Positions 1 to 64,000 of a stretch of 64,000 bases of DNA are shown here, one piece after another. Source of the DNA: Thermohalobaculum sediminis (GTDB taxonomy: Bacteria > Pseudomonadota > Alphaproteobacteria > Rhodobacterales > Rhodobacteraceae); the NCBI RefSeq assembly GCF_023487995.1, contig NZ_JAMFKN010000001.1:372001-436000 (forward strand), given 5' to 3'. Every line of letters begins with the position of its first letter. The stretch's first letter is position 1. The notes beneath the pieces are model-generated. The model worked only from the letters and a program-made list of their open reading frames with translations, ran no database searches and was not told the origin of the DNA. A program made the translations under genes and the position numbers.

Positions 1-750
1 GTGGCCATCGACGTATTTCGGGATGCCGGCATTGGCCTTGGCGATGACGATGGCATCGGGCGCGGCCTCGGTGATGCCCAGCACGGTGCGCAGAAGGTCC
101 GACGCCCCGGTGCCGCAGTTCGCGCCGATCGCGATTGGCCGCGCCGCCAGATCCGGCGCGATCTCGGCATAGTGCCGGCTGGTCACGCCCATCATGGTGC
201 GGCCCGCGGTGTCGAAGCTCAGCGTCGCGCAGAGCGGCGCGCCCTTGTTGGCGGCGGCCTCGGCCAGCGCGCGCAACTCCTCCTCGGACGAGATCGTCTC
301 GCCCCAGATCACGTCGGCGCCGCCGGCCATAAGGCCCTCGATCTGCTCCTCGAAGGCCGCGACCGCGTCGGCGTGGCTCAGCGAGCCCACGGGCTCGAGG
401 ATCTCGCCCGTCGGCCCGACCGAGCCCGCGACGATCACCTTGCGGCCCGCCTTGTCGGCGACCTCGCGGGCCAGTTCGGCGGCGCGCTTGTTGAGTTCGA
501 AGACCCGGTCCTCGGCATGGTGCAGCTTGAGCCGGTAGCGCGAGCCGCCGAAGGAATTGGTCAGGATCACGTCGGCGCCGGCATCGACGAAGCCCTGGTG
601 CAGCGCCTTGATCTTCCCCGGCTCGGTGACGTTCCACAGTTCGGGCGCGTCGCCCGACATCAGGCCCATCTCGAACAGGTTGGTCCCCGTGGCGCCGTCC
701 AGCAGCAGCCACTCGCGCGTGGCAAGAAGATCGGTGAGAGCGTTGGTCAT
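1..750 (-). CDS. bmt: Homocysteine S-methyltransferase (betaine-homocysteine methyltransferase type), 3' end cut by window
   Basis: The enzyme transfers a methyl group to homocysteine to make methionine in the cytoplasm. The 250 visible residues form the N-terminal part of the pfam02574 TIM barrel: LLDGATGTNLFE lies near residue 16, a NSFGGSRYRL segment near 65, and GANCGTG contains Cys212, the usual position of the first zinc-binding cysteine. The later paired zinc cysteines would lie beyond the left edge. Family members are about 330-340 residues, so roughly a quarter is missing. The start is the ATG read leftward from 750. No standalone terminator is visible. The exact methyl donor (betaine or other) cannot be told from the sequence. 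Confidence 0.85.
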   Translation of the reverse strand, partial: MTNALTDLLATREWLLLDGATGTNLFEMGLMSGDAPELWNVTEPGKIKALHQGFVDAGADVILTNSFGGSRYRLKLHHAEDRVFELNKRAAELAREVADKAGRKVIVAGSVGPTGEILEPVGSLSHADAVAAFEEQIEGLMAGGADVIWGETISSEEELRALAEAAANKGAPLCATLSFDTAGRTMMGVTSRHYAEIAPDLAARPIAIGANCGTGASDLLRTVLGITEAAPDAIVIAKANAGIPKYVDGH

Positions 751-854
751 GGGCGTCGGGCCTCGCAGGCGCGTGATTCGGGGGGTGGGGACTATAGCGT
801 CCTCCTCTCCAGGCCCAAGGGCAAGGATCGGGTTCGGCCGCAGCGGCGGGCGGG

Positions 855-1283
855 TCAGGCGGCGGCGCGGGTCAGATCACCGATGCGCCCGATCATCGCC
901 TTGAGCCCGTTCGAGCGCTGGGTCGAGAGATGCTGCTCGAGCCCGAGGCGCGCAAGCTCGCGCGGCGCATCGACCGCCGCCGCCTCGCGCAGCGGCAGGC
1001 CCGAATAGAGCGCGTGCAGGATCGCGATCAGGCCGCGCACGATCATCGCGTCCGAATCGCCCCGGAAGTCGAGCCGCGCCACACCGTCCGGCCCCTCGGT
1101 CACCGAGGGCACCAGCCACACCTGGCTCGCGCAGCCCTCGACCTTGTGGGCCGGGATCTTCTGCGCGTCGTCGAGCGGCGCCATCTCGCGGCCAAGCTCG
1201 ATGACATAGCGGTAGCGGTCCTCCCAATCGTCGAAAAGCTCGAAGTTCTCGGCGATTTCCTCGAACCGGGGCTGGGCGGTCAT
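855..1283 (-). CDS. sufE: Cysteine desulfuration protein SufE
   Basis: SufE accepts persulfide sulfur from the cysteine desulfurase SufS and passes it to the SUF Fe-S scaffold. The protein has 142 residues, typical for the family. It carries the conserved VEGCASQVWL loop with the acceptor Cys51 and the LRGLIAILHALYSG-like helix (here VRGLIAILHALYSG). The ATG at 1283 gives an N-terminus of normal length (MTAQPRFEEIAENF), while an upstream in-frame start would add 47 unrelated Arg/Gly-rich residues. No other suf gene is adjacent, so the rest of the SUF system must lie elsewhere. Confidence 0.93.
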   Translation of the reverse strand: MTAQPRFEEIAENFELFDDWEDRYRYVIELGREMAPLDDAQKIPAHKVEGCASQVWLVPSVTEGPDGVARLDFRGDSDAMIVRGLIAILHALYSGLPLREAAAVDAPRELARLGLEQHLSTQRSNGLKAMIGRIGDLTRAAA

Positions 1284-1459
1284 GCGTCGTCTCCGTGGCT
1301 CTGGCCCTTCATCTAGCGATGCCCGCCCCTCGCGTCCAGTGCAGCCCCCCGGCGCGCCGGCCGCTGCCGTGCCCAGCCCGCCATCTGGGAATTCCCTTTC
1401 CGCGCGGCGCCACTTATGGTCCATCGCGATGCCGTAAAGTCACTGGAGGCAAGGCCCGC

Positions 1460-1906
1460 ATGCGTCTGCGTCGATTCCCGTCTCTCCTCGCCGCGGCGGC
1501 GCTTGGCGCCATGGTCGGCGGCTGCAGCCTGTTCGGCGGCGACGAGCCCGAAGCCGAGGCGCAGGCGGCCCTTGCCGCGCGCCAGCCGGTGCCGGTCCAG
1601 GCGCTGCGCAACATCGAGATCGGACGCACCCGCGACGGCTATGCGATCAGCGCCTTCGGCACCGCGCCGACCACCGGCTATGGCGGCGCCAGCCTGCGCG
1701 CCCGGCGCGAGGGGCAGCCGGCGCCCGACGGCTATCTCGATTTCGACTTCGTCGCGATCCCGCCCGACCCCGCGCTCAACATGCCGCAGGGCACCATCGA
1801 CGCGCGCGCCATCCGAGCCGACGCCCAGCTTCCGGCGTCGCGGCTGCGCGGCGTGGCGGGGCTGAGGGTCCACAGCCTGACGAACTCGGGACAGGTGGAT
1901 TTCTGA
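1460..1906 (+). CDS. Small predicted lipoprotein of unknown function
   Basis: This 148-residue protein begins with a basic, hydrophobic signal sequence (MRLRRFPSLLAAAALGAMVGGC). Cys22 sits in a plausible lipobox (VGGC), so it is probably exported and lipidated. The mature part is acidic and then has a segment around GYAISAFGTAPTTGYGGA and DGYLDFDFVAIPP. I recognise no domain, though similar small proteins are common in Rhodobacterales. GGAGG at 1445-1449 supports the ATG at 1460. It is transcribed away from sufE and converges on the RNase D gene. Confidence 0.7.
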   Translation: MRLRRFPSLLAAAALGAMVGGCSLFGGDEPEAEAQAALAARQPVPVQALRNIEIGRTRDGYAISAFGTAPTTGYGGASLRARREGQPAPDGYLDFDFVAIPPDPALNMPQGTIDARAIRADAQLPASRLRGVAGLRVHSLTNSGQVDF

Positions 1907-1950
1907 GCGGCGCGGGCCGCGGGGACGCATCCCGCCGGTCCGCCGGGCGC

Positions 1951-3120
1951 TCAGCCGAACTCGAACACCTCGACCCCGCCGGGCCGGGCCACCAGGCCAA
2001 GCTGCCCGGCGACGAGCCGCAGCGCGTCCTCGCCGAACACCTCGCGCCGCCAGCCCCGCAGAAGCGGCAGGTCGGGGTTGTCCTCGCCCGCCAGCGCGTC
2101 GAGGTCCGAGGTCGAGGCGATCAGCTTCGCGGCAATCCCCAGCGCGTCGGCGCGCGCCTTGAGGAACACCCGCAGAAGGTCGGCCACCGCCGCCGAGCCC
2201 TCGCGCCGCCGGGGCGGCGGCGGCAAGGTCGGGCGCCGGTCGGCCGGGCAGGCGATCCCCTCGGCCACCGCGCCCAGGATCGCGGCGGCGAAATCGGGCT
2301 TGCGCGCCTCGCGCTGCACCAGCCGCAGCTTGCCGAGGTCGTCGGGTGTGCGCGGGCGGGCGACCGCGATCTCGAGCAGCGCGTCGTCCTTCAGGAGCCG
2401 CTGGCGCGGCACGTCGCGGGCCTGCGCCTCACGTTCTCGCCACGCCGCCAGCGCGGCCACCACGGCAAGGAAGGCCGGGCTGTTCGAGCGCGCCTTGACG
2501 CGCTTCCAGGCGTCCTCGGGCCGGGTGATGTAGGTCTCGGGGTCGGTGAGGATCGCCATCTCCTCGGCCACCCAGTGCGCTCGGCCCGACTTCTCCAGCC
2601 GCGTCGAAAGCGCCTCGTAGATCGTGCGCAGATGCGTCACGTCCCCCAGCGCGTAGGCAAGCTGCTTGTCGCTGAGCGGGCGCCGCGCCCAGTCGGTGAA
2701 GCGCGAGGACTTGTCGAGCTCGGCCTTGGCGACGCGGCGCACCAGGGTCTCGTAGCCCACCTGCTCGCCGAACCCCAGCACCATGGCCGCGACCTGGCTG
2801 TCGAACATCGGCTGCGGGATGACGCCGCCCAGATGGTGGAAGATCTCGATGTCCTGCCGCGCCGCGTGGAACACCTTGACCACGCCCTGATCGGCCATCA
2901 GCGCGAACAGCGGCGCGAGCTCGATCTTCTGGGCCAGCGGGTCGATCAGCGCCGCGACCTCCGGGTCGTCGCCGCTCGCGGGCGCGGCAAGCTGCACCAG
3001 GCATAGCTGCGACCAGAAGGTGCGCTCGCGCATGAACTCGGTATCGACCGTCACATAGGGGCCGCGGGCGCAGCGGGCGCAGAGCGCGGCGAGATCGTCT
3101 GTCGTGGTAATCACCTGCAT
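1951..3120 (-). CDS. rnd: Ribonuclease D
   Basis: This 3'-5' exoribonuclease trims tRNA precursors and other structured RNA. The 389-residue product has the DEDD exonuclease motifs: DTEFMRE (Asp26, Glu28), FHAARQDIEIF (Asp90) and YALGDVTHL (Tyr156, Asp160). An HRDC-type RNA/DNA-binding region follows at roughly 200-290 (RLLKDDALLEIA). Length matches the family. The start at 3120 places the first motif at the normal distance; longer upstream frames are not RNase D-like. It is convergent with the small lipoprotein and divergent from the ParA-like gene, with about 150 bases between the two start codons. Confidence 0.93.
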   Translation of the reverse strand: MQVITTTDDLAALCARCARGPYVTVDTEFMRERTFWSQLCLVQLAAPASGDDPEVAALIDPLAQKIELAPLFALMADQGVVKVFHAARQDIEIFHHLGGVIPQPMFDSQVAAMVLGFGEQVGYETLVRRVAKAELDKSSRFTDWARRPLSDKQLAYALGDVTHLRTIYEALSTRLEKSGRAHWVAEEMAILTDPETYITRPEDAWKRVKARSNSPAFLAVVAALAAWREREAQARDVPRQRLLKDDALLEIAVARPRTPDDLGKLRLVQREARKPDFAAAILGAVAEGIACPADRRPTLPPPPRRREGSAAVADLLRVFLKARADALGIAAKLIASTSDLDALAGEDNPDLPLLRGWRREVFGEDALRLVAGQLGLVARPGGVEVFEFG

Positions 3121-3270
3121 GGGCGCGATGATTAACGCGCCGCGCGGGCGCTGTCGCGGGTTTCTTTCGCGGTGCCTTCCATTCGCCGCGGGGTCGGCTA
3201 GGCTTGGGGCAATTCTGTCACAAGACCCTTTCCCGCGCGCCGGGAGCCAGCCGCACAAAGGGGGGCGCCG

Positions 3271-3915
3271 ATGCAGACGGTGCTGATCGCGAACCGCAAG
3301 GGCGGTGTCGGCAAGACGCTGGTCGCGGTGACGCTGGCAAGCGCGCTCGCGGCCCGGGGCGCGCGGGTGACGCTGGCCGATGCCGACCGCCAGCAGTCCG
3401 CGATGGGCTGGCTCGCGCGCCGCCCCGCCACCGCCCCCGCGATCCGCGGCGTGAGCTGGGAGAAGGCGGGCGACATCGGCGAGACGCCGAAGAAGACCGA
3501 CTGGCTGGTGATCGACGCGCCGGGCGCGCTCAGGGGCAACCGCGCCGAGGCGCTGATCGCCGAGGCCCGCGCGGTCGTCGTGCCAGTGCAGCCCGGGGTC
3601 TTCGACCTCGAGTCGACGACCCGCTTCCTCGACGAGATCGACGAGATCAAGCGGGTGCGCAAGGGCAAGGTAGCACTGCACCTCCTCGTCAACCGCGTCC
3701 GCGCGCAGAGCCGCGCGGGGCGCGAGCTCGAGGCCGCGCTGGCCGGCATGGGGCGCGCAGCCCTCGCCTGGATCCCCGAGCGCACGGCTCATGCCGAGTT
3801 GGCGGCGCAGGGTCTCGGCGCGTTCGACGCGAGGAACCGCCGACGGAGCCGGGCGTTGGAAGCGTTGCAGGCACAGTGGGCACCGCTTCTGGCGGCGCTC
3901 GGCGAGCCCGTATAG
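3271..3915 (+). CDS. ParA/MinD-family ATPase, orphan
   Basis: The 214-residue protein has a deviant Walker A motif at residues 10-16 (KGGVGKT), the feature that separates ParA/MinD/Soj ATPases from other P-loop proteins. It also has a Walker B-like WLVIDAPG strand near residue 75 and a VPVQPGVFDLESTT segment typical of ParA. These ATPases dimerise on DNA or membrane to position cargo. No parB, minE or obvious cargo gene is adjacent, and the length is that of the short orphan ParA proteins. The function is therefore open (protein, organelle or plasmid positioning). A purine-rich AAAGGGGGG stretch precedes the ATG. Confidence 0.85.
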   Translation: MQTVLIANRKGGVGKTLVAVTLASALAARGARVTLADADRQQSAMGWLARRPATAPAIRGVSWEKAGDIGETPKKTDWLVIDAPGALRGNRAEALIAEARAVVVPVQPGVFDLESTTRFLDEIDEIKRVRKGKVALHLLVNRVRAQSRAGRELEAALAGMGRAALAWIPERTAHAELAAQGLGAFDARNRRRSRALEALQAQWAPLLAALGEPV

Positions 3916-3995
3916 AGTTCACCGTGACCGCGGGGGGCCGCCAGCGGCGCGGCCCCGCATCGCGTGCATCCAAGCTGGAGAGGGAGCTTCCCCGA

Positions 3996-4634
3996 ATGAA
4001 AAAGACCCTGATTGCCCTGACCTGCTGCACCGCCCTCGTCGCCTGCGAGACGGTCGACCAGAACCCGCGCACAGCCGCGGGAGCCGCGGGCGGCGCGCTC
4101 GCCGGTGCCGCGCTGGGCACGCTGGTGGGCGGCAACGACTACCGCAACGCGCTGGTGGGCGCGGGCATCGGCCTTCTTGCCGGCGCCGCGGTGGGCCAGT
4201 ATCTCGACAGCCAGAAGCGCGAGCTCGAGCGCGACCTCCAGGGGACCGGCGCCGACGTCTACCAGCAGGGCGATGCGCTCTATGTCAGCCTGCCCGAGAA
4301 CGTGACCTTCCGCACAGGCTCGGCCGAGCTGCAGCCCGGCTTCTACCCGATCATCTCGGACGTCGCGCGCACCCTCCAGCGCTATCCGCAGAGCTATGTG
4401 GACGTGATCGGCCACACCGACTCGGTGGGGTCGGACGCGTCGAACCAGGCCCTGTCGGACCGGCGCGCCAACACCGTGGCGACCGAACTGCGCGCGCGCG
4501 GCATCACGCCCTCGCGCATCTCGGCCTATGGCGTCGGCGAAAGCCAGCCGATCGCCTCGAACGAGACGCCCGAGGGCCGCGCCCAGAACCGCCGCGTCGA
4601 GATCCGCATCACGCCCGCGACCGAGCGGAGCTGA
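3996..4634 (+). CDS. OmpA-family lipoprotein with glycine-zipper segment
   Basis: The 212-residue protein has a signal peptide ending at LVAC (Cys17), so it is probably a lipoprotein. A glycine-zipper membrane segment follows at about 30-70 (GAAGGALAGAALGTLVGG and a second GIGLLAGAAVG copy). An OmpA/MotB peptidoglycan-binding domain occupies roughly 100-205, with VIGHTDSVGS, SDRRANTVATEL and NRRVEIRI. It resembles the YiaD group, which links the outer membrane to peptidoglycan. GGAGAGGGAG precedes the ATG. It lies 80 bases after the ParA-like gene on the same strand and may be cotranscribed with it. A GC-rich hairpin follows the stop codon. Confidence 0.88.
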   Translation: MKKTLIALTCCTALVACETVDQNPRTAAGAAGGALAGAALGTLVGGNDYRNALVGAGIGLLAGAAVGQYLDSQKRELERDLQGTGADVYQQGDALYVSLPENVTFRTGSAELQPGFYPIISDVARTLQRYPQSYVDVIGHTDSVGSDASNQALSDRRANTVATELRARGITPSRISAYGVGESQPIASNETPEGRAQNRRVEIRITPATERS

Positions 4635-4658
4635 GGCCAGGGACGCACCGGGGACCAG

Positions 4659-4682
4659 AGGGGCGCCCCCGCGGGCGCCCCT
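4659..4682 (+). terminator. GC-rich hairpin after the OmpA-type lipoprotein gene
   Basis: The arms AGGGGCGCCC (4659-4668) and GGGCGCCCCT (4673-4682) are perfectly complementary around a four-base loop, 25 bases past the stop codon. Only a weak pyrimidine run (TCGCGTTC) follows, so it is a probable but not classical Rho-independent terminator. Confidence 0.5.
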
Positions 4683-4777
4683 TCGCGTTCCGGCCCGCCG
4701 CGCGCAATCGCGCGACCGCGCCCGCGACGCGCGCAGGCGGCTTGAAGCGGCAGGGGCGCCGGGACATATCCACCGGC

Positions 4778-5458
4778 ATGAGCGAGGTCCTCACGTCCAG
4801 CGCCGCGGCGGCGGCACCCACACCCGCGCGGCGCGCCCGCCTCTGGGCCGAGTTCCTCGCGCTCTTCGTCGGCACACCGCTCCTGATGGTCGCGTTCTTC
4901 GGCCAGTATCCGCTGTTCCCGGTGCTGATCGGGCTTTCCGGGGCATCGGTGATCCTGCTCGCCTTCACGCCCGGCTTCCGTTTCCGCGAGCTGATCGAGG
5001 GGCCGGTGCTCTACGAGTGGCGCCTCATCCTCGGCTTCTCGGTGCTGGTCGCGCTGGCCTGCGCCGCCGTCGCGCTGATCATGGTGCCCGAGCGCTTCCT
5101 CGAACTGCCGCGCCACCGGCCCGAGCTGTGGCTGGCGATCATGCTGGCCTATCCCATCGCCTCGGTCCTGCCGCAGGAGCTGATCTTCCGCCCCCTGTTC
5201 TTCCGCCGCTATGGCGTGCTGTTTCCCAATGTCGGCACGGCGGTGGTGGCGAACGCGGCGGCCTTCGGGCTGGGGCACCTGTTCTTCCTCAACTGGATCA
5301 CCATTTCGATGACCGCCATCGGCGGCGCGGTGTTCGCCTGGGCCTACATGCGGCACCGCTCGTTCCTGCTCGCCTGCCTTCTGCACGCGGTGGCGGGGCA
5401 GATCGTGTTCACCACCGGGCTGGGGATCTTCTTCTACCACGGGGCGATCATGCGCTGA
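4778..5458 (+). CDS. CPBP-family intramembrane protease (Rce1/Abi type)
   Basis: The 226-residue polytopic membrane protein shows about six hydrophobic segments. The family signature is present near the C-terminal half: [13 protein letters not shown] stands in the EExxxR position, FGLGHLFF gives the FxxxH motif, and LLHAVAG the third histidine motif. The first Glu of EExxxR is Gln here, a variation also found in other subfamilies, and the second Glu and Arg are kept. Substrates are unknown; related proteins are prenyl-protein proteases or bacteriocin-immunity proteins. It stands alone between the hairpin after the OmpA gene and aspS. Confidence 0.82.
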
Positions 5459-5552
5459 GGCGGTCCCCGCGCGCCCCTTGACAGCCCGGCCCCGAACGCG
5501 GTCTATCGCGCCCCGACCCCTGCCCGCTCGGCACGCCCCGGAGGACGATGAG

Positions 5553-7337
5553 ATGCACGCCTATCGCAGCCATACCTGCGCCGCGCTGAACAAGGCGCAT
5601 GTCGGTGACGAGGTGCGCCTCTCCGGCTGGGTACACCGGGTGCGCGACCATGGCGGCGTGCTGTTCATCGACCTGCGCGACCATTACGGCATCACGCAGG
5701 TGATCGCCGACCCCGACAGCCCCGCCTTCGCCGCGGCCGAGAAGGTCCGCAGCGAGTGGGTGATCCGCGTCGATGGCGTGGTCAAGGCCCGCGGAGCCGA
5801 GCTGGTGAACCCCAAGATCACGACTGGCGAGATCGAGGTCTATGCCCGCGAGCTCGAGGTCCTGAGCGCCGCCGAGGAGTTGCCGCTGCCGGTGTTCGGG
5901 GAGGTGGACTACCCCGAGGAAACCCGCCTGCGCTACCGCTTCCTCGACCTGCGCCGCGAGAAGCTGCACCAGAACATCATGCTGCGCGCGGGCGTGATCG
6001 CCTCGATCCGCCGGCGCATGACCGAGCAGGGCTTCACCGAGTTCCAGACGCCGATCCTGACCGCCTCGTCGCCCGAGGGCGCGCGCGACTTCCTCGTGCC
6101 CTCGCGCCTGCACCCCGGCAAGTTCTACGCGCTGCCGCAGGCGCCGCAGCAGTTCAAGCAGCTCTGCATGATCGCGGGCTTCGACCGCTATTTCCAGATC
6201 GCCCCCTGCTTCCGCGACGAGGACCCCCGCGCCGACCGCTCGCCCGGCGAGTTCTACCAGCTCGACATGGAGATGAGCTTCGTCGAGCAGGAGGACGTCT
6301 TCCAGGCCATCGAGCCGGTGATGCGCGGCATCTTCGAGGAATTTGGCGGCGGCCGCCCGGTGACGAAGGTGTTCCCTCGCATCCCTTACGCCGAGGCGAT
6401 GCTGAAATACGGCTCGGACAAGCCCGACCTGCGCAACCCGATCGAGATGCAGGTGGTGTCGGAACACTTCGCGGGGTCGGGCTTCAAGATCTTCGCGCAG
6501 ATGCTCGAGAGCCCCGGGAACGAGGTCCGCGCGATCCCCGCCCCCAAGGGCGGCAGCCGCGCCTTCTGCGACCGCATGAACGCCTGGGCGCAGAAACAGG
6601 GCCTGCCGGGGATGGGCTATATCTTCTGGCGTGAGGAAGGCGGCGCCGTCGTCGGCGCGGGCCCCGTGGCCAAGAACATCGGCGACGAGCGGACCGAGGC
6701 GATCCGCACCCAGCTCGGCCTCGGCGCGGGCGATGCCGCCTTCTTCCTCGCCGGCAAGCCCGCGTCGTTCCTCGACGTGGCGGGCCGCGCGCGCAACGTG
6801 ATCTGGGCCGAGACCCAGCCCAACGACGACTGGAAGGCCGAGTTCAAGTTCTGCTGGATCGTCGATTTCCCGATGTACGAGTGGGACGAGGAGACCAGGA
6901 CTCTCGACTTCTCGCACAACCCGTTCTCGATGCCGCAAGGCGGGCTCGAAGCGCTGGAAAAGCTCGACCCGCTCGACATCAAGGGCTTCCAGTACGACAT
7001 CGTCTGCAACGGGGTGGAACTCTCGTCCGGCGCGATCCGGAACCACAAGCCCGAGATCATGTACAAGGCCTTCGAGATCGTGGGCCATGACCGCGCCTTC
7101 GTGGACAGCCATTTCGGCGGCATGATCAGCGCCTTCAAGTTCGGCGCCCCCCCGCATGGCGGTATCGCGCCCGGCATCGACCGGATCGTGATGCTGCTGG
7201 CGGACGCCGAGAACATCCGAGAGGTCATCATGTTCCCGATGAACCAGCGCGCCGAGGACCTTATGATGGGCGCCCCGTCGGAGGTCACCGCCCAGCAGTT
7301 GCGGGAGCTTGGCCTGCGCCTGATGCCGCGCGAGTGA
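5553..7337 (+). CDS. aspS: Aspartyl-tRNA synthetase
   Basis: This class II synthetase charges tRNA with aspartate. The 594-residue product has the length of bacterial AspRS: an N-terminal OB-fold anticodon domain (about 1-110, [14 protein letters not shown]), class II motif 2 at about 219 ([10 protein letters not shown]), a GAD insertion region in the middle, and motif 3 at about 541 (GIDRIVML). The ATG at 5553 begins the conserved MHAYRSHTC sequence; the frame extends 25 codons upstream without homology. A perfect 13-base-pair hairpin about 55 bases past the stop may end the transcript. Confidence 0.97.
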
Positions 7338-7393
7338 GGCGGAGCGCGGCGCGTCCGGCGCCGCTCGCAGGGCGCACCGCGCCCTCCCGTCGC

Positions 7394-7426
7394 GCGCTGC
7401 CCCGGCCTCGGGTGCCGGGGCAGCGC
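7394..7426 (+). terminator. Perfect 13-bp GC hairpin downstream of aspS
   Basis: GCGCTGCCCCGGC (7394-7406) pairs perfectly with GCCGGGGCAGCGC (7414-7426) around a seven-base loop. No T run follows, so it may be a terminator that works without a U tract or a REP-like element. Similar CCCCGG hairpins occur at other gene ends in this window. I see no other feature in the 7338-7616 gap apart from the ribosome binding site of the next gene. Confidence 0.45.
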
Positions 7427-7616
7427 GGGGATACCTGCGGGGCCGCGCAGGAAATCTGCGGCGGGCACATCGGACCGGCACGCGCGGCATCGGCGCGCAG
7501 CGCCGCCGGCTCGCAGGCCGGCGACCGCTTCGCCCCCGGCTCGCATTCCCGCAGGGGCTGGACCTTCCCGACCGCCTCGCCATAGTGACGGGGTCCGAAT
7601 CCGGAGGTGCCAACCC

Positions 7617-8315
7617 GTGACCGCCACGCAGCAACCGACCGGCGCGCCCCTGCCCGGCTGGACCCCGCCTCTCGCGCCCGGGCGGCGCGTCATGCAGGGC
7701 CGGCTGGTGCGGCTCGAGCCGCTGACGGTGGACCATGCGGCCGCCCTCCACGCCGCCAATACCTCGGCCGAGAACTGGACCTACCTGCCCTACGGCCCCT
7801 TCGCCACGCTCGCGGCCTACGAGGACTGGGTGAGCGAGATGAGCCGCCACCCCGATCCCCTGTTCTACGCCATCGTCGACAATGCCGAGGGCCCCTTGGG
7901 CGTCGCCTCATACCTGCGCATCGCGCCCGCCTCGGGCTCGATCGAGGTCGGGCACATCAACTTCTCGCCCCGCCTTCAGGGCCGCCCCGGTGCCACCGAG
8001 GCGATGTTCCTGATGATGGCCTGGGCCTTCGAGGCGGGCTATCGGCGCTACGAGTGGAAATGCGACGCGCTGAACGCCCCTTCGCGCCGGGCGGCGCTGC
8101 GGCTTGGCCTGTCCTACGAGGGGGTCTTCCGGCAGGCCACAGTGGTCAAGGGCCGCAACCGTGACACCGCCTGGTATGCCTCGATCGACGCCGAATGGCC
8201 CGTGCTGAAGGCCGCCTTCGAGACCTGGCTCGACCCCGCCAATTTTGACGCCGAGGGCCGCCAGCGCCGGCGGCTGTCGGACCTCACCCGCCCGATCCTC
8301 GTCGCCACCGGCTGA
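7617..8315 (+). CDS. GNAT-family N-acetyltransferase (RimJ/RimL-like)
   Basis: The 232-residue protein has the layout of the RimJ/RimL group: an N-terminal GRLVRLEPLTVDHAAAL strand-helix, a central EVGHINFSPRLQGRPGATEA segment for acetyl-CoA binding, and a C-terminal WKCDALNAPSRRAALRLGL motif. The substrate could be an amino terminus, an amino acid or a small amine. The start is GTG at 7617, preceded by GGAGGT at 7603-7608 at good spacing. Nitroreductase and membrane-protein genes follow closely on the same strand. Confidence 0.85.
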   Translation: MTATQQPTGAPLPGWTPPLAPGRRVMQGRLVRLEPLTVDHAAALHAANTSAENWTYLPYGPFATLAAYEDWVSEMSRHPDPLFYAIVDNAEGPLGVASYLRIAPASGSIEVGHINFSPRLQGRPGATEAMFLMMAWAFEAGYRRYEWKCDALNAPSRRAALRLGLSYEGVFRQATVVKGRNRDTAWYASIDAEWPVLKAAFETWLDPANFDAEGRQRRRLSDLTRPILVATG

Positions 8316-8326
8316 CCGGAGAGACC

Positions 8327-8914
8327 ATGCCCGAGCCCACCCGCCTGCACGCGCGCCCCGAGGTGCTCGACTTCCTGCTGACCCGCCGCTCGCGGCCCGC
8401 GAAGACGCTGGCGGACGAGGGACCGGGGCGCGAGGTACTCGTCACCCTGCTCACCGCGGCCGCGCGCTGCCCCGATCACGGCAAGCTCGAGCCCTGGCGC
8501 TTCGTGGTGATCGCGGGCGATGCGCGCGCGCGGGTGGCGCAGGCCGCGCGCGACCGGGCCGGAGCGCTGGGCCTCGACACGGCGGCCGTGGACAAGACCG
8601 CCGCCGCCTTCGCGCAAGGCGCGGTGATCGTGGCCGTCATCGCCTCGCCCAAGGCTTCCGACAAGATCCCTGACTGGGAGCAGACGATGTCCGCCGGCGC
8701 CGTGTGCCTCTCGCTGCTGAACGCGGCGCTCGCGGCGGGCTGGGGGGCGAACTGGCTGACCGGGCCGCTGGCGCGCGACGCGGCCTTCCTGGGCGCCACG
8801 CTGGGCGCCGCACCCGGCGAGTGGGTCGCGGGCTTCGTCCATATTGGCCGCGAGACCCTCGTGCCGGCCGACCGGCCCCGCCCGGACACCGAGGCACTGA
8901 CCACATGGCTCTGA
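8327..8914 (+). CDS. Nitroreductase-family FMN protein (YdjA-like)
   Basis: The 195-residue protein matches the short single-domain nitroreductases. It has the FMN-binding RRSRPAKTL start, the AAARCPDHGKLEPWRFVVI stretch near residue 45, and a GAVCLSLLNAALAAGWGANWLTG helix that lines the flavin pocket. These enzymes use NAD(P)H to reduce nitro compounds or quinones; the natural substrate is usually unknown. It begins 11 bases after the acetyltransferase gene, and its last ten bases overlap the next start, suggesting one transcript. Confidence 0.85.
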   Translation: MPEPTRLHARPEVLDFLLTRRSRPAKTLADEGPGREVLVTLLTAAARCPDHGKLEPWRFVVIAGDARARVAQAARDRAGALGLDTAAVDKTAAAFAQGAVIVAVIASPKASDKIPDWEQTMSAGAVCLSLLNAALAAGWGANWLTGPLARDAAFLGATLGAAPGEWVAGFVHIGRETLVPADRPRPDTEALTTWL

Positions 8915-9597
8915 TCGGCGATTTCCTCAAGGCGCTGGCGCAGCTGGGGGACCGGCGGTTCCTCGGCGTGCTGGGGATGTCGCTGGGGCTGACGCTTGGG
9001 CTGCTGGTGCTGTTCGCCGCCGGGGCGGGCTGGGTCGCGGGCTTCCTGCCCCAGACGCTGCATCTGCCGCTGGTGGGCGAGGTCGGCCTGCCGGTCGCGG
9101 GGTTGCAGGGGCTCGCGGCGGGGGCGGTGCTGTTTGCCTCGTCCTTCCTGATGATCCCGGTCGCGGCGGCCTTCGTGAACCTGTTCCTCGACCGCATCGC
9201 CGACGCGGTCGAGCGCAAGCACTACCCCGAGCTTGCCGACACGCCGGGCGCGGGGATCCTTGCCAGCGCCCTCTCGGCACTGCGCTTCACCGCGGTGGTG
9301 GTGGCGGTGAACATCGCGGGCCTCGTGGTCTATCTGCTCTCGGGACCGCTTGCGCCCTTCGTCTTCGTCGCGGTCAACGGCTACCTGCTGGGGCGCGAGT
9401 ATTTCCAGCTCGTCGCCGAGCGCCACATGCAGCCGCGCGAGGCCGAGGCGCTGCGCCGCCGCCACTGGCTGCGGGCATGGATCGCGGGGACGCTGATGAC
9501 CGTGCCGCTGACGGTGCCGGTGCTGAACCTGATCGTGCCGGTGCTGGGCGTCGCCACATTCACCCATCAAGTCCACCGCCTGCGGATGCGCGGCTGA
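8905..9597 (+). CDS. EI24/CysZ-like integral membrane protein
   Basis: The 230-residue protein has several hydrophobic segments, and its sequence (ASSFLMIPVAAAFVNLFLDRIADAVE, GREYFQLVAERHM) resembles the EI24 domain (pfam07264) that includes the sulfate transporter CysZ. Whether this alphaproteobacterial branch carries sulfate is not established, and no cysteine biosynthesis gene is next to it. The ATG overlaps the end of the nitroreductase gene by ten bases, so translation is probably coupled. Confidence 0.75.
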   Translation: MALIGDFLKALAQLGDRRFLGVLGMSLGLTLGLLVLFAAGAGWVAGFLPQTLHLPLVGEVGLPVAGLQGLAAGAVLFASSFLMIPVAAAFVNLFLDRIADAVERKHYPELADTPGAGILASALSALRFTAVVVAVNIAGLVVYLLSGPLAPFVFVAVNGYLLGREYFQLVAERHMQPREAEALRRRHWLRAWIAGTLMTVPLTVPVLNLIVPVLGVATFTHQVHRLRMRG

Positions 9598-9612
9598 GGG
9601 GGAGCGGGCGGG

Positions 9613-10215
9613 ATGGCGACGCCGCAGGAGCCCGCCGTCGTCGAGATCCGGCTCCGCACGCTGGGCCAGCTCTTCGAGTCGCTCGACCCCTCGCCCTTTC
9701 ACGAGCGCGACCTCGACCGGCAGGCCGAGGCCTACGTCATGGGCTGGGCGCGCGAACTGCCACGCCACGCGCCGCTGGTGCTGCGCATCCACCTGCCGCC
9801 GCCCGAGGCGGCCGAGGCCCGGGCCGCCGACCTGGGCACCGCCGTCGCCAACCATTTCACCACCGTCGCCGCGAGCGCCGAGGCCGAGCGGCGCGATCTG
9901 TTCCGGCTGGGCTGGCGCTATCTCGCGATCAGCCTGCCGCTTCTCGCCGTCTGCCTCGTGCTCGCCCGCGTCGCCACGGCCGTGATGGGCGACGGGCCGA
10001 TGGCCGAGTTCGTCTCGACCGGACTCGCGATCCTCGGCTGGGTTGTCTGCTGGAAGCCGCTCGAAACCCTGCTGTTCGACTGGCTGCCCGTCAGCCGCCG
10101 CCGCGACCTCGCGCGCCGCGTCGCCACCGCATCGGTCGAGATCGTCGAGAGCGCCCCGCCAGCGGGACTCAGGGCCGCGCCGGAGGCTCGATCCAGCTCA
10201 GATCGTCCAGCGTGA
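9613..10215 (+). CDS. Uncharacterised membrane protein
   Basis: The 200-residue protein has a soluble N-terminal half (about 1-100) rich in acidic and arginine residues, with RIHLPPPEAAEARA. Two transmembrane helices follow (about 108-125 and 135-150), then a basic tail (PVSRRRDLARRV). I recognise no named domain. It follows the EI24-like gene by 15 bases, and GGGCGGG precedes the ATG, so it belongs to the same run of genes. Its last 47 bases overlap the end of the convergent DUF1467 gene, so the two transcripts are antisense to each other at their ends. Confidence 0.65.
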   Translation: MATPQEPAVVEIRLRTLGQLFESLDPSPFHERDLDRQAEAYVMGWARELPRHAPLVLRIHLPPPEAAEARAADLGTAVANHFTTVAASAEAERRDLFRLGWRYLAISLPLLAVCLVLARVATAVMGDGPMAEFVSTGLAILGWVVCWKPLETLLFDWLPVSRRRDLARRVATASVEIVESAPPAGLRAAPEARSSSDRPA

Positions 10216-10441
10216 CCACCTGGTATTCGATCACCCAGTAGATGAGCCCGAACAGCGCGGCTGCGACGATCGTGGTGATGATCGCCTTCTTGCGGAGCAT
10301 GGGGTCGACGGGCGCGCTTTCGGGCGTGCCGGGCACGATCTCGCCCGCCTCGCGCTGGCTCACCTGCCACAGCGGGTTGACCATGTAGAACACCAGCGCC
10401 CAGACGATGGCGAAGAGCACGATGGCCGAGGTGATCGACAT
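10169..10441 (-). CDS. DUF1467-family small membrane protein
   Basis: The 90-residue protein has two transmembrane helices (about 5-25 and 55-75). Its LWQVSQREAGEIVPGTPESAPVDPMLRKKAIITT centre is the recognisable signature of DUF1467. The family is almost confined to Alphaproteobacteria and often sits next to methylmalonyl-CoA epimerase, as here, where the start codon is one base from the end of the epimerase gene. Its function is unknown. Confidence 0.85.
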   Translation of the reverse strand: MSITSAIVLFAIVWALVFYMVNPLWQVSQREAGEIVPGTPESAPVDPMLRKKAIITTIVAAALFGLIYWVIEYQVVTLDDLSWIEPPARP

Positions 10442-10442
10442 C

Positions 10443-10847
10443 TCAGACCTGCTCCAGCTCGACCAGCGTGCCGGTGAAGTCCTTGGGGTGCAGGAACAGC
10501 ACCGGCTTGCCATGCGCGCCGATCTTCGGCTCGCCCGTCCCCAGCACGCGCGCGCCCGCGGCCGTCAGCCGGTCGCGCGCGGCGATGATGTCCTCGACCT
10601 CGTAGCAGATGTGATGGATGCCGCCCGACGGGTTCTTCTCGAGGAACCCCTTGATCGGCGAGTTCTCGCCCAGCGGATGCAGAAGCTCGATCTTGGTGTT
10701 GGGGAGCTCGATGAACACCACCGTCACGCCATGATCGGGCTCGTCCTGCGGCGCGCCGACCCTGGCGCCCAGCGTGTCGCGATACTGCGCCGCCGCCGCG
10801 TCGAGGTCGGGCACCGCGATCGCCACGTGGTTGAGCCTGCCGATCAT
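10443..10847 (-). CDS. mce: Methylmalonyl-CoA epimerase
   Basis: The enzyme interconverts (2R)- and (2S)-methylmalonyl-CoA in propionate degradation and in the ethylmalonyl-CoA pathway. The 134-residue VOC-fold protein has the family start GRLNHVAIAVPDLDAA with a metal-ligand His, FIELPNTKIELLHPLG in the middle, GGIHHICYEV with the second His ligand near 79, and FLHPKDFTGTLVELEQ with the catalytic and metal Glu at the end. Its position downstream of an ScfR-type regulator of short-chain acyl-CoA metabolism fits this role. Confidence 0.93.
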   Translation of the reverse strand: MIGRLNHVAIAVPDLDAAAAQYRDTLGARVGAPQDEPDHGVTVVFIELPNTKIELLHPLGENSPIKGFLEKNPSGGIHHICYEVEDIIAARDRLTAAGARVLGTGEPKIGAHGKPVLFLHPKDFTGTLVELEQV

Positions 10848-10958
10848 CGCGTCCCTCCGAAACCGCCGACCGCGGGTGTCTGCGCCGTCACCTAAGGCGC
10901 GACGGGCGCGGTGGCAAGCGCAGGCTTGCGGCCCGCGACACCATGCGCGCCCGCGGGC

Positions 10959-11171
10959 TCAGTCGCGCCGGGGCGGCCGGGCGACCGTGTCCCAGAACAC
11001 ATCCTCGGCGCTGCGCCGGGCGGGCGGCGCGGGTTGCCCACCATCCGCTTGATTGCGCGCCTTGTCCTCGGCGATCGAGCGGCGGACGACGCGCAGCTGC
11101 CACAGGCAGAAGGCCAGGATGCCGCCGAAGAACACCACGATCTCGATCAGCCCGTAGATCGTTGCATCCAT
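10959..11171 (-). CDS. Small single-pass membrane protein
   Basis: This 70-residue protein has one N-terminal hydrophobic helix (TIYGLIEIVVFFGGILAFCLWQL) and a charged C-terminal tail ending SAEDVFWDTVARPPRRD. The start lies 15 bases past the stop codon of the regulator gene on the same strand, with GGCGAG before it, so it is probably cotranscribed. The function is unknown; similar short proteins occur next to this regulator in related genomes to my recollection, which I cannot confirm here. Confidence 0.65.
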   Translation of the reverse strand: MDATIYGLIEIVVFFGGILAFCLWQLRVVRRSIAEDKARNQADGGQPAPPARRSAEDVFWDTVARPPRRD

Positions 11172-11186
11172 CTCGCCTGCCTCGCC

Positions 11187-12605
11187 TCAGCTCTCGAACC
11201 GCGTCTCGCCCCGGCGGTGCACGTCGATGGGAAGCTCGAGGTGCACCGGCTGGTGCGCTCGCTGGGCGCAGTGCTGACGCGGGCAGAGCCGGCAGTTGAT
11301 GCCGATCGGCGTGAACAGCCCCGGGTCCCCCATCTGGAACGACGCCGCGTAGGTCAGCTTCGCGGCATGCTCGATGGCGCAGCCAAGGGTCACGGCCAGC
11401 CGGTTGTCCTGCGTCTGCCGCGCGAGCACCGGGCGGTCCACCGTGCGGTTGATGGTGAAGTAGCGCGACCCGTCGGGCATTTCCACGAATTGCGGGATGA
11501 CGCGCCCCGGCGTGCGGAACGACACGTGGATGTCGAGCCGCGGGCAGGCGCCGCCATATTGCGCCAGGTGGAAGGCGGTGGCGTTGAACCGCTTGGTGAC
11601 GTTCCCGGCCTTGTCGATGCGCATGAAGAAGAACGGCACGCCCGCGCGCCCCTCGCGCCCCAGCGTCGTCAACCGGTGGCAGACCTGCTCGAAGCTCACG
11701 CCGAAGCGCGCGGCGATCTGGTCGATGTCGTAGCCGGTGCGATCGGCCTCGCGCAGCACGCGGTCATAGGGCATCAGCACGGCGGCGGCGAAGTAGTTCG
11801 CAAGCTCGACCCGGCAGCGAGCCTGCTCGCGCGCGCCCTTGATCCCGGCGCCCTCGATCAGCCTGTCCATCGCGTCGCGATGCTCGATCAGGCCCAGCAT
11901 GTGGGTGAGCTGGAACACCCGGTTCGGGTAGTCGAGGCCCTGGCTCAGCAGGATGCGCCGCTCGGTCTCGTCGTAATAGCGCAGCGCGTTGGGCATGGCG
12001 GCCACTGGCACCACTTGCGAGGTGATGCCGTGCTTCCGGTCGAGCCGGCGCTTGAGGTAGACGTAGAACTCGTCCAGCTCGACCTCCTCGCCCTCGCGGA
12101 AATCGTCGGCGGCGTCCTCCAGCGGCTCGAAATGGTTGCGGTGCTGGCGGAACAGGTCGTGCACCACCGTCTCGGGGTTGGTGCCCAGAAGGCGCCGGGC
12201 GGTGTCCTTGTCGCCCTCGGTGACCGAGAGCAGCCGCTCGGTCAGCTGGCGATAGCTCTTGTGCAGGGTGATAAAGGAGTGCGCCAGCCGCGGCGCGTGG
12301 TCGAGCGCCGCGCGCAGCTCCTCGATGTCGGGGCGGGTCTGCGAGAACAGCGGGTCCTGCACCACGTTGCGCAAGTCCGCCAGTTGCGTCGGCCCGTCGT
12401 CCTTGACGATGTCGCGCCAGTCGACGCCATAGACCTCGGAGAGCTTCATCAGCACCTGTACCGAGACCGAGCGCTGGTTGTTCTCGAGAAGGTTCACATA
12501 GGCCGAACTCAGCCCCAGCGCGCGGGCCATTTCGGCCTGCGTCTGGCGATGCTCGCGCCTCAGCTGACGCAGCCGCGGCCCGATGAAATTCTTCTGTGCC
12601 TTCAT
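11187..12605 (-). CDS. ScfR-type (PccR-like) short-chain acyl-CoA responsive transcriptional regulator
   Basis: The 472-residue protein has an N-terminal XRE helix-turn-helix (about 9-63, RQTQAEMARALGLSSAYVNLLENN). An IrrE/ImmA-like region follows near 250-330, and a DUF2083 C-terminal domain ends in a cysteine cluster, Cys438-x2-Cys441-x4-Cys446. The metalloprotease motif HExxH is not kept: the matching place reads THMLGLIEH. Members of this family, such as PccR of Rhodobacter sphaeroides, control propionyl-CoA and related genes by sensing short-chain acyl-CoA. The ATG at 12605 begins the normal MKAQKNFIGPRLRQLR. A palindrome about 105 bases upstream may be its operator. Confidence 0.87.
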   Translation of the reverse strand: MKAQKNFIGPRLRQLRREHRQTQAEMARALGLSSAYVNLLENNQRSVSVQVLMKLSEVYGVDWRDIVKDDGPTQLADLRNVVQDPLFSQTRPDIEELRAALDHAPRLAHSFITLHKSYRQLTERLLSVTEGDKDTARRLLGTNPETVVHDLFRQHRNHFEPLEDAADDFREGEEVELDEFYVYLKRRLDRKHGITSQVVPVAAMPNALRYYDETERRILLSQGLDYPNRVFQLTHMLGLIEHRDAMDRLIEGAGIKGAREQARCRVELANYFAAAVLMPYDRVLREADRTGYDIDQIAARFGVSFEQVCHRLTTLGREGRAGVPFFFMRIDKAGNVTKRFNATAFHLAQYGGACPRLDIHVSFRTPGRVIPQFVEMPDGSRYFTINRTVDRPVLARQTQDNRLAVTLGCAIEHAAKLTYAASFQMGDPGLFTPIGINCRLCPRQHCAQRAHQPVHLELPIDVHRRGETRFES

Positions 12606-12710
12606 GGCTTGCGCCCCTCTGTCAGCAGCCGGCCGGCTGCGGCGAAATGGCCGCGCGGAGGCCGGTGTTCTTCCACTTTGCGGAAGGACGGTTACAAGAT
12701 TTACACATGT

Positions 12711-12738
12711 CAAGTTTGTAAGCAACACTTACAACTTG
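12711..12738. promoter_or_regulatory. Imperfect palindrome, candidate operator of the ScfR-type regulator
   Basis: CAAGTTTGTAAG (12711-12722) and CTTACAACTTG (12728-12738) form inverted arms that differ by one extra T, around the spacer CAACA. More TTACA half-sites lie at 12692 (TTACAAG) and 12701 (TTACACA). The site is in an AT-richer island between the divergent regulator and aminotransferase genes. That fits autoregulation or shared control, but binding is inferred only. Confidence 0.5.
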
Positions 12739-12854
12739 CCAACCCTGTTTCACTGGCCGCAGCGGGCTGCCGTTGCTAATTGGCATACCAGCAGGAGCGG
12801 CCAAGGCGCCGCGACCGGCCAACGACAGATCAATGGGAAATAGGGGAAGACGCC

Positions 12855-14054
12855 ATGAAGACCGGTTTTGCGCATCTCTTCATCCCGGGGCCGACCAACA
12901 TCCCCGAGGATGTCCGACAGGCGATGAACGTGCCCATGCAGGACATGCGCGCGCCCGACTTCGGCGACCTGACCAAGCCCCTCTTCGCGGGCCTCAAGCG
13001 CGTCTTCAAGACCGAGACCGGGCGCATCTTCATGTATCCCTCGTCGGGCACCGGCGCCTGGGAGGCGGCGATCACCAACACGCTGAACCCCGGCGACAAG
13101 GTGCTGATGAGCCGCTTCGGCCAGTTCAGCCACCTTTGGGTCGACATGGCCGAGCGCCTCGGCCTCGACGTCCACGTGATCGACTGCGAGTGGGGCACAG
13201 GCGTGCCGCTCGACGCCTACGCGCGGGTGCTCGAGGCCGACAGGACGCACGCCATCAAGGCCGTGTTCGCCACGCAGAACGAGACCGCGACGGGCGTGAC
13301 CTCGGACGTGGCGGCGGTGCGGCGCGTGCTCGACGCGGCCGGCCACCCGGCGATGCTGTTCGTCGATGGCGTGTCCTCGATCGGCTCGATCGACTTCCGC
13401 ATGGACGAGTGGGGCGTCGACCTCGCCGTGGCGGGCTCGCAGAAGGGCTTCATGCTGCCGGCGGGCCTGTCGATGCTGGGCGTCTCGCAGCGCGCGCTCG
13501 AGGCCTCCAAGACCGCGACCATGAAGCGGTGCTACTTCGACTTCGTCGACATGATGAAGGTGAACGATGATGGCTATTTCCCCTACACGCCGCCGACCCA
13601 GCTGTTCCATGGGCTGAAGGCCTCGCTCGCCCGGATCGAGCGCGAAGGGCTCGAGAACGTCTTTGCCCGCCACTACCGCCTGGCCGAGGGCGTGCGCCGC
13701 GCGGTCGATGCCTGGGGTCTCAGGCTCTGCGCCAAGGGGCCGGAGTGGCAGTCGGACACCGTGTCGGCCATCATGGTCCCCGAGGGGATCGACGCGCGCA
13801 ACGTGATCAGGGCGGGCTATGCCAAGTATTCGATCTCGTTTGGCACCGGCCTTTCCAAGGTCATGGGCAAGGTCTTCCGCATCGGCCATCTGGGCGATCT
13901 GAACGAGGGTATGTGCCTCACGGCCCTTTCGCTCGCCGAGATGTCGCTGAGGGATGCGGGCTGCCGGGTCGATCTCGGCTCGGGCGTCGGGGCCGCGCAG
14001 GCCTGGTATCTCGAGGCGCAGGAAACGGCAGCCGCGCGCCAGGCCGCCGAGTAA
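12855..14054 (+). CDS. Class V aminotransferase, glyoxylate aminotransferase family (SgaA/BhcA-like)
   Basis: This PLP enzyme transfers an amino group to glyoxylate, probably from serine or aspartate. The 399-residue protein has FIPGPTNIPEDVRQA at the start, the SSGTGAWEAAI phosphate-binding turn near 70, ATQNETATGV near 138, LFVDGVSSIGSIDF near 172, and the PLP lysine Lys197 in SQKGFM. It resembles both serine-glyoxylate aminotransferase and BhcA of the beta-hydroxyaspartate cycle. The other cycle genes (bhcB, bhcC, bhcD) are absent here, so I prefer a general glyoxylate aminotransferase. GGGGA precedes the ATG, and a strong terminator follows. Confidence 0.85.
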   Translation: MKTGFAHLFIPGPTNIPEDVRQAMNVPMQDMRAPDFGDLTKPLFAGLKRVFKTETGRIFMYPSSGTGAWEAAITNTLNPGDKVLMSRFGQFSHLWVDMAERLGLDVHVIDCEWGTGVPLDAYARVLEADRTHAIKAVFATQNETATGVTSDVAAVRRVLDAAGHPAMLFVDGVSSIGSIDFRMDEWGVDLAVAGSQKGFMLPAGLSMLGVSQRALEASKTATMKRCYFDFVDMMKVNDDGYFPYTPPTQLFHGLKASLARIEREGLENVFARHYRLAEGVRRAVDAWGLRLCAKGPEWQSDTVSAIMVPEGIDARNVIRAGYAKYSISFGTGLSKVMGKVFRIGHLGDLNEGMCLTALSLAEMSLRDAGCRVDLGSGVGAAQAWYLEAQETAAARQAAE

Positions 14055-14116
14055 CCCTCGGCGCGAACAGTCTCCCAGGCGGCGCCGGTCAAGTCCCCGA
14101 TCGGCGCCTTATCCTA

Positions 14117-14147
14117 AACCCCGGGCTTGTCCCGGGGTTCTTTTTTT
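14117..14147 (+). terminator. Rho-independent terminator of the aminotransferase gene
   Basis: The perfect arms AACCCCGGG (14117-14125) and CCCGGGGTT (14131-14139) with a CTTGT loop are followed by C and seven Ts. This is a textbook intrinsic terminator, 62 bases past the stop codon and between two convergent genes. Confidence 0.92.
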
Positions 14148-14186
14148 GTGCCATGGTTTTGTGCCATGGGCCCGTTTTCCCGCGCC

Positions 14187-14270
14187 GCCCCCGGCCTGAC
14201 CCGGGGCCTCGCCGAGCACCGCATCGTCACCCCAGGGGGGGACACGGAGACCCCGGCTCGACGGCCGGGG
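14187..14270. repeat. Two further CCCCGG hairpins between convergent genes
   Basis: GCCCCCGG and CCCGGGGC (about 14187-14207) form an imperfect hairpin. CCCCGGC (14251-14257) pairs perfectly with GCCGGGG (14264-14270). Together with the terminator at 14117 they make three related GC palindromes in 160 bases, as in REP-type intergenic elements. The rest of the 14055-14316 gap holds a short GTGCCATGG duplication and nothing else I can identify. Confidence 0.4.
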
Positions 14271-14316
14271 CAGCGCAAGCGCCGGGCGGGCGGCCCGTCG
14301 CGGCCCGTCGAAACCC

Positions 14317-15381
14317 TCAGCCCCGCACGATCCGGATGGCCCCCGAGTCCGGCCCACGCGTGCGGCGCCCCTGCTCGAGCAGCATCTCGATGGTCCACAT
14401 CACCCGCCCCACGCTGCGTGGGCGCGCGGCCCAGACCGGCTGCGGCTCGACCGCCTCCACCAGGAATCGCGTCTCGTCGAGCGGCGCGAGGCCGCGTGCG
14501 CCGGCCACCGGCAGCCGTGCGCCGAGGCTCGCTGCTGCCAGCAGTCCGAGCTTGCGCCCCCGCCCCACCACCGCCCGCGAGGCGACGGAATCGAAGCCCC
14601 GCGCCGCCACCTCGCGCCCGATCTCGCGGTAGATCAGCCGCGCCGCCGCGATCGCCGGACGGCAGTCGGCCGGCAGCATCGCGATGCCGGGGGCGGCGCG
14701 GTCATAGAGCCGCTCGGCCTCGGCCAGCAGCCGCGACACCACCTGCCCCAGCGCCGGGGCGAAGGTCGGCGCGGCGAGGAAGCGATCGGCGTCGATCCCG
14801 GCCTCGCGCAGCCACGCGCGCGGCAGGTAGAGCCGCCCGGCGCGGGCATCCTCGCCCACGTCGCGCGCGATGTTGGAAAGCTGCATGGCGCAGCCGAGAT
14901 CGCAAGCCCGCGCCAGCGCCGCGCGGTCTCGCACTCCCATCAGCAGCGTCATCATCGCGCCCACCGTGCCCGCGACACGGGCGGAATAGGCGTGGAGGTC
15001 CGCAAGCGTCTCGTATCGCCGCCCGCCCGCGAGATCCCAGGCGAGCCCTTCGATCAGCGCCTCGGGCAACGCGCGGGGGATGGCGTGGCGGGCCACGGTG
15101 TCGGCAAAGGCGCGGTCCACCGGGTGCGGCTCGGGCGCCCCCGCATAGACCCGCGCCAGCCGCTCGGACAGCCGCGCCACCGCGTCCGCCCGGCCGCCCA
15201 GGTCGACCGCATCATCCGCCGCGCGGCAGAAGGCATAGAGCGCATAGGCCGGCTGGCGCACCCGGCGCGGCAGGACCAGCGAGGCCGCGTGGAACGACTT
15301 CGAGCCATGCCGGATCATCGCGCGGCAGGCCGCGTGATCCCCGGCCGAGGCGAGGGCGAGCTCAGACCAGGCTTTGCGCAT
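14317..15381 (-). CDS. crtB: 15-cis-phytoene synthase
   Basis: CrtB joins two geranylgeranyl diphosphates into phytoene, the first committed carotenoid step. The 354-residue protein has the two aspartate-rich metal sites, DDAVD in YAFCRAADDAVDL near residue 55 and RDVGED in LSNIARDVGEDARAGRLYLP near 175, plus an N-terminal SKSFHAASLVLP. It is the last gene of the bchI-bchD-bchO-crtI-crtB run, and its start overlaps the end of crtI by 20 bases, which implies translational coupling. The product fits spheroidene- or spirilloxanthin-type carotenoid synthesis; the later genes are not in this window. Confidence 0.95.
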   Translation of the reverse strand: MRKAWSELALASAGDHAACRAMIRHGSKSFHAASLVLPRRVRQPAYALYAFCRAADDAVDLGGRADAVARLSERLARVYAGAPEPHPVDRAFADTVARHAIPRALPEALIEGLAWDLAGGRRYETLADLHAYSARVAGTVGAMMTLLMGVRDRAALARACDLGCAMQLSNIARDVGEDARAGRLYLPRAWLREAGIDADRFLAAPTFAPALGQVVSRLLAEAERLYDRAAPGIAMLPADCRPAIAAARLIYREIGREVAARGFDSVASRAVVGRGRKLGLLAAASLGARLPVAGARGLAPLDETRFLVEAVEPQPVWAARPRSVGRVMWTIEMLLEQGRRTRGPDSGAIRIVRG

Positions 15382-16891
15382 CGGGCACCATTTCGTCGAC
15401 GATCTGCGCCGAGGTCAGCACGCCCGGCACGCCCGCGCCGGGATGCGTGCCGGCGCCCACCAGATACAGCCGCTCGATCCCCTCGGCCCGGTTGTGCGGG
15501 CGGAACCACGCGGACTGGAACAGCGTGGGCTCGAGGCTGAAGCCCGCGCCCTTGAGCGACAGAAGCTCGTCATGGAAGTAGTTCGGCGTCACCACCCGCT
15601 GGCTGACGACATGCGCGCCCAGCCCCGGCAGCACGGTCTCCTCGAGCCGGGCCTGAATGCGCGCGCGGTAGCCCTCGGCCTCGGCCTGCCAGTCCACGCC
15701 GCCGTCGAGATGCGGCACCGGCGACAGGGCATAGTAGGTGTCGCAGCCCGGCGGCGCGAGCGAGGGATCGGTCGCGGTCGGGCGGTGCAGGTAGAGGCTG
15801 AAATCCTGTGCCAGCCGCTTGCGGCGGAAGATGTCGTCCAAGAGGCCCTTGTAGCGCGGCCCCAGCACCAGCGTGTGGTGGTGCACGTCCTCCCACCGCC
15901 GGTCGGTGCCGAAATACCAGACGAACAGGCCCATCGAGTAGTCGGCTGCCTCGATCTTTCGGTCGGTCCACCGCCTGCGGTGCTCGGGCCGGATCAGGTG
16001 GCGCCAGGTCCAGCCCGCATCGGCGTTCGAGACCACGATGTCGGCCGGGATCTCCTCGCCCGTCGCCAGCCGCACGCCGGTCGCCCGGCCCCGGTTGACG
16101 AGGATCTCGGCCACGTCCGCGCCCAGGCGAACCCGGTTGCCCTGCCCCTCGACCAGCCGAACCATGCCGGCGATCAATGCCCCCGTGCCACCCATCGCGA
16201 AATGCACGCCCCAGCGGCGTTCCAGCGCGAGGATCAGCAGATAGATGGCTGTCGTGCCATGCGGATTGCCACCGATCAGCAGCGGGTGGTAGCTGAACGC
16301 CACCTGCAGGCGCGGATCCCGCAGATACAGCTTGACCCCCTGCGCCACGGTCCGGTGCCCGCCGCGCGCGAGGATGCCCGGCAGCGCCCTCAGCATCGTG
16401 CGGATGCGCGAGAACTCCATCGTGCCGAGCTTGAGGAAGCCGTATCTGAACTTCTCCTCGGACGAGACCAGCAGCCGCTCGTAGCCCGCGACATCGCCGG
16501 GCGACAGGCGCGCGACCTCGGCCCGCATCTTCTCGGGATCGCCCGAGCAGTCGATATGGCTGCCGTCGTCGAAGCGGATGCGGTAGAAGGGGTCCATCGC
16601 CCGCAATTCCACGTCGTCGGAAAGGCGCTTGCCCGCCAGCGCCCACAGCTCCTCCAGCAGGTGGGGCAGGGTGATGATCGTGGGCCCGGCGTCGAAGGTG
16701 AAGCCGTCCTGCCGGAACACCCGCGCCCGACCGCCGGGGGTGTCGAGGCGCTCCAGCACGGTGACGCGATAGCCCCGCGCGCCCAGCCGGATGGCGGTGG
16801 CAAGCCCGCCGAAGCCCGAGCCGATCACCACCGCGTGGGGCTGCCTGCGCCTCAGCGCGTCGTTGGGGAGGGAGCGGTCGATGGCCGTCAT
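15362..16891 (-). CDS. crtI: Phytoene desaturase
   Basis: CrtI converts phytoene stepwise to neurosporene or lycopene, using FAD at the membrane. The 509-residue protein has the dinucleotide-binding VVIGSGFGGLATAIRL at 21-36, followed by LERLDTPGGRARVFRQDGFTFDAGPT, and the C-terminal CrtI signature LYLVGAGTHPGAGVPGV. Length is as expected. The ATG at 16891 overlaps the stop of bchO in an ATGA arrangement. The number of desaturation steps (three or four) cannot be read from the sequence. Confidence 0.95.
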   Translation of the reverse strand: MTAIDRSLPNDALRRRQPHAVVIGSGFGGLATAIRLGARGYRVTVLERLDTPGGRARVFRQDGFTFDAGPTIITLPHLLEELWALAGKRLSDDVELRAMDPFYRIRFDDGSHIDCSGDPEKMRAEVARLSPGDVAGYERLLVSSEEKFRYGFLKLGTMEFSRIRTMLRALPGILARGGHRTVAQGVKLYLRDPRLQVAFSYHPLLIGGNPHGTTAIYLLILALERRWGVHFAMGGTGALIAGMVRLVEGQGNRVRLGADVAEILVNRGRATGVRLATGEEIPADIVVSNADAGWTWRHLIRPEHRRRWTDRKIEAADYSMGLFVWYFGTDRRWEDVHHHTLVLGPRYKGLLDDIFRRKRLAQDFSLYLHRPTATDPSLAPPGCDTYYALSPVPHLDGGVDWQAEAEGYRARIQARLEETVLPGLGAHVVSQRVVTPNYFHDELLSLKGAGFSLEPTLFQSAWFRPHNRAEGIERLYLVGAGTHPGAGVPGVLTSAQIVDEMVPDAQSLV

Positions 16892-17841
16892 TGGCGTGCC
16901 TTCTCGTTGGTGTCCGCGTCCTCGCGGGCATCCGGGCCGCCGCCGCCTTGCGGTCGCGTCGTGCCCGCTGCGGCCTCGGCGATCAGGGCGAGGGCGCGCG
17001 CGGGGTCTTCCTCGTGCGCGAGATGCCCAAGGCCCGGCAGCGCCACCACCCGCGCGCCGGGCACCCGGGCCGCGATCTCGCGCGCCTCGGCAGGGTCGAC
17101 GGCACGGTCGGCCGTGCCCACCGCCAGCGTCAGCGGCGGGCCGAGGCGCGGCAGGTCCGCGACGAGGGGCGCGAGGTCCCAGCTCGCCATCATCCGCAGC
17201 GCCGCCGCGACATGGCCCGGTGCCCGGATCAGCCGGCGGTAGAGCGCGAGGCCCGCGGGGTCGAGCCGCGAGCCGGTGCCGAGGATCAGCCGCTCGATCG
17301 AGGCAGGGTCGGTCACCGCTCCCAGCGCGAAGAAGCGCGGCGCGATCGGGTTGAGCACCAGGAGCCGCGCGAGCGGCGGGAACACCTGCCCCGCCATCCC
17401 CTTGAACGGCAGGAAGGCGCCGTTGAAGGCAACAACGGCGCCCGGCGCGATGCGGCCGTCCAGCGCCATGCGGCAGAGGATCGCCGCCCCCGCGGAATGC
17501 CCCACCGCCAGCGCAGGCGAAGCACCCAGCGCGCCCAGCAGCTCGCCGAGGAGCCGCGACATGCCCGGCAGCGACAGCCCGCCTACCGGCGGCGTCTGCG
17601 TGAAGCCATGCCCCGGCAGGTCGGGCACGATCACCCGGAAGCGGCGCGAGAGCGGCCCGAACAGGTCGCGCCAGCTCATGCCCGCGGCGCCCGTGCCGTG
17701 CGCCATGAGCAGGTCCGGCCCCTCGCCCGCCACCTGCACGTGCCACTCGAGCCCGCCCGCGCGAATGAAACGGCTGGCGTCCGAATGCGGCCAGCGGCTG
17801 CGCTCGCGGGTCCAGTCGGGCTTGCCGGGCGAGAACATCAT
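16888..17841 (-). CDS. bchO: BchO, alpha/beta hydrolase of the magnesium chelatase operon
   Basis: The 317-residue protein has an alpha/beta-hydrolase fold with a LMAHGTGAAGMSWRDL oxyanion region, the nucleophile elbow VGHSAGAA, a GTADRAVDPAEA acid region and a GLGHLAHEE histidine near the end. BchO homologues nearly always follow bchD and are called magnesium chelatase accessory proteins, but their reaction is unproven. The ATG at 17841 (a second one follows at 17838) lies ten bases past the bchD stop, with GAGGGG before it; the longer frame would run into bchD. The stop overlaps the crtI start. Confidence 0.9.
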   Translation of the reverse strand: MMFSPGKPDWTRERSRWPHSDASRFIRAGGLEWHVQVAGEGPDLLMAHGTGAAGMSWRDLFGPLSRRFRVIVPDLPGHGFTQTPPVGGLSLPGMSRLLGELLGALGASPALAVGHSAGAAILCRMALDGRIAPGAVVAFNGAFLPFKGMAGQVFPPLARLLVLNPIAPRFFALGAVTDPASIERLILGTGSRLDPAGLALYRRLIRAPGHVAAALRMMASWDLAPLVADLPRLGPPLTLAVGTADRAVDPAEAREIAARVPGARVVALPGLGHLAHEEDPARALALIAEAAAGTTRPQGGGGPDAREDADTNEKARQ

Positions 17842-17851
17842 CGCGCGCCCC

Positions 17852-19618
17852 TCATCCGGCCGGCGAGGCGGCGCGAACGGCGTCGCTGAGCCGCCGGGCG
17901 TCGGCCCGCGGCAGGGCAAGATAGCTCGCGCCCATCGCCCCCGCGATGGCGCGGGCCTCCGGCGCCGGGCGGGGCGAGGTGTCGATCAGGATCGAGCTCA
18001 CGCCATCGGCCCTGAGGCGCCGGGCCGCGGCCTGCGCCTCCTCGGCCGCGCGGGAACGCCCGCCCGCCCCGTCGCGCGCAACATTGGCCTTGCCGTCGGT
18101 CAGCACCACCACCACCGGCGTCTGCCCGCGCCGCGCCACCGCCCCCGCCACCTCGGCCGCCGCGTCGAGCGCCGCGGCGAGCGGCGTGCCGCCGCCGCCC
18201 GGCAGGCCCGCGAGGCTGCGCTTGGCACGCAAGAGCGAGCGGGTCGGCGGCAGGACCAGCTCGGCCCCCTGCCCCCGGAAGCTGATCAGCGCCACGTGGT
18301 CGCGCCGCCGGTAGGCCTCGGCCAGCATCAGCTCCACCGCCCCCTTGGCCTCGGCGAGCCGCGCGAGCGCCGAAGAGCCCGAGGCGTCCACCACGAACAG
18401 CGTCGTCGTCTCGGCCCGCTCGCGGAAGCGGCGGATGCGGAAGTCGTCGCGTCGCACCTCGATGAGCGCGCCGCCCGCGCGCTGGCGCAGCGGCTGCCAG
18501 GGCGCCGCCGCCCGCAGCGTGTCGATGAGCGCGAGCCGCGCGCCGCCCCTCGGCTCGCCCCGCCGGGCGCCGAGCGGCCGGCCCCGCAGGACCGAGGAAC
18601 GCACCTGCCCCGCCTTGCCCTGCCCGCCGCCCGGCCGCGCCGCACCGGCGCGCAGCCGGTCGAGCACCCCCTCGGGCAGCGCCGCCTCGACGGCCGCGAG
18701 CAGGATCTCGTCGAGCGGCGGCAGGGGGCGCGCGTCGTCCTCGGTGGCCGCTTCGGGCGGGCTCTCGGGCTCGGGCGCCTCGTCGGGCGGCGGCGCGGTC
18801 TCCTCCGGCGCGGGCAGGCACGTGGCGCGCGGCGCGAGCACCAGCTGCACGGCGAGCGCAAGGTCCGTCTCCTCCACCGCCGCGCGACCGTCGAGCGCGG
18901 CGAGCGCACGGGCCGCGCGCAGCGCCATCTGCGGCGCGCGCAGCGATCCGATGCCCAGCACCGCCGCGGTGGCGCAGAGCGCCTCGACCATCCCCTCGCC
19001 CGCCGCGACCGACGCGAGACGCGCGCGCGCGGCATCGATCTCGGCCCGGCCATGCTCGGGCGGCGCGAGATCGCGGATCGAGACGGCCCCGAGATCGAGC
19101 CAGAAGCCCAGCCGGTCGGTCAGCGCAGCGGCCGGCGCCTCGTCCGCCGCGATCCCCTCGTCGAGCGCCACGACCCCCAGCCGCGCTGCATGGCGTGCGC
19201 GCAGCCCCTCGCGCTCGATGCGGATCGCCCCCTCGTCGAGCGCGGCGGCAAGATGCGCCACCACGCTGCGCGGCAACCGCTCGGCGCCCGGCAGGATCAG
19301 GAGCCCGCCATCAGCCTCGGCGATCAGCCCGGCCTGCCCCACCGGCCGCCCCGCCGCCAGCGTCGCCGCGAGATCGAGCCCACCGAGCAGCCGGTCCTCG
19401 CCCACTCCCAGCGGAACCCGCCGCCAGGGCGCGCCCTCGGGGCAGAGGCGCCGCAGGTGGTCGAGGAAGGCATCGCGCGCAGGGCCCGGCAGCGCGCGCA
19501 GCCGCACGCCGCCCAGTCCGTGGGGATCGACCGCGAGCACCGTGGCGGCGAGGATCGCGAAGCCCCAGGCGGCGGCTCCGCCGCCGTCCCCGGGCTCGCC
19601 TGCCGCCATGTCGCGCAT
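17852..19618 (-). CDS. bchD: Magnesium chelatase subunit D
   Basis: BchD forms a double ring with BchI and helps BchH insert Mg2+ into protoporphyrin IX for bacteriochlorophyll. The 588-residue protein starts with an AAA+-like module that has lost a clear Walker A motif, as is usual for BchD. It continues with an acidic proline-rich linker (about 265-300, PPPDEAPEPESPPEA) and ends in a von Willebrand A domain with the MIDAS motif DASGS near 395 and VVVVLTDGKANVA. The ATG at 19618 is 15 bases after bchI; a second ATG at 19609 is possible. Confidence 0.95.
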   Translation of the reverse strand: MRDMAAGEPGDGGGAAAWGFAILAATVLAVDPHGLGGVRLRALPGPARDAFLDHLRRLCPEGAPWRRVPLGVGEDRLLGGLDLAATLAAGRPVGQAGLIAEADGGLLILPGAERLPRSVVAHLAAALDEGAIRIEREGLRARHAARLGVVALDEGIAADEAPAAALTDRLGFWLDLGAVSIRDLAPPEHGRAEIDAARARLASVAAGEGMVEALCATAAVLGIGSLRAPQMALRAARALAALDGRAAVEETDLALAVQLVLAPRATCLPAPEETAPPPDEAPEPESPPEAATEDDARPLPPLDEILLAAVEAALPEGVLDRLRAGAARPGGGQGKAGQVRSSVLRGRPLGARRGEPRGGARLALIDTLRAAAPWQPLRQRAGGALIEVRRDDFRIRRFRERAETTTLFVVDASGSSALARLAEAKGAVELMLAEAYRRRDHVALISFRGQGAELVLPPTRSLLRAKRSLAGLPGGGGTPLAAALDAAAEVAGAVARRGQTPVVVVLTDGKANVARDGAGGRSRAAEEAQAAARRLRADGVSSILIDTSPRPAPEARAIAGAMGASYLALPRADARRLSDAVRAASPAG

Positions 19619-19633
19619 CGCGCCCTGCCCCTC

Positions 19634-20647
19634 TCAGGCGCCGAGCAGGTCGGCCACCGCGCGCTCGACCCGCACCGTCGAGCCGGTGTCGTCGAGCGGG
19701 TTGCGCCGCAGCCGGTGCCTCAGCGCCATCGGCGCCACGCGGCGCAGGTGGCTGTCGGTCACGCGCCCGGCCCCTTCGAGCGCCGCGAGCGCCCGTGCCG
19801 CCCGGATCAGCGTGAGTTCCCCCCGCAGCCCGTCGGTGCCAAGACCGATGCAAAGCTCGGCCGACCGCTCGCGCATCGGATCGGGCACCTCGACCCCACC
19901 CAGCCGGGCCCGCGCGGACAGGATGCGTCGGCCGCATTCCGCGTCCTCGCCCGCCCAGCGGGCGGTGAACCCCTCGGGGTCACGCTCGAAGGCATCGCGG
20001 CGGCGGACCACCTCGATCCGCGTGGGCACGTCGCCGGGTGTGCGCACCTCGACCGCGAGGCCGAAGCGGTCGAGCAACTGCGGGCGAAGTTCGCCTTCCT
20101 CGGGGTTGCCCGAGCCGACCAGCACGAATCGCGCCGGGTGCCGCACGGAAAGACCCTCCCGCTCGACCACGTTCTCGCCCGAGGCCGCGACGTCGAGCAG
20201 CAGGTCCACCAGGTGATCTTCCAGCAGGTTCACCTCGTCGATATACAGAAACCCGCGATGCGCGCGCGCCAGCAGCCCCGGCTCGAACGCCTTCTCGCCC
20301 GTCGTCAGGGCGCGCTCGAGGTCCAGCGCACCCACCACGCGGTCCTCGGTCGCCCCCAGCGGCAGGTCGACCACCGGCACCGGGACGTCCACCGCTTCCG
20401 CCGCGCCCCCGGCACAGGCGGGACAGAACGACGTGGGCGCGTCCGGGTCGCAGTTGAAGCGGCAGCCCCTGATCGCGCGCATTGGCGGCAACAGCGCCGC
20501 GAGCGCCCGAATCGTGGTCGATTTGCCGGTGCCGCGATCGCCGAAGGCCAGCACGCCGCCGATCGCGGGCTCGACCGCGGCGATCAGCAGCGCGTCCTTC
20601 ATCTCCTGCTGTCCCACGATGGCCGAGAATGGGAAGAGTGCAGGCAT
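19634..20647 (-). CDS. bchI: Magnesium chelatase ATPase subunit I
   Basis: BchI is the AAA+ motor of magnesium chelatase. The 337-residue protein has FPFSAIVGQQEMK at the start, Walker A GDRGTGKST at about 36-44, Walker B FLYIDEVNLL near 133, sensor 1 VLVGSGNPEEG and an arginine-finger region around LRPQLLDRFGL. The length fits the family. It is the first gene of the operon, and a PpsR-like operator and promoter lie just upstream. In many Rhodobacterales crtA precedes bchI; here gshA is on the other side instead. Confidence 0.97.
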   Translation of the reverse strand: MPALFPFSAIVGQQEMKDALLIAAVEPAIGGVLAFGDRGTGKSTTIRALAALLPPMRAIRGCRFNCDPDAPTSFCPACAGGAAEAVDVPVPVVDLPLGATEDRVVGALDLERALTTGEKAFEPGLLARAHRGFLYIDEVNLLEDHLVDLLLDVAASGENVVEREGLSVRHPARFVLVGSGNPEEGELRPQLLDRFGLAVEVRTPGDVPTRIEVVRRRDAFERDPEGFTARWAGEDAECGRRILSARARLGGVEVPDPMRERSAELCIGLGTDGLRGELTLIRAARALAALEGAGRVTDSHLRRVAPMALRHRLRRNPLDDTGSTVRVERAVADLLGA

Positions 20648-20690
20648 ATCGGACCCCCGTCCTCTGCGCCGGCCAGCCGCCCGCGCGAAG

Positions 20691-20708
20691 CGTCAACTTG
20701 AATTGACA
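20691..20708 (-). promoter_or_regulatory. PpsR/CrtJ-like operator of the bchI operon
   Basis: Read on the minus strand the site is TGTCAATTCAAGTTGACG, that is TGT-N12-AC followed by G. It differs by one base from the PpsR/CrtJ consensus TGT-N12-ACA and has near-symmetric half-sites TGTCAA and TTGACG. PpsR represses bch and crt promoters in air and high light. The site lies 44-61 bases before the bchI ATG and overlaps the predicted start of transcription, a position suited to repression. Only one copy is evident. Confidence 0.75.
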
Positions 20709-20734
20709 GTCTAGCATTCAATTTTTCCAGACAA
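20708..20734 (-). promoter_or_regulatory. Candidate promoter of the bchI-crtB operon
   Basis: On the minus strand TTGTCT is followed after 15 bases by TAGACT (20708-20713), a fair -10 match; an alternative -35 TTGTTG gives 18 bases spacing. The -10 element touches the PpsR-like site. This is pattern matching only. Confidence 0.35.
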
Positions 20735-20887
20735 CAAGTGCCGCGATCCTGTCACCCGCGGCGAGGGTGCAATCCGTCTCACATCAAGATTTCGTGTGCG
20801 CCCGTCCCCGCAACTGCGGGCTTGCCGCGCGACGCCCCCTCGATTACGTCCCGCGAGGTTCGAGAGGCGGCGAGAGAGGGAAGCCCG

Positions 20888-22252
20888 ATGTCGATCCCGC
20901 AGCAGGGTGGCGGTCCCGTCGAGGGTGTCGAGGATCTCGTCGGCTGGATGGCCGCGGGCTGCAAGCCGCGGGATGCCTGGCGCATCGGCACCGAGCACGA
21001 GAAGTTCGGCTATGACAAGGCGGCCCTGAAACCCCTGCCCTACGAGGGCGCGTGTTCGGTCAGGGCGATGCTCGAAGGCTTGCGCGACCGCTTCGGCTGG
21101 GCGCCGGTGCTCGAGCAGGGCAACATCATCGGCCTGACCAAGGACGGCGCGAACGTGTCCCTGGAACCAGGCGGCCAGTTGGAGCTGTCGGGCGCGCCGC
21201 TCGAGACGATCCACCAGACCTGCGACGAGGTGAACGCGCATCTGGCCGAGGTGAAGGCCGTGGCCGACGCGATCGGCGCGGGCTTCATCGGGCTCGGCGC
21301 CGCGCCCATCTGGCGGCACGAGGACATGGACCGGATGCCCAAGGGGCGCTACCGGCTGATGACCGCCTACATGGGCCGGGTCGGCACGCATGGCACGCAG
21401 ATGATGTATCGCACCTGCACCGTGCAGGTGAACCTCGACTTCGCCTCGGAAGCCGACATGGTCAAGAAGCTGCGCGTCTCGCTGGCGCTCCAGCCGCTCG
21501 CGACCGCGCTGTTCGCCAATTCGCCGTTCTTCGAGGGCAAGCCCAACGGGTTCCTCAGCTGGCGCTCGCGCATCTGGCGCGACCTCGACCCGGCGCGGAC
21601 CGGCACGCTGCCCTTCGCCTTCGAGGACGGCATGGGCTTCGAGCGCTATGTGGACTACGCGCTCGATGTGCCGATGTATTTCGTCTACCGCGACGGCAAG
21701 TACATCGACGCGCTGGGCCAGTCGTTCCGCGACTTCATGGCCGGTCGCCTGCCCGCCCTGCCGGGCGAGAAGCCCACGCTGGGCGACTGGGCCGACCACC
21801 TGACGACGCTGTTCCCCGAGGCGCGCGTCAAGCGCTTCATCGAGATGCGCGGCGCCGATGGTGGCCCGTGGCGCAGGCTGTGCGCGCTGCCGGCGCTGTG
21901 GGTCGGGCTGCTCTACGACGACACCGCGCTCGACGCCGCGTGGCAGATGGCGAAGGACTGGACGGCCGAGGAGCGCGAGCAGCTTCGCATCGACGCCTCG
22001 CGCCAGGGGCTGAAGGCCACGATCCGCGGGCGCAGCCTGCAGGACATCGCGAAGGAAGCGCTGGGCATCGCGCGGGCCGGCCTCGCCGCACGGGCCCGCG
22101 CGCAGGGCTTCGACCGGGACGAGACGCACTTCCTCAACGCGCTGCACGAGATCGCCGACAGCGGCGTGACCCCGGCCGAGGAACTGCTCGCCCGCTACCA
22201 TGGCGACTGGAAGGGCGATCTGAGCCGCATCTACGCGGAATATTCCTACTGA
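20888..22252 (+). CDS. gshA: Glutamate-cysteine ligase, plant/alphaproteobacterial class
   Basis: The enzyme makes gamma-glutamylcysteine, the first step of glutathione synthesis. The 454-residue protein begins with a short helix and the conserved WRIGTEHEKFGYD near 32-44, then VSLEPGGQLELSGAP near 91, YMGRVGTHGTQMMYRTCTVQVNLDF near 160-185, and FANSPFFEGKPNGFLSWRSRIW near 215. This is the class 3 ligase of plants and Proteobacteria. The ATG at 20888 follows a purine-rich GAGAGGGAAGC. It is transcribed divergently from the bchI operon, so its promoter lies next to the PpsR-like site. Confidence 0.95.
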   Translation: MSIPQQGGGPVEGVEDLVGWMAAGCKPRDAWRIGTEHEKFGYDKAALKPLPYEGACSVRAMLEGLRDRFGWAPVLEQGNIIGLTKDGANVSLEPGGQLELSGAPLETIHQTCDEVNAHLAEVKAVADAIGAGFIGLGAAPIWRHEDMDRMPKGRYRLMTAYMGRVGTHGTQMMYRTCTVQVNLDFASEADMVKKLRVSLALQPLATALFANSPFFEGKPNGFLSWRSRIWRDLDPARTGTLPFAFEDGMGFERYVDYALDVPMYFVYRDGKYIDALGQSFRDFMAGRLPALPGEKPTLGDWADHLTTLFPEARVKRFIEMRGADGGPWRRLCALPALWVGLLYDDTALDAAWQMAKDWTAEEREQLRIDASRQGLKATIRGRSLQDIAKEALGIARAGLAARARAQGFDRDETHFLNALHEIADSGVTPAEELLARYHGDWKGDLSRIYAEYSY

Positions 22253-22266
22253 GCGCCACCGGGCAG

Positions 22267-22291
22267 GCCCCGGGGCGCGCCAGCCCGGGGC
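22267..22291 (+). terminator. GC hairpin after gshA
   Basis: GCCCCGGG (22267-22274) and CCCGGGGC (22284-22291) pair perfectly around a nine-base loop, 14 bases past the gshA stop and between convergent genes. There is no T tract, so terminator function is only likely. Confidence 0.45.
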
Positions 22292-22319
22292 CCGGCCCGA
22301 TCGCGCCGCGCCGCGGCGA

Positions 22320-22895
22320 TCAGATCCCGCGCCGCCCCAGCGCCTGTACCTCCTCCAGCCAACGCGCCCGCTGTTCGGGCGTCGAGATGTCCACCATGCC
22401 GAAATAGGTGCGCCGCACCGGCCCGATCCCGGCATGTTCGAGGATCTGCTTCGAGAAGGTCCGCGCCGAGCGCGCGCCGGCAACGAAGCGATAGACCATC
22501 ACCGGCATCTGCATCGTCACGATCACCCGGGCCGAGCGCCCCGTCAGCAGCGGACGATACCAGGGCGGCCCGTCGATCTTCTCGGCCGCCCAGCCCATCT
22601 GGAACACGCGCTCGATGAAGCCCTTCATCAGCGCGGGAGCCGAGCCGAACCACATCGGCCAGACCCAGACCGAATGCTGCGCCGCCCCGATCGCCGCCTG
22701 CGCGGCCATCAGGTCAGGCTCGAGCGGCTGGTCGCCCTTGAAGCCGCCATGCAGGATCGGGTCGAAGCCGAGATCGGCCAACCGGATGACCTCGACCTCG
22801 TGCCCGGCCTCGCGCGCGCCTTGGGCGTAGCTGTCGCCCAGCGCCTCGCAGAAGCTGCGCGGCCGCGGATGGCCGACGATGACGGCGATCTTCAT
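22320..22895 (-). CDS. NAD(P)H:quinone oxidoreductase-like flavodoxin-fold protein
   Basis: The 191-residue protein has the flavodoxin_2 fold: MKIAVIVGHPRPRSFCEAL at the start binds the FMN/FAD phosphate, and WVWPMWFGSAPALMKGFIERVF near 77-98 is the family signature. Relatives such as MdaB, YwrO and KefF reduce quinones with NAD(P)H in the cytoplasm. It follows the FAD oxidoreductase gene by 70 bases on the same strand and might serve the same redox pathway. The substrate is not known. Confidence 0.87.
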   Translation of the reverse strand: MKIAVIVGHPRPRSFCEALGDSYAQGAREAGHEVEVIRLADLGFDPILHGGFKGDQPLEPDLMAAQAAIGAAQHSVWVWPMWFGSAPALMKGFIERVFQMGWAAEKIDGPPWYRPLLTGRSARVIVTMQMPVMVYRFVAGARSARTFSKQILEHAGIGPVRRTYFGMVDISTPEQRARWLEEVQALGRRGI

Positions 22896-22965
22896 GGGGC
22901 CCCTCCTGTCCGGTCGGGGGCACCATGGGGGGAATCAGCCCGCGCGCGCCTTGCGCCGGATCAAG

Positions 22966-24132
22966 TCAGTAGATCCCGGCCTCTGCATTCGGCGCGCCCC
23001 CCTCCATTCGCATGATGCCGAGCGCGGAGAGGTCGAGCGTGCGATAGCCGCCATCCATGATCAGCTCGGCAATCCCCCGCCCCACCGCCGGCGCCTGCTG
23101 CAAGCCATGGCCCGAGAAGCCATTGGCGAAGATCAGGTTCGCGCAAGCATCGTGCAACCCGATCACGGCGTTCTGGTCGAGCGTGTTCCAGGCGTAATGG
23201 CCTGCCCAGACGCCGGTCAGCCGGATCGCCTCGAAGGCGGGCGAGCGGGCGGCCAGCAGCGGCCAGACGGTCTCCTCGAACTCGGCATAGCGCGGCTCGA
23301 AGTCGTCGTGATCGACGGCGGGGTCGGGATCGGGGCCTATGCCCGCAATGAAGCCCTCGCCTTCGGGCCGGCACCACAGGCGCGAGGCGTCGATCATCAG
23401 CGGCAGCCGCCCCGCGGGCGGCGTCTGGCAGGTGAAATGGAAGACCGTGCGCTTCCTCGGCTCGACCGCGAGGTCGATTCCCGCCCAGCCCGCGACCAGC
23501 GCGGCCCGGGTGCCCGCGGCGTTCACGACATGGCCGCAGGCGATCTCGGCCCCCGAAGCGAGCCGGACCGCCGCCACCCGGTCGCCCGCCATCTTGACCC
23601 CCACCGCCTCGTCGCGCCGCCACTCGGCCCCCGCGGCCTGCGAGCCCACGCGAAGGCCGCGCAGCAAGGCCATGTTGTCGAACCATCCCTCGCCCGACAG
23701 GCCCAGCGAGCCGAGCGCCAGACCCTCGACGTTCAGATGCGGAAATCGCGCCGCGATCTCCGGCGGCGCGAGCAGCGCCACATCCGCCCCGCAGGCCCGT
23801 TGCAGCGCATGGTTGCGCCGCAGCGCCGCCGCGCCCGCCTCGTCGCCCGCGAGGATCAGGTACCCGTTCTCGCGGAAGCTCAGTCCCTCGCAATCCGGTC
23901 CGCGAAATTCCCGAATGAAATCTGTCCCGTATTGCGAGATCCTGATGTTCGTCTCGTTCGAGAACTGGTGTCGGATGCCCGAAGCCGCCAGCGCCGTCGA
24001 GGCCTTGGCATAGGCCGGGTCGCGCTCGAGCACCACCACCCGCCCCCAGAACCGCCGGGCAGCCTTGAGGTGCCAGGCGACCGAGGCCCCCGTGACCGCG
24101 CCGCCGATGACGACGACATCCGCCGTCTCCAT
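22966..24132 (-). CDS. FAD-dependent oxidoreductase of the D-amino acid/glycine oxidase family
   Basis: The 388-residue protein opens with a Rossmann motif ADVVVIGGAVTGASVAWHL, has STALAASGIRHQFSN where FAD-binding DAO proteins carry the flavin loop, and ends with FANGFSGHGLQQAPAVGRGIAELI, the DAO-family C-terminal FAD motif. Members oxidise amines or amino acids (sarcosine, glycine, D-amino acids). The start codon is one base past the stop of the ThDP enzyme, so the two are translationally coupled and likely act in one pathway. The substrate is not predictable. Confidence 0.85.
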   Translation of the reverse strand: METADVVVIGGAVTGASVAWHLKAARRFWGRVVVLERDPAYAKASTALAASGIRHQFSNETNIRISQYGTDFIREFRGPDCEGLSFRENGYLILAGDEAGAAALRRNHALQRACGADVALLAPPEIAARFPHLNVEGLALGSLGLSGEGWFDNMALLRGLRVGSQAAGAEWRRDEAVGVKMAGDRVAAVRLASGAEIACGHVVNAAGTRAALVAGWAGIDLAVEPRKRTVFHFTCQTPPAGRLPLMIDASRLWCRPEGEGFIAGIGPDPDPAVDHDDFEPRYAEFEETVWPLLAARSPAFEAIRLTGVWAGHYAWNTLDQNAVIGLHDACANLIFANGFSGHGLQQAPAVGRGIAELIMDGGYRTLDLSALGIMRMEGGAPNAEAGIY

Positions 24133-24133
24133 C

Positions 24134-25807
24134 TCAGCGCGCGCCGCCCGCGCGGATCTGGCTCAGCGTCTGGCCGGGTGTGAGGCTCTCGGTCGCGATC
24201 ACCAGCTCCAGCAGCGCCCCGGTGGGCGAGGCCAGCGCGCGCCCGAAGGCCGCCTCGAACTGCGCGGTCGCCTCGACCTTCTCGGCATGCATGCCATAGG
24301 CCCGGCCGATGGCGACGAAATCGGGGTTCACGATGTCGGTGCCCGAGACTCGGCCGGGATAGTTCCTCTCCTGATGCATGCGGATCGTGCCGTAACTGCT
24401 GTTGTTCACGACCAGAACCACCGGTCGGGCATCGGCCTGCATTGCCGTTCCCAGCTCCTGCATCGTCATCTGGAAATCGCCGTCGCCAGCGAAGCACACC
24501 ACCGTGCGATGCGGCGCCACAACCTTCGCCGCCACCGCCGCCGGGATGCCGTAGCCCATCGCGCCCGACTGCGGCGCAAGCAGGCGGTGGCCGGGGCGAT
24601 AGACGAAGAAGCGCCCCGACCAGATGGCGAAATTGCCCGCCCCGTTTGTGATGATCCCGTCGGCGGGCATCTTCGCGCGCACGACCTTCATCACTTCGCC
24701 CATGTCGAGGTCGCCGGGCTGCTTCGGGGCCGTCAGCGCCTTCTCGCAGCCCCCGCGCCCCTCTGCCCGCCAGCCCTCCCAATCGCCCTTCGGCGGCGGC
24801 AGGGCGCTCAGCGCGCGCAGGAAGTTCGCGGGGCCCGCAACCCAGGCATGCGGAGTCTGGTAGATCTTGCCCAGCTCGTCGGCCGAGGAGTGGACATGGA
24901 TCAGCGTCTTGCCGCTCTCGGGCACCTGAAGCAGCGTGTAGCCGTCCGTCGTGTTCTCGCCGAAGCGGATGTTGATGGCGAGAAGCAGGTCGCACTCGCG
25001 CAGCATCCGCCGCACCTGCGCCGGCATCCCCACGCCCGCGTCACCGACATAGGACGGCGAGGCGTTGTCGAACAGGTCCGGGCAGCGGAACGTCACCGCC
25101 AGCGGCAGGCCCGCCGCCTCGACCCATTCGCGGAAGCCCGCCAGCGCCTCGCGCCCACGGCAGTTCACGGCGTCCCAGCCCGCGCCGCCCAGCAGGATCA
25201 GCGGGCGCTTCGCGGCCTCCAGCATCCGCACCGTCTCGACCGCCCAGGCGGGATCGCAGGCAGGCTCGGCGGGCTCGATGCGGTCCGCGAGCGGCGCGGC
25301 CTGGGTCTCGTCCACCAGCATGTCCTCGGGCAGCGCGATCACCACGGGGCCCGGACGGCCCGACAGGGCGACCCGCCAGGCGCGGCCGACGATTTCCGGG
25401 ATGCGGGCGGCGTCGTCGATCTCGACCGCCCATTTCGCCACGGTCCCGAACATCGCGCGGTAGTCGACCTCCTGGAACGCTTCGCGCCCGCGCATGTCAC
25501 GCCCGATCTGGCCCACGAACAGGATCATCGGCGTCGAGTTCTGCCGTGCCGTATGCACCCCGATCGAGGCGTTCGTCGCCCCCGGCCCGCGCGTGACGAA
25601 GCACAGGCCCGGCCGACCGGTCAGCTTGCCATAAGCCTCGGCCATGAAGGCCGCGCCCCCCTCCTGCCGGCACAGCACGAAGCGGATACGGCTGTCGTGG
25701 AGCGCGTCGAGCACCGCGAGATAGCTCTCGCCCGGCACGCCGAAGGCCGTGTCGGCGCCCTGCGAGGCCAGGCAGTCCACCAGAAGCTGCGCGCCGGTGC
25801 GGGTCAT
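24134..25807 (-). CDS. Thiamine diphosphate-dependent enzyme, acetolactate synthase-like
   Basis: The 557-residue protein has the three-domain layout of the acetohydroxyacid synthase/pyruvate oxidase group. The N-terminal pyrimidine-binding domain has the catalytic Glu in CRQEGGAAFMAEAYG near residue 50. A central FAD/nucleotide-type domain follows, and the C-terminal domain has GDGDFQMTMQELGTAM to NNSSYG for diphosphate binding. It is not next to ilvN or other branched-chain genes, so biosynthetic acetolactate synthase is unlikely. A 2-oxoacid decarboxylase or carboligase in a catabolic path is more plausible. The ATG at 25807 has GGGAGAG before it. Confidence 0.85.
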   Translation of the reverse strand: MTRTGAQLLVDCLASQGADTAFGVPGESYLAVLDALHDSRIRFVLCRQEGGAAFMAEAYGKLTGRPGLCFVTRGPGATNASIGVHTARQNSTPMILFVGQIGRDMRGREAFQEVDYRAMFGTVAKWAVEIDDAARIPEIVGRAWRVALSGRPGPVVIALPEDMLVDETQAAPLADRIEPAEPACDPAWAVETVRMLEAAKRPLILLGGAGWDAVNCRGREALAGFREWVEAAGLPLAVTFRCPDLFDNASPSYVGDAGVGMPAQVRRMLRECDLLLAINIRFGENTTDGYTLLQVPESGKTLIHVHSSADELGKIYQTPHAWVAGPANFLRALSALPPPKGDWEGWRAEGRGGCEKALTAPKQPGDLDMGEVMKVVRAKMPADGIITNGAGNFAIWSGRFFVYRPGHRLLAPQSGAMGYGIPAAVAAKVVAPHRTVVCFAGDGDFQMTMQELGTAMQADARPVVLVVNNSSYGTIRMHQERNYPGRVSGTDIVNPDFVAIGRAYGMHAEKVEATAQFEAAFGRALASPTGALLELVIATESLTPGQTLSQIRAGGAR

Positions 25808-25939
25808 ATTGCTCTCCCAAGGATTTGGTGCCGGGGCCATCTCGATCCGACCGGCGCCGTCCTGTCAACCGCAGCTTGGCGATTGACCGGACGCGGGCGG
25901 CACCCGATCCTGTGCTCCCGCGTGTGCAAGGGAGCGCCC

Positions 25940-27070
25940 ATGATCGACCGCCCGTCGCTGACCATCGGCATCGAGGAGGAATACCTCATCGTCGATCGCG
26001 AGAGCCGCGACCTGGTGCGCGAGCCCTGCCCCGCGTTCCACGAGCGGCTCGAGGCCCTGCTGGGCCAGCGGGCGACGCGCGAATACCTGCAATGCCAGGT
26101 CGAGGTCGGCACCGGAATCCACCGCTCGGTCCCCGCCGCGCGGGGCGAGCTCGCCGAGCTGCGCGCGGGCGTGGCCGCCGCGGCGGCCGAGTTCGGCTAC
26201 GCGCCAATCGCCGCCTCGACCCACCCCTTCGCCCGCTGGCGCGAGCAGACCCATACCCGCAAGCCGCGCTATGACGAGCTGCGTGCGGATCTGGGCCTTG
26301 CCGTGCGGCGGCTTCTGATCTGCGGCTGCCATGTCCATGTCGGCATCGAGGACGAGGACCTGCGCATCGACCTGATGAACCAGGCGGCCTATTTCCTGCC
26401 GCACCTGCTGGCACTGTCCTCGTCGTCGCCCTACTGGGAGGGCGAGGACACCCAGCTTGCCAGCTACCGCCTGACAGTGTTCGACGCGCTGCCGCGCACC
26501 GGGCTGCCCGACCCGCTGGCGTCCTTTGGCGAATACCGCCGGCTGGTCGATCAGCTGGTCGGCGCGGGCTGCATCGAGGATGCGACCAAGATCTGGTGGG
26601 ACATCCGCCCCTCGGCCAAGTTCCCCACGCTGGAGCAGCGCGTCACGGACGTCTGCTCGCGGCTCGAGGATGCGGCCACCATCGCCGCGCTGTTCCAGTC
26701 GCTGATGGGCTTCCTGTTCCGCCTGCGCAGCCGCAACCAGCGCTGGCGCATCTATCCCGCGACGCTGATCCGCGAGAACCGCTGGCGCGCGCAGCGCTAC
26801 GGGGTGGGCGGCAAGCTGGTCGATCACGGGCGGGCCGTGCTGGCCCCCCTGCCCGACCTGATCGAGGAGCTGATCGACCTTTTGTCCGAGGAGGCCGAGG
26901 TGCTGGGCTGCCACGCGGAACTGACGCATGCGCGCCGCATCGCCGCGGGCGGCACCTCGGCCGACCGCCAGCGCGCCGCCCATGCCGAGGCAGTTGCTGC
27001 GGGCGCAGGGCCCGAGGCCGCGCTCCGTGCCGTCGTGGACCGACTGATCGAGGAATTCACCGCAATCTGA
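25940..27070 (+). CDS. Carboxylate-amine ligase, YbdK/GCS2 family
   Basis: The 376-residue protein has SLTIGIEEEYLIVDRESRDLV at the start and ICGCHVHVGIEDEDL near 127-141, both signatures of the YbdK (GCS2) group. YbdK proteins have weak glutamate-cysteine ligase activity and may join glutamate to other amines. The window already contains a true gshA of a different class, so this protein probably makes another gamma-glutamyl or amide bond. GCAAGGGAG precedes the ATG. A DUF1330 gene follows after 11 bases. Confidence 0.88.
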   Translation: MIDRPSLTIGIEEEYLIVDRESRDLVREPCPAFHERLEALLGQRATREYLQCQVEVGTGIHRSVPAARGELAELRAGVAAAAAEFGYAPIAASTHPFARWREQTHTRKPRYDELRADLGLAVRRLLICGCHVHVGIEDEDLRIDLMNQAAYFLPHLLALSSSSPYWEGEDTQLASYRLTVFDALPRTGLPDPLASFGEYRRLVDQLVGAGCIEDATKIWWDIRPSAKFPTLEQRVTDVCSRLEDAATIAALFQSLMGFLFRLRSRNQRWRIYPATLIRENRWRAQRYGVGGKLVDHGRAVLAPLPDLIEELIDLLSEEAEVLGCHAELTHARRIAAGGTSADRQRAAHAEAVAAGAGPEAALRAVVDRLIEEFTAI

Positions 27071-27081
27071 AGGAGGCATCC

Positions 27082-27372
27082 ATGGCCGTCTACCTGATCG
27101 TCGACACCAAGATCAGCGACCCCGCCATCTACGAGGACTACAAGGCCCGCGCCCGCCCGCTGATCGAGAAGCATGGCGGCGAGTATCTCGCGCGCGGCGG
27201 GGCGCTCGAGGTGTTCGAGGCCGACCTGTGGCACCCCACCCGCCTTGTGATCATCCGCTTCCCGAACATCGAGGCCGCCCGCGCCTGGCGCGACGACCCC
27301 GCCTACGCCGAATGTCGCGCAATCCGCCAGTCGGTTGCCAAGTCCACGCTCGCGGTGGTCGAGGGCCTCTGA
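27082..27372 (+). CDS. DUF1330-family protein
   Basis: The 96-residue protein has the ferredoxin-like layout of DUF1330: YLIVDTKISDPAIYEDYKARA at the start, EKHGGEYLARGGALEVFE, and LVIIRFPNIEAARAWRDDPAYAECRAIRQ. This fold dimerises and occurs in small monooxygenase-like proteins, but most DUF1330 members have no known reaction. AAGGAGG lies right before the ATG, and the gene follows the YbdK-type ligase closely, so they are almost surely cotranscribed. Confidence 0.87.
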   Translation: MAVYLIVDTKISDPAIYEDYKARARPLIEKHGGEYLARGGALEVFEADLWHPTRLVIIRFPNIEAARAWRDDPAYAECRAIRQSVAKSTLAVVEGL

Positions 27373-27391
27373 CCCCGACCCGTCGGCCTGC

Positions 27392-27934
27392 TCACCCCTG
27401 CGGGGCCGCGCCATCGGCCGCCGCGCTGGCCTCGGGCACGAGGTCGGGCAGGGCGCGGCGGCGGAAGCGCAGCTTGGTGTCCTCCATCTCGCCCGCGCCA
27501 TAGCTTTGCTGCGGCAGGACGACCACGGCATCCTCGGGCCGGAAATGCGGCTCCCACGCGGTGTTGGTCACCACGCAGCGCGCCTGCGTGCCGGTCATGT
27601 CGTCGCGGAACGCCGCGCGCCGCATGAAGGTGAAACCCTGCACCACGTTGCGGCCGTCCATCTGGATCACGCCCGCCTGGGCAAACAGGTGATGCGTGCC
27701 GCTCGCCATGGTCGATTCGCCTCGCACCGTCCAGACGCCGCAGGCCGCCACCTTGCCCTTGTGCTCGAAGACCCGGGCGAGCGCGATGATCTCGTCGCCC
27801 CATTGCAGCCGCCCGCCGCCCGAGACGTAGCGCGCATCGACCCCCTCCGAGGCCATGCCGGTCTTGATGGTGCCGCTGCAGGCGCCAATCAGGATGGCCG
27901 CGCAAAGCGCGGCCCAGTTCGTCACGGTCATCAT
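27392..27934 (-). CDS. Predicted lipoprotein, tandem paralogue B
   Basis: This 180-residue protein has a short signal sequence ending in a lipobox-like LIGAC (Cys19). Its body is similar to the upstream gene on the same strand: both have VDARYxxxGG, a G-x-V-x-x-C-G motif, GVIQ, a VQG/MQG turn, DMTGxxAxC, and a TxxWEPxF end. Two cysteines in each mature body align and may form a disulfide in the periplasm. I recognise no named domain. GGAGG precedes the start (27934; a second ATG lies at 27931). It converges on the DUF1330 gene. Confidence 0.72.
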   Translation of the reverse strand: MMTVTNWAALCAAILIGACSGTIKTGMASEGVDARYVSGGGRLQWGDEIIALARVFEHKGKVAACGVWTVRGESTMASGTHHLFAQAGVIQMDGRNVVQGFTFMRRAAFRDDMTGTQARCVVTNTAWEPHFRPEDAVVVLPQQSYGAGEMEDTKLRFRRRALPDLVPEASAAADGAAPQG

Positions 27935-28066
27935 GCATCCTCCGCCCTGGTGCCTCGTGTCCCGAGGCTAGGACGAAGCGGCGGCGCGGGGCACGACACG
28001 CTGGTGCAAACCGGTGTGAGAAAGATTTCGGCCGGGTCGCGCGCCCGGAGGGCGGTCCGTGCCCGG

Positions 28067-28579
28067 TCAGGGCCGGTCGATCACATCTGGAACGGGCCCG
28101 CCGCGAAAGACCGTGTCTGGTCGTCCGAAGTCGTCGCCGCCCAGCGGCATCCGGCCGAAGCGCGCGATCGCGGCCGCGCCCTCGAAACGCGGCTCCCAGG
28201 GCCGCTCGGTCAGGAAGCAGGCCGCCGAGACCCCGGTCATGTCGCGCGCGAGCGGGTAGTCCGGGAAGCGCCGGACGCCCTGCATGATGTTCGCGCCGGC
28301 AAGCTGGATCACGCCCGTCCCCTCGACGAAGTGGTTGTAGGGCAGGCTCATGGCGCTCTCGCGCGTGCGGGTTCTGGCGCCGCAGACGACCACCCGGCCA
28401 TCGCGCTCATGCGCCCGCAGCATCACGATCAGCTCGCCCCCCGTCGAATACGAGCCGCCCGAGACCGCATAGCGCGCATCGACCGGCTCGGCGCCCGAGG
28501 GCAGCGCCCGCGGCGCAACGCAGCCGCCAGAAAGCCCCGCCAGTACCACGAGCCCCGCCAGCCCCGCCGTCCGGATCAT
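28067..28579 (-). CDS. Predicted lipoprotein, tandem paralogue A
   Basis: The 170-residue protein has a signal peptide (MIRTAGLAGLVVLAGLSGGC) with Cys20 in a lipobox. It shares with the next gene downstream the motifs VDARYAVSGG, GRVVVCGARTRTRESAM, GTGVIQLAG, LARDMTGVSAACF and PWEPRFEG. Mature parts are about 30-40 percent identical by eye, so the two come from a duplication. The pair is separated by 132 bases. Function unknown; cell-envelope location inferred from the signal peptide. Confidence 0.72.
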   Translation of the reverse strand: MIRTAGLAGLVVLAGLSGGCVAPRALPSGAEPVDARYAVSGGSYSTGGELIVMLRAHERDGRVVVCGARTRTRESAMSLPYNHFVEGTGVIQLAGANIMQGVRRFPDYPLARDMTGVSAACFLTERPWEPRFEGAAAIARFGRMPLGGDDFGRPDTVFRGGPVPDVIDRP

Positions 28580-28626
28580 CGCGCCTCTCCCCTCTGCCGC
28601 GGCCGCAGAGTATCGCCCCGGCCGGC

Positions 28627-28660
28627 AAAAGAAAACGGCCGCCCCCGTCGGGGACGGCCG
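28627..28660 (-). terminator. Rho-independent terminator of tuf
   Basis: Read on the minus strand, CGGCCGTCCCC and a near-complementary GGGGGCGGCCG form a long stem, with one T-C mismatch, around a short loop. TTTTCTTTT follows. It lies 38 bases past the tuf stop codon and explains why the lipoprotein genes further down need their own promoter. Confidence 0.9.
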
Positions 28661-28697
28661 CCGAATTCCCGCGCCCGCGAGGGGCGCGCGCGCGTCG

Positions 28698-29873
<1,176 letters not shown>

Positions 29874-29922
29874 GATCTCAGCCCTCGTTTTCCGGTGGTG
29901 CGGCCATGCCGATCCGGGCGCC

Positions 29923-29951
29923 CGGATACTGTTTCTGGCCCCGGCGTTCAA
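29923..29951 (-). promoter_or_regulatory. Candidate promoter of tuf
   Basis: On the minus strand TTGAAC (29946-29951) and TATCCG (29923-29928) are separated by 17 bases, giving a leader of about 43 bases before the EF-Tu start. Inferred from pattern only. Confidence 0.4.
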
Positions 29952-30082
29952 GTCGGAATCGCCCGCCCCCCGATGCCGCGTGGCGGAACTGCTCGGAGTA
30001 TGGTCGCCATCGGCCTTGATTTCGCGGCCGGGGGGTGCTTGATCGCTCCCCGACCCGCAGCGCCCGCGAGAGGAGAGGTCCG

Positions 30083-31117
30083 ATGCCGAGCCGCGCCCTG
30101 ACGACTGCCGCAGCCATCCTGGCCACCGCGATCCTGCCCCCCTCCGCGCCGGCCCGCGCGGCGGAGGCCAATCTCAGCTTCGCGCATTTCATGCCGGCGA
30201 CAAGCTGGCAGAACACCGGGCTGTTCGAGGCCTGGGCCGCCGAGGTCGAGGCCGCCTCGGGGCAGCGCATCGACGTCACGGTCTTTCCGGCGCAGACGCT
30301 GGGCAAGGCGCCGCAGGGCTACGACAATGCCCGCGACGGCATCGCCGACATCGCGTGGACGGTGCAGGGCTACACCGCCGGGCGCTTCCCGCTGAGCCAG
30401 ATCGTCGAGCTGCCGGGCCTGTTCGAAACCGCCGAGATTGGCTCCTGCGCCTTCCAGAAACTCTACGACTCGGGCGCGCTTGACGCGGAATACGCCGAGA
30501 CGCACGTGCTGTTCGTGCACACCCACGGGCCCGGCCACCTGCACACCCGCACGCAGCCCGTGACCACCCTTGCCGACCTCAAGGGGCTCCAGATCCGGCA
30601 TCCCACCGCGGTGATCGGCAGGCTGCTGGAGCAATTGGGCGCGGTGCCCGTCGGCATGCCCGCGCCGCGCATCTACGAGGCGGCCGAGCGCGGTACGATC
30701 GACGGCTTCATGCTGCCCTGGGAGGCGGTCGCGGGCTTCCGCGCCGACGAGGTGTCCGATCACCACACCGAGTTCGGCTTCTACGCGCTCGCCTTCGTCG
30801 CCACCATGAACAAGGGCGCCTACGAGCGCCTGCCCGACGACCTGAGAGCGGTGGTGGACGCGAACTCGGGAATGAAATGGACGCTCGCGGCGGGGCGGGG
30901 CTATGACGCGGGCGACGTGACGGGGCGCGAGCAGACGCTCGCCTCGGGCACGCTGCACCAGATCGAGGGGGCCGAGCGCGCCGCCTGGCAGGCCGCAGCC
31001 GACCGCGCGGCGGCCGCCTACATCGCCGAGCTCGACGCGCAGGGCCTGCCGGGCAGCGCGACCTACGAGGCGGTGAAGGGTTACGTCGCCGCGTGCAAGA
31101 CCGAGCTGGGCGGCTGA
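30083..31117 (+). CDS. TRAP transporter substrate-binding protein (DctP family)
   Basis: This 344-residue periplasmic protein has a cleavable signal peptide ending near ARA ([26 protein letters not shown]). It then has the DctP fold: [16 protein letters not shown], a [26 protein letters not shown] segment, and GLQIRHPT with Arg172, the residue that usually binds the carboxylate of the ligand. GAGGAGAGG precedes the ATG. The membrane genes dctQ and dctM follow directly. The substrate is an organic acid of unknown identity. Confidence 0.92.
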
Positions 31118-31124
31118 GCCCGGC

Positions 31125-31628
31125 ATGGCCGCGCTGCTTGCCGGGCTGCTGCGCGTCACCGATGCGCTTGCGCGGCTCGGCCTCGTGGCGCTGCTGGGGG
31201 TGGTGGCCTGGACGGTGCTGGGCCGCGCGGTGTTCGGCGCGACCGGGGGCGCGGTCGACCCGATCCTGCCGGGCGGGATCGAGCTTGCGAGCCACGCGCT
31301 GATGGTCACCATCCTGTGCGCGCTGCCGCGTGCCGCGGTGGGCGGACTCGTGCGGGTCGAGATCCTCGCGGCCCGCCTGCCCCGCCGCCTCGCTCGGGGG
31401 CTCGAGCGGCTCTGGGCCGCGGGCTTCGGCCTCTTCGCCGCGACGGTCGCCGTGCTCCTGGGCGGCGAGGCGCGGCTGCAACTGGCGCGGGGCGACGCGA
31501 CGCAGGACCTCGCGCTGCCGCTCGGCTATGTCACCGGGGGCGCGGCGGTCGCGGCGGGGCTGATCGCGCTGGCCGCGCTCGTCCACGCCGCGCGGGGCGG
31601 CGGCGCCCGGCCCGGGCCGGCGCCATGA
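31125..31628 (+). CDS. TRAP transporter small permease (DctQ family)
   Basis: The 167-residue protein has four transmembrane helices, as expected for the small DctQ subunit, with GGIELASHALMVTILCALPRAAVGGLVRVEIL in the centre. It couples to the DctM channel in sodium-driven uptake. The start is seven bases past the dctP stop, and the stop overlaps the dctM ATG (ATGA), so all three subunits are made from one message. Confidence 0.87.
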   Translation: MAALLAGLLRVTDALARLGLVALLGVVAWTVLGRAVFGATGGAVDPILPGGIELASHALMVTILCALPRAAVGGLVRVEILAARLPRRLARGLERLWAAGFGLFAATVAVLLGGEARLQLARGDATQDLALPLGYVTGGAAVAAGLIALAALVHAARGGGARPGPAP

Positions 31629-32917
31629 CGCCCGAGGCGGCCGGCCTCGCCGGCATGGGCGCACTGGTCGCGCTGATCGCGCTCGGCTGCCCCGTCGGGC
31701 TCGCGATGATCGCGGTCGGCGCGGGCGGCTTCGCGGCCGTGGTCGGCATCGAGCCGGCACTGCGCATCCTCGAGCGCGGCACGCTCGAGACGGTGACCAA
31801 CTATTCCTTCACGGTCATCCCGCTGTTCATCCTGATGGGGGCGCTGGTCGCGCGCGCGGGGCTCTCGCGCGACCTGTTCCTCGCGGCGCGGCGGCTGACC
31901 TGGCGCATCCGCGGCGGCCTCGCGGTCGCGGGCCTCGGCGCGAGCGCGGCCTTCGCCGCCGTCTCGGGCTCGTCGCTCGCCACCGCCTCGACGATGACGC
32001 GCGTGGCCTACCCCGAGATGCGGGCGCATGGCTACGACGCGCGCCTCGCGGCGGGGTCGCTGGCGGCGGGGGGAACGCTCGGGATCATGATCCCGCCTTC
32101 GGTGGCGCTGCTGCTCTACGCGCTCATCACCGAGCAGTCGGTGGGGACGATGTTCCTCGCGGGCGTTGGGCCGGGCCTCGTGGGCTTCCTGCTCTATGCC
32201 GCGGCGGCGATGCTGGCGGCGCGGGCCTGGCGCACCGGGTCCGAGGCGCGGCCCGAGGGCGGGCTCGGCCTTGCGCTGTGGCGCCTCGCCCCCGTGGCGC
32301 TGCTGTTCGGGCTGGTGATGGGCGGGCTTTATGGCGGCGTCTTCACGCCGACCGAAGCCGGCGGCGCGGGCGCGGCGCTCGCACTCGGCTTCGCGGTCCT
32401 GCGCGGGCTTGGGCGGGAGGGCTTCAATGCCGCCCTGGCCGAGACGGTGGCGCTCAGCGCCAGCCTCTTCGTCATCCTGATCGGGGCCGAGGTGTTCGGC
32501 TTCTTCGTCTCGGTCAGCCGCATCTCCTTCGCCATGGCCGAGGCGGTCTCGGCGGCGGGGCTCACGCCGCTCGAGGTGGTGCTCGCGATCCTCGTGTTCT
32601 ACCTCGTGCTCGGCTGCTTCATGGAGAGCCTCGCCATGATCCTGCTGAGCGTGCCGGTGTTCTTCCCACTGGTCGAGGCGGCGGGGCTCGATCCGGTCTG
32701 GTTCGGCATCCTCGCGGTCACCACAGTCGAGGTCGGGCTGATCACGCCGCCGGTGGGAATGAACCTGTTCGTCGTGAACGCCGCGGCGGGCGACCTCAGC
32801 CTCGGGCAGATATGGCGCGGCATCCTGCCTTTCGTCGCCGCCGACATCCTGCGCCTGGGCCTCCTGCTCGCCTTCCCGGCGATCGCGCTCTGGCTGCCCG
32901 CGGCGCTGGGCGGCTGA
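31625..32917 (+). CDS. TRAP transporter large permease (DctM family)
   Basis: The 430-residue protein has about 12 transmembrane segments and DctM signatures: ALGCPVGLAMIAVG at the start, SFTVIPLFILMGALVARAGLSRDLF near 60-85, AFAAVSGSSLATASTMTRVAYPEM near 112, LGIMIPPSVALLLYALITEQSVGTMFLAG near 155, and VGLITPPVGMNLFVVNAAAGDLS near the end. It forms the ion-coupled channel with DctQ. With dctP and dctQ this is a complete transporter. Confidence 0.93.
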   Translation: MTPEAAGLAGMGALVALIALGCPVGLAMIAVGAGGFAAVVGIEPALRILERGTLETVTNYSFTVIPLFILMGALVARAGLSRDLFLAARRLTWRIRGGLAVAGLGASAAFAAVSGSSLATASTMTRVAYPEMRAHGYDARLAAGSLAAGGTLGIMIPPSVALLLYALITEQSVGTMFLAGVGPGLVGFLLYAAAAMLAARAWRTGSEARPEGGLGLALWRLAPVALLFGLVMGGLYGGVFTPTEAGGAGAALALGFAVLRGLGREGFNAALAETVALSASLFVILIGAEVFGFFVSVSRISFAMAEAVSAAGLTPLEVVLAILVFYLVLGCFMESLAMILLSVPVFFPLVEAAGLDPVWFGILAVTTVEVGLITPPVGMNLFVVNAAAGDLSLGQIWRGILPFVAADILRLGLLLAFPAIALWLPAALGG

Positions 32918-32919
32918 CC

Positions 32920-33771
32920 TCAGCCGCCCGACAGGCGGCGCACCCGCTCGATGATCGCGGGGTCCGAGACGCCAAGCTCGTAGGCCCGCATGAAGTCGGC
33001 ATTCGCCGCCTCGCGCCGCCCTGCGGCGTCGTGCCATGCCCCGCGGGCGGCGTAGGCCGCGCCCCATTCGGGGGCGAGCGCGATGGCGCGGTCGAAGTCG
33101 GTGCCGGCGCCCGCGGCCGCGGCCCCGCCCTGCGCGCGCCTTGCCTGCGCGCGGTTCAGCAGCGCCGCCACGTCCTGCGCGTTCGCGACCAGCACCGCCG
33201 AGAACTCGGCCACCGCCTCGCCATTCCGCCCCAGCGCGTAGAGCGCCGCGCCGCGTTCGAAATGCGCGGCCGGCCAGTCGCGCCGCAGCGCCAGCGCCTG
33301 GTCGAGGTCGCGCAGCGCGTCGCCCGGCCGCCCGGCCTTGCGCAGCAGCACGCCGCGGCCGAACCAGGGCTCGGGCGCGCGGGGGTCGGCGGTGATCGCC
33401 GCGCCGTAGTCGACCAGCGCCGCGCGGGTGTCGCCCAGCGCCTCATGCGCCTGCGCCCGGCCGACCAGCGCGCCCGCGAGCCCCGGGTCCAGCGCCAGCG
33501 CCTCGGAATGCGCCGCCAGCGCCTCGCGCTCGCGCCCCAGCGCCTGCAGCGCGATGCCGATGTTCATCTGCACCCGCGCCCGCTGACCCGCGTCGAGGCG
33601 CCGGTCCTCGAGCGCGCGGCGGCAGAAGCGCAGCGCGTCGGCGGGCGGGCTCGCGGGGTCGGAACAGATGCGAAGGTATTCCGGCGTCATCTGCCGTGCG
33701 CCGCCAGCCGTGCCGCCGCAGGCCGCGAGGCCGGCCAGCGCAAGCGTGGCAAAGAAGACGTGCCGCATCAT
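32920..33771 (-). CDS. TPR-repeat lipoprotein
   Basis: The 283-residue protein starts with a lipoprotein signal (HVFFATLALAGLAACGG; lipobox LAAC) and then holds about six tetratricopeptide repeats between residues 60 and 275 (for example ALGREREALAAHSEALALDPG and LRDLDQALALRRDWPAAHFERGAALY). TPR proteins bind partner proteins; in the envelope they often help assembly or secretion. The stop lies two bases from the dctM stop, tail to tail. Two adjacent ATGs (33771 and 33768) could both be used. Confidence 0.8.
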   Translation of the reverse strand: MMRHVFFATLALAGLAACGGTAGGARQMTPEYLRICSDPASPPADALRFCRRALEDRRLDAGQRARVQMNIGIALQALGREREALAAHSEALALDPGLAGALVGRAQAHEALGDTRAALVDYGAAITADPRAPEPWFGRGVLLRKAGRPGDALRDLDQALALRRDWPAAHFERGAALYALGRNGEAVAEFSAVLVANAQDVAALLNRAQARRAQGGAAAAGAGTDFDRAIALAPEWGAAYAARGAWHDAAGRREAANADFMRAYELGVSDPAIIERVRRLSGG

Positions 33772-33954
33772 CCCGATCCCACCCGACCAGCCAGAGCCCG
33801 TCATCCAGCAATACCCGCGCGCGCGGCGCAACGGAACCCGTGAACGCGACCCGATCCGGCGGCCCCGCCACGGGGCGCGCGCGGCGTGCCGGGCCGCGCT
33901 TGCGCCGCGGCGCGTTCCGGCCGATGGTGGCGCGCGAACGGAGCAGACCCACCC

Positions 33955-34863
33955 ATGACCTTCCGCCTTCCCCACCTTTCCGGCAATGCCGAAGGGGCCC
34001 TGTGGGCCCTCGCCTCGGTACTGGGCGCCACGGCGATGACGCTTGCCGTGCGGTTCCTCGCGGCCGAGATCCACACGACGATGCTGGCCTTCCTGCGCTC
34101 GGCGCTGGCGCTTCTGACGGTGCTGCCGTTCCTGTGGGGAGGCGCGCGGACGCGGCGGCGGGTGCGGATCACGGCGTGGAAGCTGCACATCGCGCGGGGC
34201 CTCCTGCTCGCGCTCACGCTCAACACCGGATTCTACGCGATCTGGAAGCTGCCGCTCGCGACCTCGACCATCCTGTTCTTCCTTGCGCCAGTGTTTGCCA
34301 CGGTGCTTGCCGGGCCGGTGTTGGGCGAGCATGTCGGCCCGCGGCGCTGGGGCGCGACGGCGGCGGGGTTTCTCGGCACCCTGATCATCCTGCGCCCCGG
34401 CTTCGGCGCGTTTGACCCGGCGATGATCGTCGCCATCGTCTCGTCCATGGCCTTCGCCTGCGCGCTGATGCTGGGGCGCATCGTCGCCGACCGCGACGGG
34501 ACGGACGCGGTGTTCGTGTCCTCCTCGCTGATCGTCGCCATCGCGACGCTGCCGCCCGCGCTCATGCACTGGAACATCCCGCTCGCGGCCTGGCAGTGGC
34601 TGGCGATCGCGGCGCTGGTGACGGGCTCGTCGCTGCGCACCTATGCCGACATCAAGGCCTATGCGGTGGGCGATGCCGGTTTCGTCGCACCCTTCAGCTA
34701 CCTGCGTCTCGTGACCGTGGGCGGCGCGGGCTACGTCCTCTTTGCCGAAGCCATCGACGGGCCGACGGTCGCGGGGGGCGCCATCATCATCGCCTCGACC
34801 CTCTACATCGCGATCCGCGAGCGCCAGCGCCGGGGCCGCCCGCGCCCGGTGCAGACGCCCTGA
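33955..34863 (+). CDS. EamA/DMT-family transporter
   Basis: The 302-residue protein has ten predicted transmembrane helices in two EamA halves (about 15-140 and 155-290), the drug/metabolite transporter layout. Signature parts are LWALASVLGATAMTLAVRFLA, FYAIWKLPLATSTILFFLAPVFATVLAGPVLGE and VGDAGFVAPFSYLRLVTVGGAGYVLFAE. Family members export amino acids, nucleosides or metabolites. The start at 33955 excludes a 23-residue Arg-rich extension. Confidence 0.88.
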   Translation: MTFRLPHLSGNAEGALWALASVLGATAMTLAVRFLAAEIHTTMLAFLRSALALLTVLPFLWGGARTRRRVRITAWKLHIARGLLLALTLNTGFYAIWKLPLATSTILFFLAPVFATVLAGPVLGEHVGPRRWGATAAGFLGTLIILRPGFGAFDPAMIVAIVSSMAFACALMLGRIVADRDGTDAVFVSSSLIVAIATLPPALMHWNIPLAAWQWLAIAALVTGSSLRTYADIKAYAVGDAGFVAPFSYLRLVTVGGAGYVLFAEAIDGPTVAGGAIIIASTLYIAIRERQRRGRPRPVQTP

Positions 34864-34978
34864 GGCCCGCGCCGTTTTGCTTGCATGACGGTGCCGCGCG
34901 TCGGAAAAGCGGAGATCGAGCGTTGACCTGACGGCGGTCTCCGGGCACCGCCGGCCTTGCCATGCCCGAAGGAGTTCG

Positions 34979-36880
34979 ATGCGTCCGATCCTGAGCCTTG
35001 CAGTCCTTGCGATCTTCGGCGTGCTCACCTGGCACGCGCTCGCCGTCCTCGGGCCGGGGATCGAGCGCCGGATCGACGCGGCCGCCGAGGCAGTCGCGGC
35101 ACAGCAGAGCCCCCATCCGATCAGCGTCGCGACCCGTGGCAGGTCGGTCAGCGTCTCGGGCCTCGCCGACAGCGAGGCGGCGCGCGACGCCCTGCTGGTC
35201 CGGCTGGCCGCGCTGCCCGGAGTGAGCACCGTCGATCACCGCATCCGCGTCCTGCCGCTGCACGAGCCCTTTCGCTTCGCCGCCCGCCGCAACCCCGGCG
35301 AGCCGCTCCGCATCGAGGGGGCGGCGCAGAGCGCCGCGGCCGAGCGGCTGATCCTCGACGAGGCGCGCACCATCGCCACCGGCACCATGCTGCAAAGCGC
35401 GCTGGTCCTGGCCGCCGGGGCGCCGCATCCGGATTGGACCGCGGCCGTCGGCCGCGCGCTCCGGGCCCTCGGCGCGCTGGCCGAGGGCGAGATCGAGATC
35501 TCGGGCCGCGACGGGCACCTCGCGGGCTGGGCAGCGACCGCGCAGGTCCGCGAGGCGGTGCTGGCGGACCTCGCCGCCGACCCGGTGCTGCGATGGGAGG
35601 TCGAGGTCGACATCATCCTGCCACGCGCCGAGCCCTACCGCTTCCGCGCCGAGACCGGGCCGGGCGGCGCGAACTTCAGCGGCCACGCGCCGACCGAGGC
35701 CGTGCGCGCCCGCCTCGCCGCCGCCGCCGGGCGCCTTGGCGCTGGCGGCGCGACGGGCGAGATCACCCTGGCCGAGGGAATGCCCGGCCGTGGCTGGCCG
35801 CTGATGGTCACCCGCGGCATCGACGCGCTCGCCCTGCTCGAGCGCGGGGTGCTCGACGTCGAGGGCTCGACCGCGCGCCTCGCGGGCCGCGCCCCGACGC
35901 CCGAAGCCGCGGCCGAGATCGATCGCCTCGCGGGCACCGACATCGCCACCGATCTGGTGATCAGCGACCCCATGCCCGCAGCCCGGCTCGCGGTCGAGAT
36001 CCCCGCCTCGGGCGAGGGGCCGCGCCTCGCAGAGGGGCGGCTGCCGCAGGGGCTCGACCGTGACGCGCTCGCCCGCGCCCTGCCCGAACTCGACCTCGCG
36101 GGCGCCACGCTCGAGACCGGCGGGCGCGGCACCGGCGACGACTGGCAGGGCGCCATCGCCGCGCTCGCGATCGCGCTTCCGCGCCTCGAGACCGGGCGCG
36201 CCGACGTGGCTGGCGACCGCCTGCACATCATGGGCCGCCTGCGGGCGGGCTTCAGCGCCGCCAGCACCCGCACGGCGCTGCGCGCGGCGGCGGGCTCGGG
36301 CTGGACGCTTGATCTCGCACTCGACGAGGCGCCACAGCCGGCCGAGGTCGCGGTCGCGCTGGACAGCGGGGGCGTCGTCGCCGCCTCGGGCATCCTGCCG
36401 GACGGGATCGGGCCCGAGGTCGCGCTGGTGCGGCTGCGCGGCGCGCGCAACGACGGGCTAACCTCGGGCGGCGCGGGCGACCCGCTCGAATGGCGCGGCG
36501 CGCTCGATGCATTGGCGGCGGTGATGCCCGCCTTCGCCACCCTCGACGCGCGCATCTCGGAGGGCACGATCGGCATCGACGGAACCCTCGCGCCGGGCGA
36601 GACCGCCGGGACCGTGGCCCGGACGCTGGAGGCCGGGCTCCCCGCGACATGGCGGGCGGATCTCGCAGCCCGCGCGCCTCAGTCCCCCGCCCCGGCCGCG
36701 GCGAATCCGCCGCCCGATACCGAACCGGCACCCGGGGGCGCCGCGACAACGGGCGGCGGGGACGCCACGGTGGCGCCCCCGCCCGCATCCGCCCCCGCGC
36801 CGCCGCCGCGGCCCCGCGCCCGGGCAACCGACAGGCCAGGCGACGCCGCGCGCGCGTCGCAGACGGAGATCAGCCGGTGA
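34979..36880 (+). CDS. Large BON/OOP-like periplasmic protein, no OmpA domain
   Basis: The 633-residue protein has an N-terminal membrane anchor or signal (ILSLAVLAIFGVLTWHALAVLG). It then has several repeated BON-like alpha/beta modules with the pattern 'ISVxxxGRSVxVSGLADSEAARDALLVRLAALPGV', 'EIEISGRDGHLAGWAATAQVREAVLADL' and 'VDVEGSTARLAGRAP'-type strands. Its tail (about 560-633) is proline-, glycine- and alanine-rich and disordered. Rhodobacterales encode similar proteins that end in an OmpA peptidoglycan-binding domain; none is present here. AAGGAG precedes the ATG, and the stop overlaps the next start as GTGA. Confidence 0.7.
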   Translation: MRPILSLAVLAIFGVLTWHALAVLGPGIERRIDAAAEAVAAQQSPHPISVATRGRSVSVSGLADSEAARDALLVRLAALPGVSTVDHRIRVLPLHEPFRFAARRNPGEPLRIEGAAQSAAAERLILDEARTIATGTMLQSALVLAAGAPHPDWTAAVGRALRALGALAEGEIEISGRDGHLAGWAATAQVREAVLADLAADPVLRWEVEVDIILPRAEPYRFRAETGPGGANFSGHAPTEAVRARLAAAAGRLGAGGATGEITLAEGMPGRGWPLMVTRGIDALALLERGVLDVEGSTARLAGRAPTPEAAAEIDRLAGTDIATDLVISDPMPAARLAVEIPASGEGPRLAEGRLPQGLDRDALARALPELDLAGATLETGGRGTGDDWQGAIAALAIALPRLETGRADVAGDRLHIMGRLRAGFSAASTRTALRAAAGSGWTLDLALDEAPQPAEVAVALDSGGVVAASGILPDGIGPEVALVRLRGARNDGLTSGGAGDPLEWRGALDALAAVMPAFATLDARISEGTIGIDGTLAPGETAGTVARTLEAGLPATWRADLAARAPQSPAPAAANPPPDTEPAPGGAATTGGGDATVAPPPASAPAPPPRPRARATDRPGDAARASQTEISR

Positions 36881-37017
36881 CATACCTTGCAGGAGAGATG
36901 CTCGCGCACCTGATCGGTGCCTTCCTCGCCGGCCTCGCGCTCGGCTGGGTGATCTGGGGTCTGGGACGGTCCGGCAGCGGTCGCAGGGACGGCACCGGCG
37001 GCGGGGCCGAGCGGTGA
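36877..37017 (+). CDS. 46-residue single-pass membrane protein
   Basis: The start is GTG overlapping the stop of the preceding gene (GTGA), and the end overlaps the GTG start of the next gene in the same way. The product is one hydrophobic helix with glycine spacing (MLAHLIGAFLAGLALGWVIWGL) and a basic, glycine-rich tail (GRSGSGRRDGTGGG). Coding is supported by the double start/stop coupling and by the well-formed helix. Function unknown; it may anchor a partner to the inner membrane. Confidence 0.6.
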   Translation: MTYLAGEMLAHLIGAFLAGLALGWVIWGLGRSGSGRRDGTGGGAER

Positions 37018-37379
37018 GCGCGCAGCCGCCCACGCCGCGCGAGATCGCCGACCGCCAGCTCGCCGCCTACAACGCGCGCGACCTCGACGCCTACATGGCG
37101 CTGTTCGATCCCGCGGCCGAGCTGGTGGATCTGCCCTCGGGGACCGTGCTGGCCAGCGGGGCGCAGGCCATCCGCGCGCTCTATGCCGCGCGCTTCGCGA
37201 CGCCGGGGCTGGAATGCCGGGTCCATGCCCGGATCGACATCGCCGATCATGCGATCGACCGCGAGACCGTCTACGGCCTTCCCGGCGGCCCGGTCGAGAT
37301 CCTCGCGCTCTACCGCGTCCGGGCGGGGCTGATCGTCTGGGTGGGGTTCATCCGCGAGCCGGGCCACCGCCCCGGCTGA
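37014..37379 (+). CDS. NTF2/SnoaL-like protein
   Basis: The 121-residue protein has the cone-shaped NTF2 fold pattern: REIADRQLAAYNARDLDAYMALFDPAAELVDLPSG at the start (the SnoaL signature), a RALYAARFATPGLECRVHAR helix-strand, and a VEILALYRVRAGLIVWVGF end. Such proteins bind small hydrophobic molecules or act as isomerases or cyclases. It starts with GTG overlapping the previous stop, so it is made with the small membrane protein and the BON-like protein. Confidence 0.8.
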   Translation: MSAQPPTPREIADRQLAAYNARDLDAYMALFDPAAELVDLPSGTVLASGAQAIRALYAARFATPGLECRVHARIDIADHAIDRETVYGLPGGPVEILALYRVRAGLIVWVGFIREPGHRPG

Positions 37380-37400
37380 CCGCGCCGGCGCCCCGCCGCG

Positions 37401-38609
37401 TCACGATGCGTCGCGCGTCGCGTCGTGACCATAGAGCCAGTCGAGCCGCCCGGCCGCGACCTGAGGCGCAAGGCGCGTGACCGCGCCCAGCGCGCCATGG
37501 CGCAGAGCCCGCGACAGTCCGCCCGCGTGGAACAGCGCGGCGTTTGTCCGGCTCACGCCCTGAACCCGCGTGGCTCGGGGCCGGCGCCGGGCCTCGTAGG
37601 CCGCGAGCGCCTGCGGCACCGGCGCCGCGTCGAGACAGGCGGCCAGCACCACCGCGTCCTCGAGCGCCATCGCCGCGCCCTGCGCCATGAAGGGCAGCAT
37701 CGGGTGGCAGGCATCGCCCAGCAGCACCGCGCGCCCCTTCGACCACGAAGGGGGCGGCGGGCGGTCGAACAGCCCCCAGCGCAGCGGCGCCTCGACCAGA
37801 TCGAGCACCCGGCTCACGGCGCCATGCCAGCCTCCGAAGATGCCCCTCAGGCGCGACGCATCGCCGGGCACCGACCAGCCCTCCTCGGTCCAGCCCGAGG
37901 ACTCCTCGACCGCCACGACGTTGATCAGCGCGCCCCCGCGCAGGTAGTAGGTCACGACATGCCGCCCCCAGCCGGCCCAGACCGTCGCGTCGGGCGGGAG
38001 CAGCCCGCCCGGCACCGCGCTGGTCGGGATCACCGCGCGCCAGGCGACCTGCCCGGTGAAGCGCACCGGCGCCGGGCCATGCATCACCTCGCGCAGGGCC
38101 GTGCGGACGCCGTCGGCGGCGACCACGAGATCCGCGCTCTCGGTCGTGCCATCGGCCAGCCGCACGGCGACGCCCGCCGCGTCCTCCTGCCAGCCGGTGA
38201 CCTCGGCGCCCAGCCGCAGCCCGACGCCCGCGGCGGTGGCGGCACCCGCCAGCGCGGCAAGGAGATCGGCGCGGTGGACATGGAGATAGGGCGCGCCCCA
38301 GCGCGCCTCGGCGGCCGCGCCCAGCGGCGCCGCGAAAACCTCGCGCCCCGTGACGCCATCGCGCAGCACCGCGCGGCGCGGCCGGAAGGCGTTGGCATCG
38401 ACCGCGCCGAGCACCCCCAGCGCGCCGAGGCAGCGCGCGGCGTTCGGGCTCATCTGCAGGCCTGCGCCGACCTCGCCAAGCTCGGTCGCGCGCTCGGCAA
38501 GGGTGACCTGCCAGCCGCGCCGCGCCAGCGCGAGCGCAGCCGCCGTGCCGCCGATCCCGGCCCCCGCCACGACGGCGCGCCGAGCCGGCGCCTCCTCCTT
38601 CACGTGCAC
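37401..38609 (-). CDS. FAD-dependent monooxygenase (salicylate hydroxylase-like)
   Basis: This 402-residue group A flavoprotein monooxygenase has GAGIGGTAAALALARRGW for FAD at about 16-33, a DLVVAADGVRTALRE DG motif near 170, and GRAVLLGDACHPMLPFMAQGAAMALEDA, the second FAD motif, near 280. Members hydroxylate aromatic acids with NAD(P)H and oxygen; others act on urate or quinones. No aromatic ring-cleavage gene is near, so the substrate is uncertain. The start is GTG at 38609, with a second GTG at 38603. Confidence 0.83.
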   Translation of the reverse strand: MHVKEEAPARRAVVAGAGIGGTAAALALARRGWQVTLAERATELGEVGAGLQMSPNAARCLGALGVLGAVDANAFRPRRAVLRDGVTGREVFAAPLGAAAEARWGAPYLHVHRADLLAALAGAATAAGVGLRLGAEVTGWQEDAAGVAVRLADGTTESADLVVAADGVRTALREVMHGPAPVRFTGQVAWRAVIPTSAVPGGLLPPDATVWAGWGRHVVTYYLRGGALINVVAVEESSGWTEEGWSVPGDASRLRGIFGGWHGAVSRVLDLVEAPLRWGLFDRPPPPSWSKGRAVLLGDACHPMLPFMAQGAAMALEDAVVLAACLDAAPVPQALAAYEARRRPRATRVQGVSRTNAALFHAGGLSRALRHGALGAVTRLAPQVAAGRLDWLYGHDATRDAS

Positions 38610-38631
38610 GGCATTCCGCCCGGCCGCATGC

Positions 38632-39555
38632 TCACCCCGTCCTCAGCGGCGCGGGCACCGTGAGCTCGATGACCTTGAGGCCGCGCCGCACCCGGCTCTC
38701 GCCCAGCCGGACGCGCGCGCTGAGGCCGGGCACCGGCGTCACGAGCTGCCCGTCGGCGACCGAGCCGCGCCTGTCGATCAGCAGGCTCGCGGTCGCGAAG
38801 GCAAGCGCCAGCGCCTCCGACTCGGGCCGGATCGAGGGGCGCACCTCGATCTCGCGGCCGATGAAGGGGGCGAGCCCCCGCGTGATCACGCCGGGCCGCT
38901 CGCCGTCCTCGGGCCGCACGAAGAACCAGCGCATCCAGAGCTCGAGCGGCGCGTGTCCCGCCAGCACCCGGGCAAGCTGGTCGCGGAACGCGGCGGGCGC
39001 CAGCGCGCCCCGCGCCGGCAGCCACAGGAGCGCGAGCGGCATCGCCCCGCGCACCACCGCGGCGGCGGCGGCGGTCACGGCGACAGCGCGGTTGAAGGCC
39101 GCGTCCTCGGGTGTCATGCGCTCGCGCCCGACCATCCCGAGATCGCAGATCTCGACATGCGCGCGGTGCCCGGCCAGCGCCTCGCGGCCGCCCGGCCATG
39201 CCTCGGGATTGACGAAGCGGCCCACCTCCTCGACGTCGCCGATCGGCGTGTCGCGGAACGCGATCCAGAGCGCGACGCCCGAGACGACGAAGAACAGGTC
39301 CCCCGCCGGCACCTCGGGCGCGCGCGCGCCGATCAGGCGCCCCAGCGCGCCGCCGCGCGGCTCGGGTGCGTTGCCCCGCATCAGGGGATGCAGCTCGACC
39401 GTCGCCCCGGCATGGGCGACGACGGTGCGCAGATGGTCACGGAATTCGCGCGCGTCCGGGGCGGCCACCGGCTCGGGCATCGGCATCAGCAGCGAGAAAT
39501 GCTCGCGCTGCGCCAGTTCCTTGCGAAGTCTGTGCTCGAGCCCGCCGCCGAACAT
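38632..39555 (-). CDS. Uncharacterised protein, possibly DUF4261-like
   Basis: The 307-residue soluble protein has an N-terminal half with a RLRKELAQREHFSLLMPMPEP start. Its C-terminal part, HAPLELWMRWFFVRPEDGERPGVITRGLAPFIGREIEV, resembles the DUF4261 pattern of a 'mR x dG x xxTxGL xx fGxxEiEv' motif. I cannot confirm the family by eye. No signal or membrane segment is visible. The gene lies 22 bases before the monooxygenase on the same strand, which suggests an operon. Function unknown. Confidence 0.6.
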   Translation of the reverse strand: MFGGGLEHRLRKELAQREHFSLLMPMPEPVAAPDAREFRDHLRTVVAHAGATVELHPLMRGNAPEPRGGALGRLIGARAPEVPAGDLFFVVSGVALWIAFRDTPIGDVEEVGRFVNPEAWPGGREALAGHRAHVEICDLGMVGRERMTPEDAAFNRAVAVTAAAAAVVRGAMPLALLWLPARGALAPAAFRDQLARVLAGHAPLELWMRWFFVRPEDGERPGVITRGLAPFIGREIEVRPSIRPESEALALAFATASLLIDRRGSVADGQLVTPVPGLSARVRLGESRVRRGLKVIELTVPAPLRTG

Positions 39556-39864
39556 GCCCCGCTAGCCTCCGCCCGCGGCCGCAGGCCCCCGCCGCGCGCA
39601 GGCGAGTGGGTCGGCGCGCCGCCCGCCCGTGGCCATTCCGGCCGCAGCGGCGGCGCGTCCGTCCCGGATCGCGGGCAAGACGCTGCCAGCCATGTGCAAG
39701 ACTGTCCCCACTCGTAATCCCGGTACGACCGGAACGCACCCGCGCGCGGCCCCCGTCGCCTCACGGCAAATCGGGCCCGTCGCGCACTCCACCCGAAATC
39801 CAACCCACGAACGCGACTTTGGTTCCGCGCCCGCCGCCCGGAACCGGGGCGGCGGGCGCCGCAA
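39556..39864. other. 309-base intergenic region upstream of the 38632 gene and downstream of rpoD
   Basis: The region holds the rpoD 3' hairpin (next entry) and, nearer 39560-39720, GC-rich sequence that must carry the promoter of the minus-strand genes. I see no tRNA, no credible small ORF with a ribosome binding site, and no clear -10/-35 pair. Confidence 0.5.
39827..39859 (-). terminator. Strong hairpin after rpoD
   Basis: GCGCCCGCCGCC (39827-39838) and GGCGGCGGGCGC (39848-39859) form a perfect 12-base-pair stem around a nine-base loop, starting five bases past the rpoD stop codon. On the minus strand GGAACCAAAG follows, so there is no U tract. It may stop polymerase weakly or protect the mRNA end. 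Confidence 0.5.
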
Positions 39865-41871
<2,007 letters not shown>

Positions 41872-41887
41872 TCATACCTCGCTGTGC

Positions 41888-41909
41888 GGGCCTGCTGCGG
41901 CGCAGGCCC
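41888..41909 (-). promoter_or_regulatory. Leader hairpin in front of rpoD
   Basis: GGGCCTGC and GCAGGCCC pair perfectly around a six-base loop. Its base is 16 bases upstream of the rpoD ATG, so it sits just before the ribosome binding site (GAGG, about 41875). It could affect translation or mark a processed mRNA end between dnaG and rpoD; no function is shown. Confidence 0.4.
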
Positions 41910-42059
41910 TCCCGGAGAAGCCGAGCTGGACAGCCGCGATCAGTCAGGACGGGCGGGCGCCTCGCTGGGCGCAGACCTGACGGGCCGGGATCCGCTGATT
42001 CGCCGTATGCTGCTGATTCGGGAATGTAGGCAAGAGCGCAGCGAACTCAAAGGGCGCGA

Positions 42060-44027
42060 TCAGCGTTTTTTCGACCTGTAGACCTCGCGATCCAGCATTT
42101 CCTGGATCGGGCTGCGGCGCTCGGCGTCGCCGGGCGCGTCGCTGCCCAGAACCCCGCGCTCCAGCCGCTCGATCTCGGCGCCCGCGCGGCGCAGCCGGTG
42201 CGTCCAGCCCTCGTCCTCGGCGCCCAAGAGGTCGCGGCAGGCATCGGCGCGCTCGGCCTCGAAGGCCAGCGCCGCGGCGTGCCGGCCGATCGCCTCGGCC
42301 AGCACATCGCGCACGCGCTCGGCCGGCTGGCCGGGACGGGCCAGCGGATGCGCCCGCGCCTGCGGCACCCGCGCGAGCTGCGCGATCGGGTCGAAGCCGC
42401 AGCGCGCGGCGATGTCCGCGACCGTGGCAGCGCCATCCCGCGCGGCCAGCGCCTCCAGCAGCGCCTCGCGGATCGGCACATGGTCGGGTGTCGTCACCGC
42501 CATGGTCTCGAGCGCGCCCTCGACCTCGGCCAGCGCCTCGGCATTGTGGCAGGCGATCAGCAGGATCGCGGCCTCGCGGATGCGCGCGCCAAGCTGCCCG
42601 GCCTCGGCCCCCGCCCGCGCGAGGTCGGAATTCCGCGTGCCGGGCTGCGGCCCGCCGATATCCGGGATCGGGCCCCGCCCCCGCCGCGGCGCGCCGTTCT
42701 GCCAGCCGCCCTTGCCCCGCGCCGGCGCGGCCGGGCGCTGCGGGCGGAACAGCTCGGCCCGGCGCTGCCTGACCTCTGCGCGGTAGTGCTCGCGCACGCC
42801 CTGGTCCGAGATCCGCCCCAGCGCGGCCCTCAGCCGCCCGTCGAAGCCCGCCCGCGCCTCGGGCGTGTCGAGCGGCGCGTCGCCAAGCTCGTGGCGCCAC
42901 AGCATATCGACCATCGGCAGCGCCGCGTCCAGCACCGCCTGCATCGCCCCCGACCCGCCCTCGCGGATCAGCTCGTCCGGGTCGCGCCCCGGCGGCATCA
43001 GGCAGAACCTGAGCGAGCGCCCTGGCGCGAGGTGCGGCAACGCCATCTCCATCACGCGGTGCGCGGCCCTCAGCCCCGCCGCGTCGCCGTCGAGCGCGAG
43101 CACCGGCTCGGGCGCGATCTTCCACAGGAGCTGCAACTGCTCCTCGGTGATCGCCGTGCCGAGCGGCGCGACCGCGTGCCCGAAGCCCGCGGCGACGAGG
43201 GCGACCACGTCCATGTAGCCCTCGGCCACGATCAGCCGGCCGGATTTTCCCGCGGCTTCGCGCGCGGGGCCGATGTTGAACAGGGTCCGACCCTTGTGGA
43301 ACAGCTCGGTCTCGGGGCTGTTGAGATACTTGGCTTGCTGGTTCGGCATCAGCGCCCGCCCGCCGAAGGCGATGCAGCGCCCGCGCGCGTCGCGGATCGG
43401 GAACATCAGCCGCCCCCGGAAGCGGTCGAACGGCTCGCCCCCGTCGTCGGGCGCGATCACCAGCCCCGCCTCGACGGCCTCGGCCAGCTGCCCGCGCTCG
43501 CGCATCGCGCGGGTCAGGTAATGGCGGGCGTCGGGCGCATAGCCGATCTCGAAGCGCTTCAGCGTCTCGGCCGACAGCCCCCGCCGCTCGGCATAGTCGC
43601 GCGCCACCTGCCCCATGCCGGCGCGGAAGGCGAGGCCGTAGAGCCGCACCGCCTCCTCCATCGCCTCGAGCATGCGGCCCGCCCGATCGCGCCGCTCGGC
43701 CGCGCGCGGGTCGGCCTCGCGCTTCGGCATCTCCAACCCGGCCTCGGCGGCGAGACGCTCGACGGCCTCGATGAAGTCGAGGTTCTCGCTCTCCTTGACG
43801 AAGGTGATGAGGTCGCCCTTCGCCTGGCAGCCGAAGCAGTAATAGAAGCCCTTGCGGTCATCGACATGGAACGAAGGCGTCTTTTCCTGGTGGAACGGGC
43901 ACGGCGCCCAGAAATCGCCCTTGCCGGGATTGGACTTGCGCCGGTCCCACGTCACCTTGCGGCCGACGATGTCCGACAGCGTCAGCCGGGCGCGCAGCTC
44001 GTCGAGGAAGGATGGCGGGAGCGACAT
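42060..44027 (-). CDS. dnaG: DNA primase
   Basis: DnaG makes the RNA primers for replication. The 655-residue protein has the CHC2 zinc finger near residues 43-72 (CPFHQEKTPSFHVD to FYYCFGCQAKGD). The RNA polymerase core has ALMPNQQAKYLNSPET and the TOPRIM motifs VAEGYMDVVAL and LALDGDAAG. The C-terminal third (from about 430) is a basic linker (PAAPARGKGGW) plus a helical DnaB-binding region that is poorly conserved in general. The ATG at 44027 gives SLPPSFLDELRARLTLSDIVG. It sits in front of rpoD, the common macromolecular-synthesis arrangement without rpsU. Confidence 0.97.
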   Translation of the reverse strand: MSLPPSFLDELRARLTLSDIVGRKVTWDRRKSNPGKGDFWAPCPFHQEKTPSFHVDDRKGFYYCFGCQAKGDLITFVKESENLDFIEAVERLAAEAGLEMPKREADPRAAERRDRAGRMLEAMEEAVRLYGLAFRAGMGQVARDYAERRGLSAETLKRFEIGYAPDARHYLTRAMRERGQLAEAVEAGLVIAPDDGGEPFDRFRGRLMFPIRDARGRCIAFGGRALMPNQQAKYLNSPETELFHKGRTLFNIGPAREAAGKSGRLIVAEGYMDVVALVAAGFGHAVAPLGTAITEEQLQLLWKIAPEPVLALDGDAAGLRAAHRVMEMALPHLAPGRSLRFCLMPPGRDPDELIREGGSGAMQAVLDAALPMVDMLWRHELGDAPLDTPEARAGFDGRLRAALGRISDQGVREHYRAEVRQRRAELFRPQRPAAPARGKGGWQNGAPRRGRGPIPDIGGPQPGTRNSDLARAGAEAGQLGARIREAAILLIACHNAEALAEVEGALETMAVTTPDHVPIREALLEALAARDGAATVADIAARCGFDPIAQLARVPQARAHPLARPGQPAERVRDVLAEAIGRHAAALAFEAERADACRDLLGAEDEGWTHRLRRAGAEIERLERGVLGSDAPGDAERRSPIQEMLDREVYRSKKR

Positions 44028-44084
44028 GGGGCGCAGAGTATCCTCAGCGATGCGACGAGTCAGCCGAGTCGCGCAGCGATCGCC

Positions 44085-44765
44085 TCACTCGCCCGCCAGC
44101 AGCGGCCCGATCCCGGCCAGCGCCTCGTCCCAGCCCGGCGCGGTCAGATGCGCCTCGGGGCAATCGGGCATCACCCCGCGGATGTAGGGCGAGCCGGTGA
44201 AATAGACCCGCCCGACCTCGGGAGCGTGTTTGGCGGCCGAAGCAAGCTGGAGCGTTGAGTCGTCCACGAACACCACCGGCGCGGCGGCCTTGCGGCTGAG
44301 CCACGCCAGCGCGCGCCCCTTGCCGCCGGAATTGACCACCAGCGGCGCCTCGACGCCGATGCGCGCGAGGTTCGCCAGGCGATCCTCCCGCGCATGGCGC
44401 GGCACGTTGGTCAGCACCACGACCTGCGCGCTTTCGCCCAGCGCGCGGGCGGCCTCGACCGCGCCGGGCAGCGCGGCCTGGCGGTGTGCCTCCTCGGTGA
44501 AGAAGCGGTCGATCAGGTCGAGACAGTCGTCGAAGGGCAGCGGCACATCCTCGCCCGCCCGGAAGATCGAGCCCTCGAGCCGGTAGGCCCGCAGCCGCAT
44601 CTCGTAGCCCAGCGGCACCAGCCAGCGCGCGAGGTGGCCCGAGAACTCGACCAGCACCTCGTCGCAGTCGAGCGCCACCAGCGGCTGCCCGCGCCGGATG
44701 TCGAGCGCGCCGAGTTCCTCCAGCGTCTGCGGGTCGATCCCCGATTCGATGGCGTCGAGGCTCAT
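44085..44765 (-). CDS. HAD-family hydrolase
   Basis: The 226-residue protein has the HAD motifs: LVALDCDEVLVEFSG (motif I, nucleophile Asp near residue 33), VVVLTNVPRHA (motif II Thr), a Lys in NSGGKGRAL (motif III), and VVFVDDSTLQL (motif IV). The second Asp of motif I is present, so it could be a phosphatase. The substrate is unknown. The start is four bases after the DUF3572 stop and 57 bases before dnaG, so DUF3572, this gene, dnaG and possibly rpoD may share a transcript. Confidence 0.83.
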   Translation of the reverse strand: MSLDAIESGIDPQTLEELGALDIRRGQPLVALDCDEVLVEFSGHLARWLVPLGYEMRLRAYRLEGSIFRAGEDVPLPFDDCLDLIDRFFTEEAHRQAALPGAVEAARALGESAQVVVLTNVPRHAREDRLANLARIGVEAPLVVNSGGKGRALAWLSRKAAAPVVFVDDSTLQLASAAKHAPEVGRVYFTGSPYIRGVMPDCPEAHLTAPGWDEALAGIGPLLAGE

Positions 44766-44769
44766 GCGC

Positions 44770-45063
44770 TCAGGTCCATTCCGGCACGGCGCCGCCGGGC
44801 AGCGCGGCGCGGGCGCGCAAGGGTTCGTCGGGCCGCAGCCCGCCAGCGGCGCAAAAGGCGATCAGCGCGACCTCGTCCGACAGCAGGTGGTCGAGCACGA
44901 AGCCGAGGAACTCGGGATCATTGATCCGCGCGCGCAGATCGCTCACCCCCGCCCCAGTCTGGCCGAGGAAGGCCATCAGCCGCTCCTCGTCCGCGGCGAG
45001 CCAGGCCAGTGCCCCGGCGGCCAGCGCCTCGGCCCTGCCGCGATCCATGATGCCGGAACCCAT
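44770..45063 (-). CDS. DUF3572-family protein
   Basis: The 97-residue protein shows the alphaproteobacterial DUF3572 pattern: AEALAAGALAWLAADEERLMAFLGQTG, then SDLRARINDPEFLGFVLDHLLSDEVALIAFCAAGGLRPDEPLRARAALPG. It is mainly helical and cytosolic, with no known activity. An internal ATG five codons on (MDRGRAEAL) may be the true start. It is the first gene before the HAD hydrolase, dnaG and rpoD. Confidence 0.83.
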   Translation of the reverse strand: MGSGIMDRGRAEALAAGALAWLAADEERLMAFLGQTGAGVSDLRARINDPEFLGFVLDHLLSDEVALIAFCAAGGLRPDEPLRARAALPGGAVPEWT

Positions 45064-45178
45064 CCGCCGCTCCCCGCCGCGTCGCCTCGTCCCTCACATG
45101 CATCGGCACGCGGCGCGAGGCAAGCCCGCATCGGCCGCGGCGGGACGCGAGACCGCAGGGCGGCCGCGCAGCCGCTCC

Positions 45179-45688
45179 CTAGCGGCCGGCGCGCCGGTCG
45201 GCCCAGCGCCGCGCCGCTTCCTCGATCCGGTCGGCCATCTCGGCGCGCTCCGCGGGGGTCAGTCCGGTCGCGATCGTCACGAACTGGGCGTGAACGATGC
45301 CGTTCAACCGGCCGGAGGCCTCGCGCCGCTCGCCCAGCGCGGCGCTCAGCCGCTCAGGCGTGAAGTCGGGGGCACGGATCACCGCGACGATCTCGCGCTG
45401 CGCCGCCTCGATGCTGGCGCGCTCGGCCGCCATCGCGTCGCGCCCAGCCAGCATCATCGCGCGCGCCTCGTCCTGCCGGGCCTCGGGCAGCGCACGCAAC
45501 AGGCGCGCCTGCCGCGGGTCCAGTCCGTCGCGGTCGCGATCGTGCCAGTGATGGTCGCGCATCGACCAGCCGCCGACCAGGCCCAGCACCGCGAGGTTCC
45601 CGGCCAGCGAGACCACCAGCAGTGCCCGCAGCCAGAGCGGGCAGCCGGGGCGCCCGGCGGGCGTTGCGACGTTCGTGTCTGCACTCAT
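45179..45688 (-). CDS. CpxP/ZraP-like periplasmic (heavy-metal sensor) protein
   Basis: The 169-residue protein has one N-terminal transmembrane helix (WLRALLVVSLAGNLAVLGLVGGW), then a His/Asp-rich stretch MRDHHWHDRDRDG that could bind metal ions. A long helical domain follows (ARLLRALPEARQDEARAMMLAGRDAMAAERASIEAAQREI, LSAALGERREASGRLNGIVH) of the heavy-metal-resistance/CpxP-like type. GGGAGAG stands six bases before the ATG at 45688, which decides the start over an ATG at 45694. It is the last gene of the EF-hand/ECF operon. Confidence 0.8.
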   Translation of the reverse strand: MSADTNVATPAGRPGCPLWLRALLVVSLAGNLAVLGLVGGWSMRDHHWHDRDRDGLDPRQARLLRALPEARQDEARAMMLAGRDAMAAERASIEAAQREIVAVIRAPDFTPERLSAALGERREASGRLNGIVHAQFVTIATGLTPAERAEMADRIEEAARRWADRRAGR

Positions 45689-45740
45689 CCACATCTCTCC
45701 CGGACCCGGAGCGCGCCCTCGGGCAACGTCAGGGCCGCAC

Positions 45741-46151
45741 TCAGAACGGCTGTTCTACGTCGAACAGGGCAAGCCCCGCGTCGGACACCACGATCACCTC
45801 GTCCTCGGCCGCCATGGCAACCGACACCATCTCGGGCTCGGGCCCGGCAAAGCCCGCGACGAAACCGAACACCAGCCCGGCGGCCAGCGCCGCCGCCGCG
45901 CCCATGCCTCCCATCGACCACCGCGCCTGCGCCCGTGGGCGCAAGGCCGCGGCGCGCCCGGCGCGCATCGCCCCCGAATGCGGCAGCGCCACGGTGGCGG
46001 GACGGCTGGCCGCGGCATCCGCCAGCACGCGCGCGACCAGCGCGTCGGACGGACCGGGGGCCGCGGCAGCCTCGGCCGCAGCGAGCCGGGCGATGGCGTG
46101 CTCGATGGCGGCCTCGTCGCCTGCGTTCATGCCGGGTTTCTCGTTACTCAT
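45741..46151 (-). CDS. Small membrane protein in the anti-sigma position
   Basis: The 136-residue protein has a helical N-terminus (MNAGDEAAIEHAIARLAAAEAAAAP), a basic stretch, one transmembrane helix (MGGMGAAAALAAGLVFGFVAGFAG) and a short periplasmic tail. It starts four bases after the ECF sigma stop, the normal place for an anti-sigma factor. No HxxxCxxC zinc motif is visible and the length is short, so anti-sigma function rests on position and topology only. Confidence 0.65.
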   Translation of the reverse strand: MSNEKPGMNAGDEAAIEHAIARLAAAEAAAAPGPSDALVARVLADAAASRPATVALPHSGAMRAGRAAALRPRAQARWSMGGMGAAAALAAGLVFGFVAGFAGPEPEMVSVAMAAEDEVIVVSDAGLALFDVEQPF

Positions 46152-46155
46152 GTCA

Positions 46156-46725
46156 TCACTCCGGCCGATAGGGCGCGAGATCCTTCTGCAACTGGCGGCG
46201 TGCCCGCGCGAGCAGGCTCTCCACCGCCTCGACCGAGCAGTCGAGCCGCTCGGCGATATCGGGGTTCGACGCCCCCTCGAAATGCCGCAGCACCAGTGCG
46301 TCGCGCTGGCGGTCGGGCAGCGCCATGATGGCGCGCGCCAGCCTGCGCATGTCCTCGCCCGCCGCCAGCCGCTCCAGCGCGCCGGGCGTCGGGTCGGCGG
46401 GCTCGGGCAAGTCGTCCACGTTCGCGGTCGCCCGCCGCCGCCGGATGCGGTCGATGCACAGGTTCTGCGTGACCCGGTAGAGCCATGTCGACACCCGCGC
46501 CTCGCCCGCGCGCCAGGACGGCGCCTGCCGCCACAGCCTCAGCATCGCCTCCTGCGCGATCTCCTCGGCCTCGGCCTCGCTGCCCAGCACCCGCCATGCC
46601 TGACGCAGCACCAGCGGCAGGAACCGCTGGGTCAACTCGCGGGCCGCCGCCTGATCGCCCGCCGCATAGCGCGCGAGCAAGGCGGCCTCCTCCTCCGTCT
46701 CGCTCAGATCGAACATGCCGGCCAT
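46156..46725 (-). CDS. ECF-type RNA polymerase sigma factor
   Basis: The protein has about 189 residues, with sigma region 2 near 25-95 (AAARELTQRFLPLVLRQAWRVLGSEAEAEEIAQEAMLRLWRQAP, VSTWLYRVTQNLCIDRIRRRR) and region 4 near 130-180 (IMALPDRQRDALVLRHFEGASNPDIAERLDCSVEAVESLLARARRQLQ). This is a group IV sigma factor. The start is uncertain: ATG at 46725 is chosen, with ATG at 46716 (MFDLSETEE) and GTG at 46740 as alternatives. It lies between an EF-hand protein gene and a small membrane protein gene that may restrain it. Confidence 0.87.
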   Translation of the reverse strand: MAGMFDLSETEEEAALLARYAAGDQAAARELTQRFLPLVLRQAWRVLGSEAEAEEIAQEAMLRLWRQAPSWRAGEARVSTWLYRVTQNLCIDRIRRRRATANVDDLPEPADPTPGALERLAAGEDMRRLARAIMALPDRQRDALVLRHFEGASNPDIAERLDCSVEAVESLLARARRQLQKDLAPYRPE

Positions 46726-46797
46726 CCGGACGATCCGCACCCCCTGCCCTCGCCGCGGCCATGCTCCGCAGCCGTCGCGGATGAGAATGGTCGCGGG

Positions 46798-47286
46798 TCA
46801 CTTGCGTCCACGGCCCGGTCCCGCCGCGCGCATCTCCTCGCGCGAGACCGCACCGTCGCCGTCGGCGTCGAGCCGCTCGAACCGGCGCTCTCCCCGGCTC
46901 GAGAACTCGGCGGCGTCGATGCGACCATCCCCGTTCGTGTCGAGCCGCGCAAACCTTTTCGCGACGCGCCGGGCGATGCGCGCCTCCTGCGGCGCGCGCA
47001 TCTCGGCCTCGCTCAGCGTGCCGTCGCCGTCGGTGTCGAGGCGCTTGTGCCATGCGGCCTGGCCGCTCTCCATCTCGGCGCGCCCGATGCGGCCGTCGCC
47101 GTCGGTGTCGAGCCGCTCGAACATCCGCTCGGCCCGCGCTTCGCGACGCTCGGCGGCGGTCGGCTTGCCTTCGGCCGCCGCGGCGCCGGCGATGGCGACA
47201 CAGGCGAGCGCGGCGAGCGACGCGGTCAGCGTGCGCGCCCGCGGCAGTGCAGACATCCAGCCCGGTTGCGATGACATCCTGGACAT
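46798..47286 (-). CDS. Exported EF-hand calcium-binding protein
   Basis: The 162-residue protein has a signal peptide (LTASLAALACVAIAGAAAAEG) and four EF-hand loops of the form DxDGDGxIxxxE: DTDGDGRIGRAE, DTDGDGTLSEAE, DTNGDGRIDAAE and DADGDGAVSREE. All keep the Asp/Asn ligands at positions 1, 3 and 5 and the final Glu. Calcium binding in the periplasm is therefore likely. AAGGGG precedes the ATG at 47286. It comes before the ECF sigma gene by 72 bases on the same strand, so it may be part of its regulon or its signal input. Confidence 0.85.
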   Translation of the reverse strand: MSRMSSQPGWMSALPRARTLTASLAALACVAIAGAAAAEGKPTAAERREARAERMFERLDTDGDGRIGRAEMESGQAAWHKRLDTDGDGTLSEAEMRAPQEARIARRVAKRFARLDTNGDGRIDAAEFSSRGERRFERLDADGDGAVSREEMRAAGPGRGRK

Positions 47287-47479
47287 GATCCGACCCCTTG
47301 TATCTGTGGCGCCCCGCCGGTCCGGCGGCCGGCGCGTCCCGACCTGTCGATGCAAACGGCGCGGGCCGCGCATTCCGTCGCGGCACGCGCGCAACTTCAG
47401 GCCGGGTGGGGCCGGCGGATGGCGACACGGTGCCGCAATCGCCATGCGAGGGGGTGCGCGCGCCGGGCCGAGGCGCTAG

Positions 47480-47899
47480 ATGCTTTCCATGCAACACGAT
47501 CCCAACAGCTTCCTGCACGGATCCCAGCCGCTTGGCCGCCCGCTGGTGCCTGCGCTGCTGCGCGGCTGGCGCAAGCGCTGCCCCAACTGCGGCGGCGGTC
47601 CGATCTTCGCGGGCTATCTGTCCGTCCGCCCGACCTGCGCCGCCTGCGGCGAGGCGCTGCACCATCACCGCGCGGACGACCTGCCGGCCTGGGCCACGAT
47701 CCTGATTGTCGGCCACCTGGTCGGCAGCCTGATGCTGTCGGTCGAGTTCTCGCTCGAGCCGCCGATGTGGGTGCATTTCGCGGTCTGGCCCACCCTCGCG
47801 CTTGGCCTCACGCTGTGGCTGCTGCCCCGGATCAAGGGTATGGTCGTGGCGATGCAGTGGGCCTGGCGGATGCACGGCTTCGAGGACGGCGGCAGCTGA
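47480..47899 (+). CDS. DUF983-family membrane protein
   Basis: The 139-residue protein has the DUF983 layout: PALLRGWRKRCPNCGGGPIFAGYLSVRPTCAACGEAL with a zinc-ribbon-like CPNC and CAAC pair, then two transmembrane helices (TILIVGHLVGSLMLSVEF and VHFAVWPTLALGLTLWLLP) and a short tail. It is typical of alphaproteobacteria and of unknown role. A second ATG at 47489 (MQHDPNSF) may be the start. Confidence 0.85.
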   Translation: MLSMQHDPNSFLHGSQPLGRPLVPALLRGWRKRCPNCGGGPIFAGYLSVRPTCAACGEALHHHRADDLPAWATILIVGHLVGSLMLSVEFSLEPPMWVHFAVWPTLALGLTLWLLPRIKGMVVAMQWAWRMHGFEDGGS

Positions 47900-47995
47900 C
47901 CGCCGCACGCGTCTGGACAGGCGCCGCCCCCGCGCCATAGTCTCGACACGCGCCCGGATTTCGCCGGGCGCGGCATTCTGACAGGATTATTCGAC

Positions 47996-48691
47996 ATGGC
48001 CGAACCGGCGAAGGACACGCTGCGCGACGCGGCGACGGTGATCCTGATCCGCCGCGACGGCCCTGGCCCGGCGCGCGTGCTGATGGGGCAGCGCGGCGAG
48101 GCGGCGGCCTTCATGCCATCGAAATTCGTCTTTCCCGGCGGCGCGGTCGATGCGGCCGACCACGCGCTCGCGGCCCGCTTCGCGCCGCCCGCGGCGCTGG
48201 GCGCCCGGCTCGATATCCGCGCGCCCGCGGGCATCGGCGGCGCGCTGGCTCTGGCTGCGATCCGCGAGTTGTGGGAGGAGGCGGGGCTCGTCCTCGCCCG
48301 GCCCGGCGACGCCGACGCGCGGGCCGCCGCCGCCACGGCGCCGGGGCCCTGGCGCGACTTCCTCGGGCGCGGCTGGCGTCCGGCGACCGAGGCGCTCGAC
48401 TTCGTGTTCCGCGCGATCACGCCGCCGGGGCGGCCGCGCCGCTTCGATGCCCGCTTCTTCATGGCCGACGCGGCAGGGCTCGCCACCGGCCCCGAGGCGT
48501 TCGAGGACATCGACCACGAGTTGTCGCATCTGAGCTGGCTGACCCTGCCCGAGGCTCGCGCGCTCGACCTGCCCTTCATCACCGAGGTGGTGCTGGCCGA
48601 GGTCGAGGCCCGGCTCGATGCGCCCTCGGGGCCGCGGCCCGCGCCCTTCTTCCGCCACGACGGCGGGAGGTCGTTCTTCGAAGCGATCTGA
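47996..48691 (+). CDS. Nudix hydrolase
   Basis: The 231-residue protein has a Nudix box of the NUDT7/19-like type: FPGGAVDAAD, then after an insertion AAIRELWEEAGLV, which supplies the metal-binding REXXEE core. The N-terminus DAATVILIRRDGPGPARVLMGQR is typical of the fold. Members hydrolyse CoA derivatives or nucleoside diphosphate compounds. The following MFS gene starts ten bases on, so the two are likely cotranscribed. Confidence 0.87.
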   Translation: MAEPAKDTLRDAATVILIRRDGPGPARVLMGQRGEAAAFMPSKFVFPGGAVDAADHALAARFAPPAALGARLDIRAPAGIGGALALAAIRELWEEAGLVLARPGDADARAAAATAPGPWRDFLGRGWRPATEALDFVFRAITPPGRPRRFDARFFMADAAGLATGPEAFEDIDHELSHLSWLTLPEARALDLPFITEVVLAEVEARLDAPSGPRPAPFFRHDGGRSFFEAI

Positions 48692-48701
48692 GGCCCGCGC
48701 G

Positions 48702-49886
48702 ATGACGCGGAGCGCCACCAGAATCGGCGGACGGATCGGCGCCTGGAAGGGCCAGATCGCCCCCATCGCGGCGATCTCGCTGTTCGGGCTGTCGATGACC
48801 ATGAGCTACCCGCTTTTCGCGCTGCTGCTGGAGCGGGCGGGGGCGAGCGGCGCCACGATCGGTCTCAACACCATGGCCGCGGCGGTGTCGATGGTGCTCA
48901 CGGCGCCGATGATGCCGCGGCTGCTGCGTGCCGTCGGGATCGGCCGGCTGATGATCGGCTCGGCGCTGGTGATGGCCGCGATCTTCGCCGCCGTCCCGCT
49001 CCACGAGGGCATCGGCTGGTGGATGGCGCTGCGCTTCGCCTATGGCTTTGCCGGAACGGCGCTGTTCTTCGCCTCGGAGTTCTGGATCGTCGGCGCCGCC
49101 CCCGAGGCGAGCCGCGGGCGGATCATCGCGATCTATGGCATCTCGCTGTCGACCAGCTTCATGACCGGGCCGCTGCTGCTGACCGTCACCGGGCTCGAGG
49201 GCTGGCCGCCCTTCCTCGTCGCCGCCGCGATCCCGCTCGCGGGGCTCGTGCCCATCGTCTGGGGTCTCGCGAGCGCCCCGCCGATGGAGGACGAGGAACT
49301 GCCGCGCCTCGCCGACACGCTTCGCTATTTCGTCACCGATCCGGCGATGGTCTGGGCGGTCGTCCTCTTCGCCACCGTCGAATACGGCACGCTCGCGCTG
49401 CTGTCGGTCTGGGGCGTTCGCTCGGACCTGCCCGAGGCCGAGGCGGTGCTGCTGCTGTCGGCCTTCCCGCTCGGGGCGATCCTGATGCAGCTGCCGCTTG
49501 GCTGGGCGGCCGACCGGTTCGACCGGCGGCGGCTGCTCCTGCTCATCGCCGCGGTGATGATCGCGGCCCCCGTGGCGATCACCGGCCTCGAGCGCGCGCT
49601 GGGGCCGCTGGTGCCGGTGACGATGGTCTGGGGCGGGCTGGCCTCGGGTCTCTACCTGGTCGCGCTCACCGGGCTTGGCGCGCGCTATTCGGGTCAGCGG
49701 CTGGCGCAGGCCAATGCCGCCGTGGTGCTTGCCTATGGCGTCGGCGCGCTGGTCTCTCCCCTCGCACTCGGGGCGGCGATGGACGCGGCCGACCCCGACG
49801 GGCTGCTGCTGGGCAGCAGCGGTTTTGCCGCCGCCTTCCTCGCGCTGGTGCTGGCGCGGATGGCGCGGGCGCGCAAAACCCCTTGA
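48702..49886 (+). CDS. MFS transporter
   Basis: The 394-residue protein has 12 predicted transmembrane helices, the MFS loop 2-3 region RLLRAVGIGRLMIGSALVMAA, and a second-half GWAADRFDRRRLLLLIAAVM, which is the equivalent loop 8-9 motif. It resembles YcaD/Fsr-like exporters of small molecules, but the substrate is unknown. The ATG at 48702 gives a basic start (MTRSATRIGGRIGAWKGQ) directly before the first helix. Confidence 0.85.
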   Translation: MTRSATRIGGRIGAWKGQIAPIAAISLFGLSMTMSYPLFALLLERAGASGATIGLNTMAAAVSMVLTAPMMPRLLRAVGIGRLMIGSALVMAAIFAAVPLHEGIGWWMALRFAYGFAGTALFFASEFWIVGAAPEASRGRIIAIYGISLSTSFMTGPLLLTVTGLEGWPPFLVAAAIPLAGLVPIVWGLASAPPMEDEELPRLADTLRYFVTDPAMVWAVVLFATVEYGTLALLSVWGVRSDLPEAEAVLLLSAFPLGAILMQLPLGWAADRFDRRRLLLLIAAVMIAAPVAITGLERALGPLVPVTMVWGGLASGLYLVALTGLGARYSGQRLAQANAAVVLAYGVGALVSPLALGAAMDAADPDGLLLGSSGFAAAFLALVLARMARARKTP

Positions 49887-50021
49887 CTCGGGCGCGCCGA
49901 CGGGTAGGAACGGCACTCGACTTCGCGGGCGCTCGATCCCGCGGCCAGGAACATGTGCGGGCGGCGGCGCCCGGAGCGAATGGGCGACGCGCGGCGCGCG
50001 GCCCGCAGAGGAGTGACGACG

Positions 50022-50189
50022 ATGGCGAAGCCCACCACGGTGAAGATCCGCCTCAACTCGACCGCCGGCACCGGCTTCTTCTACGTGACCAAGAAGAACT
50101 CGCGCACCATGACCGAGAAGATGACCGTGCGGAAGTACGACCCGGTCGCGCGCAAGCATGTCGAGTTCAAGGAAGGCAAGATCAAGTAA
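50022..50189 (+). CDS. rpmG: 50S ribosomal protein L33
   Basis: This small large-subunit ribosomal protein has 55 residues, the usual size. It starts [26 protein letters not shown] and ends with [19 protein letters not shown]. It is the form without the four zinc cysteines, so it does not need zinc. GAGGAG lies before the ATG. Confidence 0.97.
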
Positions 50190-50300
50190 GAACCCGACAC
50201 GCGAGACAATCGCGGGGGACAGTCGGGCGGCCCATCGCGGCCGCCCGTTCGCGTTTCCGGGGCAGTCGCGCGCCGGCCCTGACGGCGGCGGGACAACGAG

Positions 50301-50330
50301 AAAGGGCCGGGGGTCGCCCCCCGGCCCTTC
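50301..50330. terminator. Bidirectional hairpin between rpmG and the BI-1 gene
   Basis: AAAGGGCCGGGGG and CCCCCCGGCCCTT are complementary around a short TCG loop. The convergent genes end 112 bases to the left and 25 bases to the right, so it can serve both. Short pyrimidine tracts follow on each strand, but no strong T run. Confidence 0.6.
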
Positions 50331-50354
50331 TCCGTTCCGGCCCTGCGGCCTGCG

Positions 50355-51140
50355 TCACTCGCGGTTCCCGAGGAACTGCAGCAGGAACATGAACATGTTG
50401 ATGAAGTCGAGATAGAGGCGCAGCGCCCCCATGATCGCGCCCTTCTCGAGCCACGCCTCGCCGCCCGGCGTCGCGCGCATGCCGAGATACTCGTTCTTGA
50501 TCGACTGCGTGTCATAGGCCGTCAGCCCCGCGAACAGCAGCACGCCGATCAGCGAGATCGCCCACTGCAGGCCCGAGCTGGCAAGGAAGATGTTCACGAT
50601 CGAGGCCACGATCAGGCCGATCACGCCCATGATGAGGAAGGAGCCCCAGCCGGACAGGTCCTTTCTGGTCGTGTAGCCCCAGATCGACAGGCCGCCAAAG
50701 GCGATCGCGGTGATGAAGAAGGTCCGCGCGATCGACTCGCCGGTGAACACTGCGAAGATCCAGGCCATCGACAGGCCCATCACCGCGCCGAAGGCCCAGA
50801 ACGTCATCTGCGCGGCCGAGGCGCTCATCCGGTTGATCATCGCCGCGAAGCCGAACACGAAGGCCAGCGGCGCGAACATGATCACCCACTTCAGCGGGCT
50901 GCCGTAGAGCGTGGCGATCGCGCCCGGCCCCAGGATGTAGGGCGCGGCGTCGCCGCCCTGCGATGCGACGATGGCCTCGCGGAAATCATGGCCGATCACC
51001 CAGGCGACGAGGCCCGTGATGACCATCGCACCCGCCATCAGCGCGTAGACCTTGTTCATATAGGCGCGCAGGCCCTCGTCGATTTCCGCGACGCGCGCAC
51101 CGGTCGCAACGCGGCCTGTAGCGTAGTTCGGGTTCACCAT
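50355..51140 (-). CDS. Bax inhibitor-1/YccA family membrane protein
   Basis: The 261-residue protein has seven hydrophobic helices of the BI-1 (TMBIM) fold: YMNKVYALMAGAMVITGLVAWVIG, PLKWVIMFAPLAFVFGFAAMI, AIAFGGLSIWGYTTRKDLSGWG and a C-terminal helical segment with AYDTQSIKNEYL, which carries the BI-1 Asp pair region. Bacterial homologues include YccA, an inhibitor of FtsH, and BsYetJ, a pH-gated calcium leak channel. The ATG at 51140 gives VNPNYATGRVATGARVAEIDEGLR before the first helix. Confidence 0.9.
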   Translation of the reverse strand: MVNPNYATGRVATGARVAEIDEGLRAYMNKVYALMAGAMVITGLVAWVIGHDFREAIVASQGGDAAPYILGPGAIATLYGSPLKWVIMFAPLAFVFGFAAMINRMSASAAQMTFWAFGAVMGLSMAWIFAVFTGESIARTFFITAIAFGGLSIWGYTTRKDLSGWGSFLIMGVIGLIVASIVNIFLASSGLQWAISLIGVLLFAGLTAYDTQSIKNEYLGMRATPGGEAWLEKGAIMGALRLYLDFINMFMFLLQFLGNRE

Positions 51141-51255
51141 GTCTCTGACCCTATGCTCCTGTTGCACTAAGAGAGGCGGCCGGCGGCCGCCCCTTCGTTA
51201 TCCCGAGTGATGATATCGGAAACCGTGAGCGATGTTTCAAGGATTTCCGGCATCG

Positions 51256-53829
51256 TTACCCGGCCGCCATCCGCAGCACCCGCGCCGGCCGCAGGCGCAG
51301 CGGCCGAGCGGAAAATGTAAGCCCCGCCAGCAGGTTGAGTGCCGCACCCCCCAGCACCACCGCCAGGGCAGGCCCGATCCGCAGGGTGAAATCGGCATCC
51401 AGAACGAAATGTGTCACCGCCCAGGCGGCCAGCGTCCCCCAGATCAGCGCGACGAGTCCCGCCACCGCCCCCAGTGCCAGCGCCCTCAGCGCGAAACTGC
51501 CTAGGATGCGCCGGCGCGGCGCGCCAAGCACCTTCATCACCGCGGCCTCGCTCACCTGCCGCTCGGCCGCGGCGCCCGCTGCGCCGACCAGCACCGCGAG
51601 CCCCGTCAGCAGCACCGCCAGCGCCCCCCATCGCGTCGCCGCCCCAAGCGTCGCGAGTCCGTCCGAGACGCGCTCGATCTGGTCGCGCACCCGGATCGCG
51701 GTGACATTTGGGAAATCCCGTCCCGTTTCGCGCATCAGCGTGGCCTCGGCCCCCGGCGCGGCATGGACCGTGGCGATGTGCGTGTGCGGCGCCCCGGCCA
51801 GCGCGTCGGGCGACAGCACCATCAGGAATGAGATGCCCAGCGAGCGCCAGTCCACCTCGCGCAGGTTGGCGACCCGCGCCGTCACCGGCCGCCCGAGGAT
51901 GTTGACGGTGACCGTCGAGCCCACGCCCAACCCCAGCTCGCGCGCCTCCTCGGCCGCGAAGCTGACCTGCGGCTCGCCGGCATGGGCCTCGGACCACCAG
52001 GCGCCCTCGACGATCCGGGCGCCGGGCGGGGGCGTGGCGGCATAGCTCACGCCCCGGTCGCCGCGCAGCACCCAGGCGCCGGCGGGGTCGATCGGCGCCT
52101 CGGCCGCCGGGATGCCGTTCAGATGCGTCACCACGCCGCGCAGCATCGGCGCAGTGGCGATGCGGCTCACGCCGTCGGTGCCCTCGACCATCGCGCGGAA
52201 GGGGGCGAGCTGGTCGGGCTGGATGTCGACGAAGAAGAAGGCGGGCGCGTCCTGCGGCAGTTCCGAGCGGATCAACCGCTGCATGTTCGCGTCGATCTGC
52301 CCGATGGCCGCGAGCACGCCCAGCCCCAGGCCCAGCGCCATCACCACGTTCGCGGCGCCCCCGCCCGGCGCGCCGATGGCCCCCAGCGCCAGCCGCAGCC
52401 CCGGCCGGTTGCGCGCGATCGGCCCATGCGCCAGCCGCCGCGCCCCGCGCGCCGCAAGCCACCCCGCGCCGCGCAGCACCGCCATGGCGCCGGCGATCGC
52501 CCCGATGACCCCCAGCGCCAGCTTGGGCGCGCCCGAGAGCGCCACGACCAGCGCGGCGAGCCCAAGCCCCAGCCCGCCCACCACCACCAGCGCCGCCCGA
52601 TGCGGCCAGGCATCGATGCCGCCGCGCCCGCGCACGGCCACCCGCGCCGCCGCGCGATAAAGCGCTGCGGGCCGGATCTCGCGCAGCCACATCAGGGGCC
52701 CCAGCGCGAACAGCGCCGCGATCCCAGCGCCATAGACCGCCGCCAGCGCGAGCGGCGCGGGATAAAGCGCGAAGCGGGCTGGCAGCGGCAGCGTTCCGGC
52801 CATCCATGGGCCCGCCAGCGCCACCAGCCCGCCGCCCAGCGCCACGCCGAGACCGATCCCCAGCGCCGAGATGGCGCCGATCTGCATCAGATATGCCGCG
52901 AACACGGTGTCCGCCGAGGCCCCAAGCGTCCTGAGCGTCGCAATCGCCCCCAGCTTGCGAGCCAGATAGCCGCGCACCGCGGCGCCCACGCCGACGCCGC
53001 CCACCACCAGCGCGGCCAGCCCCACCAGCGTCAGGAACGCCCCCGCCCGCGTGACGAACCGCGCGATCCCCGGCGCTGCCTCGGTGCGGTCGCGCCAGCG
53101 CGCGCCCGAGTAGGGGAAGGCCGCCTCGAACGACGCGCGCAAGTCCACCAGGTCGATGCCTTCGGCCACGCGAAGGCGGTAGATCGTCTCGTAGAGCGTG
53201 CCGGGCCCCAAGAGCCCCGCGGCCCGCAGGCCTTCGCTTGCCACGATGACCCGCGGCCCGAGGGCGAAGCCACCCGACAGCCGGTCGGGCTCGGCCAGCA
53301 GCGCGCCGCGATACTCGAACTCGCCCGCCCCCAGCCGCACCCGCTGGCCGGGGGTCAGGCCCAGCCGCTCGGCCAGCACCGGCTCGGCCACCAGCCCCCA
53401 GGCGCCATCGCGCTGGGCCAGCGCGCCCGTGAGGTCCGTGCCCTCGATCTCGACAGCGCCGTAAAGCGGATAGGCTCCATCGACGCCCTTCACCTGCGCC
53501 AGCGCCCGCTCACCCTCGGTCGTGCCCAGCATCGAGCGCAGGTCGAACACCTCGGCCACCGGGCCCGCGCCCTCGATCCAGGCGCGCTCGGCCTCGTCGG
53601 CCGCGCGATAGGTGAAGGTGATGGCGACATCGCCGCCAAGGATCGCCTGCCCCTCGGCCGCCAGCCCCGCGCGGATCGCGGCCGTCACCGACCCCACCGC
53701 CGCGATCCCCGCGACGCCCAGCGCGAGGCATAGGAGGAAAATGCGGAACCCCGCCAGCCCCCCGCGCAGCTCGCGCCGGGCGAGCCGCGAGGCGAACCCC
53801 ATCCGGGCCGCGAAGGCAGGCCGCGTCAT
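51256..53829 (-). CDS. FtsX-like ABC transporter permease (YbbP-type)
   Basis: The 857-residue protein has an N-terminal helix and long periplasmic domain, then FtsX-type membrane repeats (TRAGAFLTLVGLAALVVGGVGVGAAVRGYLARKLGAIATLRTLGAS). A second periplasmic part and a C-terminal FtsX repeat follow (LLTGLAVLVGAAGAAAERQVSEAAVMKVLGAPRRRILGSFALRA). This MacB/LolC-like mechanotransmission fold is shared by YbbP proteins. It overlaps the ATPase gene by four bases. The cargo is not known; an envelope lipid or peptide is possible. Confidence 0.9.
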   Translation of the reverse strand: MTRPAFAARMGFASRLARRELRGGLAGFRIFLLCLALGVAGIAAVGSVTAAIRAGLAAEGQAILGGDVAITFTYRAADEAERAWIEGAGPVAEVFDLRSMLGTTEGERALAQVKGVDGAYPLYGAVEIEGTDLTGALAQRDGAWGLVAEPVLAERLGLTPGQRVRLGAGEFEYRGALLAEPDRLSGGFALGPRVIVASEGLRAAGLLGPGTLYETIYRLRVAEGIDLVDLRASFEAAFPYSGARWRDRTEAAPGIARFVTRAGAFLTLVGLAALVVGGVGVGAAVRGYLARKLGAIATLRTLGASADTVFAAYLMQIGAISALGIGLGVALGGGLVALAGPWMAGTLPLPARFALYPAPLALAAVYGAGIAALFALGPLMWLREIRPAALYRAAARVAVRGRGGIDAWPHRAALVVVGGLGLGLAALVVALSGAPKLALGVIGAIAGAMAVLRGAGWLAARGARRLAHGPIARNRPGLRLALGAIGAPGGGAANVVMALGLGLGVLAAIGQIDANMQRLIRSELPQDAPAFFFVDIQPDQLAPFRAMVEGTDGVSRIATAPMLRGVVTHLNGIPAAEAPIDPAGAWVLRGDRGVSYAATPPPGARIVEGAWWSEAHAGEPQVSFAAEEARELGLGVGSTVTVNILGRPVTARVANLREVDWRSLGISFLMVLSPDALAGAPHTHIATVHAAPGAEATLMRETGRDFPNVTAIRVRDQIERVSDGLATLGAATRWGALAVLLTGLAVLVGAAGAAAERQVSEAAVMKVLGAPRRRILGSFALRALALGAVAGLVALIWGTLAAWAVTHFVLDADFTLRIGPALAVVLGGAALNLLAGLTFSARPLRLRPARVLRMAAG

Positions 53830-54530
53830 GCCGCGGCCTCGCGCCGCTCCTCGCCCGCGATGCGCCCGTCGCGCATCGTCACGACGCGCGAGCAGCGCCG
53901 CGCCAGCGCCGTCTCGTGCGTCACCAGAACCAGCGTCGCCCCTTCCTCGGCGGCGAGGCCGAACAGGAGCTCGATCACCGCCTCGCCGGTGCGCCCGTCG
54001 AGATTGCCGGTGGGCTCGTCCGCCAGCAGAAGCCGCGGCCGCGGTGCCAGCGCGCGTGCCAGCGCCACGCGCTGCTGCTCGCCGCCCGACATCTCGGCAG
54101 GGTAATGCGTCAGCCGGTGCCCCAGCCCGACGCGCTCCAGCATGGCACCCGCACGCTCGAAGGCGTCGCGCGCGCCCGCGATCTCCAGGGGCGTCGCCAC
54201 GTTCTCCAGCGCCGTCATGGTCGGGATCAGGTGGAAGGACTGGAAGACGATGCCGATGCTCTGCCCGCGCAGCCGCGCCAGCGCGTCCTCGCCTAGCGCG
54301 CTCAGATCCGCGCCCAGCACCTGCACCTCGCCCGAGGTGGCGCGCTCGAGCCCGCCCAGCACCATCAGGAGCGACGACTTGCCCGAGCCCGAGGGCCCAA
54401 CGATGCCCAGCCGCTCGCCCCGCGCGACCTCGAGGTCGATGCCGCGCAGCACCTCGACATCGCCGGCCATGCTTGGCAAGGTCAGCCCCACGCTGCGAAG
54501 GCCGATCACCGTGTCCGTCATGCTCACCAT
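53826..54530 (-). CDS. ABC transporter ATPase (YbbA/LolD type)
   Basis: The protein of about 234 residues has Walker A GPSGSGKSS near 45-53, the Q-loop VFQSFHL, the signature MSGGEQQRVALARAL, Walker B LLLADEPTGNLD, and a switch His in VLVTHE. It is the partner of the FtsX-like permease, with which it overlaps by four bases. Two starts are possible: ATG at 54530 or ATG at 54521. The divergent tesA ATG at 54520 overlaps either one, so promoters must lie inside the neighbour's coding region. Confidence 0.92.
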   Translation of the reverse strand: MVSMTDTVIGLRSVGLTLPSMAGDVEVLRGIDLEVARGERLGIVGPSGSGKSSLLMVLGGLERATSGEVQVLGADLSALGEDALARLRGQSIGIVFQSFHLIPTMTALENVATPLEIAGARDAFERAGAMLERVGLGHRLTHYPAEMSGGEQQRVALARALAPRPRLLLADEPTGNLDGRTGEAVIELLFGLAAEEGATLVLVTHETALARRCSRVVTMRDGRIAGEERREAAA

Positions 54531-55200
54531 CCCACGCCGCCTCTGGGGCTCATATGGACCGCGCGGCGCGTGGCGCAAGCGAATTGCCTGCCTCGCCATC
54601 CTGCTGGCCGCGGCGCTCGGCCCCGCCGCGGCTGCCGCCGCCCCCCGGATCGTCGCGATCGGCGACAGCCTCACCGCGGGCTACGGCCTGCCGCAGGGCG
54701 AGGGATTCGTGCCCCAGCTCGACGCTTGGCTAGCCGCCCAGGGCCAGCCCGAGGCCGAGGTCGTCAACATGGGCGTCTCGGGCGACACCACGGCGGGCGG
54801 GCGGGCCCGGCTCGAATGGGCGCTGGCCGACGGCGCGGATGCGGTGATCATCGCGCTCGGCGGCAACGACCTGCTGCGCGGGATCGAGCCCGCCGCAAGC
54901 CGCGCCAATCTCGACGCCATGCTGAGCGCGCTCGACGCCCGCGGCCTGCCGGTCCTGCTGGTGGGGATGCAGGCGCCGCTCAACTACGGCCCCGACTACA
55001 AGGCCGAGTTCGACGCGATCTTTCACGATCTCGCGGCGACGCACGGCGCGATCCTGCACCCCTTCTTCCTCGAGGGGCTGGTGGGACAGCCGGGCCTGCT
55101 CCAGGACGACGGGCTGCACCCGAACGCCGCGGGCGTCGCGCGCATGGTCGAGGCCATCGGCCCCCGCGTGCTCGAGCTGATCGGCCGGGCCGCGCCATGA
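54520..55200 (+). CDS. tesA: Periplasmic SGNH esterase, arylesterase/TesA-like
   Basis: The 226-residue protein has a long basic N-terminus with signal helix (RKRIACLAILLAAALGPAAAAAAP), then the SGNH blocks: GDSLTAGYGLP with the catalytic Ser, a GVSGDTTAGG Gly block, GGNDLL with Asn, and DDGLHPNAAG with the Asp-His pair. It is a periplasmic esterase or thioesterase. The only ATG in frame at this place is 54520; it overlaps the divergent ABC ATPase start. It ends in an ATGA overlap with thpR. Confidence 0.9.
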   Translation: MLTIPRRLWGSYGPRGAWRKRIACLAILLAAALGPAAAAAAPRIVAIGDSLTAGYGLPQGEGFVPQLDAWLAAQGQPEAEVVNMGVSGDTTAGGRARLEWALADGADAVIIALGGNDLLRGIEPAASRANLDAMLSALDARGLPVLLVGMQAPLNYGPDYKAEFDAIFHDLAATHGAILHPFFLEGLVGQPGLLQDDGLHPNAAGVARMVEAIGPRVLELIGRAAP

Positions 55201-55742
55201 TCCGCGCCTTCGTCGGCATCCGGCCCCCGGGCGCCGTGGCGGCCTGCCTTGCCGCCGCCCAGGCGGGATTGCCGGTCGGCCGCGCGGTCGAAGCCGAGAA
55301 CTTCCACCTCACCCTCGCCTTCCTCGGCGAGCAGCCCGAGCCGGTGATCGAGGACATGCACCACGCGCTCGACGACATTCGCGCGCCGCGGTTCGTCCTG
55401 CGGGTCGATGGGGTGGACCTGTTCGGCGGCGAGCAGCCCACCATCCTGCACGCACGCATCGCCCCCGAGCCGGGGCTTTCGCATCTGCGGGCGAAAGTGG
55501 CGCAGGCCGCCCGCGCCGTGGGCATCGCGCTGAAGGGCGGGCGATTCACGCCGCATGTGACGCTTGCGCGCCTCGGGCAAGGGCTCAGACCCGACGAGAT
55601 CGCCGAGCTTCACCGCTTTGCCGCCATGCGCGCGGGGCTCGCCTGCCAGCCCTTCGAGGTGGAGGAATTCGTCCTCGTTCGCTCGCGCCTCGGCAAGGCG
55701 GGCCCGAGCTACGAGGACCTCGCGGCCTACCCCCTCGGCTGA
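55197..55742 (+). CDS. thpR: RNA 2',3'-cyclic phosphodiesterase
   Basis: The 181-residue protein has the two HxTx motifs of the 2H phosphodiesterase family: ENFHLTLAFLG near residue 34 and RFTPHVTLAR near 120. They cut 2',3'-cyclic phosphate RNA ends, and the family was formerly called LigT. The ATG overlaps the tesA stop (ATGA), so the two genes are translationally coupled. Confidence 0.9.
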   Translation: MIRAFVGIRPPGAVAACLAAAQAGLPVGRAVEAENFHLTLAFLGEQPEPVIEDMHHALDDIRAPRFVLRVDGVDLFGGEQPTILHARIAPEPGLSHLRAKVAQAARAVGIALKGGRFTPHVTLARLGQGLRPDEIAELHRFAAMRAGLACQPFEVEEFVLVRSRLGKAGPSYEDLAAYPLG

Positions 55743-55772
55743 GCGCGTCAGCCGGGGAGGCGAGCCGGGGCG

Positions 55773-55979
55773 TCAGCGGGCGTCCGTGTCCCAGAAGGGC
55801 CGCGCGGCTTCCGCCATCGCGTCGGCCCGGCTGAGGCCGATGTCCTTGAGCACGTGATCGGGCAGCGCCGCCAGCCGGCGCCGCTCGGCGGCAACGGTGA
55901 GCCAGCGCTCGATCGACGGCAGCGGCAGGCGAGCCTGCCGGAACGCGCGCGGGGCGAACAGGAGCGTCAGGGCGTTCAT
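55773..55979 (-). CDS. DUF1127-family small protein
   Basis: The 68-residue protein ends in the DUF1127 motif: IERWLTVAAERRRLAALPDHVLKDIGLSRADAMAEA. DUF1127 proteins such as CcaF1 of Rhodobacter are small RNA-binding regulators that link stress and RNA turnover. I choose the ATG at 55979 because GAGG lies six bases before it; the frame extends seven codons further with ATGs at 56000 and 55991. It is divergent from a LysR-type regulator. Confidence 0.85.
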   Translation of the reverse strand: MNALTLLFAPRAFRQARLPLPSIERWLTVAAERRRLAALPDHVLKDIGLSRADAMAEAARPFWDTDAR

Positions 55980-56034
55980 GGCGAACCTCATTCGTTTCAC
56001 TGATCCAAAGCTGGACCGCCATCAGGATGAGTGA

Positions 56035-56062
56035 TATATAGATGGGAGCGTTGCATAATCAA
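56035..56062 (-). promoter_or_regulatory. Candidate promoter of the DUF1127 gene
   Basis: On the minus strand TTGATT (56057-56062) and TATATA (56035-56040) are separated by 16 bases in an AT-rich island. They would give a leader of about 50 bases before the DUF1127 start. The divergent LysR gene begins at 56093, so an LTTR site may overlap here. Confidence 0.4.
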
Positions 56063-56092
56063 AATGAATGTTTGTTGGCAAAATCATCACGG

Positions 56093-56977
56093 ATGGCGAT
56101 GATGATCCGCAATCTCGACCTGACCGCGCTGCGCAGTTTCGTGACCGTAGCCGACACCGGCGGGGTGACGCGCGCGGCGACGCAACTGAACCTCACGCAG
56201 TCGGCCGTCTCGATGCAGCTCAAGCGGCTCGAGGAATCGCTCGGGCAGCCGCTGCTCGACCGCTCGGGCCGGGGGGTCGCGCTGACGCCGCAGGGCGAGC
56301 AGCTGCTCAGCTATGGGCGGCGGCTGCTCGGCCTTAACGACGAGGTCATCGCCCGCATGACCGACAAGGCCTTCGAGGGCGAGATCCGCTTCGGCGTGCC
56401 CACGGATATCGTCTATCCGCATGTCCCCCACATCCTGAAGCGCTTCGACCGCGAATACCCCCGGATGAAGATCAACCTGATGTCCTCCTACACCCGCAAG
56501 CTCAAGGAGATGCTGGACGCGGGCAAGGCCGACCTGATCCTGACGACCGAAGACGACTGCGACGCCGACGGCGAGACGCTCGCGACGCAGCGCCTCGTCT
56601 GGGTGGGCGCGCATGGCGGGATCGCCTGGCGCCAGCGCCCGCTGCGCCTCGCGTTCGAGCGGACGTGCCTGTTCAAGCCCTGGGCGCTGCGTGCGCTCGA
56701 CGACGCCGGCATCCCGTGGGAGATGGCGGTAGACACCGGCTCGACCCGCACGGTCGAGGCGTCGGTCTCGGCCGACCTCGCGGTGCATGCGATGATCGAG
56801 GGCGCGGTGACCGACCGGATGGAGCCGATCGCCCATGGCGGCGCCCTGCCGGAACTGCCGACCACGCAGATCAACATGTACCAGACGCATGCCATCTCGA
56901 TGCTGCCGCTCGACGCGCTCGCGGCGATGGTGCGGCAGGCCTATGGCGCGCAGGCGCTCCAGACCGCGGCGGAGTGA
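56093..56977 (+). CDS. LysR-family transcriptional regulator
   Basis: The protein of about 294 residues has an N-terminal winged helix-turn-helix (LTALRSFVTVADTGGVTRAATQLNLTQSAVSMQLKRLEESLGQPLLDRSGRGVALTPQGEQLL) and a C-terminal effector domain (GEIRFGVPTDIVYPHVPHILKRFDREYPRMKINL). The effector and target genes are unknown; neighbours are DUF1127 on one side and the arginine-catabolic genes on the other. The ribosome binding site is not clear. Closely spaced ATGs at 56093, 56099 and 56102 are all possible, and the frame opens 17 codons earlier. Confidence 0.9.
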   Translation: MAMMIRNLDLTALRSFVTVADTGGVTRAATQLNLTQSAVSMQLKRLEESLGQPLLDRSGRGVALTPQGEQLLSYGRRLLGLNDEVIARMTDKAFEGEIRFGVPTDIVYPHVPHILKRFDREYPRMKINLMSSYTRKLKEMLDAGKADLILTTEDDCDADGETLATQRLVWVGAHGGIAWRQRPLRLAFERTCLFKPWALRALDDAGIPWEMAVDTGSTRTVEASVSADLAVHAMIEGAVTDRMEPIAHGGALPELPTTQINMYQTHAISMLPLDALAAMVRQAYGAQALQTAAE

Positions 56978-57028
56978 GCCGGCGGGCGAACCGCGCCCGC
57001 CCGCGATTGCCCCGCACGCCACACCCGC

Positions 57029-57057
57029 GCTGCCCCGCCCCCCCGGGCCGGGGCCTT
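57029..57057. repeat. GC palindromic element between the LysR and Lrp-type genes
   Basis: GCGCTGCCCCG followed by CCCGGGCCGGGGC (57029-57057) can form a GC-rich hairpin and begins with the same GCGCTGCCCCG as the element at 7394. The 56978-57078 gap otherwise holds nothing I can identify. It lies between two convergent genes, where it may end transcription. Confidence 0.35.
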
Positions 57058-57078
57058 CCTGCCCGACCCACGTCGCCC

Positions 57079-57504
57079 CTACCCCGCCTTCCGCGCCGCC
57101 AGCAGCAGGTTCGTCTCGGTGAGCCCGATCCCGTCCACCTCGCGCACGCGCCGCAGCAGCGCGTCGAAGGCCGGCAGGTCGCGGGTCTCGATCTCGGCCA
57201 CCAGGTCCCAACGCCCGTTGGTGGCATAGAGCGCCCGGATCTCCGGGAACCCCCGCAGCCGGCGCACCACCGCCTCGGTGCCCTTGCCCTCGACCGCGAC
57301 CAGCATCACCGCGCGCACGGCGTCCGCCTCGGGGGCGGCGAGCACCACGGTGAAGCCCTGCACCACGCCGTCCGCCACCAGCCGGTCGAGCCGCGCCTTC
57401 ACGGTCGCACGCGACACCCCCAGCGCGGCGGCAAGGCTCGCCACCGGCGCGCGGCCGTCCGAGCGCAACAGCGCGATCAGATCACGGTCGAGCGTATCGA
57501 GCAT
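57079..57504 (-). CDS. Lrp/AsnC-family transcriptional regulator
   Basis: The 141-residue protein has the Lrp helix-turn-helix (LDTLDRDLIALLRSDGRAPVASLAAALGVSRATVKARLDRLVADGVVQGF) and an effector-binding ferredoxin-like domain (VEGKGTEAVVRRLRGFPEIRALYATNGRWDLVAEIET). It is divergent from the arginase gene with 118 bases between their start codons. An arginine- or ornithine-responsive control of rocF and rocD is therefore likely, as in other Lrp pairs next to such genes. Confidence 0.9.
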   Translation of the reverse strand: MLDTLDRDLIALLRSDGRAPVASLAAALGVSRATVKARLDRLVADGVVQGFTVVLAAPEADAVRAVMLVAVEGKGTEAVVRRLRGFPEIRALYATNGRWDLVAEIETRDLPAFDALLRRVREVDGIGLTETNLLLAARKAG

Positions 57505-57622
57505 CCTGCTCAGTCATCCTTGTCATTTTGGTAGATGCGTCGCTCAATCTGGCACATTCTCCGGCTTTTCGCCAACATCCCGATCCCGGATCATCCCCGC
57601 AAGCCCGAAACAGGGGGATTCG

Positions 57623-58531
57623 ATGCAGCATATGGGACTGGAACTGATCGGCGTGCCGCTGGCGGCGGGCGGTGCCGGCGACGGCGCGGCGCTCGGCCCG
57701 GCGGGGTTGCGCCTTGCGGGGCTTGGCTCCGCGCTCGCGGCGCTCGGCCACGACGTACGGGACGCGGGCGACGTTGCCCCCCTCCCCCACGCCGCCGAGG
57801 CCGCGGGCCGGAACGGGGCCGAGGTCGCGGGCTGGGTCGGCGCGGTCACGCAGGCCGGGCTCTGCGCGGAGACCGCCGGGCGCCTGCCGGTCTACATGGG
57901 CGGCGACCACTCGCTGTCGGCGGGCTCGGTCAACGCGTCAGCCCTGAGGGCCGAGGCCGCGGGCAAGCCGCTGATCGTGCTCTGGCTCGACGCCCACACC
58001 GATTTCAACACGCCCGACACCTCGCCCTCGGGCAACATCCACGGCATGCCGGTGGCCGCGCTGACCGGCGAGGACGGCCTCGGCTTCCTCTATCGCGGCA
58101 GCCCGCGCGCCATCCTGCGGCCCGACCAGTTCTGCCTGCTCGGCATCCGCTCGGTCGACCGCGAGGAGGCCCGCCGCCTGCGCGCCCATGGCGTCGAGAT
58201 CATGGACATGCGCCGGGTGGACGAGCACGGCATGGCCCGCCTGATCGGCCAGGTGATCGCCCGTGCCGAGGCCGAGGACGCGCTGATCCATGTCAGCCTC
58301 GACATGGACTTCATCGACCCCGCGCTCGCCCCCGGCGTCTCGACCCCTGTGCCGGGCGGCGCGAACCTGCGCGAGGCGCATCTCGCTATGGAAATGCTGT
58401 GCGACTGCGGCCGGGTCGCCGCCCTCGACATCGTGGAGCTGAACCTCTTCGAGGACGAGCGCGCCCGCACCGCGCGACTTGCCGTGGACCTTGCCGCCTC
58501 GCTCTTCGGCCGCCGTATCGTGGCCAACTGA
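57623..58531 (+). CDS. rocF: Arginase
   Basis: Arginase hydrolyses arginine to ornithine and urea. The 302-residue protein has the binuclear manganese ligands: [19 protein letters not shown] with two further ligands, and [13 protein letters not shown] with the last Asp pair. [12 protein letters not shown] starts the core. AGGGGGA precedes the ATG at 57623 (a second ATG lies nine bases on). The ornithine aminotransferase follows 16 bases later, so the two form an arginine catabolic operon behind the Lrp-type regulator. Confidence 0.92.
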
Positions 58532-58547
58532 CATGGGAGACCGTTCG

Positions 58548-59762
58548 ATGATCATGCACCCCGCCGATTTCCTGGCCGTCGAGGACCAGCTTGGCGCGCA
58601 CAACTACAAGCCCATCGACGTGATCCTCAGCCGCGGCCGCGGCGTCTGGGTCTGGGATGTCGAGGGCAAGCAGTATCTCGACTGCCTCTCGGCCTATTCC
58701 GCCGTCAACCAGGGGCATTGCCACCCCAAGATCCTGCGCGCGATGACCGAGCAGGCCGGCAAGCTCACGCTGACCAGCCGCGCCTTCCGGAACGACCAGT
58801 TGGCGTTGTTCTACGAGGAGATCGCGGCGCTGACCGGCAGCCACAAGGTGCTGCCGATGAACTCGGGCGCCGAGGCCGTGGAAAGCGCGGTCAAGGCGGT
58901 GCGCAAGTGGGGCTACGAGGTCAAGGGCGTGCCGCAGGGCCAGGCCGAGATCATCGTCTGCCGCCAGAACTTCCACGGCCGCACGCTGGGCGTGGTGGGC
59001 TTTTCGACCGACCCCGACGCGCGCGGCGGCTTCGGGCCCTTCGCGCCGGGCTTCGTGGTCGTGCCCTTCGGCGACGCGGACGCCTTCGAGGCCGCGATCA
59101 CGCCCAACACCGTGGCCTTCCTGGTCGAGCCGATTCAGGGCGAGGCCGGCGTCATGATCCCGCCCGCCGGTTACTTCCCCCGCGTGCGCGAGCTTTGCAC
59201 CGCGCACAACGTGACGCTGATCCTCGACGAGATCCAGACCGGGCTGGGGCGCACCGGCAAGCTGCTGGCCGAGCAGCATGAAGGGATCGAGGCGGATGTC
59301 ACACTGGTCGGCAAGGCGCTGTCGGGCGGGTTCTACCCGGTCTCGGCGGTGCTCTCGAACTCGGATGTGCTGGGCGTGCTCAAGCCCGGCCAGCACGGCT
59401 CGACCTTCGGCGGCAACCCGCTCGCCTGCGCCATCGCGCGCGCGGCGCTGCGCGTGCTGACCGAAGAGGGGATGATCGAGAACGCGGAGAAGATGGGCGA
59501 CCGCTTCAAGGCGGGGCTCGAGTCGATCCGCTCGAACGCGGTGCGCGAGGTGCGCGGGCGCGGCCTGATGCTGGCGGTCGAACTCCACCCCGAGGCCGGC
59601 GGCGCGCGGCGCTATTGCGAGGCGCTCAAGGGCCGCGGCGTGCTGGCCAAGGACACGCACGGCCATTCGATCCGCATCGCGCCGCCGCTGGTCATCACCG
59701 AGGAGGAGGTGGACTGGGCGCTCGAGCAGTTCGACGCCGTGCTCACCGGGCGCGATCTCTGA
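58548..59762 (+). CDS. rocD: Ornithine aminotransferase
   Basis: The enzyme moves the delta-amino group of ornithine to 2-oxoglutarate, forming glutamate semialdehyde. The 404-residue fold-type I PLP protein has [38 protein letters not shown] near the start, [18 protein letters not shown] near 104, FHGRTLG near 144, [13 protein letters not shown] near 225, and the PLP lysine in VGKALSGG near 255. GGGAGA lies seven bases before the ATG at 58548. A distant terminator (59968-59997) leaves a 200-base 3' region. Confidence 0.95.
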
Positions 59763-59967
59763 CACGCCTCATGCAAAATATTTGCTCTCGCGTGGAACCA
59801 ACTGCGCGGGCGCACGTTTTCGCCTTGCTCGTATCTGCGAGCAGGCAGGCTGCAGGCGGGGCGCCGTAGGGGAGCCGCGCGCACGGGGGTGGGCAGCCAG
59901 CGCCCCCTGCGGCGTCACCGCAGCCGCAGCCAGCCAAAGCGCGAGGGCCGATGGCGGCTCATCTTGG

Positions 59968-59997
59968 ATCAGCGGCGCAGCCGCTGATTTTCTCTTT
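59968..59997 (+). terminator. Rho-independent terminator 206 bases past rocD
   Basis: ATCAGCGGC (59968-59976) and GCCGCTGAT (59980-59988) form a perfect nine-base-pair stem around GCA. TTTCTCTTT follows. It is a strong intrinsic terminator for the plus strand. The 59763-59967 stretch before it has no open frame with a ribosome binding site; a long 3' UTR or a small RNA is possible. Confidence 0.85.
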
Positions 59998-60042
59998 ATA
60001 TCAATGTACTGTCCCCACCTTTGCGCGTGAGGTCTCGGCCCG

Positions 60043-61002
60043 TTACGGCGTCACCACGACCTTCCCGGTCGCCCGGCGCCCTGCCAGCAGCTCCAGCGCC
60101 TCGCCCGCCCGCTCCAGCTCCAGCACGTTCGAGACATGCGGCCGGATGCGGCCCTCGGCATACCACCCCAGGATGCGGCGGAAACTTTCGGCGAGGACCC
60201 GCGGCGCGAAGCGGTAATAGGCGCCCCAGTAGACCCCCAGCACGTCGAGGTTCTTGACCAGCAGGATGTTTGCCGGGATCTGCGGCACCTCGCCGCTCGC
60301 GAAGCCGATCGGGATCAGCCGGGCCTCGGGGTTCGCGGCCCTCAGCGCCGCCTTCCACTGCTCGCCGCCCACCGGATCATAGACCACGTCGGCGCCGCCC
60401 AGCGCCAGCACGGCCTCGCGCAGGTCGGTGCTCTCGGGGTCGATCAGGTGGTCGGCGCCCTTCTCGCGCGCGGTCTCGAGTCGGGCCGCGCCACGGGCGC
60501 AGGCGATCACCTCGGCCCCCATCAGCTTGCCGATCTCGACCGCGGTGAGCCCCACGCCCCCCGCGGCGCCCAGCACCAGCAGCCGCTCGCCGGCCTTCAG
60601 CCGGGCGCGGTGGCCGAGCGCAAGCTCCGAGGTCCCGTAGGCGACCTGAAGCGCCGCCGCGTCCGTGTCGGGCATCGCGTCGGGGATCGGCACGCAGGCC
60701 GCCGCCGGGGCGCAGACGAACTCGGCGAAGCCGCCCGCGCCGCACATCGCCGCGACCCGCGTGCCGGACGCCGGACCGTCGGCGCCGGGCCCCAGCGCCG
60801 CGACCGTGCCCGCCACCTCCATCCCCGGCGCAAACGGCAGCGCGGGCTTTTCCTGATACTGCCCCTTCATCATCAGCGTGTCGGCGAAGTTCACCCCGCA
60901 GGCCGCGACGCGGATCAGCACCTCGCCCGGCCCGGGCTGGGGAGGCGGCACCTCGTCGAGCCTCAGCGCGCCCCCGATCTCGTGCAGCCGCATTGCCCGC
61001 AT
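60043..61002 (-). CDS. NADPH:quinone oxidoreductase-like MDR-family enzyme
   Basis: The 319-residue protein belongs to the zinc-free quinone oxidoreductase branch of the medium-chain dehydrogenase family. It has [29 protein letters not shown] at the start, [16 protein letters not shown], and [30 protein letters not shown] for NADP binding near 143. The quinone oxidoreductase signature [11 protein letters not shown] follows. No zinc ligands are visible. It reduces quinones or enones. GAGAGGGG precedes the ATG at 61002. It is convergent with rocD and stands alone. Confidence 0.9.
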
Positions 61003-61116
61003 TGCTCGCCCCTCTCGCTGTCTCGTGCCTCCCTCTGCTATAGCGTCGGGGAGGCTTCGAGACGAGGGGTCGATCATGCGGCACCGCCTTGACGACACGC
61101 GACGGGGCATCGCCCG

Positions 61117-62091
61117 ATGAGCGCGGGCACGCCCGCCCCGCTTGCGGCCGGGCAGGACCCGGCGGCCATTGCCGGCCAGGGCGACGTGATCTTCGACGGC
61201 AGCGGCGGCAGAGGCGAGCGCGCCTATCACTGGCGCCACCTCAAGGGCGGCACGCAGAGCGAGCGCGCGCTGCTTGCCGACGCCGACATCCCGCAGAGCT
61301 TCGCCTGGGCGATGCTCGAGCGCGACACCCAGCCCCGCGTCGTCCGCGAAGGCCCGGCCACGCTCCTGATCCTGCGCGGCATCAACAAGGCCGCGAACGC
61401 CGAGCCCGAGGACATGATCTCGCTGCGGCTGGTGGTCTCGGGCACGCGGATCGTCTCGCTCGAGATCCGCCGCCTTCACTTCATCGACCGGCTGATCGCC
61501 GAGTTCCGCGCGGGCGCGGCGCCGGCCAGCGTGAGCGCCTTCGTCCTCAAGCTGGTCGAGGTCCTGCGCGAGGACGCCGAGATGGTGCTGGATGCGCTCG
61601 AGGACGACATCGCCCGGCTCGAGCAGAAGTCGTTGCGGCTCGCGGGCCAGCTCGACGGGCGCGACCGCGCCGAACTGGTGGACGCGCGGCAGGACGCGAT
61701 CATGCTCCACCGCTTCATCGCGCCGCAGGCCACCGCGCTCGAGGCGCTGGGGCGGGTCCCGCCCGCATGGCTCGAGGACGCGGCCGCCCTGCGCGAGGAG
61801 GGCGAGGCCTTCCGTCGCATCAGCGCCGACCTCGACGCCCTGCGCGGCCGGGCGCAGGTCATCGCCGAGGAGATCAACATCGCGATGACCGAGCGCACCA
61901 ACCGGATCATGCTCACGCTGTCGACCGTGTCGGTCGTGTTCCTGCCGCTCACCTTCATGACCGGGCTTCTGGGCGTGAACCTCGCGGGCATCCCGTTTGC
62001 CGAGCATCCGCTGGCCTTCTGGTGCTTTGCAGGCGTGCTCGTCGTCGTGACCGCGCTCGCGGTCTGGCTCGCGCGCCACCTCCTGCGCTGA
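61117..62091 (+). CDS. CorA/ZntB-family divalent cation transporter
   Basis: The 324-residue protein has a large cytoplasmic N-terminal domain (about 1-260) with a long coiled helix ([29 protein letters not shown]). Two C-terminal transmembrane helices follow ([23 protein letters not shown] and [19 protein letters not shown]). The family GxN motif appears as GVN between them. This arrangement fits ZntB, which carries zinc, rather than the magnesium transporter CorA, whose loop is GMN; the cation is not certain. Confidence 0.87.
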
Positions 62092-62212
62092 GGCCCGCCG
62101 CCGCGCGGGCTTGCCCCCGGAGCCGATTTGCGCCACATGAGCGCCAACTCTCCGGAACATCGCGCGCGGGCCGCAGGCAGCCCCGGCGCGCCGCATCAAG
62201 GACGCGCCCCCA

Positions 62213-64000
62213 ATGGATCTGCGCAACATCGCGATCATCGCCCATGTCGACCATGGCAAGACCACGCTGGTCGACCAGCTTCTGAAACAGTCCGGCGCCT
62301 TCCGCGAGAACCAGGCGGTGGCCGAGCGGGCGATGGACAGCAACGACCTCGAGCGCGAGCGGGGCATCACCATCCTTGCGAAATGCACCTCGGTCGAGTG
62401 GAAGGGGGTGCGGGTCAACATCGTCGACACGCCCGGCCACGCCGATTTCGGCGGCGAGGTCGAGCGCATCCTGTCGATGGTCGATGGCGTGGTGCTGCTG
62501 GTCGATGCCGCCGAGGGGCCGATGCCGCAGACCAAGTTCGTGACCTCGAAGGCGCTGCGCCTCGGCCTGCGCCCGATCGTGGTGCTGAACAAGGTCGACC
62601 GCCCCGACGCCGAGCCCGACCGCGCGCACGAGGAGGTGTTCGACCTCTTCGCGGCGCTGGGCGCGACCGAGGAGCAGCTCGACTTCCCCCTGCTCTACGC
62701 CTCGGGCCGGTCGGGTTGGGCGGCCGATCACCTCGACGACCCGCGCGAGGGACTGGGGCCGCTGTTCGACCGGATCGTGGCGCATGTGCCCGCGCCGGCG
62801 CAGGTGGTTCGCGCAGACGAACCCTTCGCGATGCTAGCCACCACGCTCGAGGCCGACCCGTTCCTGGGCCGGCTGCTCACGGGCCGCATCGAGTCGGGCC
62901 GCGTCCGGCAGGGCCAGACCATCAAGGCGCTGTCGCGCGAGGGGGCCGAGGTCGAGCGCTTCCGCGTCTCGAAGGTGCTGGCCTTCCGCGGCCTCTCGCG
63001 CACCGGCGTCGAGGAGGCCGGGGCGGGCGACATCGTCGCGCTCGCGGGCATGACGAAGGCGACCGTCGCCGACACGCTGTGCGACACCGGGGTGAGCGCG
63101 GCGATCCCGGCGCAGCCGATCGACCCGCCCACCATCACGGTGACCTTCGGCATCAACGACAGCCCGCTCGCCGGCCGCGAGGGCTCGAAGGTGCAGAGCC
63201 GCGTGATCCGCGAGCGGTTGATGCGCGAGGCGGAATCGAACGTCGCGATCCGCGTGGCCGACACGCCGGGCGGCGAGGCCTTCGAGGTCTCTGGCCGGGG
63301 CGAGCTGCAGATGGGCGTGCTGATCGAGAACATGCGCCGCGAGGGCTTCGAGCTGTCGGTCTCGCGCCCGCGCGTCATCATCCGCGAGGACGGCGGCCAG
63401 CGGCTCGAACCCATCGAGGAGGTGACAGTCGACGTGGACGACGCCTATTCGGGCGTGGTGGTCGACAAGCTGGCGCAGCGCAAGGGCGAGCTGGCCGAGA
63501 TGCGCGCCGCGGGCGAGGGCAAGACCCGGATCGTCGCCCATGTGCCCAGCCGCGGCCTGATCGGCTATCACGGCGAGTTCCTGACCGACACCCGCGGCAC
63601 CGGCGTGCTGAACCGCGTGTTCCACGACTGGGCGCCATGGCGCGGCCCGATCCCCGGCCGGCGGCAGGGCGTGCTGATCTCGATGGAGGGCGGCGACTCG
63701 GTCGCCTATGCGCTGTGGAACCTCGAGGAGCGCGGGCGGCTGTTCATCGGCCCCGGCGAGAAGGTTTACGAGGGCATGATCATCGGCGAGCACAGCCGCG
63801 ACAACGACCTCGAGGTCAACCCGCTCAAGGGCAAGCAGCTCACCAACATCCGCGCCGCTGGCAAGGACGAGGCGGTGAAGCTCACGCCGCCCGTGCGGCT
63901 GACCCTGGAGCAGGCGATCGCCTATATCGACGACGACGAGCTGGTCGAGGTGACGCCCGGATCGATTCGCCTGCGCAAGCGCCTGCTGGACCCGCATGAG
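62213..64000 (+). CDS. typA: Translational GTPase TypA/BipA, C-terminal end cut by window
   Basis: TypA/BipA is a ribosome-associated GTPase needed for growth in cold and stress. The 596 visible residues include the G domain (HVDHGKTTL near 11-19, [24 protein letters not shown] and NKVD), domain II, the EF-G-like domains III and V, and the unique C-terminal region ([33 protein letters not shown]). The full protein has about 605 residues, so only about ten are missing. The ATG at 62213 begins [16 protein letters not shown]. The gene starts 121 bases past the transporter gene. Confidence 0.96.

Follow-up and report, generated by a model that had tools for sequence, protein, structure and literature searches.

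A predicted tandem PpsR operator in front of the bchI-crtB genes of Thermohalobaculum sediminis, with gshA as a probable bystander

The bchI-gshA locus

The window analysed here, a 64-kb stretch of the T. sediminis (host) genome, carries five photosynthesis genes on its minus strand whose neighbours overlap or lie no more than 15 nt apart. The first is bchI (19634-20647; Mg-chelatase ATPase subunit I; TIGR02030, 517.6 bits), followed by bchD (17852-19618; Mg-chelatase subunit D; NF009943, 760 bits), bchO (16888-17841 with the start chosen here; TIGR03056, 305 bits), crtI (15362-16891; phytoene desaturase; TIGR02734, 618 bits), which shares an ATGA overlap with bchO, and crtB (14317-15381; phytoene synthase), whose NF045921 match of 404 bits is below the cut-off of 500 and whose product is similar to CrtB of R. 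litoralis. On the plus strand lies gshA (20888-22252; glutamate-cysteine ligase; TIGR01436, 675 bits), whose ATG at 20888 is the start conserved in relatives.

The 240-bp gap that separates the bchI ATG from the gshA ATG (20648-20887) contains two palindromes. The stronger one, at 20691-20708, reads CGTCAACTTGAATTGACA on the plus strand and TGTCAATTCAAGTTGACG on the minus strand. The first-pass annotation gave exactly this 18-mer and position, and also noted a single mismatch to TGT-N12-ACA; the mismatch is a C for T at position 1. A weaker partner that it missed, ATTCAATTTTTCCAGACA (minus strand TGTCTGGAAAAATTGAAT), occupies 20716-20733. The pair ends 43 nt before the bchI ATG, and the corresponding distances at host bchC and crtE are 49 and 51 nt. 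On the other side, 154 nt (20734-20887) lead to the gshA ATG, which would leave room for a separate gshA promoter.

The candidate promoter of bchI coincides with the pair. A putative -10 element, TAGACT (20708-20713, minus strand), lies within GCTAGACTG, a sequence common to host bchC, and CTAGACTG is common to host crtD/crtE. A scan of 20600-20950 for consensus sigma-70 promoters and terminators found nothing in either direction, and an Rfam search of 20500-21050 with E values up to 0.1 gave no match.

A strong palindrome with a weak partner

A TGT-N12-ACA motif with one mismatch is weak evidence for any single site because the window contains 93 of them (mean 65, s.d. 7.5 in shuffled sequence), and we discarded it as proof of an operator. 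Among longer forms, TGTCA-N8-TGACA with at most one mismatch matches the window only at the strong site (0.34 expected), and at least one match occurs in 30 of the shuffles too. TGTCAA-N6-TTGACA with up to three mismatches occurs four times (3.3 expected), with a single mismatch only at the strong site.

Given how weak the short motif is, an independent test was built from a symmetric matrix of 149 hits in 77 crtA-crtI intergenic regions of family members, the host genome being unused. These regions, obtainable from 77 of 80 family bchI loci, contain recurrent sites such as TGTCAGACTAAGTTGACA. The matrix assigns at least 12.5 bits to 14 of 15 published R. sphaeroides ChIP motifs, RSP_2095 scoring 7.0; the R. 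sphaeroides crtI motif may be part of the training set, as an identical 18-mer is present in one family locus (L137). By this measure the strong site scores 23.9 bits and ranks first of all positions in the 64 kb, followed by two further positions at 12.6 bits. Neither the 5000 shuffles made of the gap nor the 100 made of the window produced a score of 23.9 bits. Apart from its initial C, the site carries the TGT-N12-ACA core of PpsR/CrtJ operators in the extended form TGTcaN8tgACA. A C-initial site detected by ChIP at R. sphaeroides prrA, CGTCAAAGGAAGTTGACA, is listed in Table 2 of PMC4344238, and its matrix score is 16.0 bits. The strong site is thus very probably a genuine, ordinary PpsR binding site.

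The weak palindrome lies 7 nt from the strong one, in a 25-bp register, and is degenerate, with one half-site lacking TGT. When 20709-20887 was shuffled 5000 times, 4 of the sequences equalled or exceeded its 12.6 bits; shuffling only the AT-rich part 20709-20745 gave 22 of 5000. Both tests are post hoc, made once the palindrome had been found. A second palindrome at 7-8 nt, as in the bchC class, is optional for PpsR sites; palindromes spaced by seven or eight nucleotides are described for Congregibacter litoralis (PMC2654016). The same strong-plus-weak layout is found in four of seven host operators compared: at bchI (23.9 + 12.6 bits, 25-bp register), bchC (27.3 + 14.6 bits, 26-bp register), crtD/crtE (27.0 + 12.8 bits, 26-bp register) and bchG (21.0 bits, with partners of 13.9 at -30 and 13.8 at +22). 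The remaining three, at bchF, bchE and a B12-binding gene, have no such partner. A comparable partner occurs at 0.13% of 20,000 random window positions.

Among the closest known counterparts is the R. capsulatus bchC operator, in which a pair of 18-bp palindromes covers the promoter. Their spacing is 8 bp, compared with 7 nt in the host, and they are described as bound by CrtJ/PpsR cooperatively (PMC6199135) and with unequal affinity (PMC6199135, PMC5362033), to which the unequal scores would correspond. The host pair differs in that it precedes bchI, has a degenerate partner and is predicted from sequence.

PpsR sites are not universal in front of bchI. Among named bchI loci, 24 of 76 (four of the 80 being too short) have a site of at least 16 bits within 300 bp before the gene, whereas all 76 control stretches taken 3′ of it lack one. 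In the family genome nearest to the host by BchI (G083, L080), a 16.7-bit site lies 87 nt before bchI. The full order in which crtB-crtI diverges from crtA-bchI-bchD-bchO occurs in 66 of the 80 family loci, and the host order bchI-bchD-bchO-crtI-crtB in 13 of the 80 named loci (L004, L006, L008, L046, L047, L051, L055, L058, L060, L064, L067, L070 and L082). In four of these 13 (L046, L047, L060 and L064) the region before bchI contains a site that exceeds 10 bits, and in the other nine it contains none, L058 offering only about 50 bp. Aestuariivirga litoralis (L046) and an uncultured member of the Rhodospirillales (L064) thus share the host order, but gshA was not found at any of the 13 loci, whereas host bchI adjoins it.

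gshA as a neighbour of the operator

The first-pass annotation also proposed that PpsR affects gshA and so links bacteriochlorophyll synthesis to thiol supply. We find nothing beyond proximity in favour of this effect, and no sign so far that gshA responds. Of 64 other gshA genes found, 58 were fetched, including 33 whose genomes also carry bchI. The best PpsR score upstream of these genes is 14.9 bits (L185, from genome G016, which lacks bchI), the next is 8.7, and only one of the 58 regions therefore exceeds 10 bits, although this single site scores higher than the weak partner in the window. Table 2 of PMC4344238 does not name gshA among PpsR ChIP targets, a comparison that covers R. sphaeroides only. 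Among the literature matches listed, none combines gshA with PpsR or bchI; one that brings together gshA and bacteriochlorophyll (PMC6069883) has selenite as its subject.

Several observations could nevertheless be read as signs that PpsR bound at 20691-20733 represses gshA as well, with glutathione synthesis tracking pigment synthesis. The two genes have one 240-bp gap in common, a TTGACA on the gshA strand lies within the strong site, and the divergent host genes crtD and crtE are served by a single tandem pair. Likewise, a single ChIP site is reported for crtEF and crtCD of R. sphaeroides, and mutation of ppsR altered the expression of both (PMC4344238). However, the pair is 154 nt away from the gshA ATG, no -10 element fits the TTGACA, the other gshA genes and the R. 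sphaeroides targets offer no parallel, and shutting down a thiol enzyme in air would presumably be disadvantageous. We therefore regard joint control as very unlikely and gshA as a probable bystander.

Among the loci compared, the neighbourhood itself is peculiar to the host. No gshA lies next to bchI, up to 5 kb upstream, in 80 family bchI loci taken from the 164 genomes with bchI among 394, and the 80 named bchI loci have no gshA match in flanks of up to 6 kb, often shorter. Conversely, the other five window proteins searched have no match in the 58 gshA loci, with flanks of up to about 1.5 kb, and among the loci examined bchI adjoins gshA in the host genome only. In 40 of the 58 loci a C-terminal motif, which we take to be that of RsmE, is encoded upstream of gshA on the same strand.

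Within the genus, bchI is present in one of five genomes. Unaligned upstream regions of gshA from two congeners (G394 and G396) show no similarity to that of the host visible by eye. In G396, which lacks bchI, the order at gshA (L255) is o10911, a bhcA-like aminotransferase gene, an interval of 5.4 kb, gshA, a gene for a TPP enzyme and o25865, which matches the surroundings in the window. The 5.4 kb contain a CitE/malyl-CoA-lyase-like gene, malate-CoA ligase beta, a succinate-CoA-ligase-alpha-type gene, a zinc dehydrogenase gene and a polyketide-cyclase-like gene. In the host, the crtB-crtI-bchO-bchD-bchI segment stands between the bhcA-like aminotransferase gene and gshA (12780-20888). Because the flanking gene order matches, the photosynthesis segment occupies the place of the 5.4-kb interval, through either gain in the host or loss in the congeners.

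Two side observations concern these genomes. The best host match to the CitE/malyl-CoA-lyase-like protein of G396, at C42:139303-140388 (L259), is 51% identical and has one in-frame TGA. Another genome of the genus (G338, 99% complete) has no gshA match at E 1e-100; the gene may be absent there, or a different enzyme may serve in its place.

The host PpsR and a model for the operon

The host encodes its own PpsR (C43:88936-90261; TIGR02040, 493 bits), the only protein above the family cut-off in the genome, and its helix-turn-helix (HTH), AAEMLGLSRQSLYVKLR, is identical to that of R. litoralis PpsR over 17 residues. These findings support the first-pass assignment of a PpsR/CrtJ-type operator to the likely start of the bchI-crtB unit. 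The ppsR gene lies within a photosynthesis cluster of about 39 kb on contig C43 rather than on the bchI contig, the host photosynthesis genes being split between C11 and C43. On C43, PpsR sites are found at crtD/crtE, bchC, bchE (TIGR02026), bchF, a B12-binding gene just before ppsR, and bchG.

Genome-wide, 42 host sites lie within one mismatch of TGTMAN8TKACA; 41 were scored, and the remaining one has the sequence of a scored site. Seven reach at least 20 bits, a cut picked once the scores had been seen, and these comprise five C43 photosynthesis promoters, the bchI site and C2:50622. Scores of 16-20 bits are not specific, because four unannotated sites, C39:164003 (19.8), C2:110855 (18.3), C32:96946 (17.6) and C39:318445 (16.3), are in the range of host bchE (18.0). 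Beside the C2:50622 site (L210; 22.9 bits), which is outside the main cluster, are a gene of the FrhB/FdhB family and a B12-binding gene that matches AppA-SCHIC weakly. The FrhB/FdhB family includes BciB-type 8-vinyl reductases.

Besides the operator pair and position 47979, no window position exceeds 8.2 bits, so crtI and crtB are probably controlled through the bchI operator. Their R. sphaeroides counterparts, with bchI, bchD and bchO, are PpsR targets according to Table 2 of PMC4344238. In that species crtA precedes bchIDO and crtIB diverges from them, whereas the host has crtI-crtB downstream of bchO in the same orientation, crtA on C43 and gshA as the divergent neighbour. Judged by its sequence, the site at the bchI operon is a predicted PpsR operator of known kind.

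Taken together, we assign a probability of about 88% to the reading that 20691-20733 is a tandem PpsR operator in the promoter of bchI-bchD-bchO-crtI-crtB, with gshA as a bystander. PpsR encoded on C43 would probably bind both palindromes cooperatively and block RNA polymerase at bchI, and Mg-chelatase and the first carotenoid enzymes would remain repressed until relief by an antirepressor, perhaps the PpaA/AerR-like, B12-binding product of the gene immediately preceding ppsR. The gshA gene would most likely be transcribed from its own promoter in 20734-20887.

Binding need not entail control. In R. sphaeroides, RSP_3000 is reported as bound at a strong motif with unchanged expression (PMC4344238), a motif to which our matrix gives 21.9 bits, and of the 108 CrtJ peaks reported for R. 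capsulatus under aerobic conditions, 101 had no accompanying change in expression (PMC5362033). A PpsR bound here while bchI is governed otherwise is nonetheless very unlikely, as the site belongs to a photosynthesis operon, a setting in which bound sites tend to be active, and as its distance from the ATG is like those of host bchC and crtE. That the palindrome is a chance motif in an AT-rich promoter region, or the site of another regulator, is extremely unlikely, since the TTGACA within it, the AT-rich 45 bp around it in a GC-rich genome and the shuffles that match TGTCA-N8-TGACA are outweighed by a matrix score that no shuffle reached and by motifs identical in kind at host photosynthesis promoters.

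The first-pass annotation described the repressor as redox-sensing, which is doubtful for the host protein. In an alignment of 30 PpsRs (the host, R. litoralis and 28 family genomes), a column beside the HTH has Cys in 29 and Tyr in the host; from its place, this column probably corresponds to C420 of CrtJ, a protein outside the alignment. C420 is described as the redox-active cysteine of the CrtJ DNA-binding domain (PMC5362033). In a wider set the column has Cys in 55 of 59 sequences, and the other three Tyr belong to both copies of one genome (L297 and L316) and one of two copies of another (L315). A second column, which may correspond to C249 of the likewise unaligned CrtJ, has Cys in 26 of the 30 and Val in the host. 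This second loss says less, because only 1 of 29 class-level rows has Cys there. The host PpsR would thus carry neither cysteine of the CrtJ C249/C420 type. Its open frame spans C43 88816-90285 (L002, L204 and L205) and encodes both Tyr and Val, the Tyr codon being read from a draft genome in which a single-base error is possible. A further reading, which is highly improbable, is that displacement of the photosynthesis segment set gshA beside a PpsR operator in a lineage whose PpsR has neither of the cysteines retained by most of the family. Glutathione supply, along with pigment synthesis, would then follow a light- or B12-type signal acting through the PpaA/AerR-like protein and not through a redox switch of cysteines.

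A link between thiols and pigments would matter only if gshA really responds. The tandem operator predicted here, which precedes bchI-bchD-bchO-crtI-crtB, would add a clean further example of PpsR operators. Of greater interest is that a PpsR from this family lacks the conserved cysteine of the DNA-binding domain, and this Tyr-bearing repressor could be used to test what share of PpsR control is due to the cysteine switch and what share to antirepressors.
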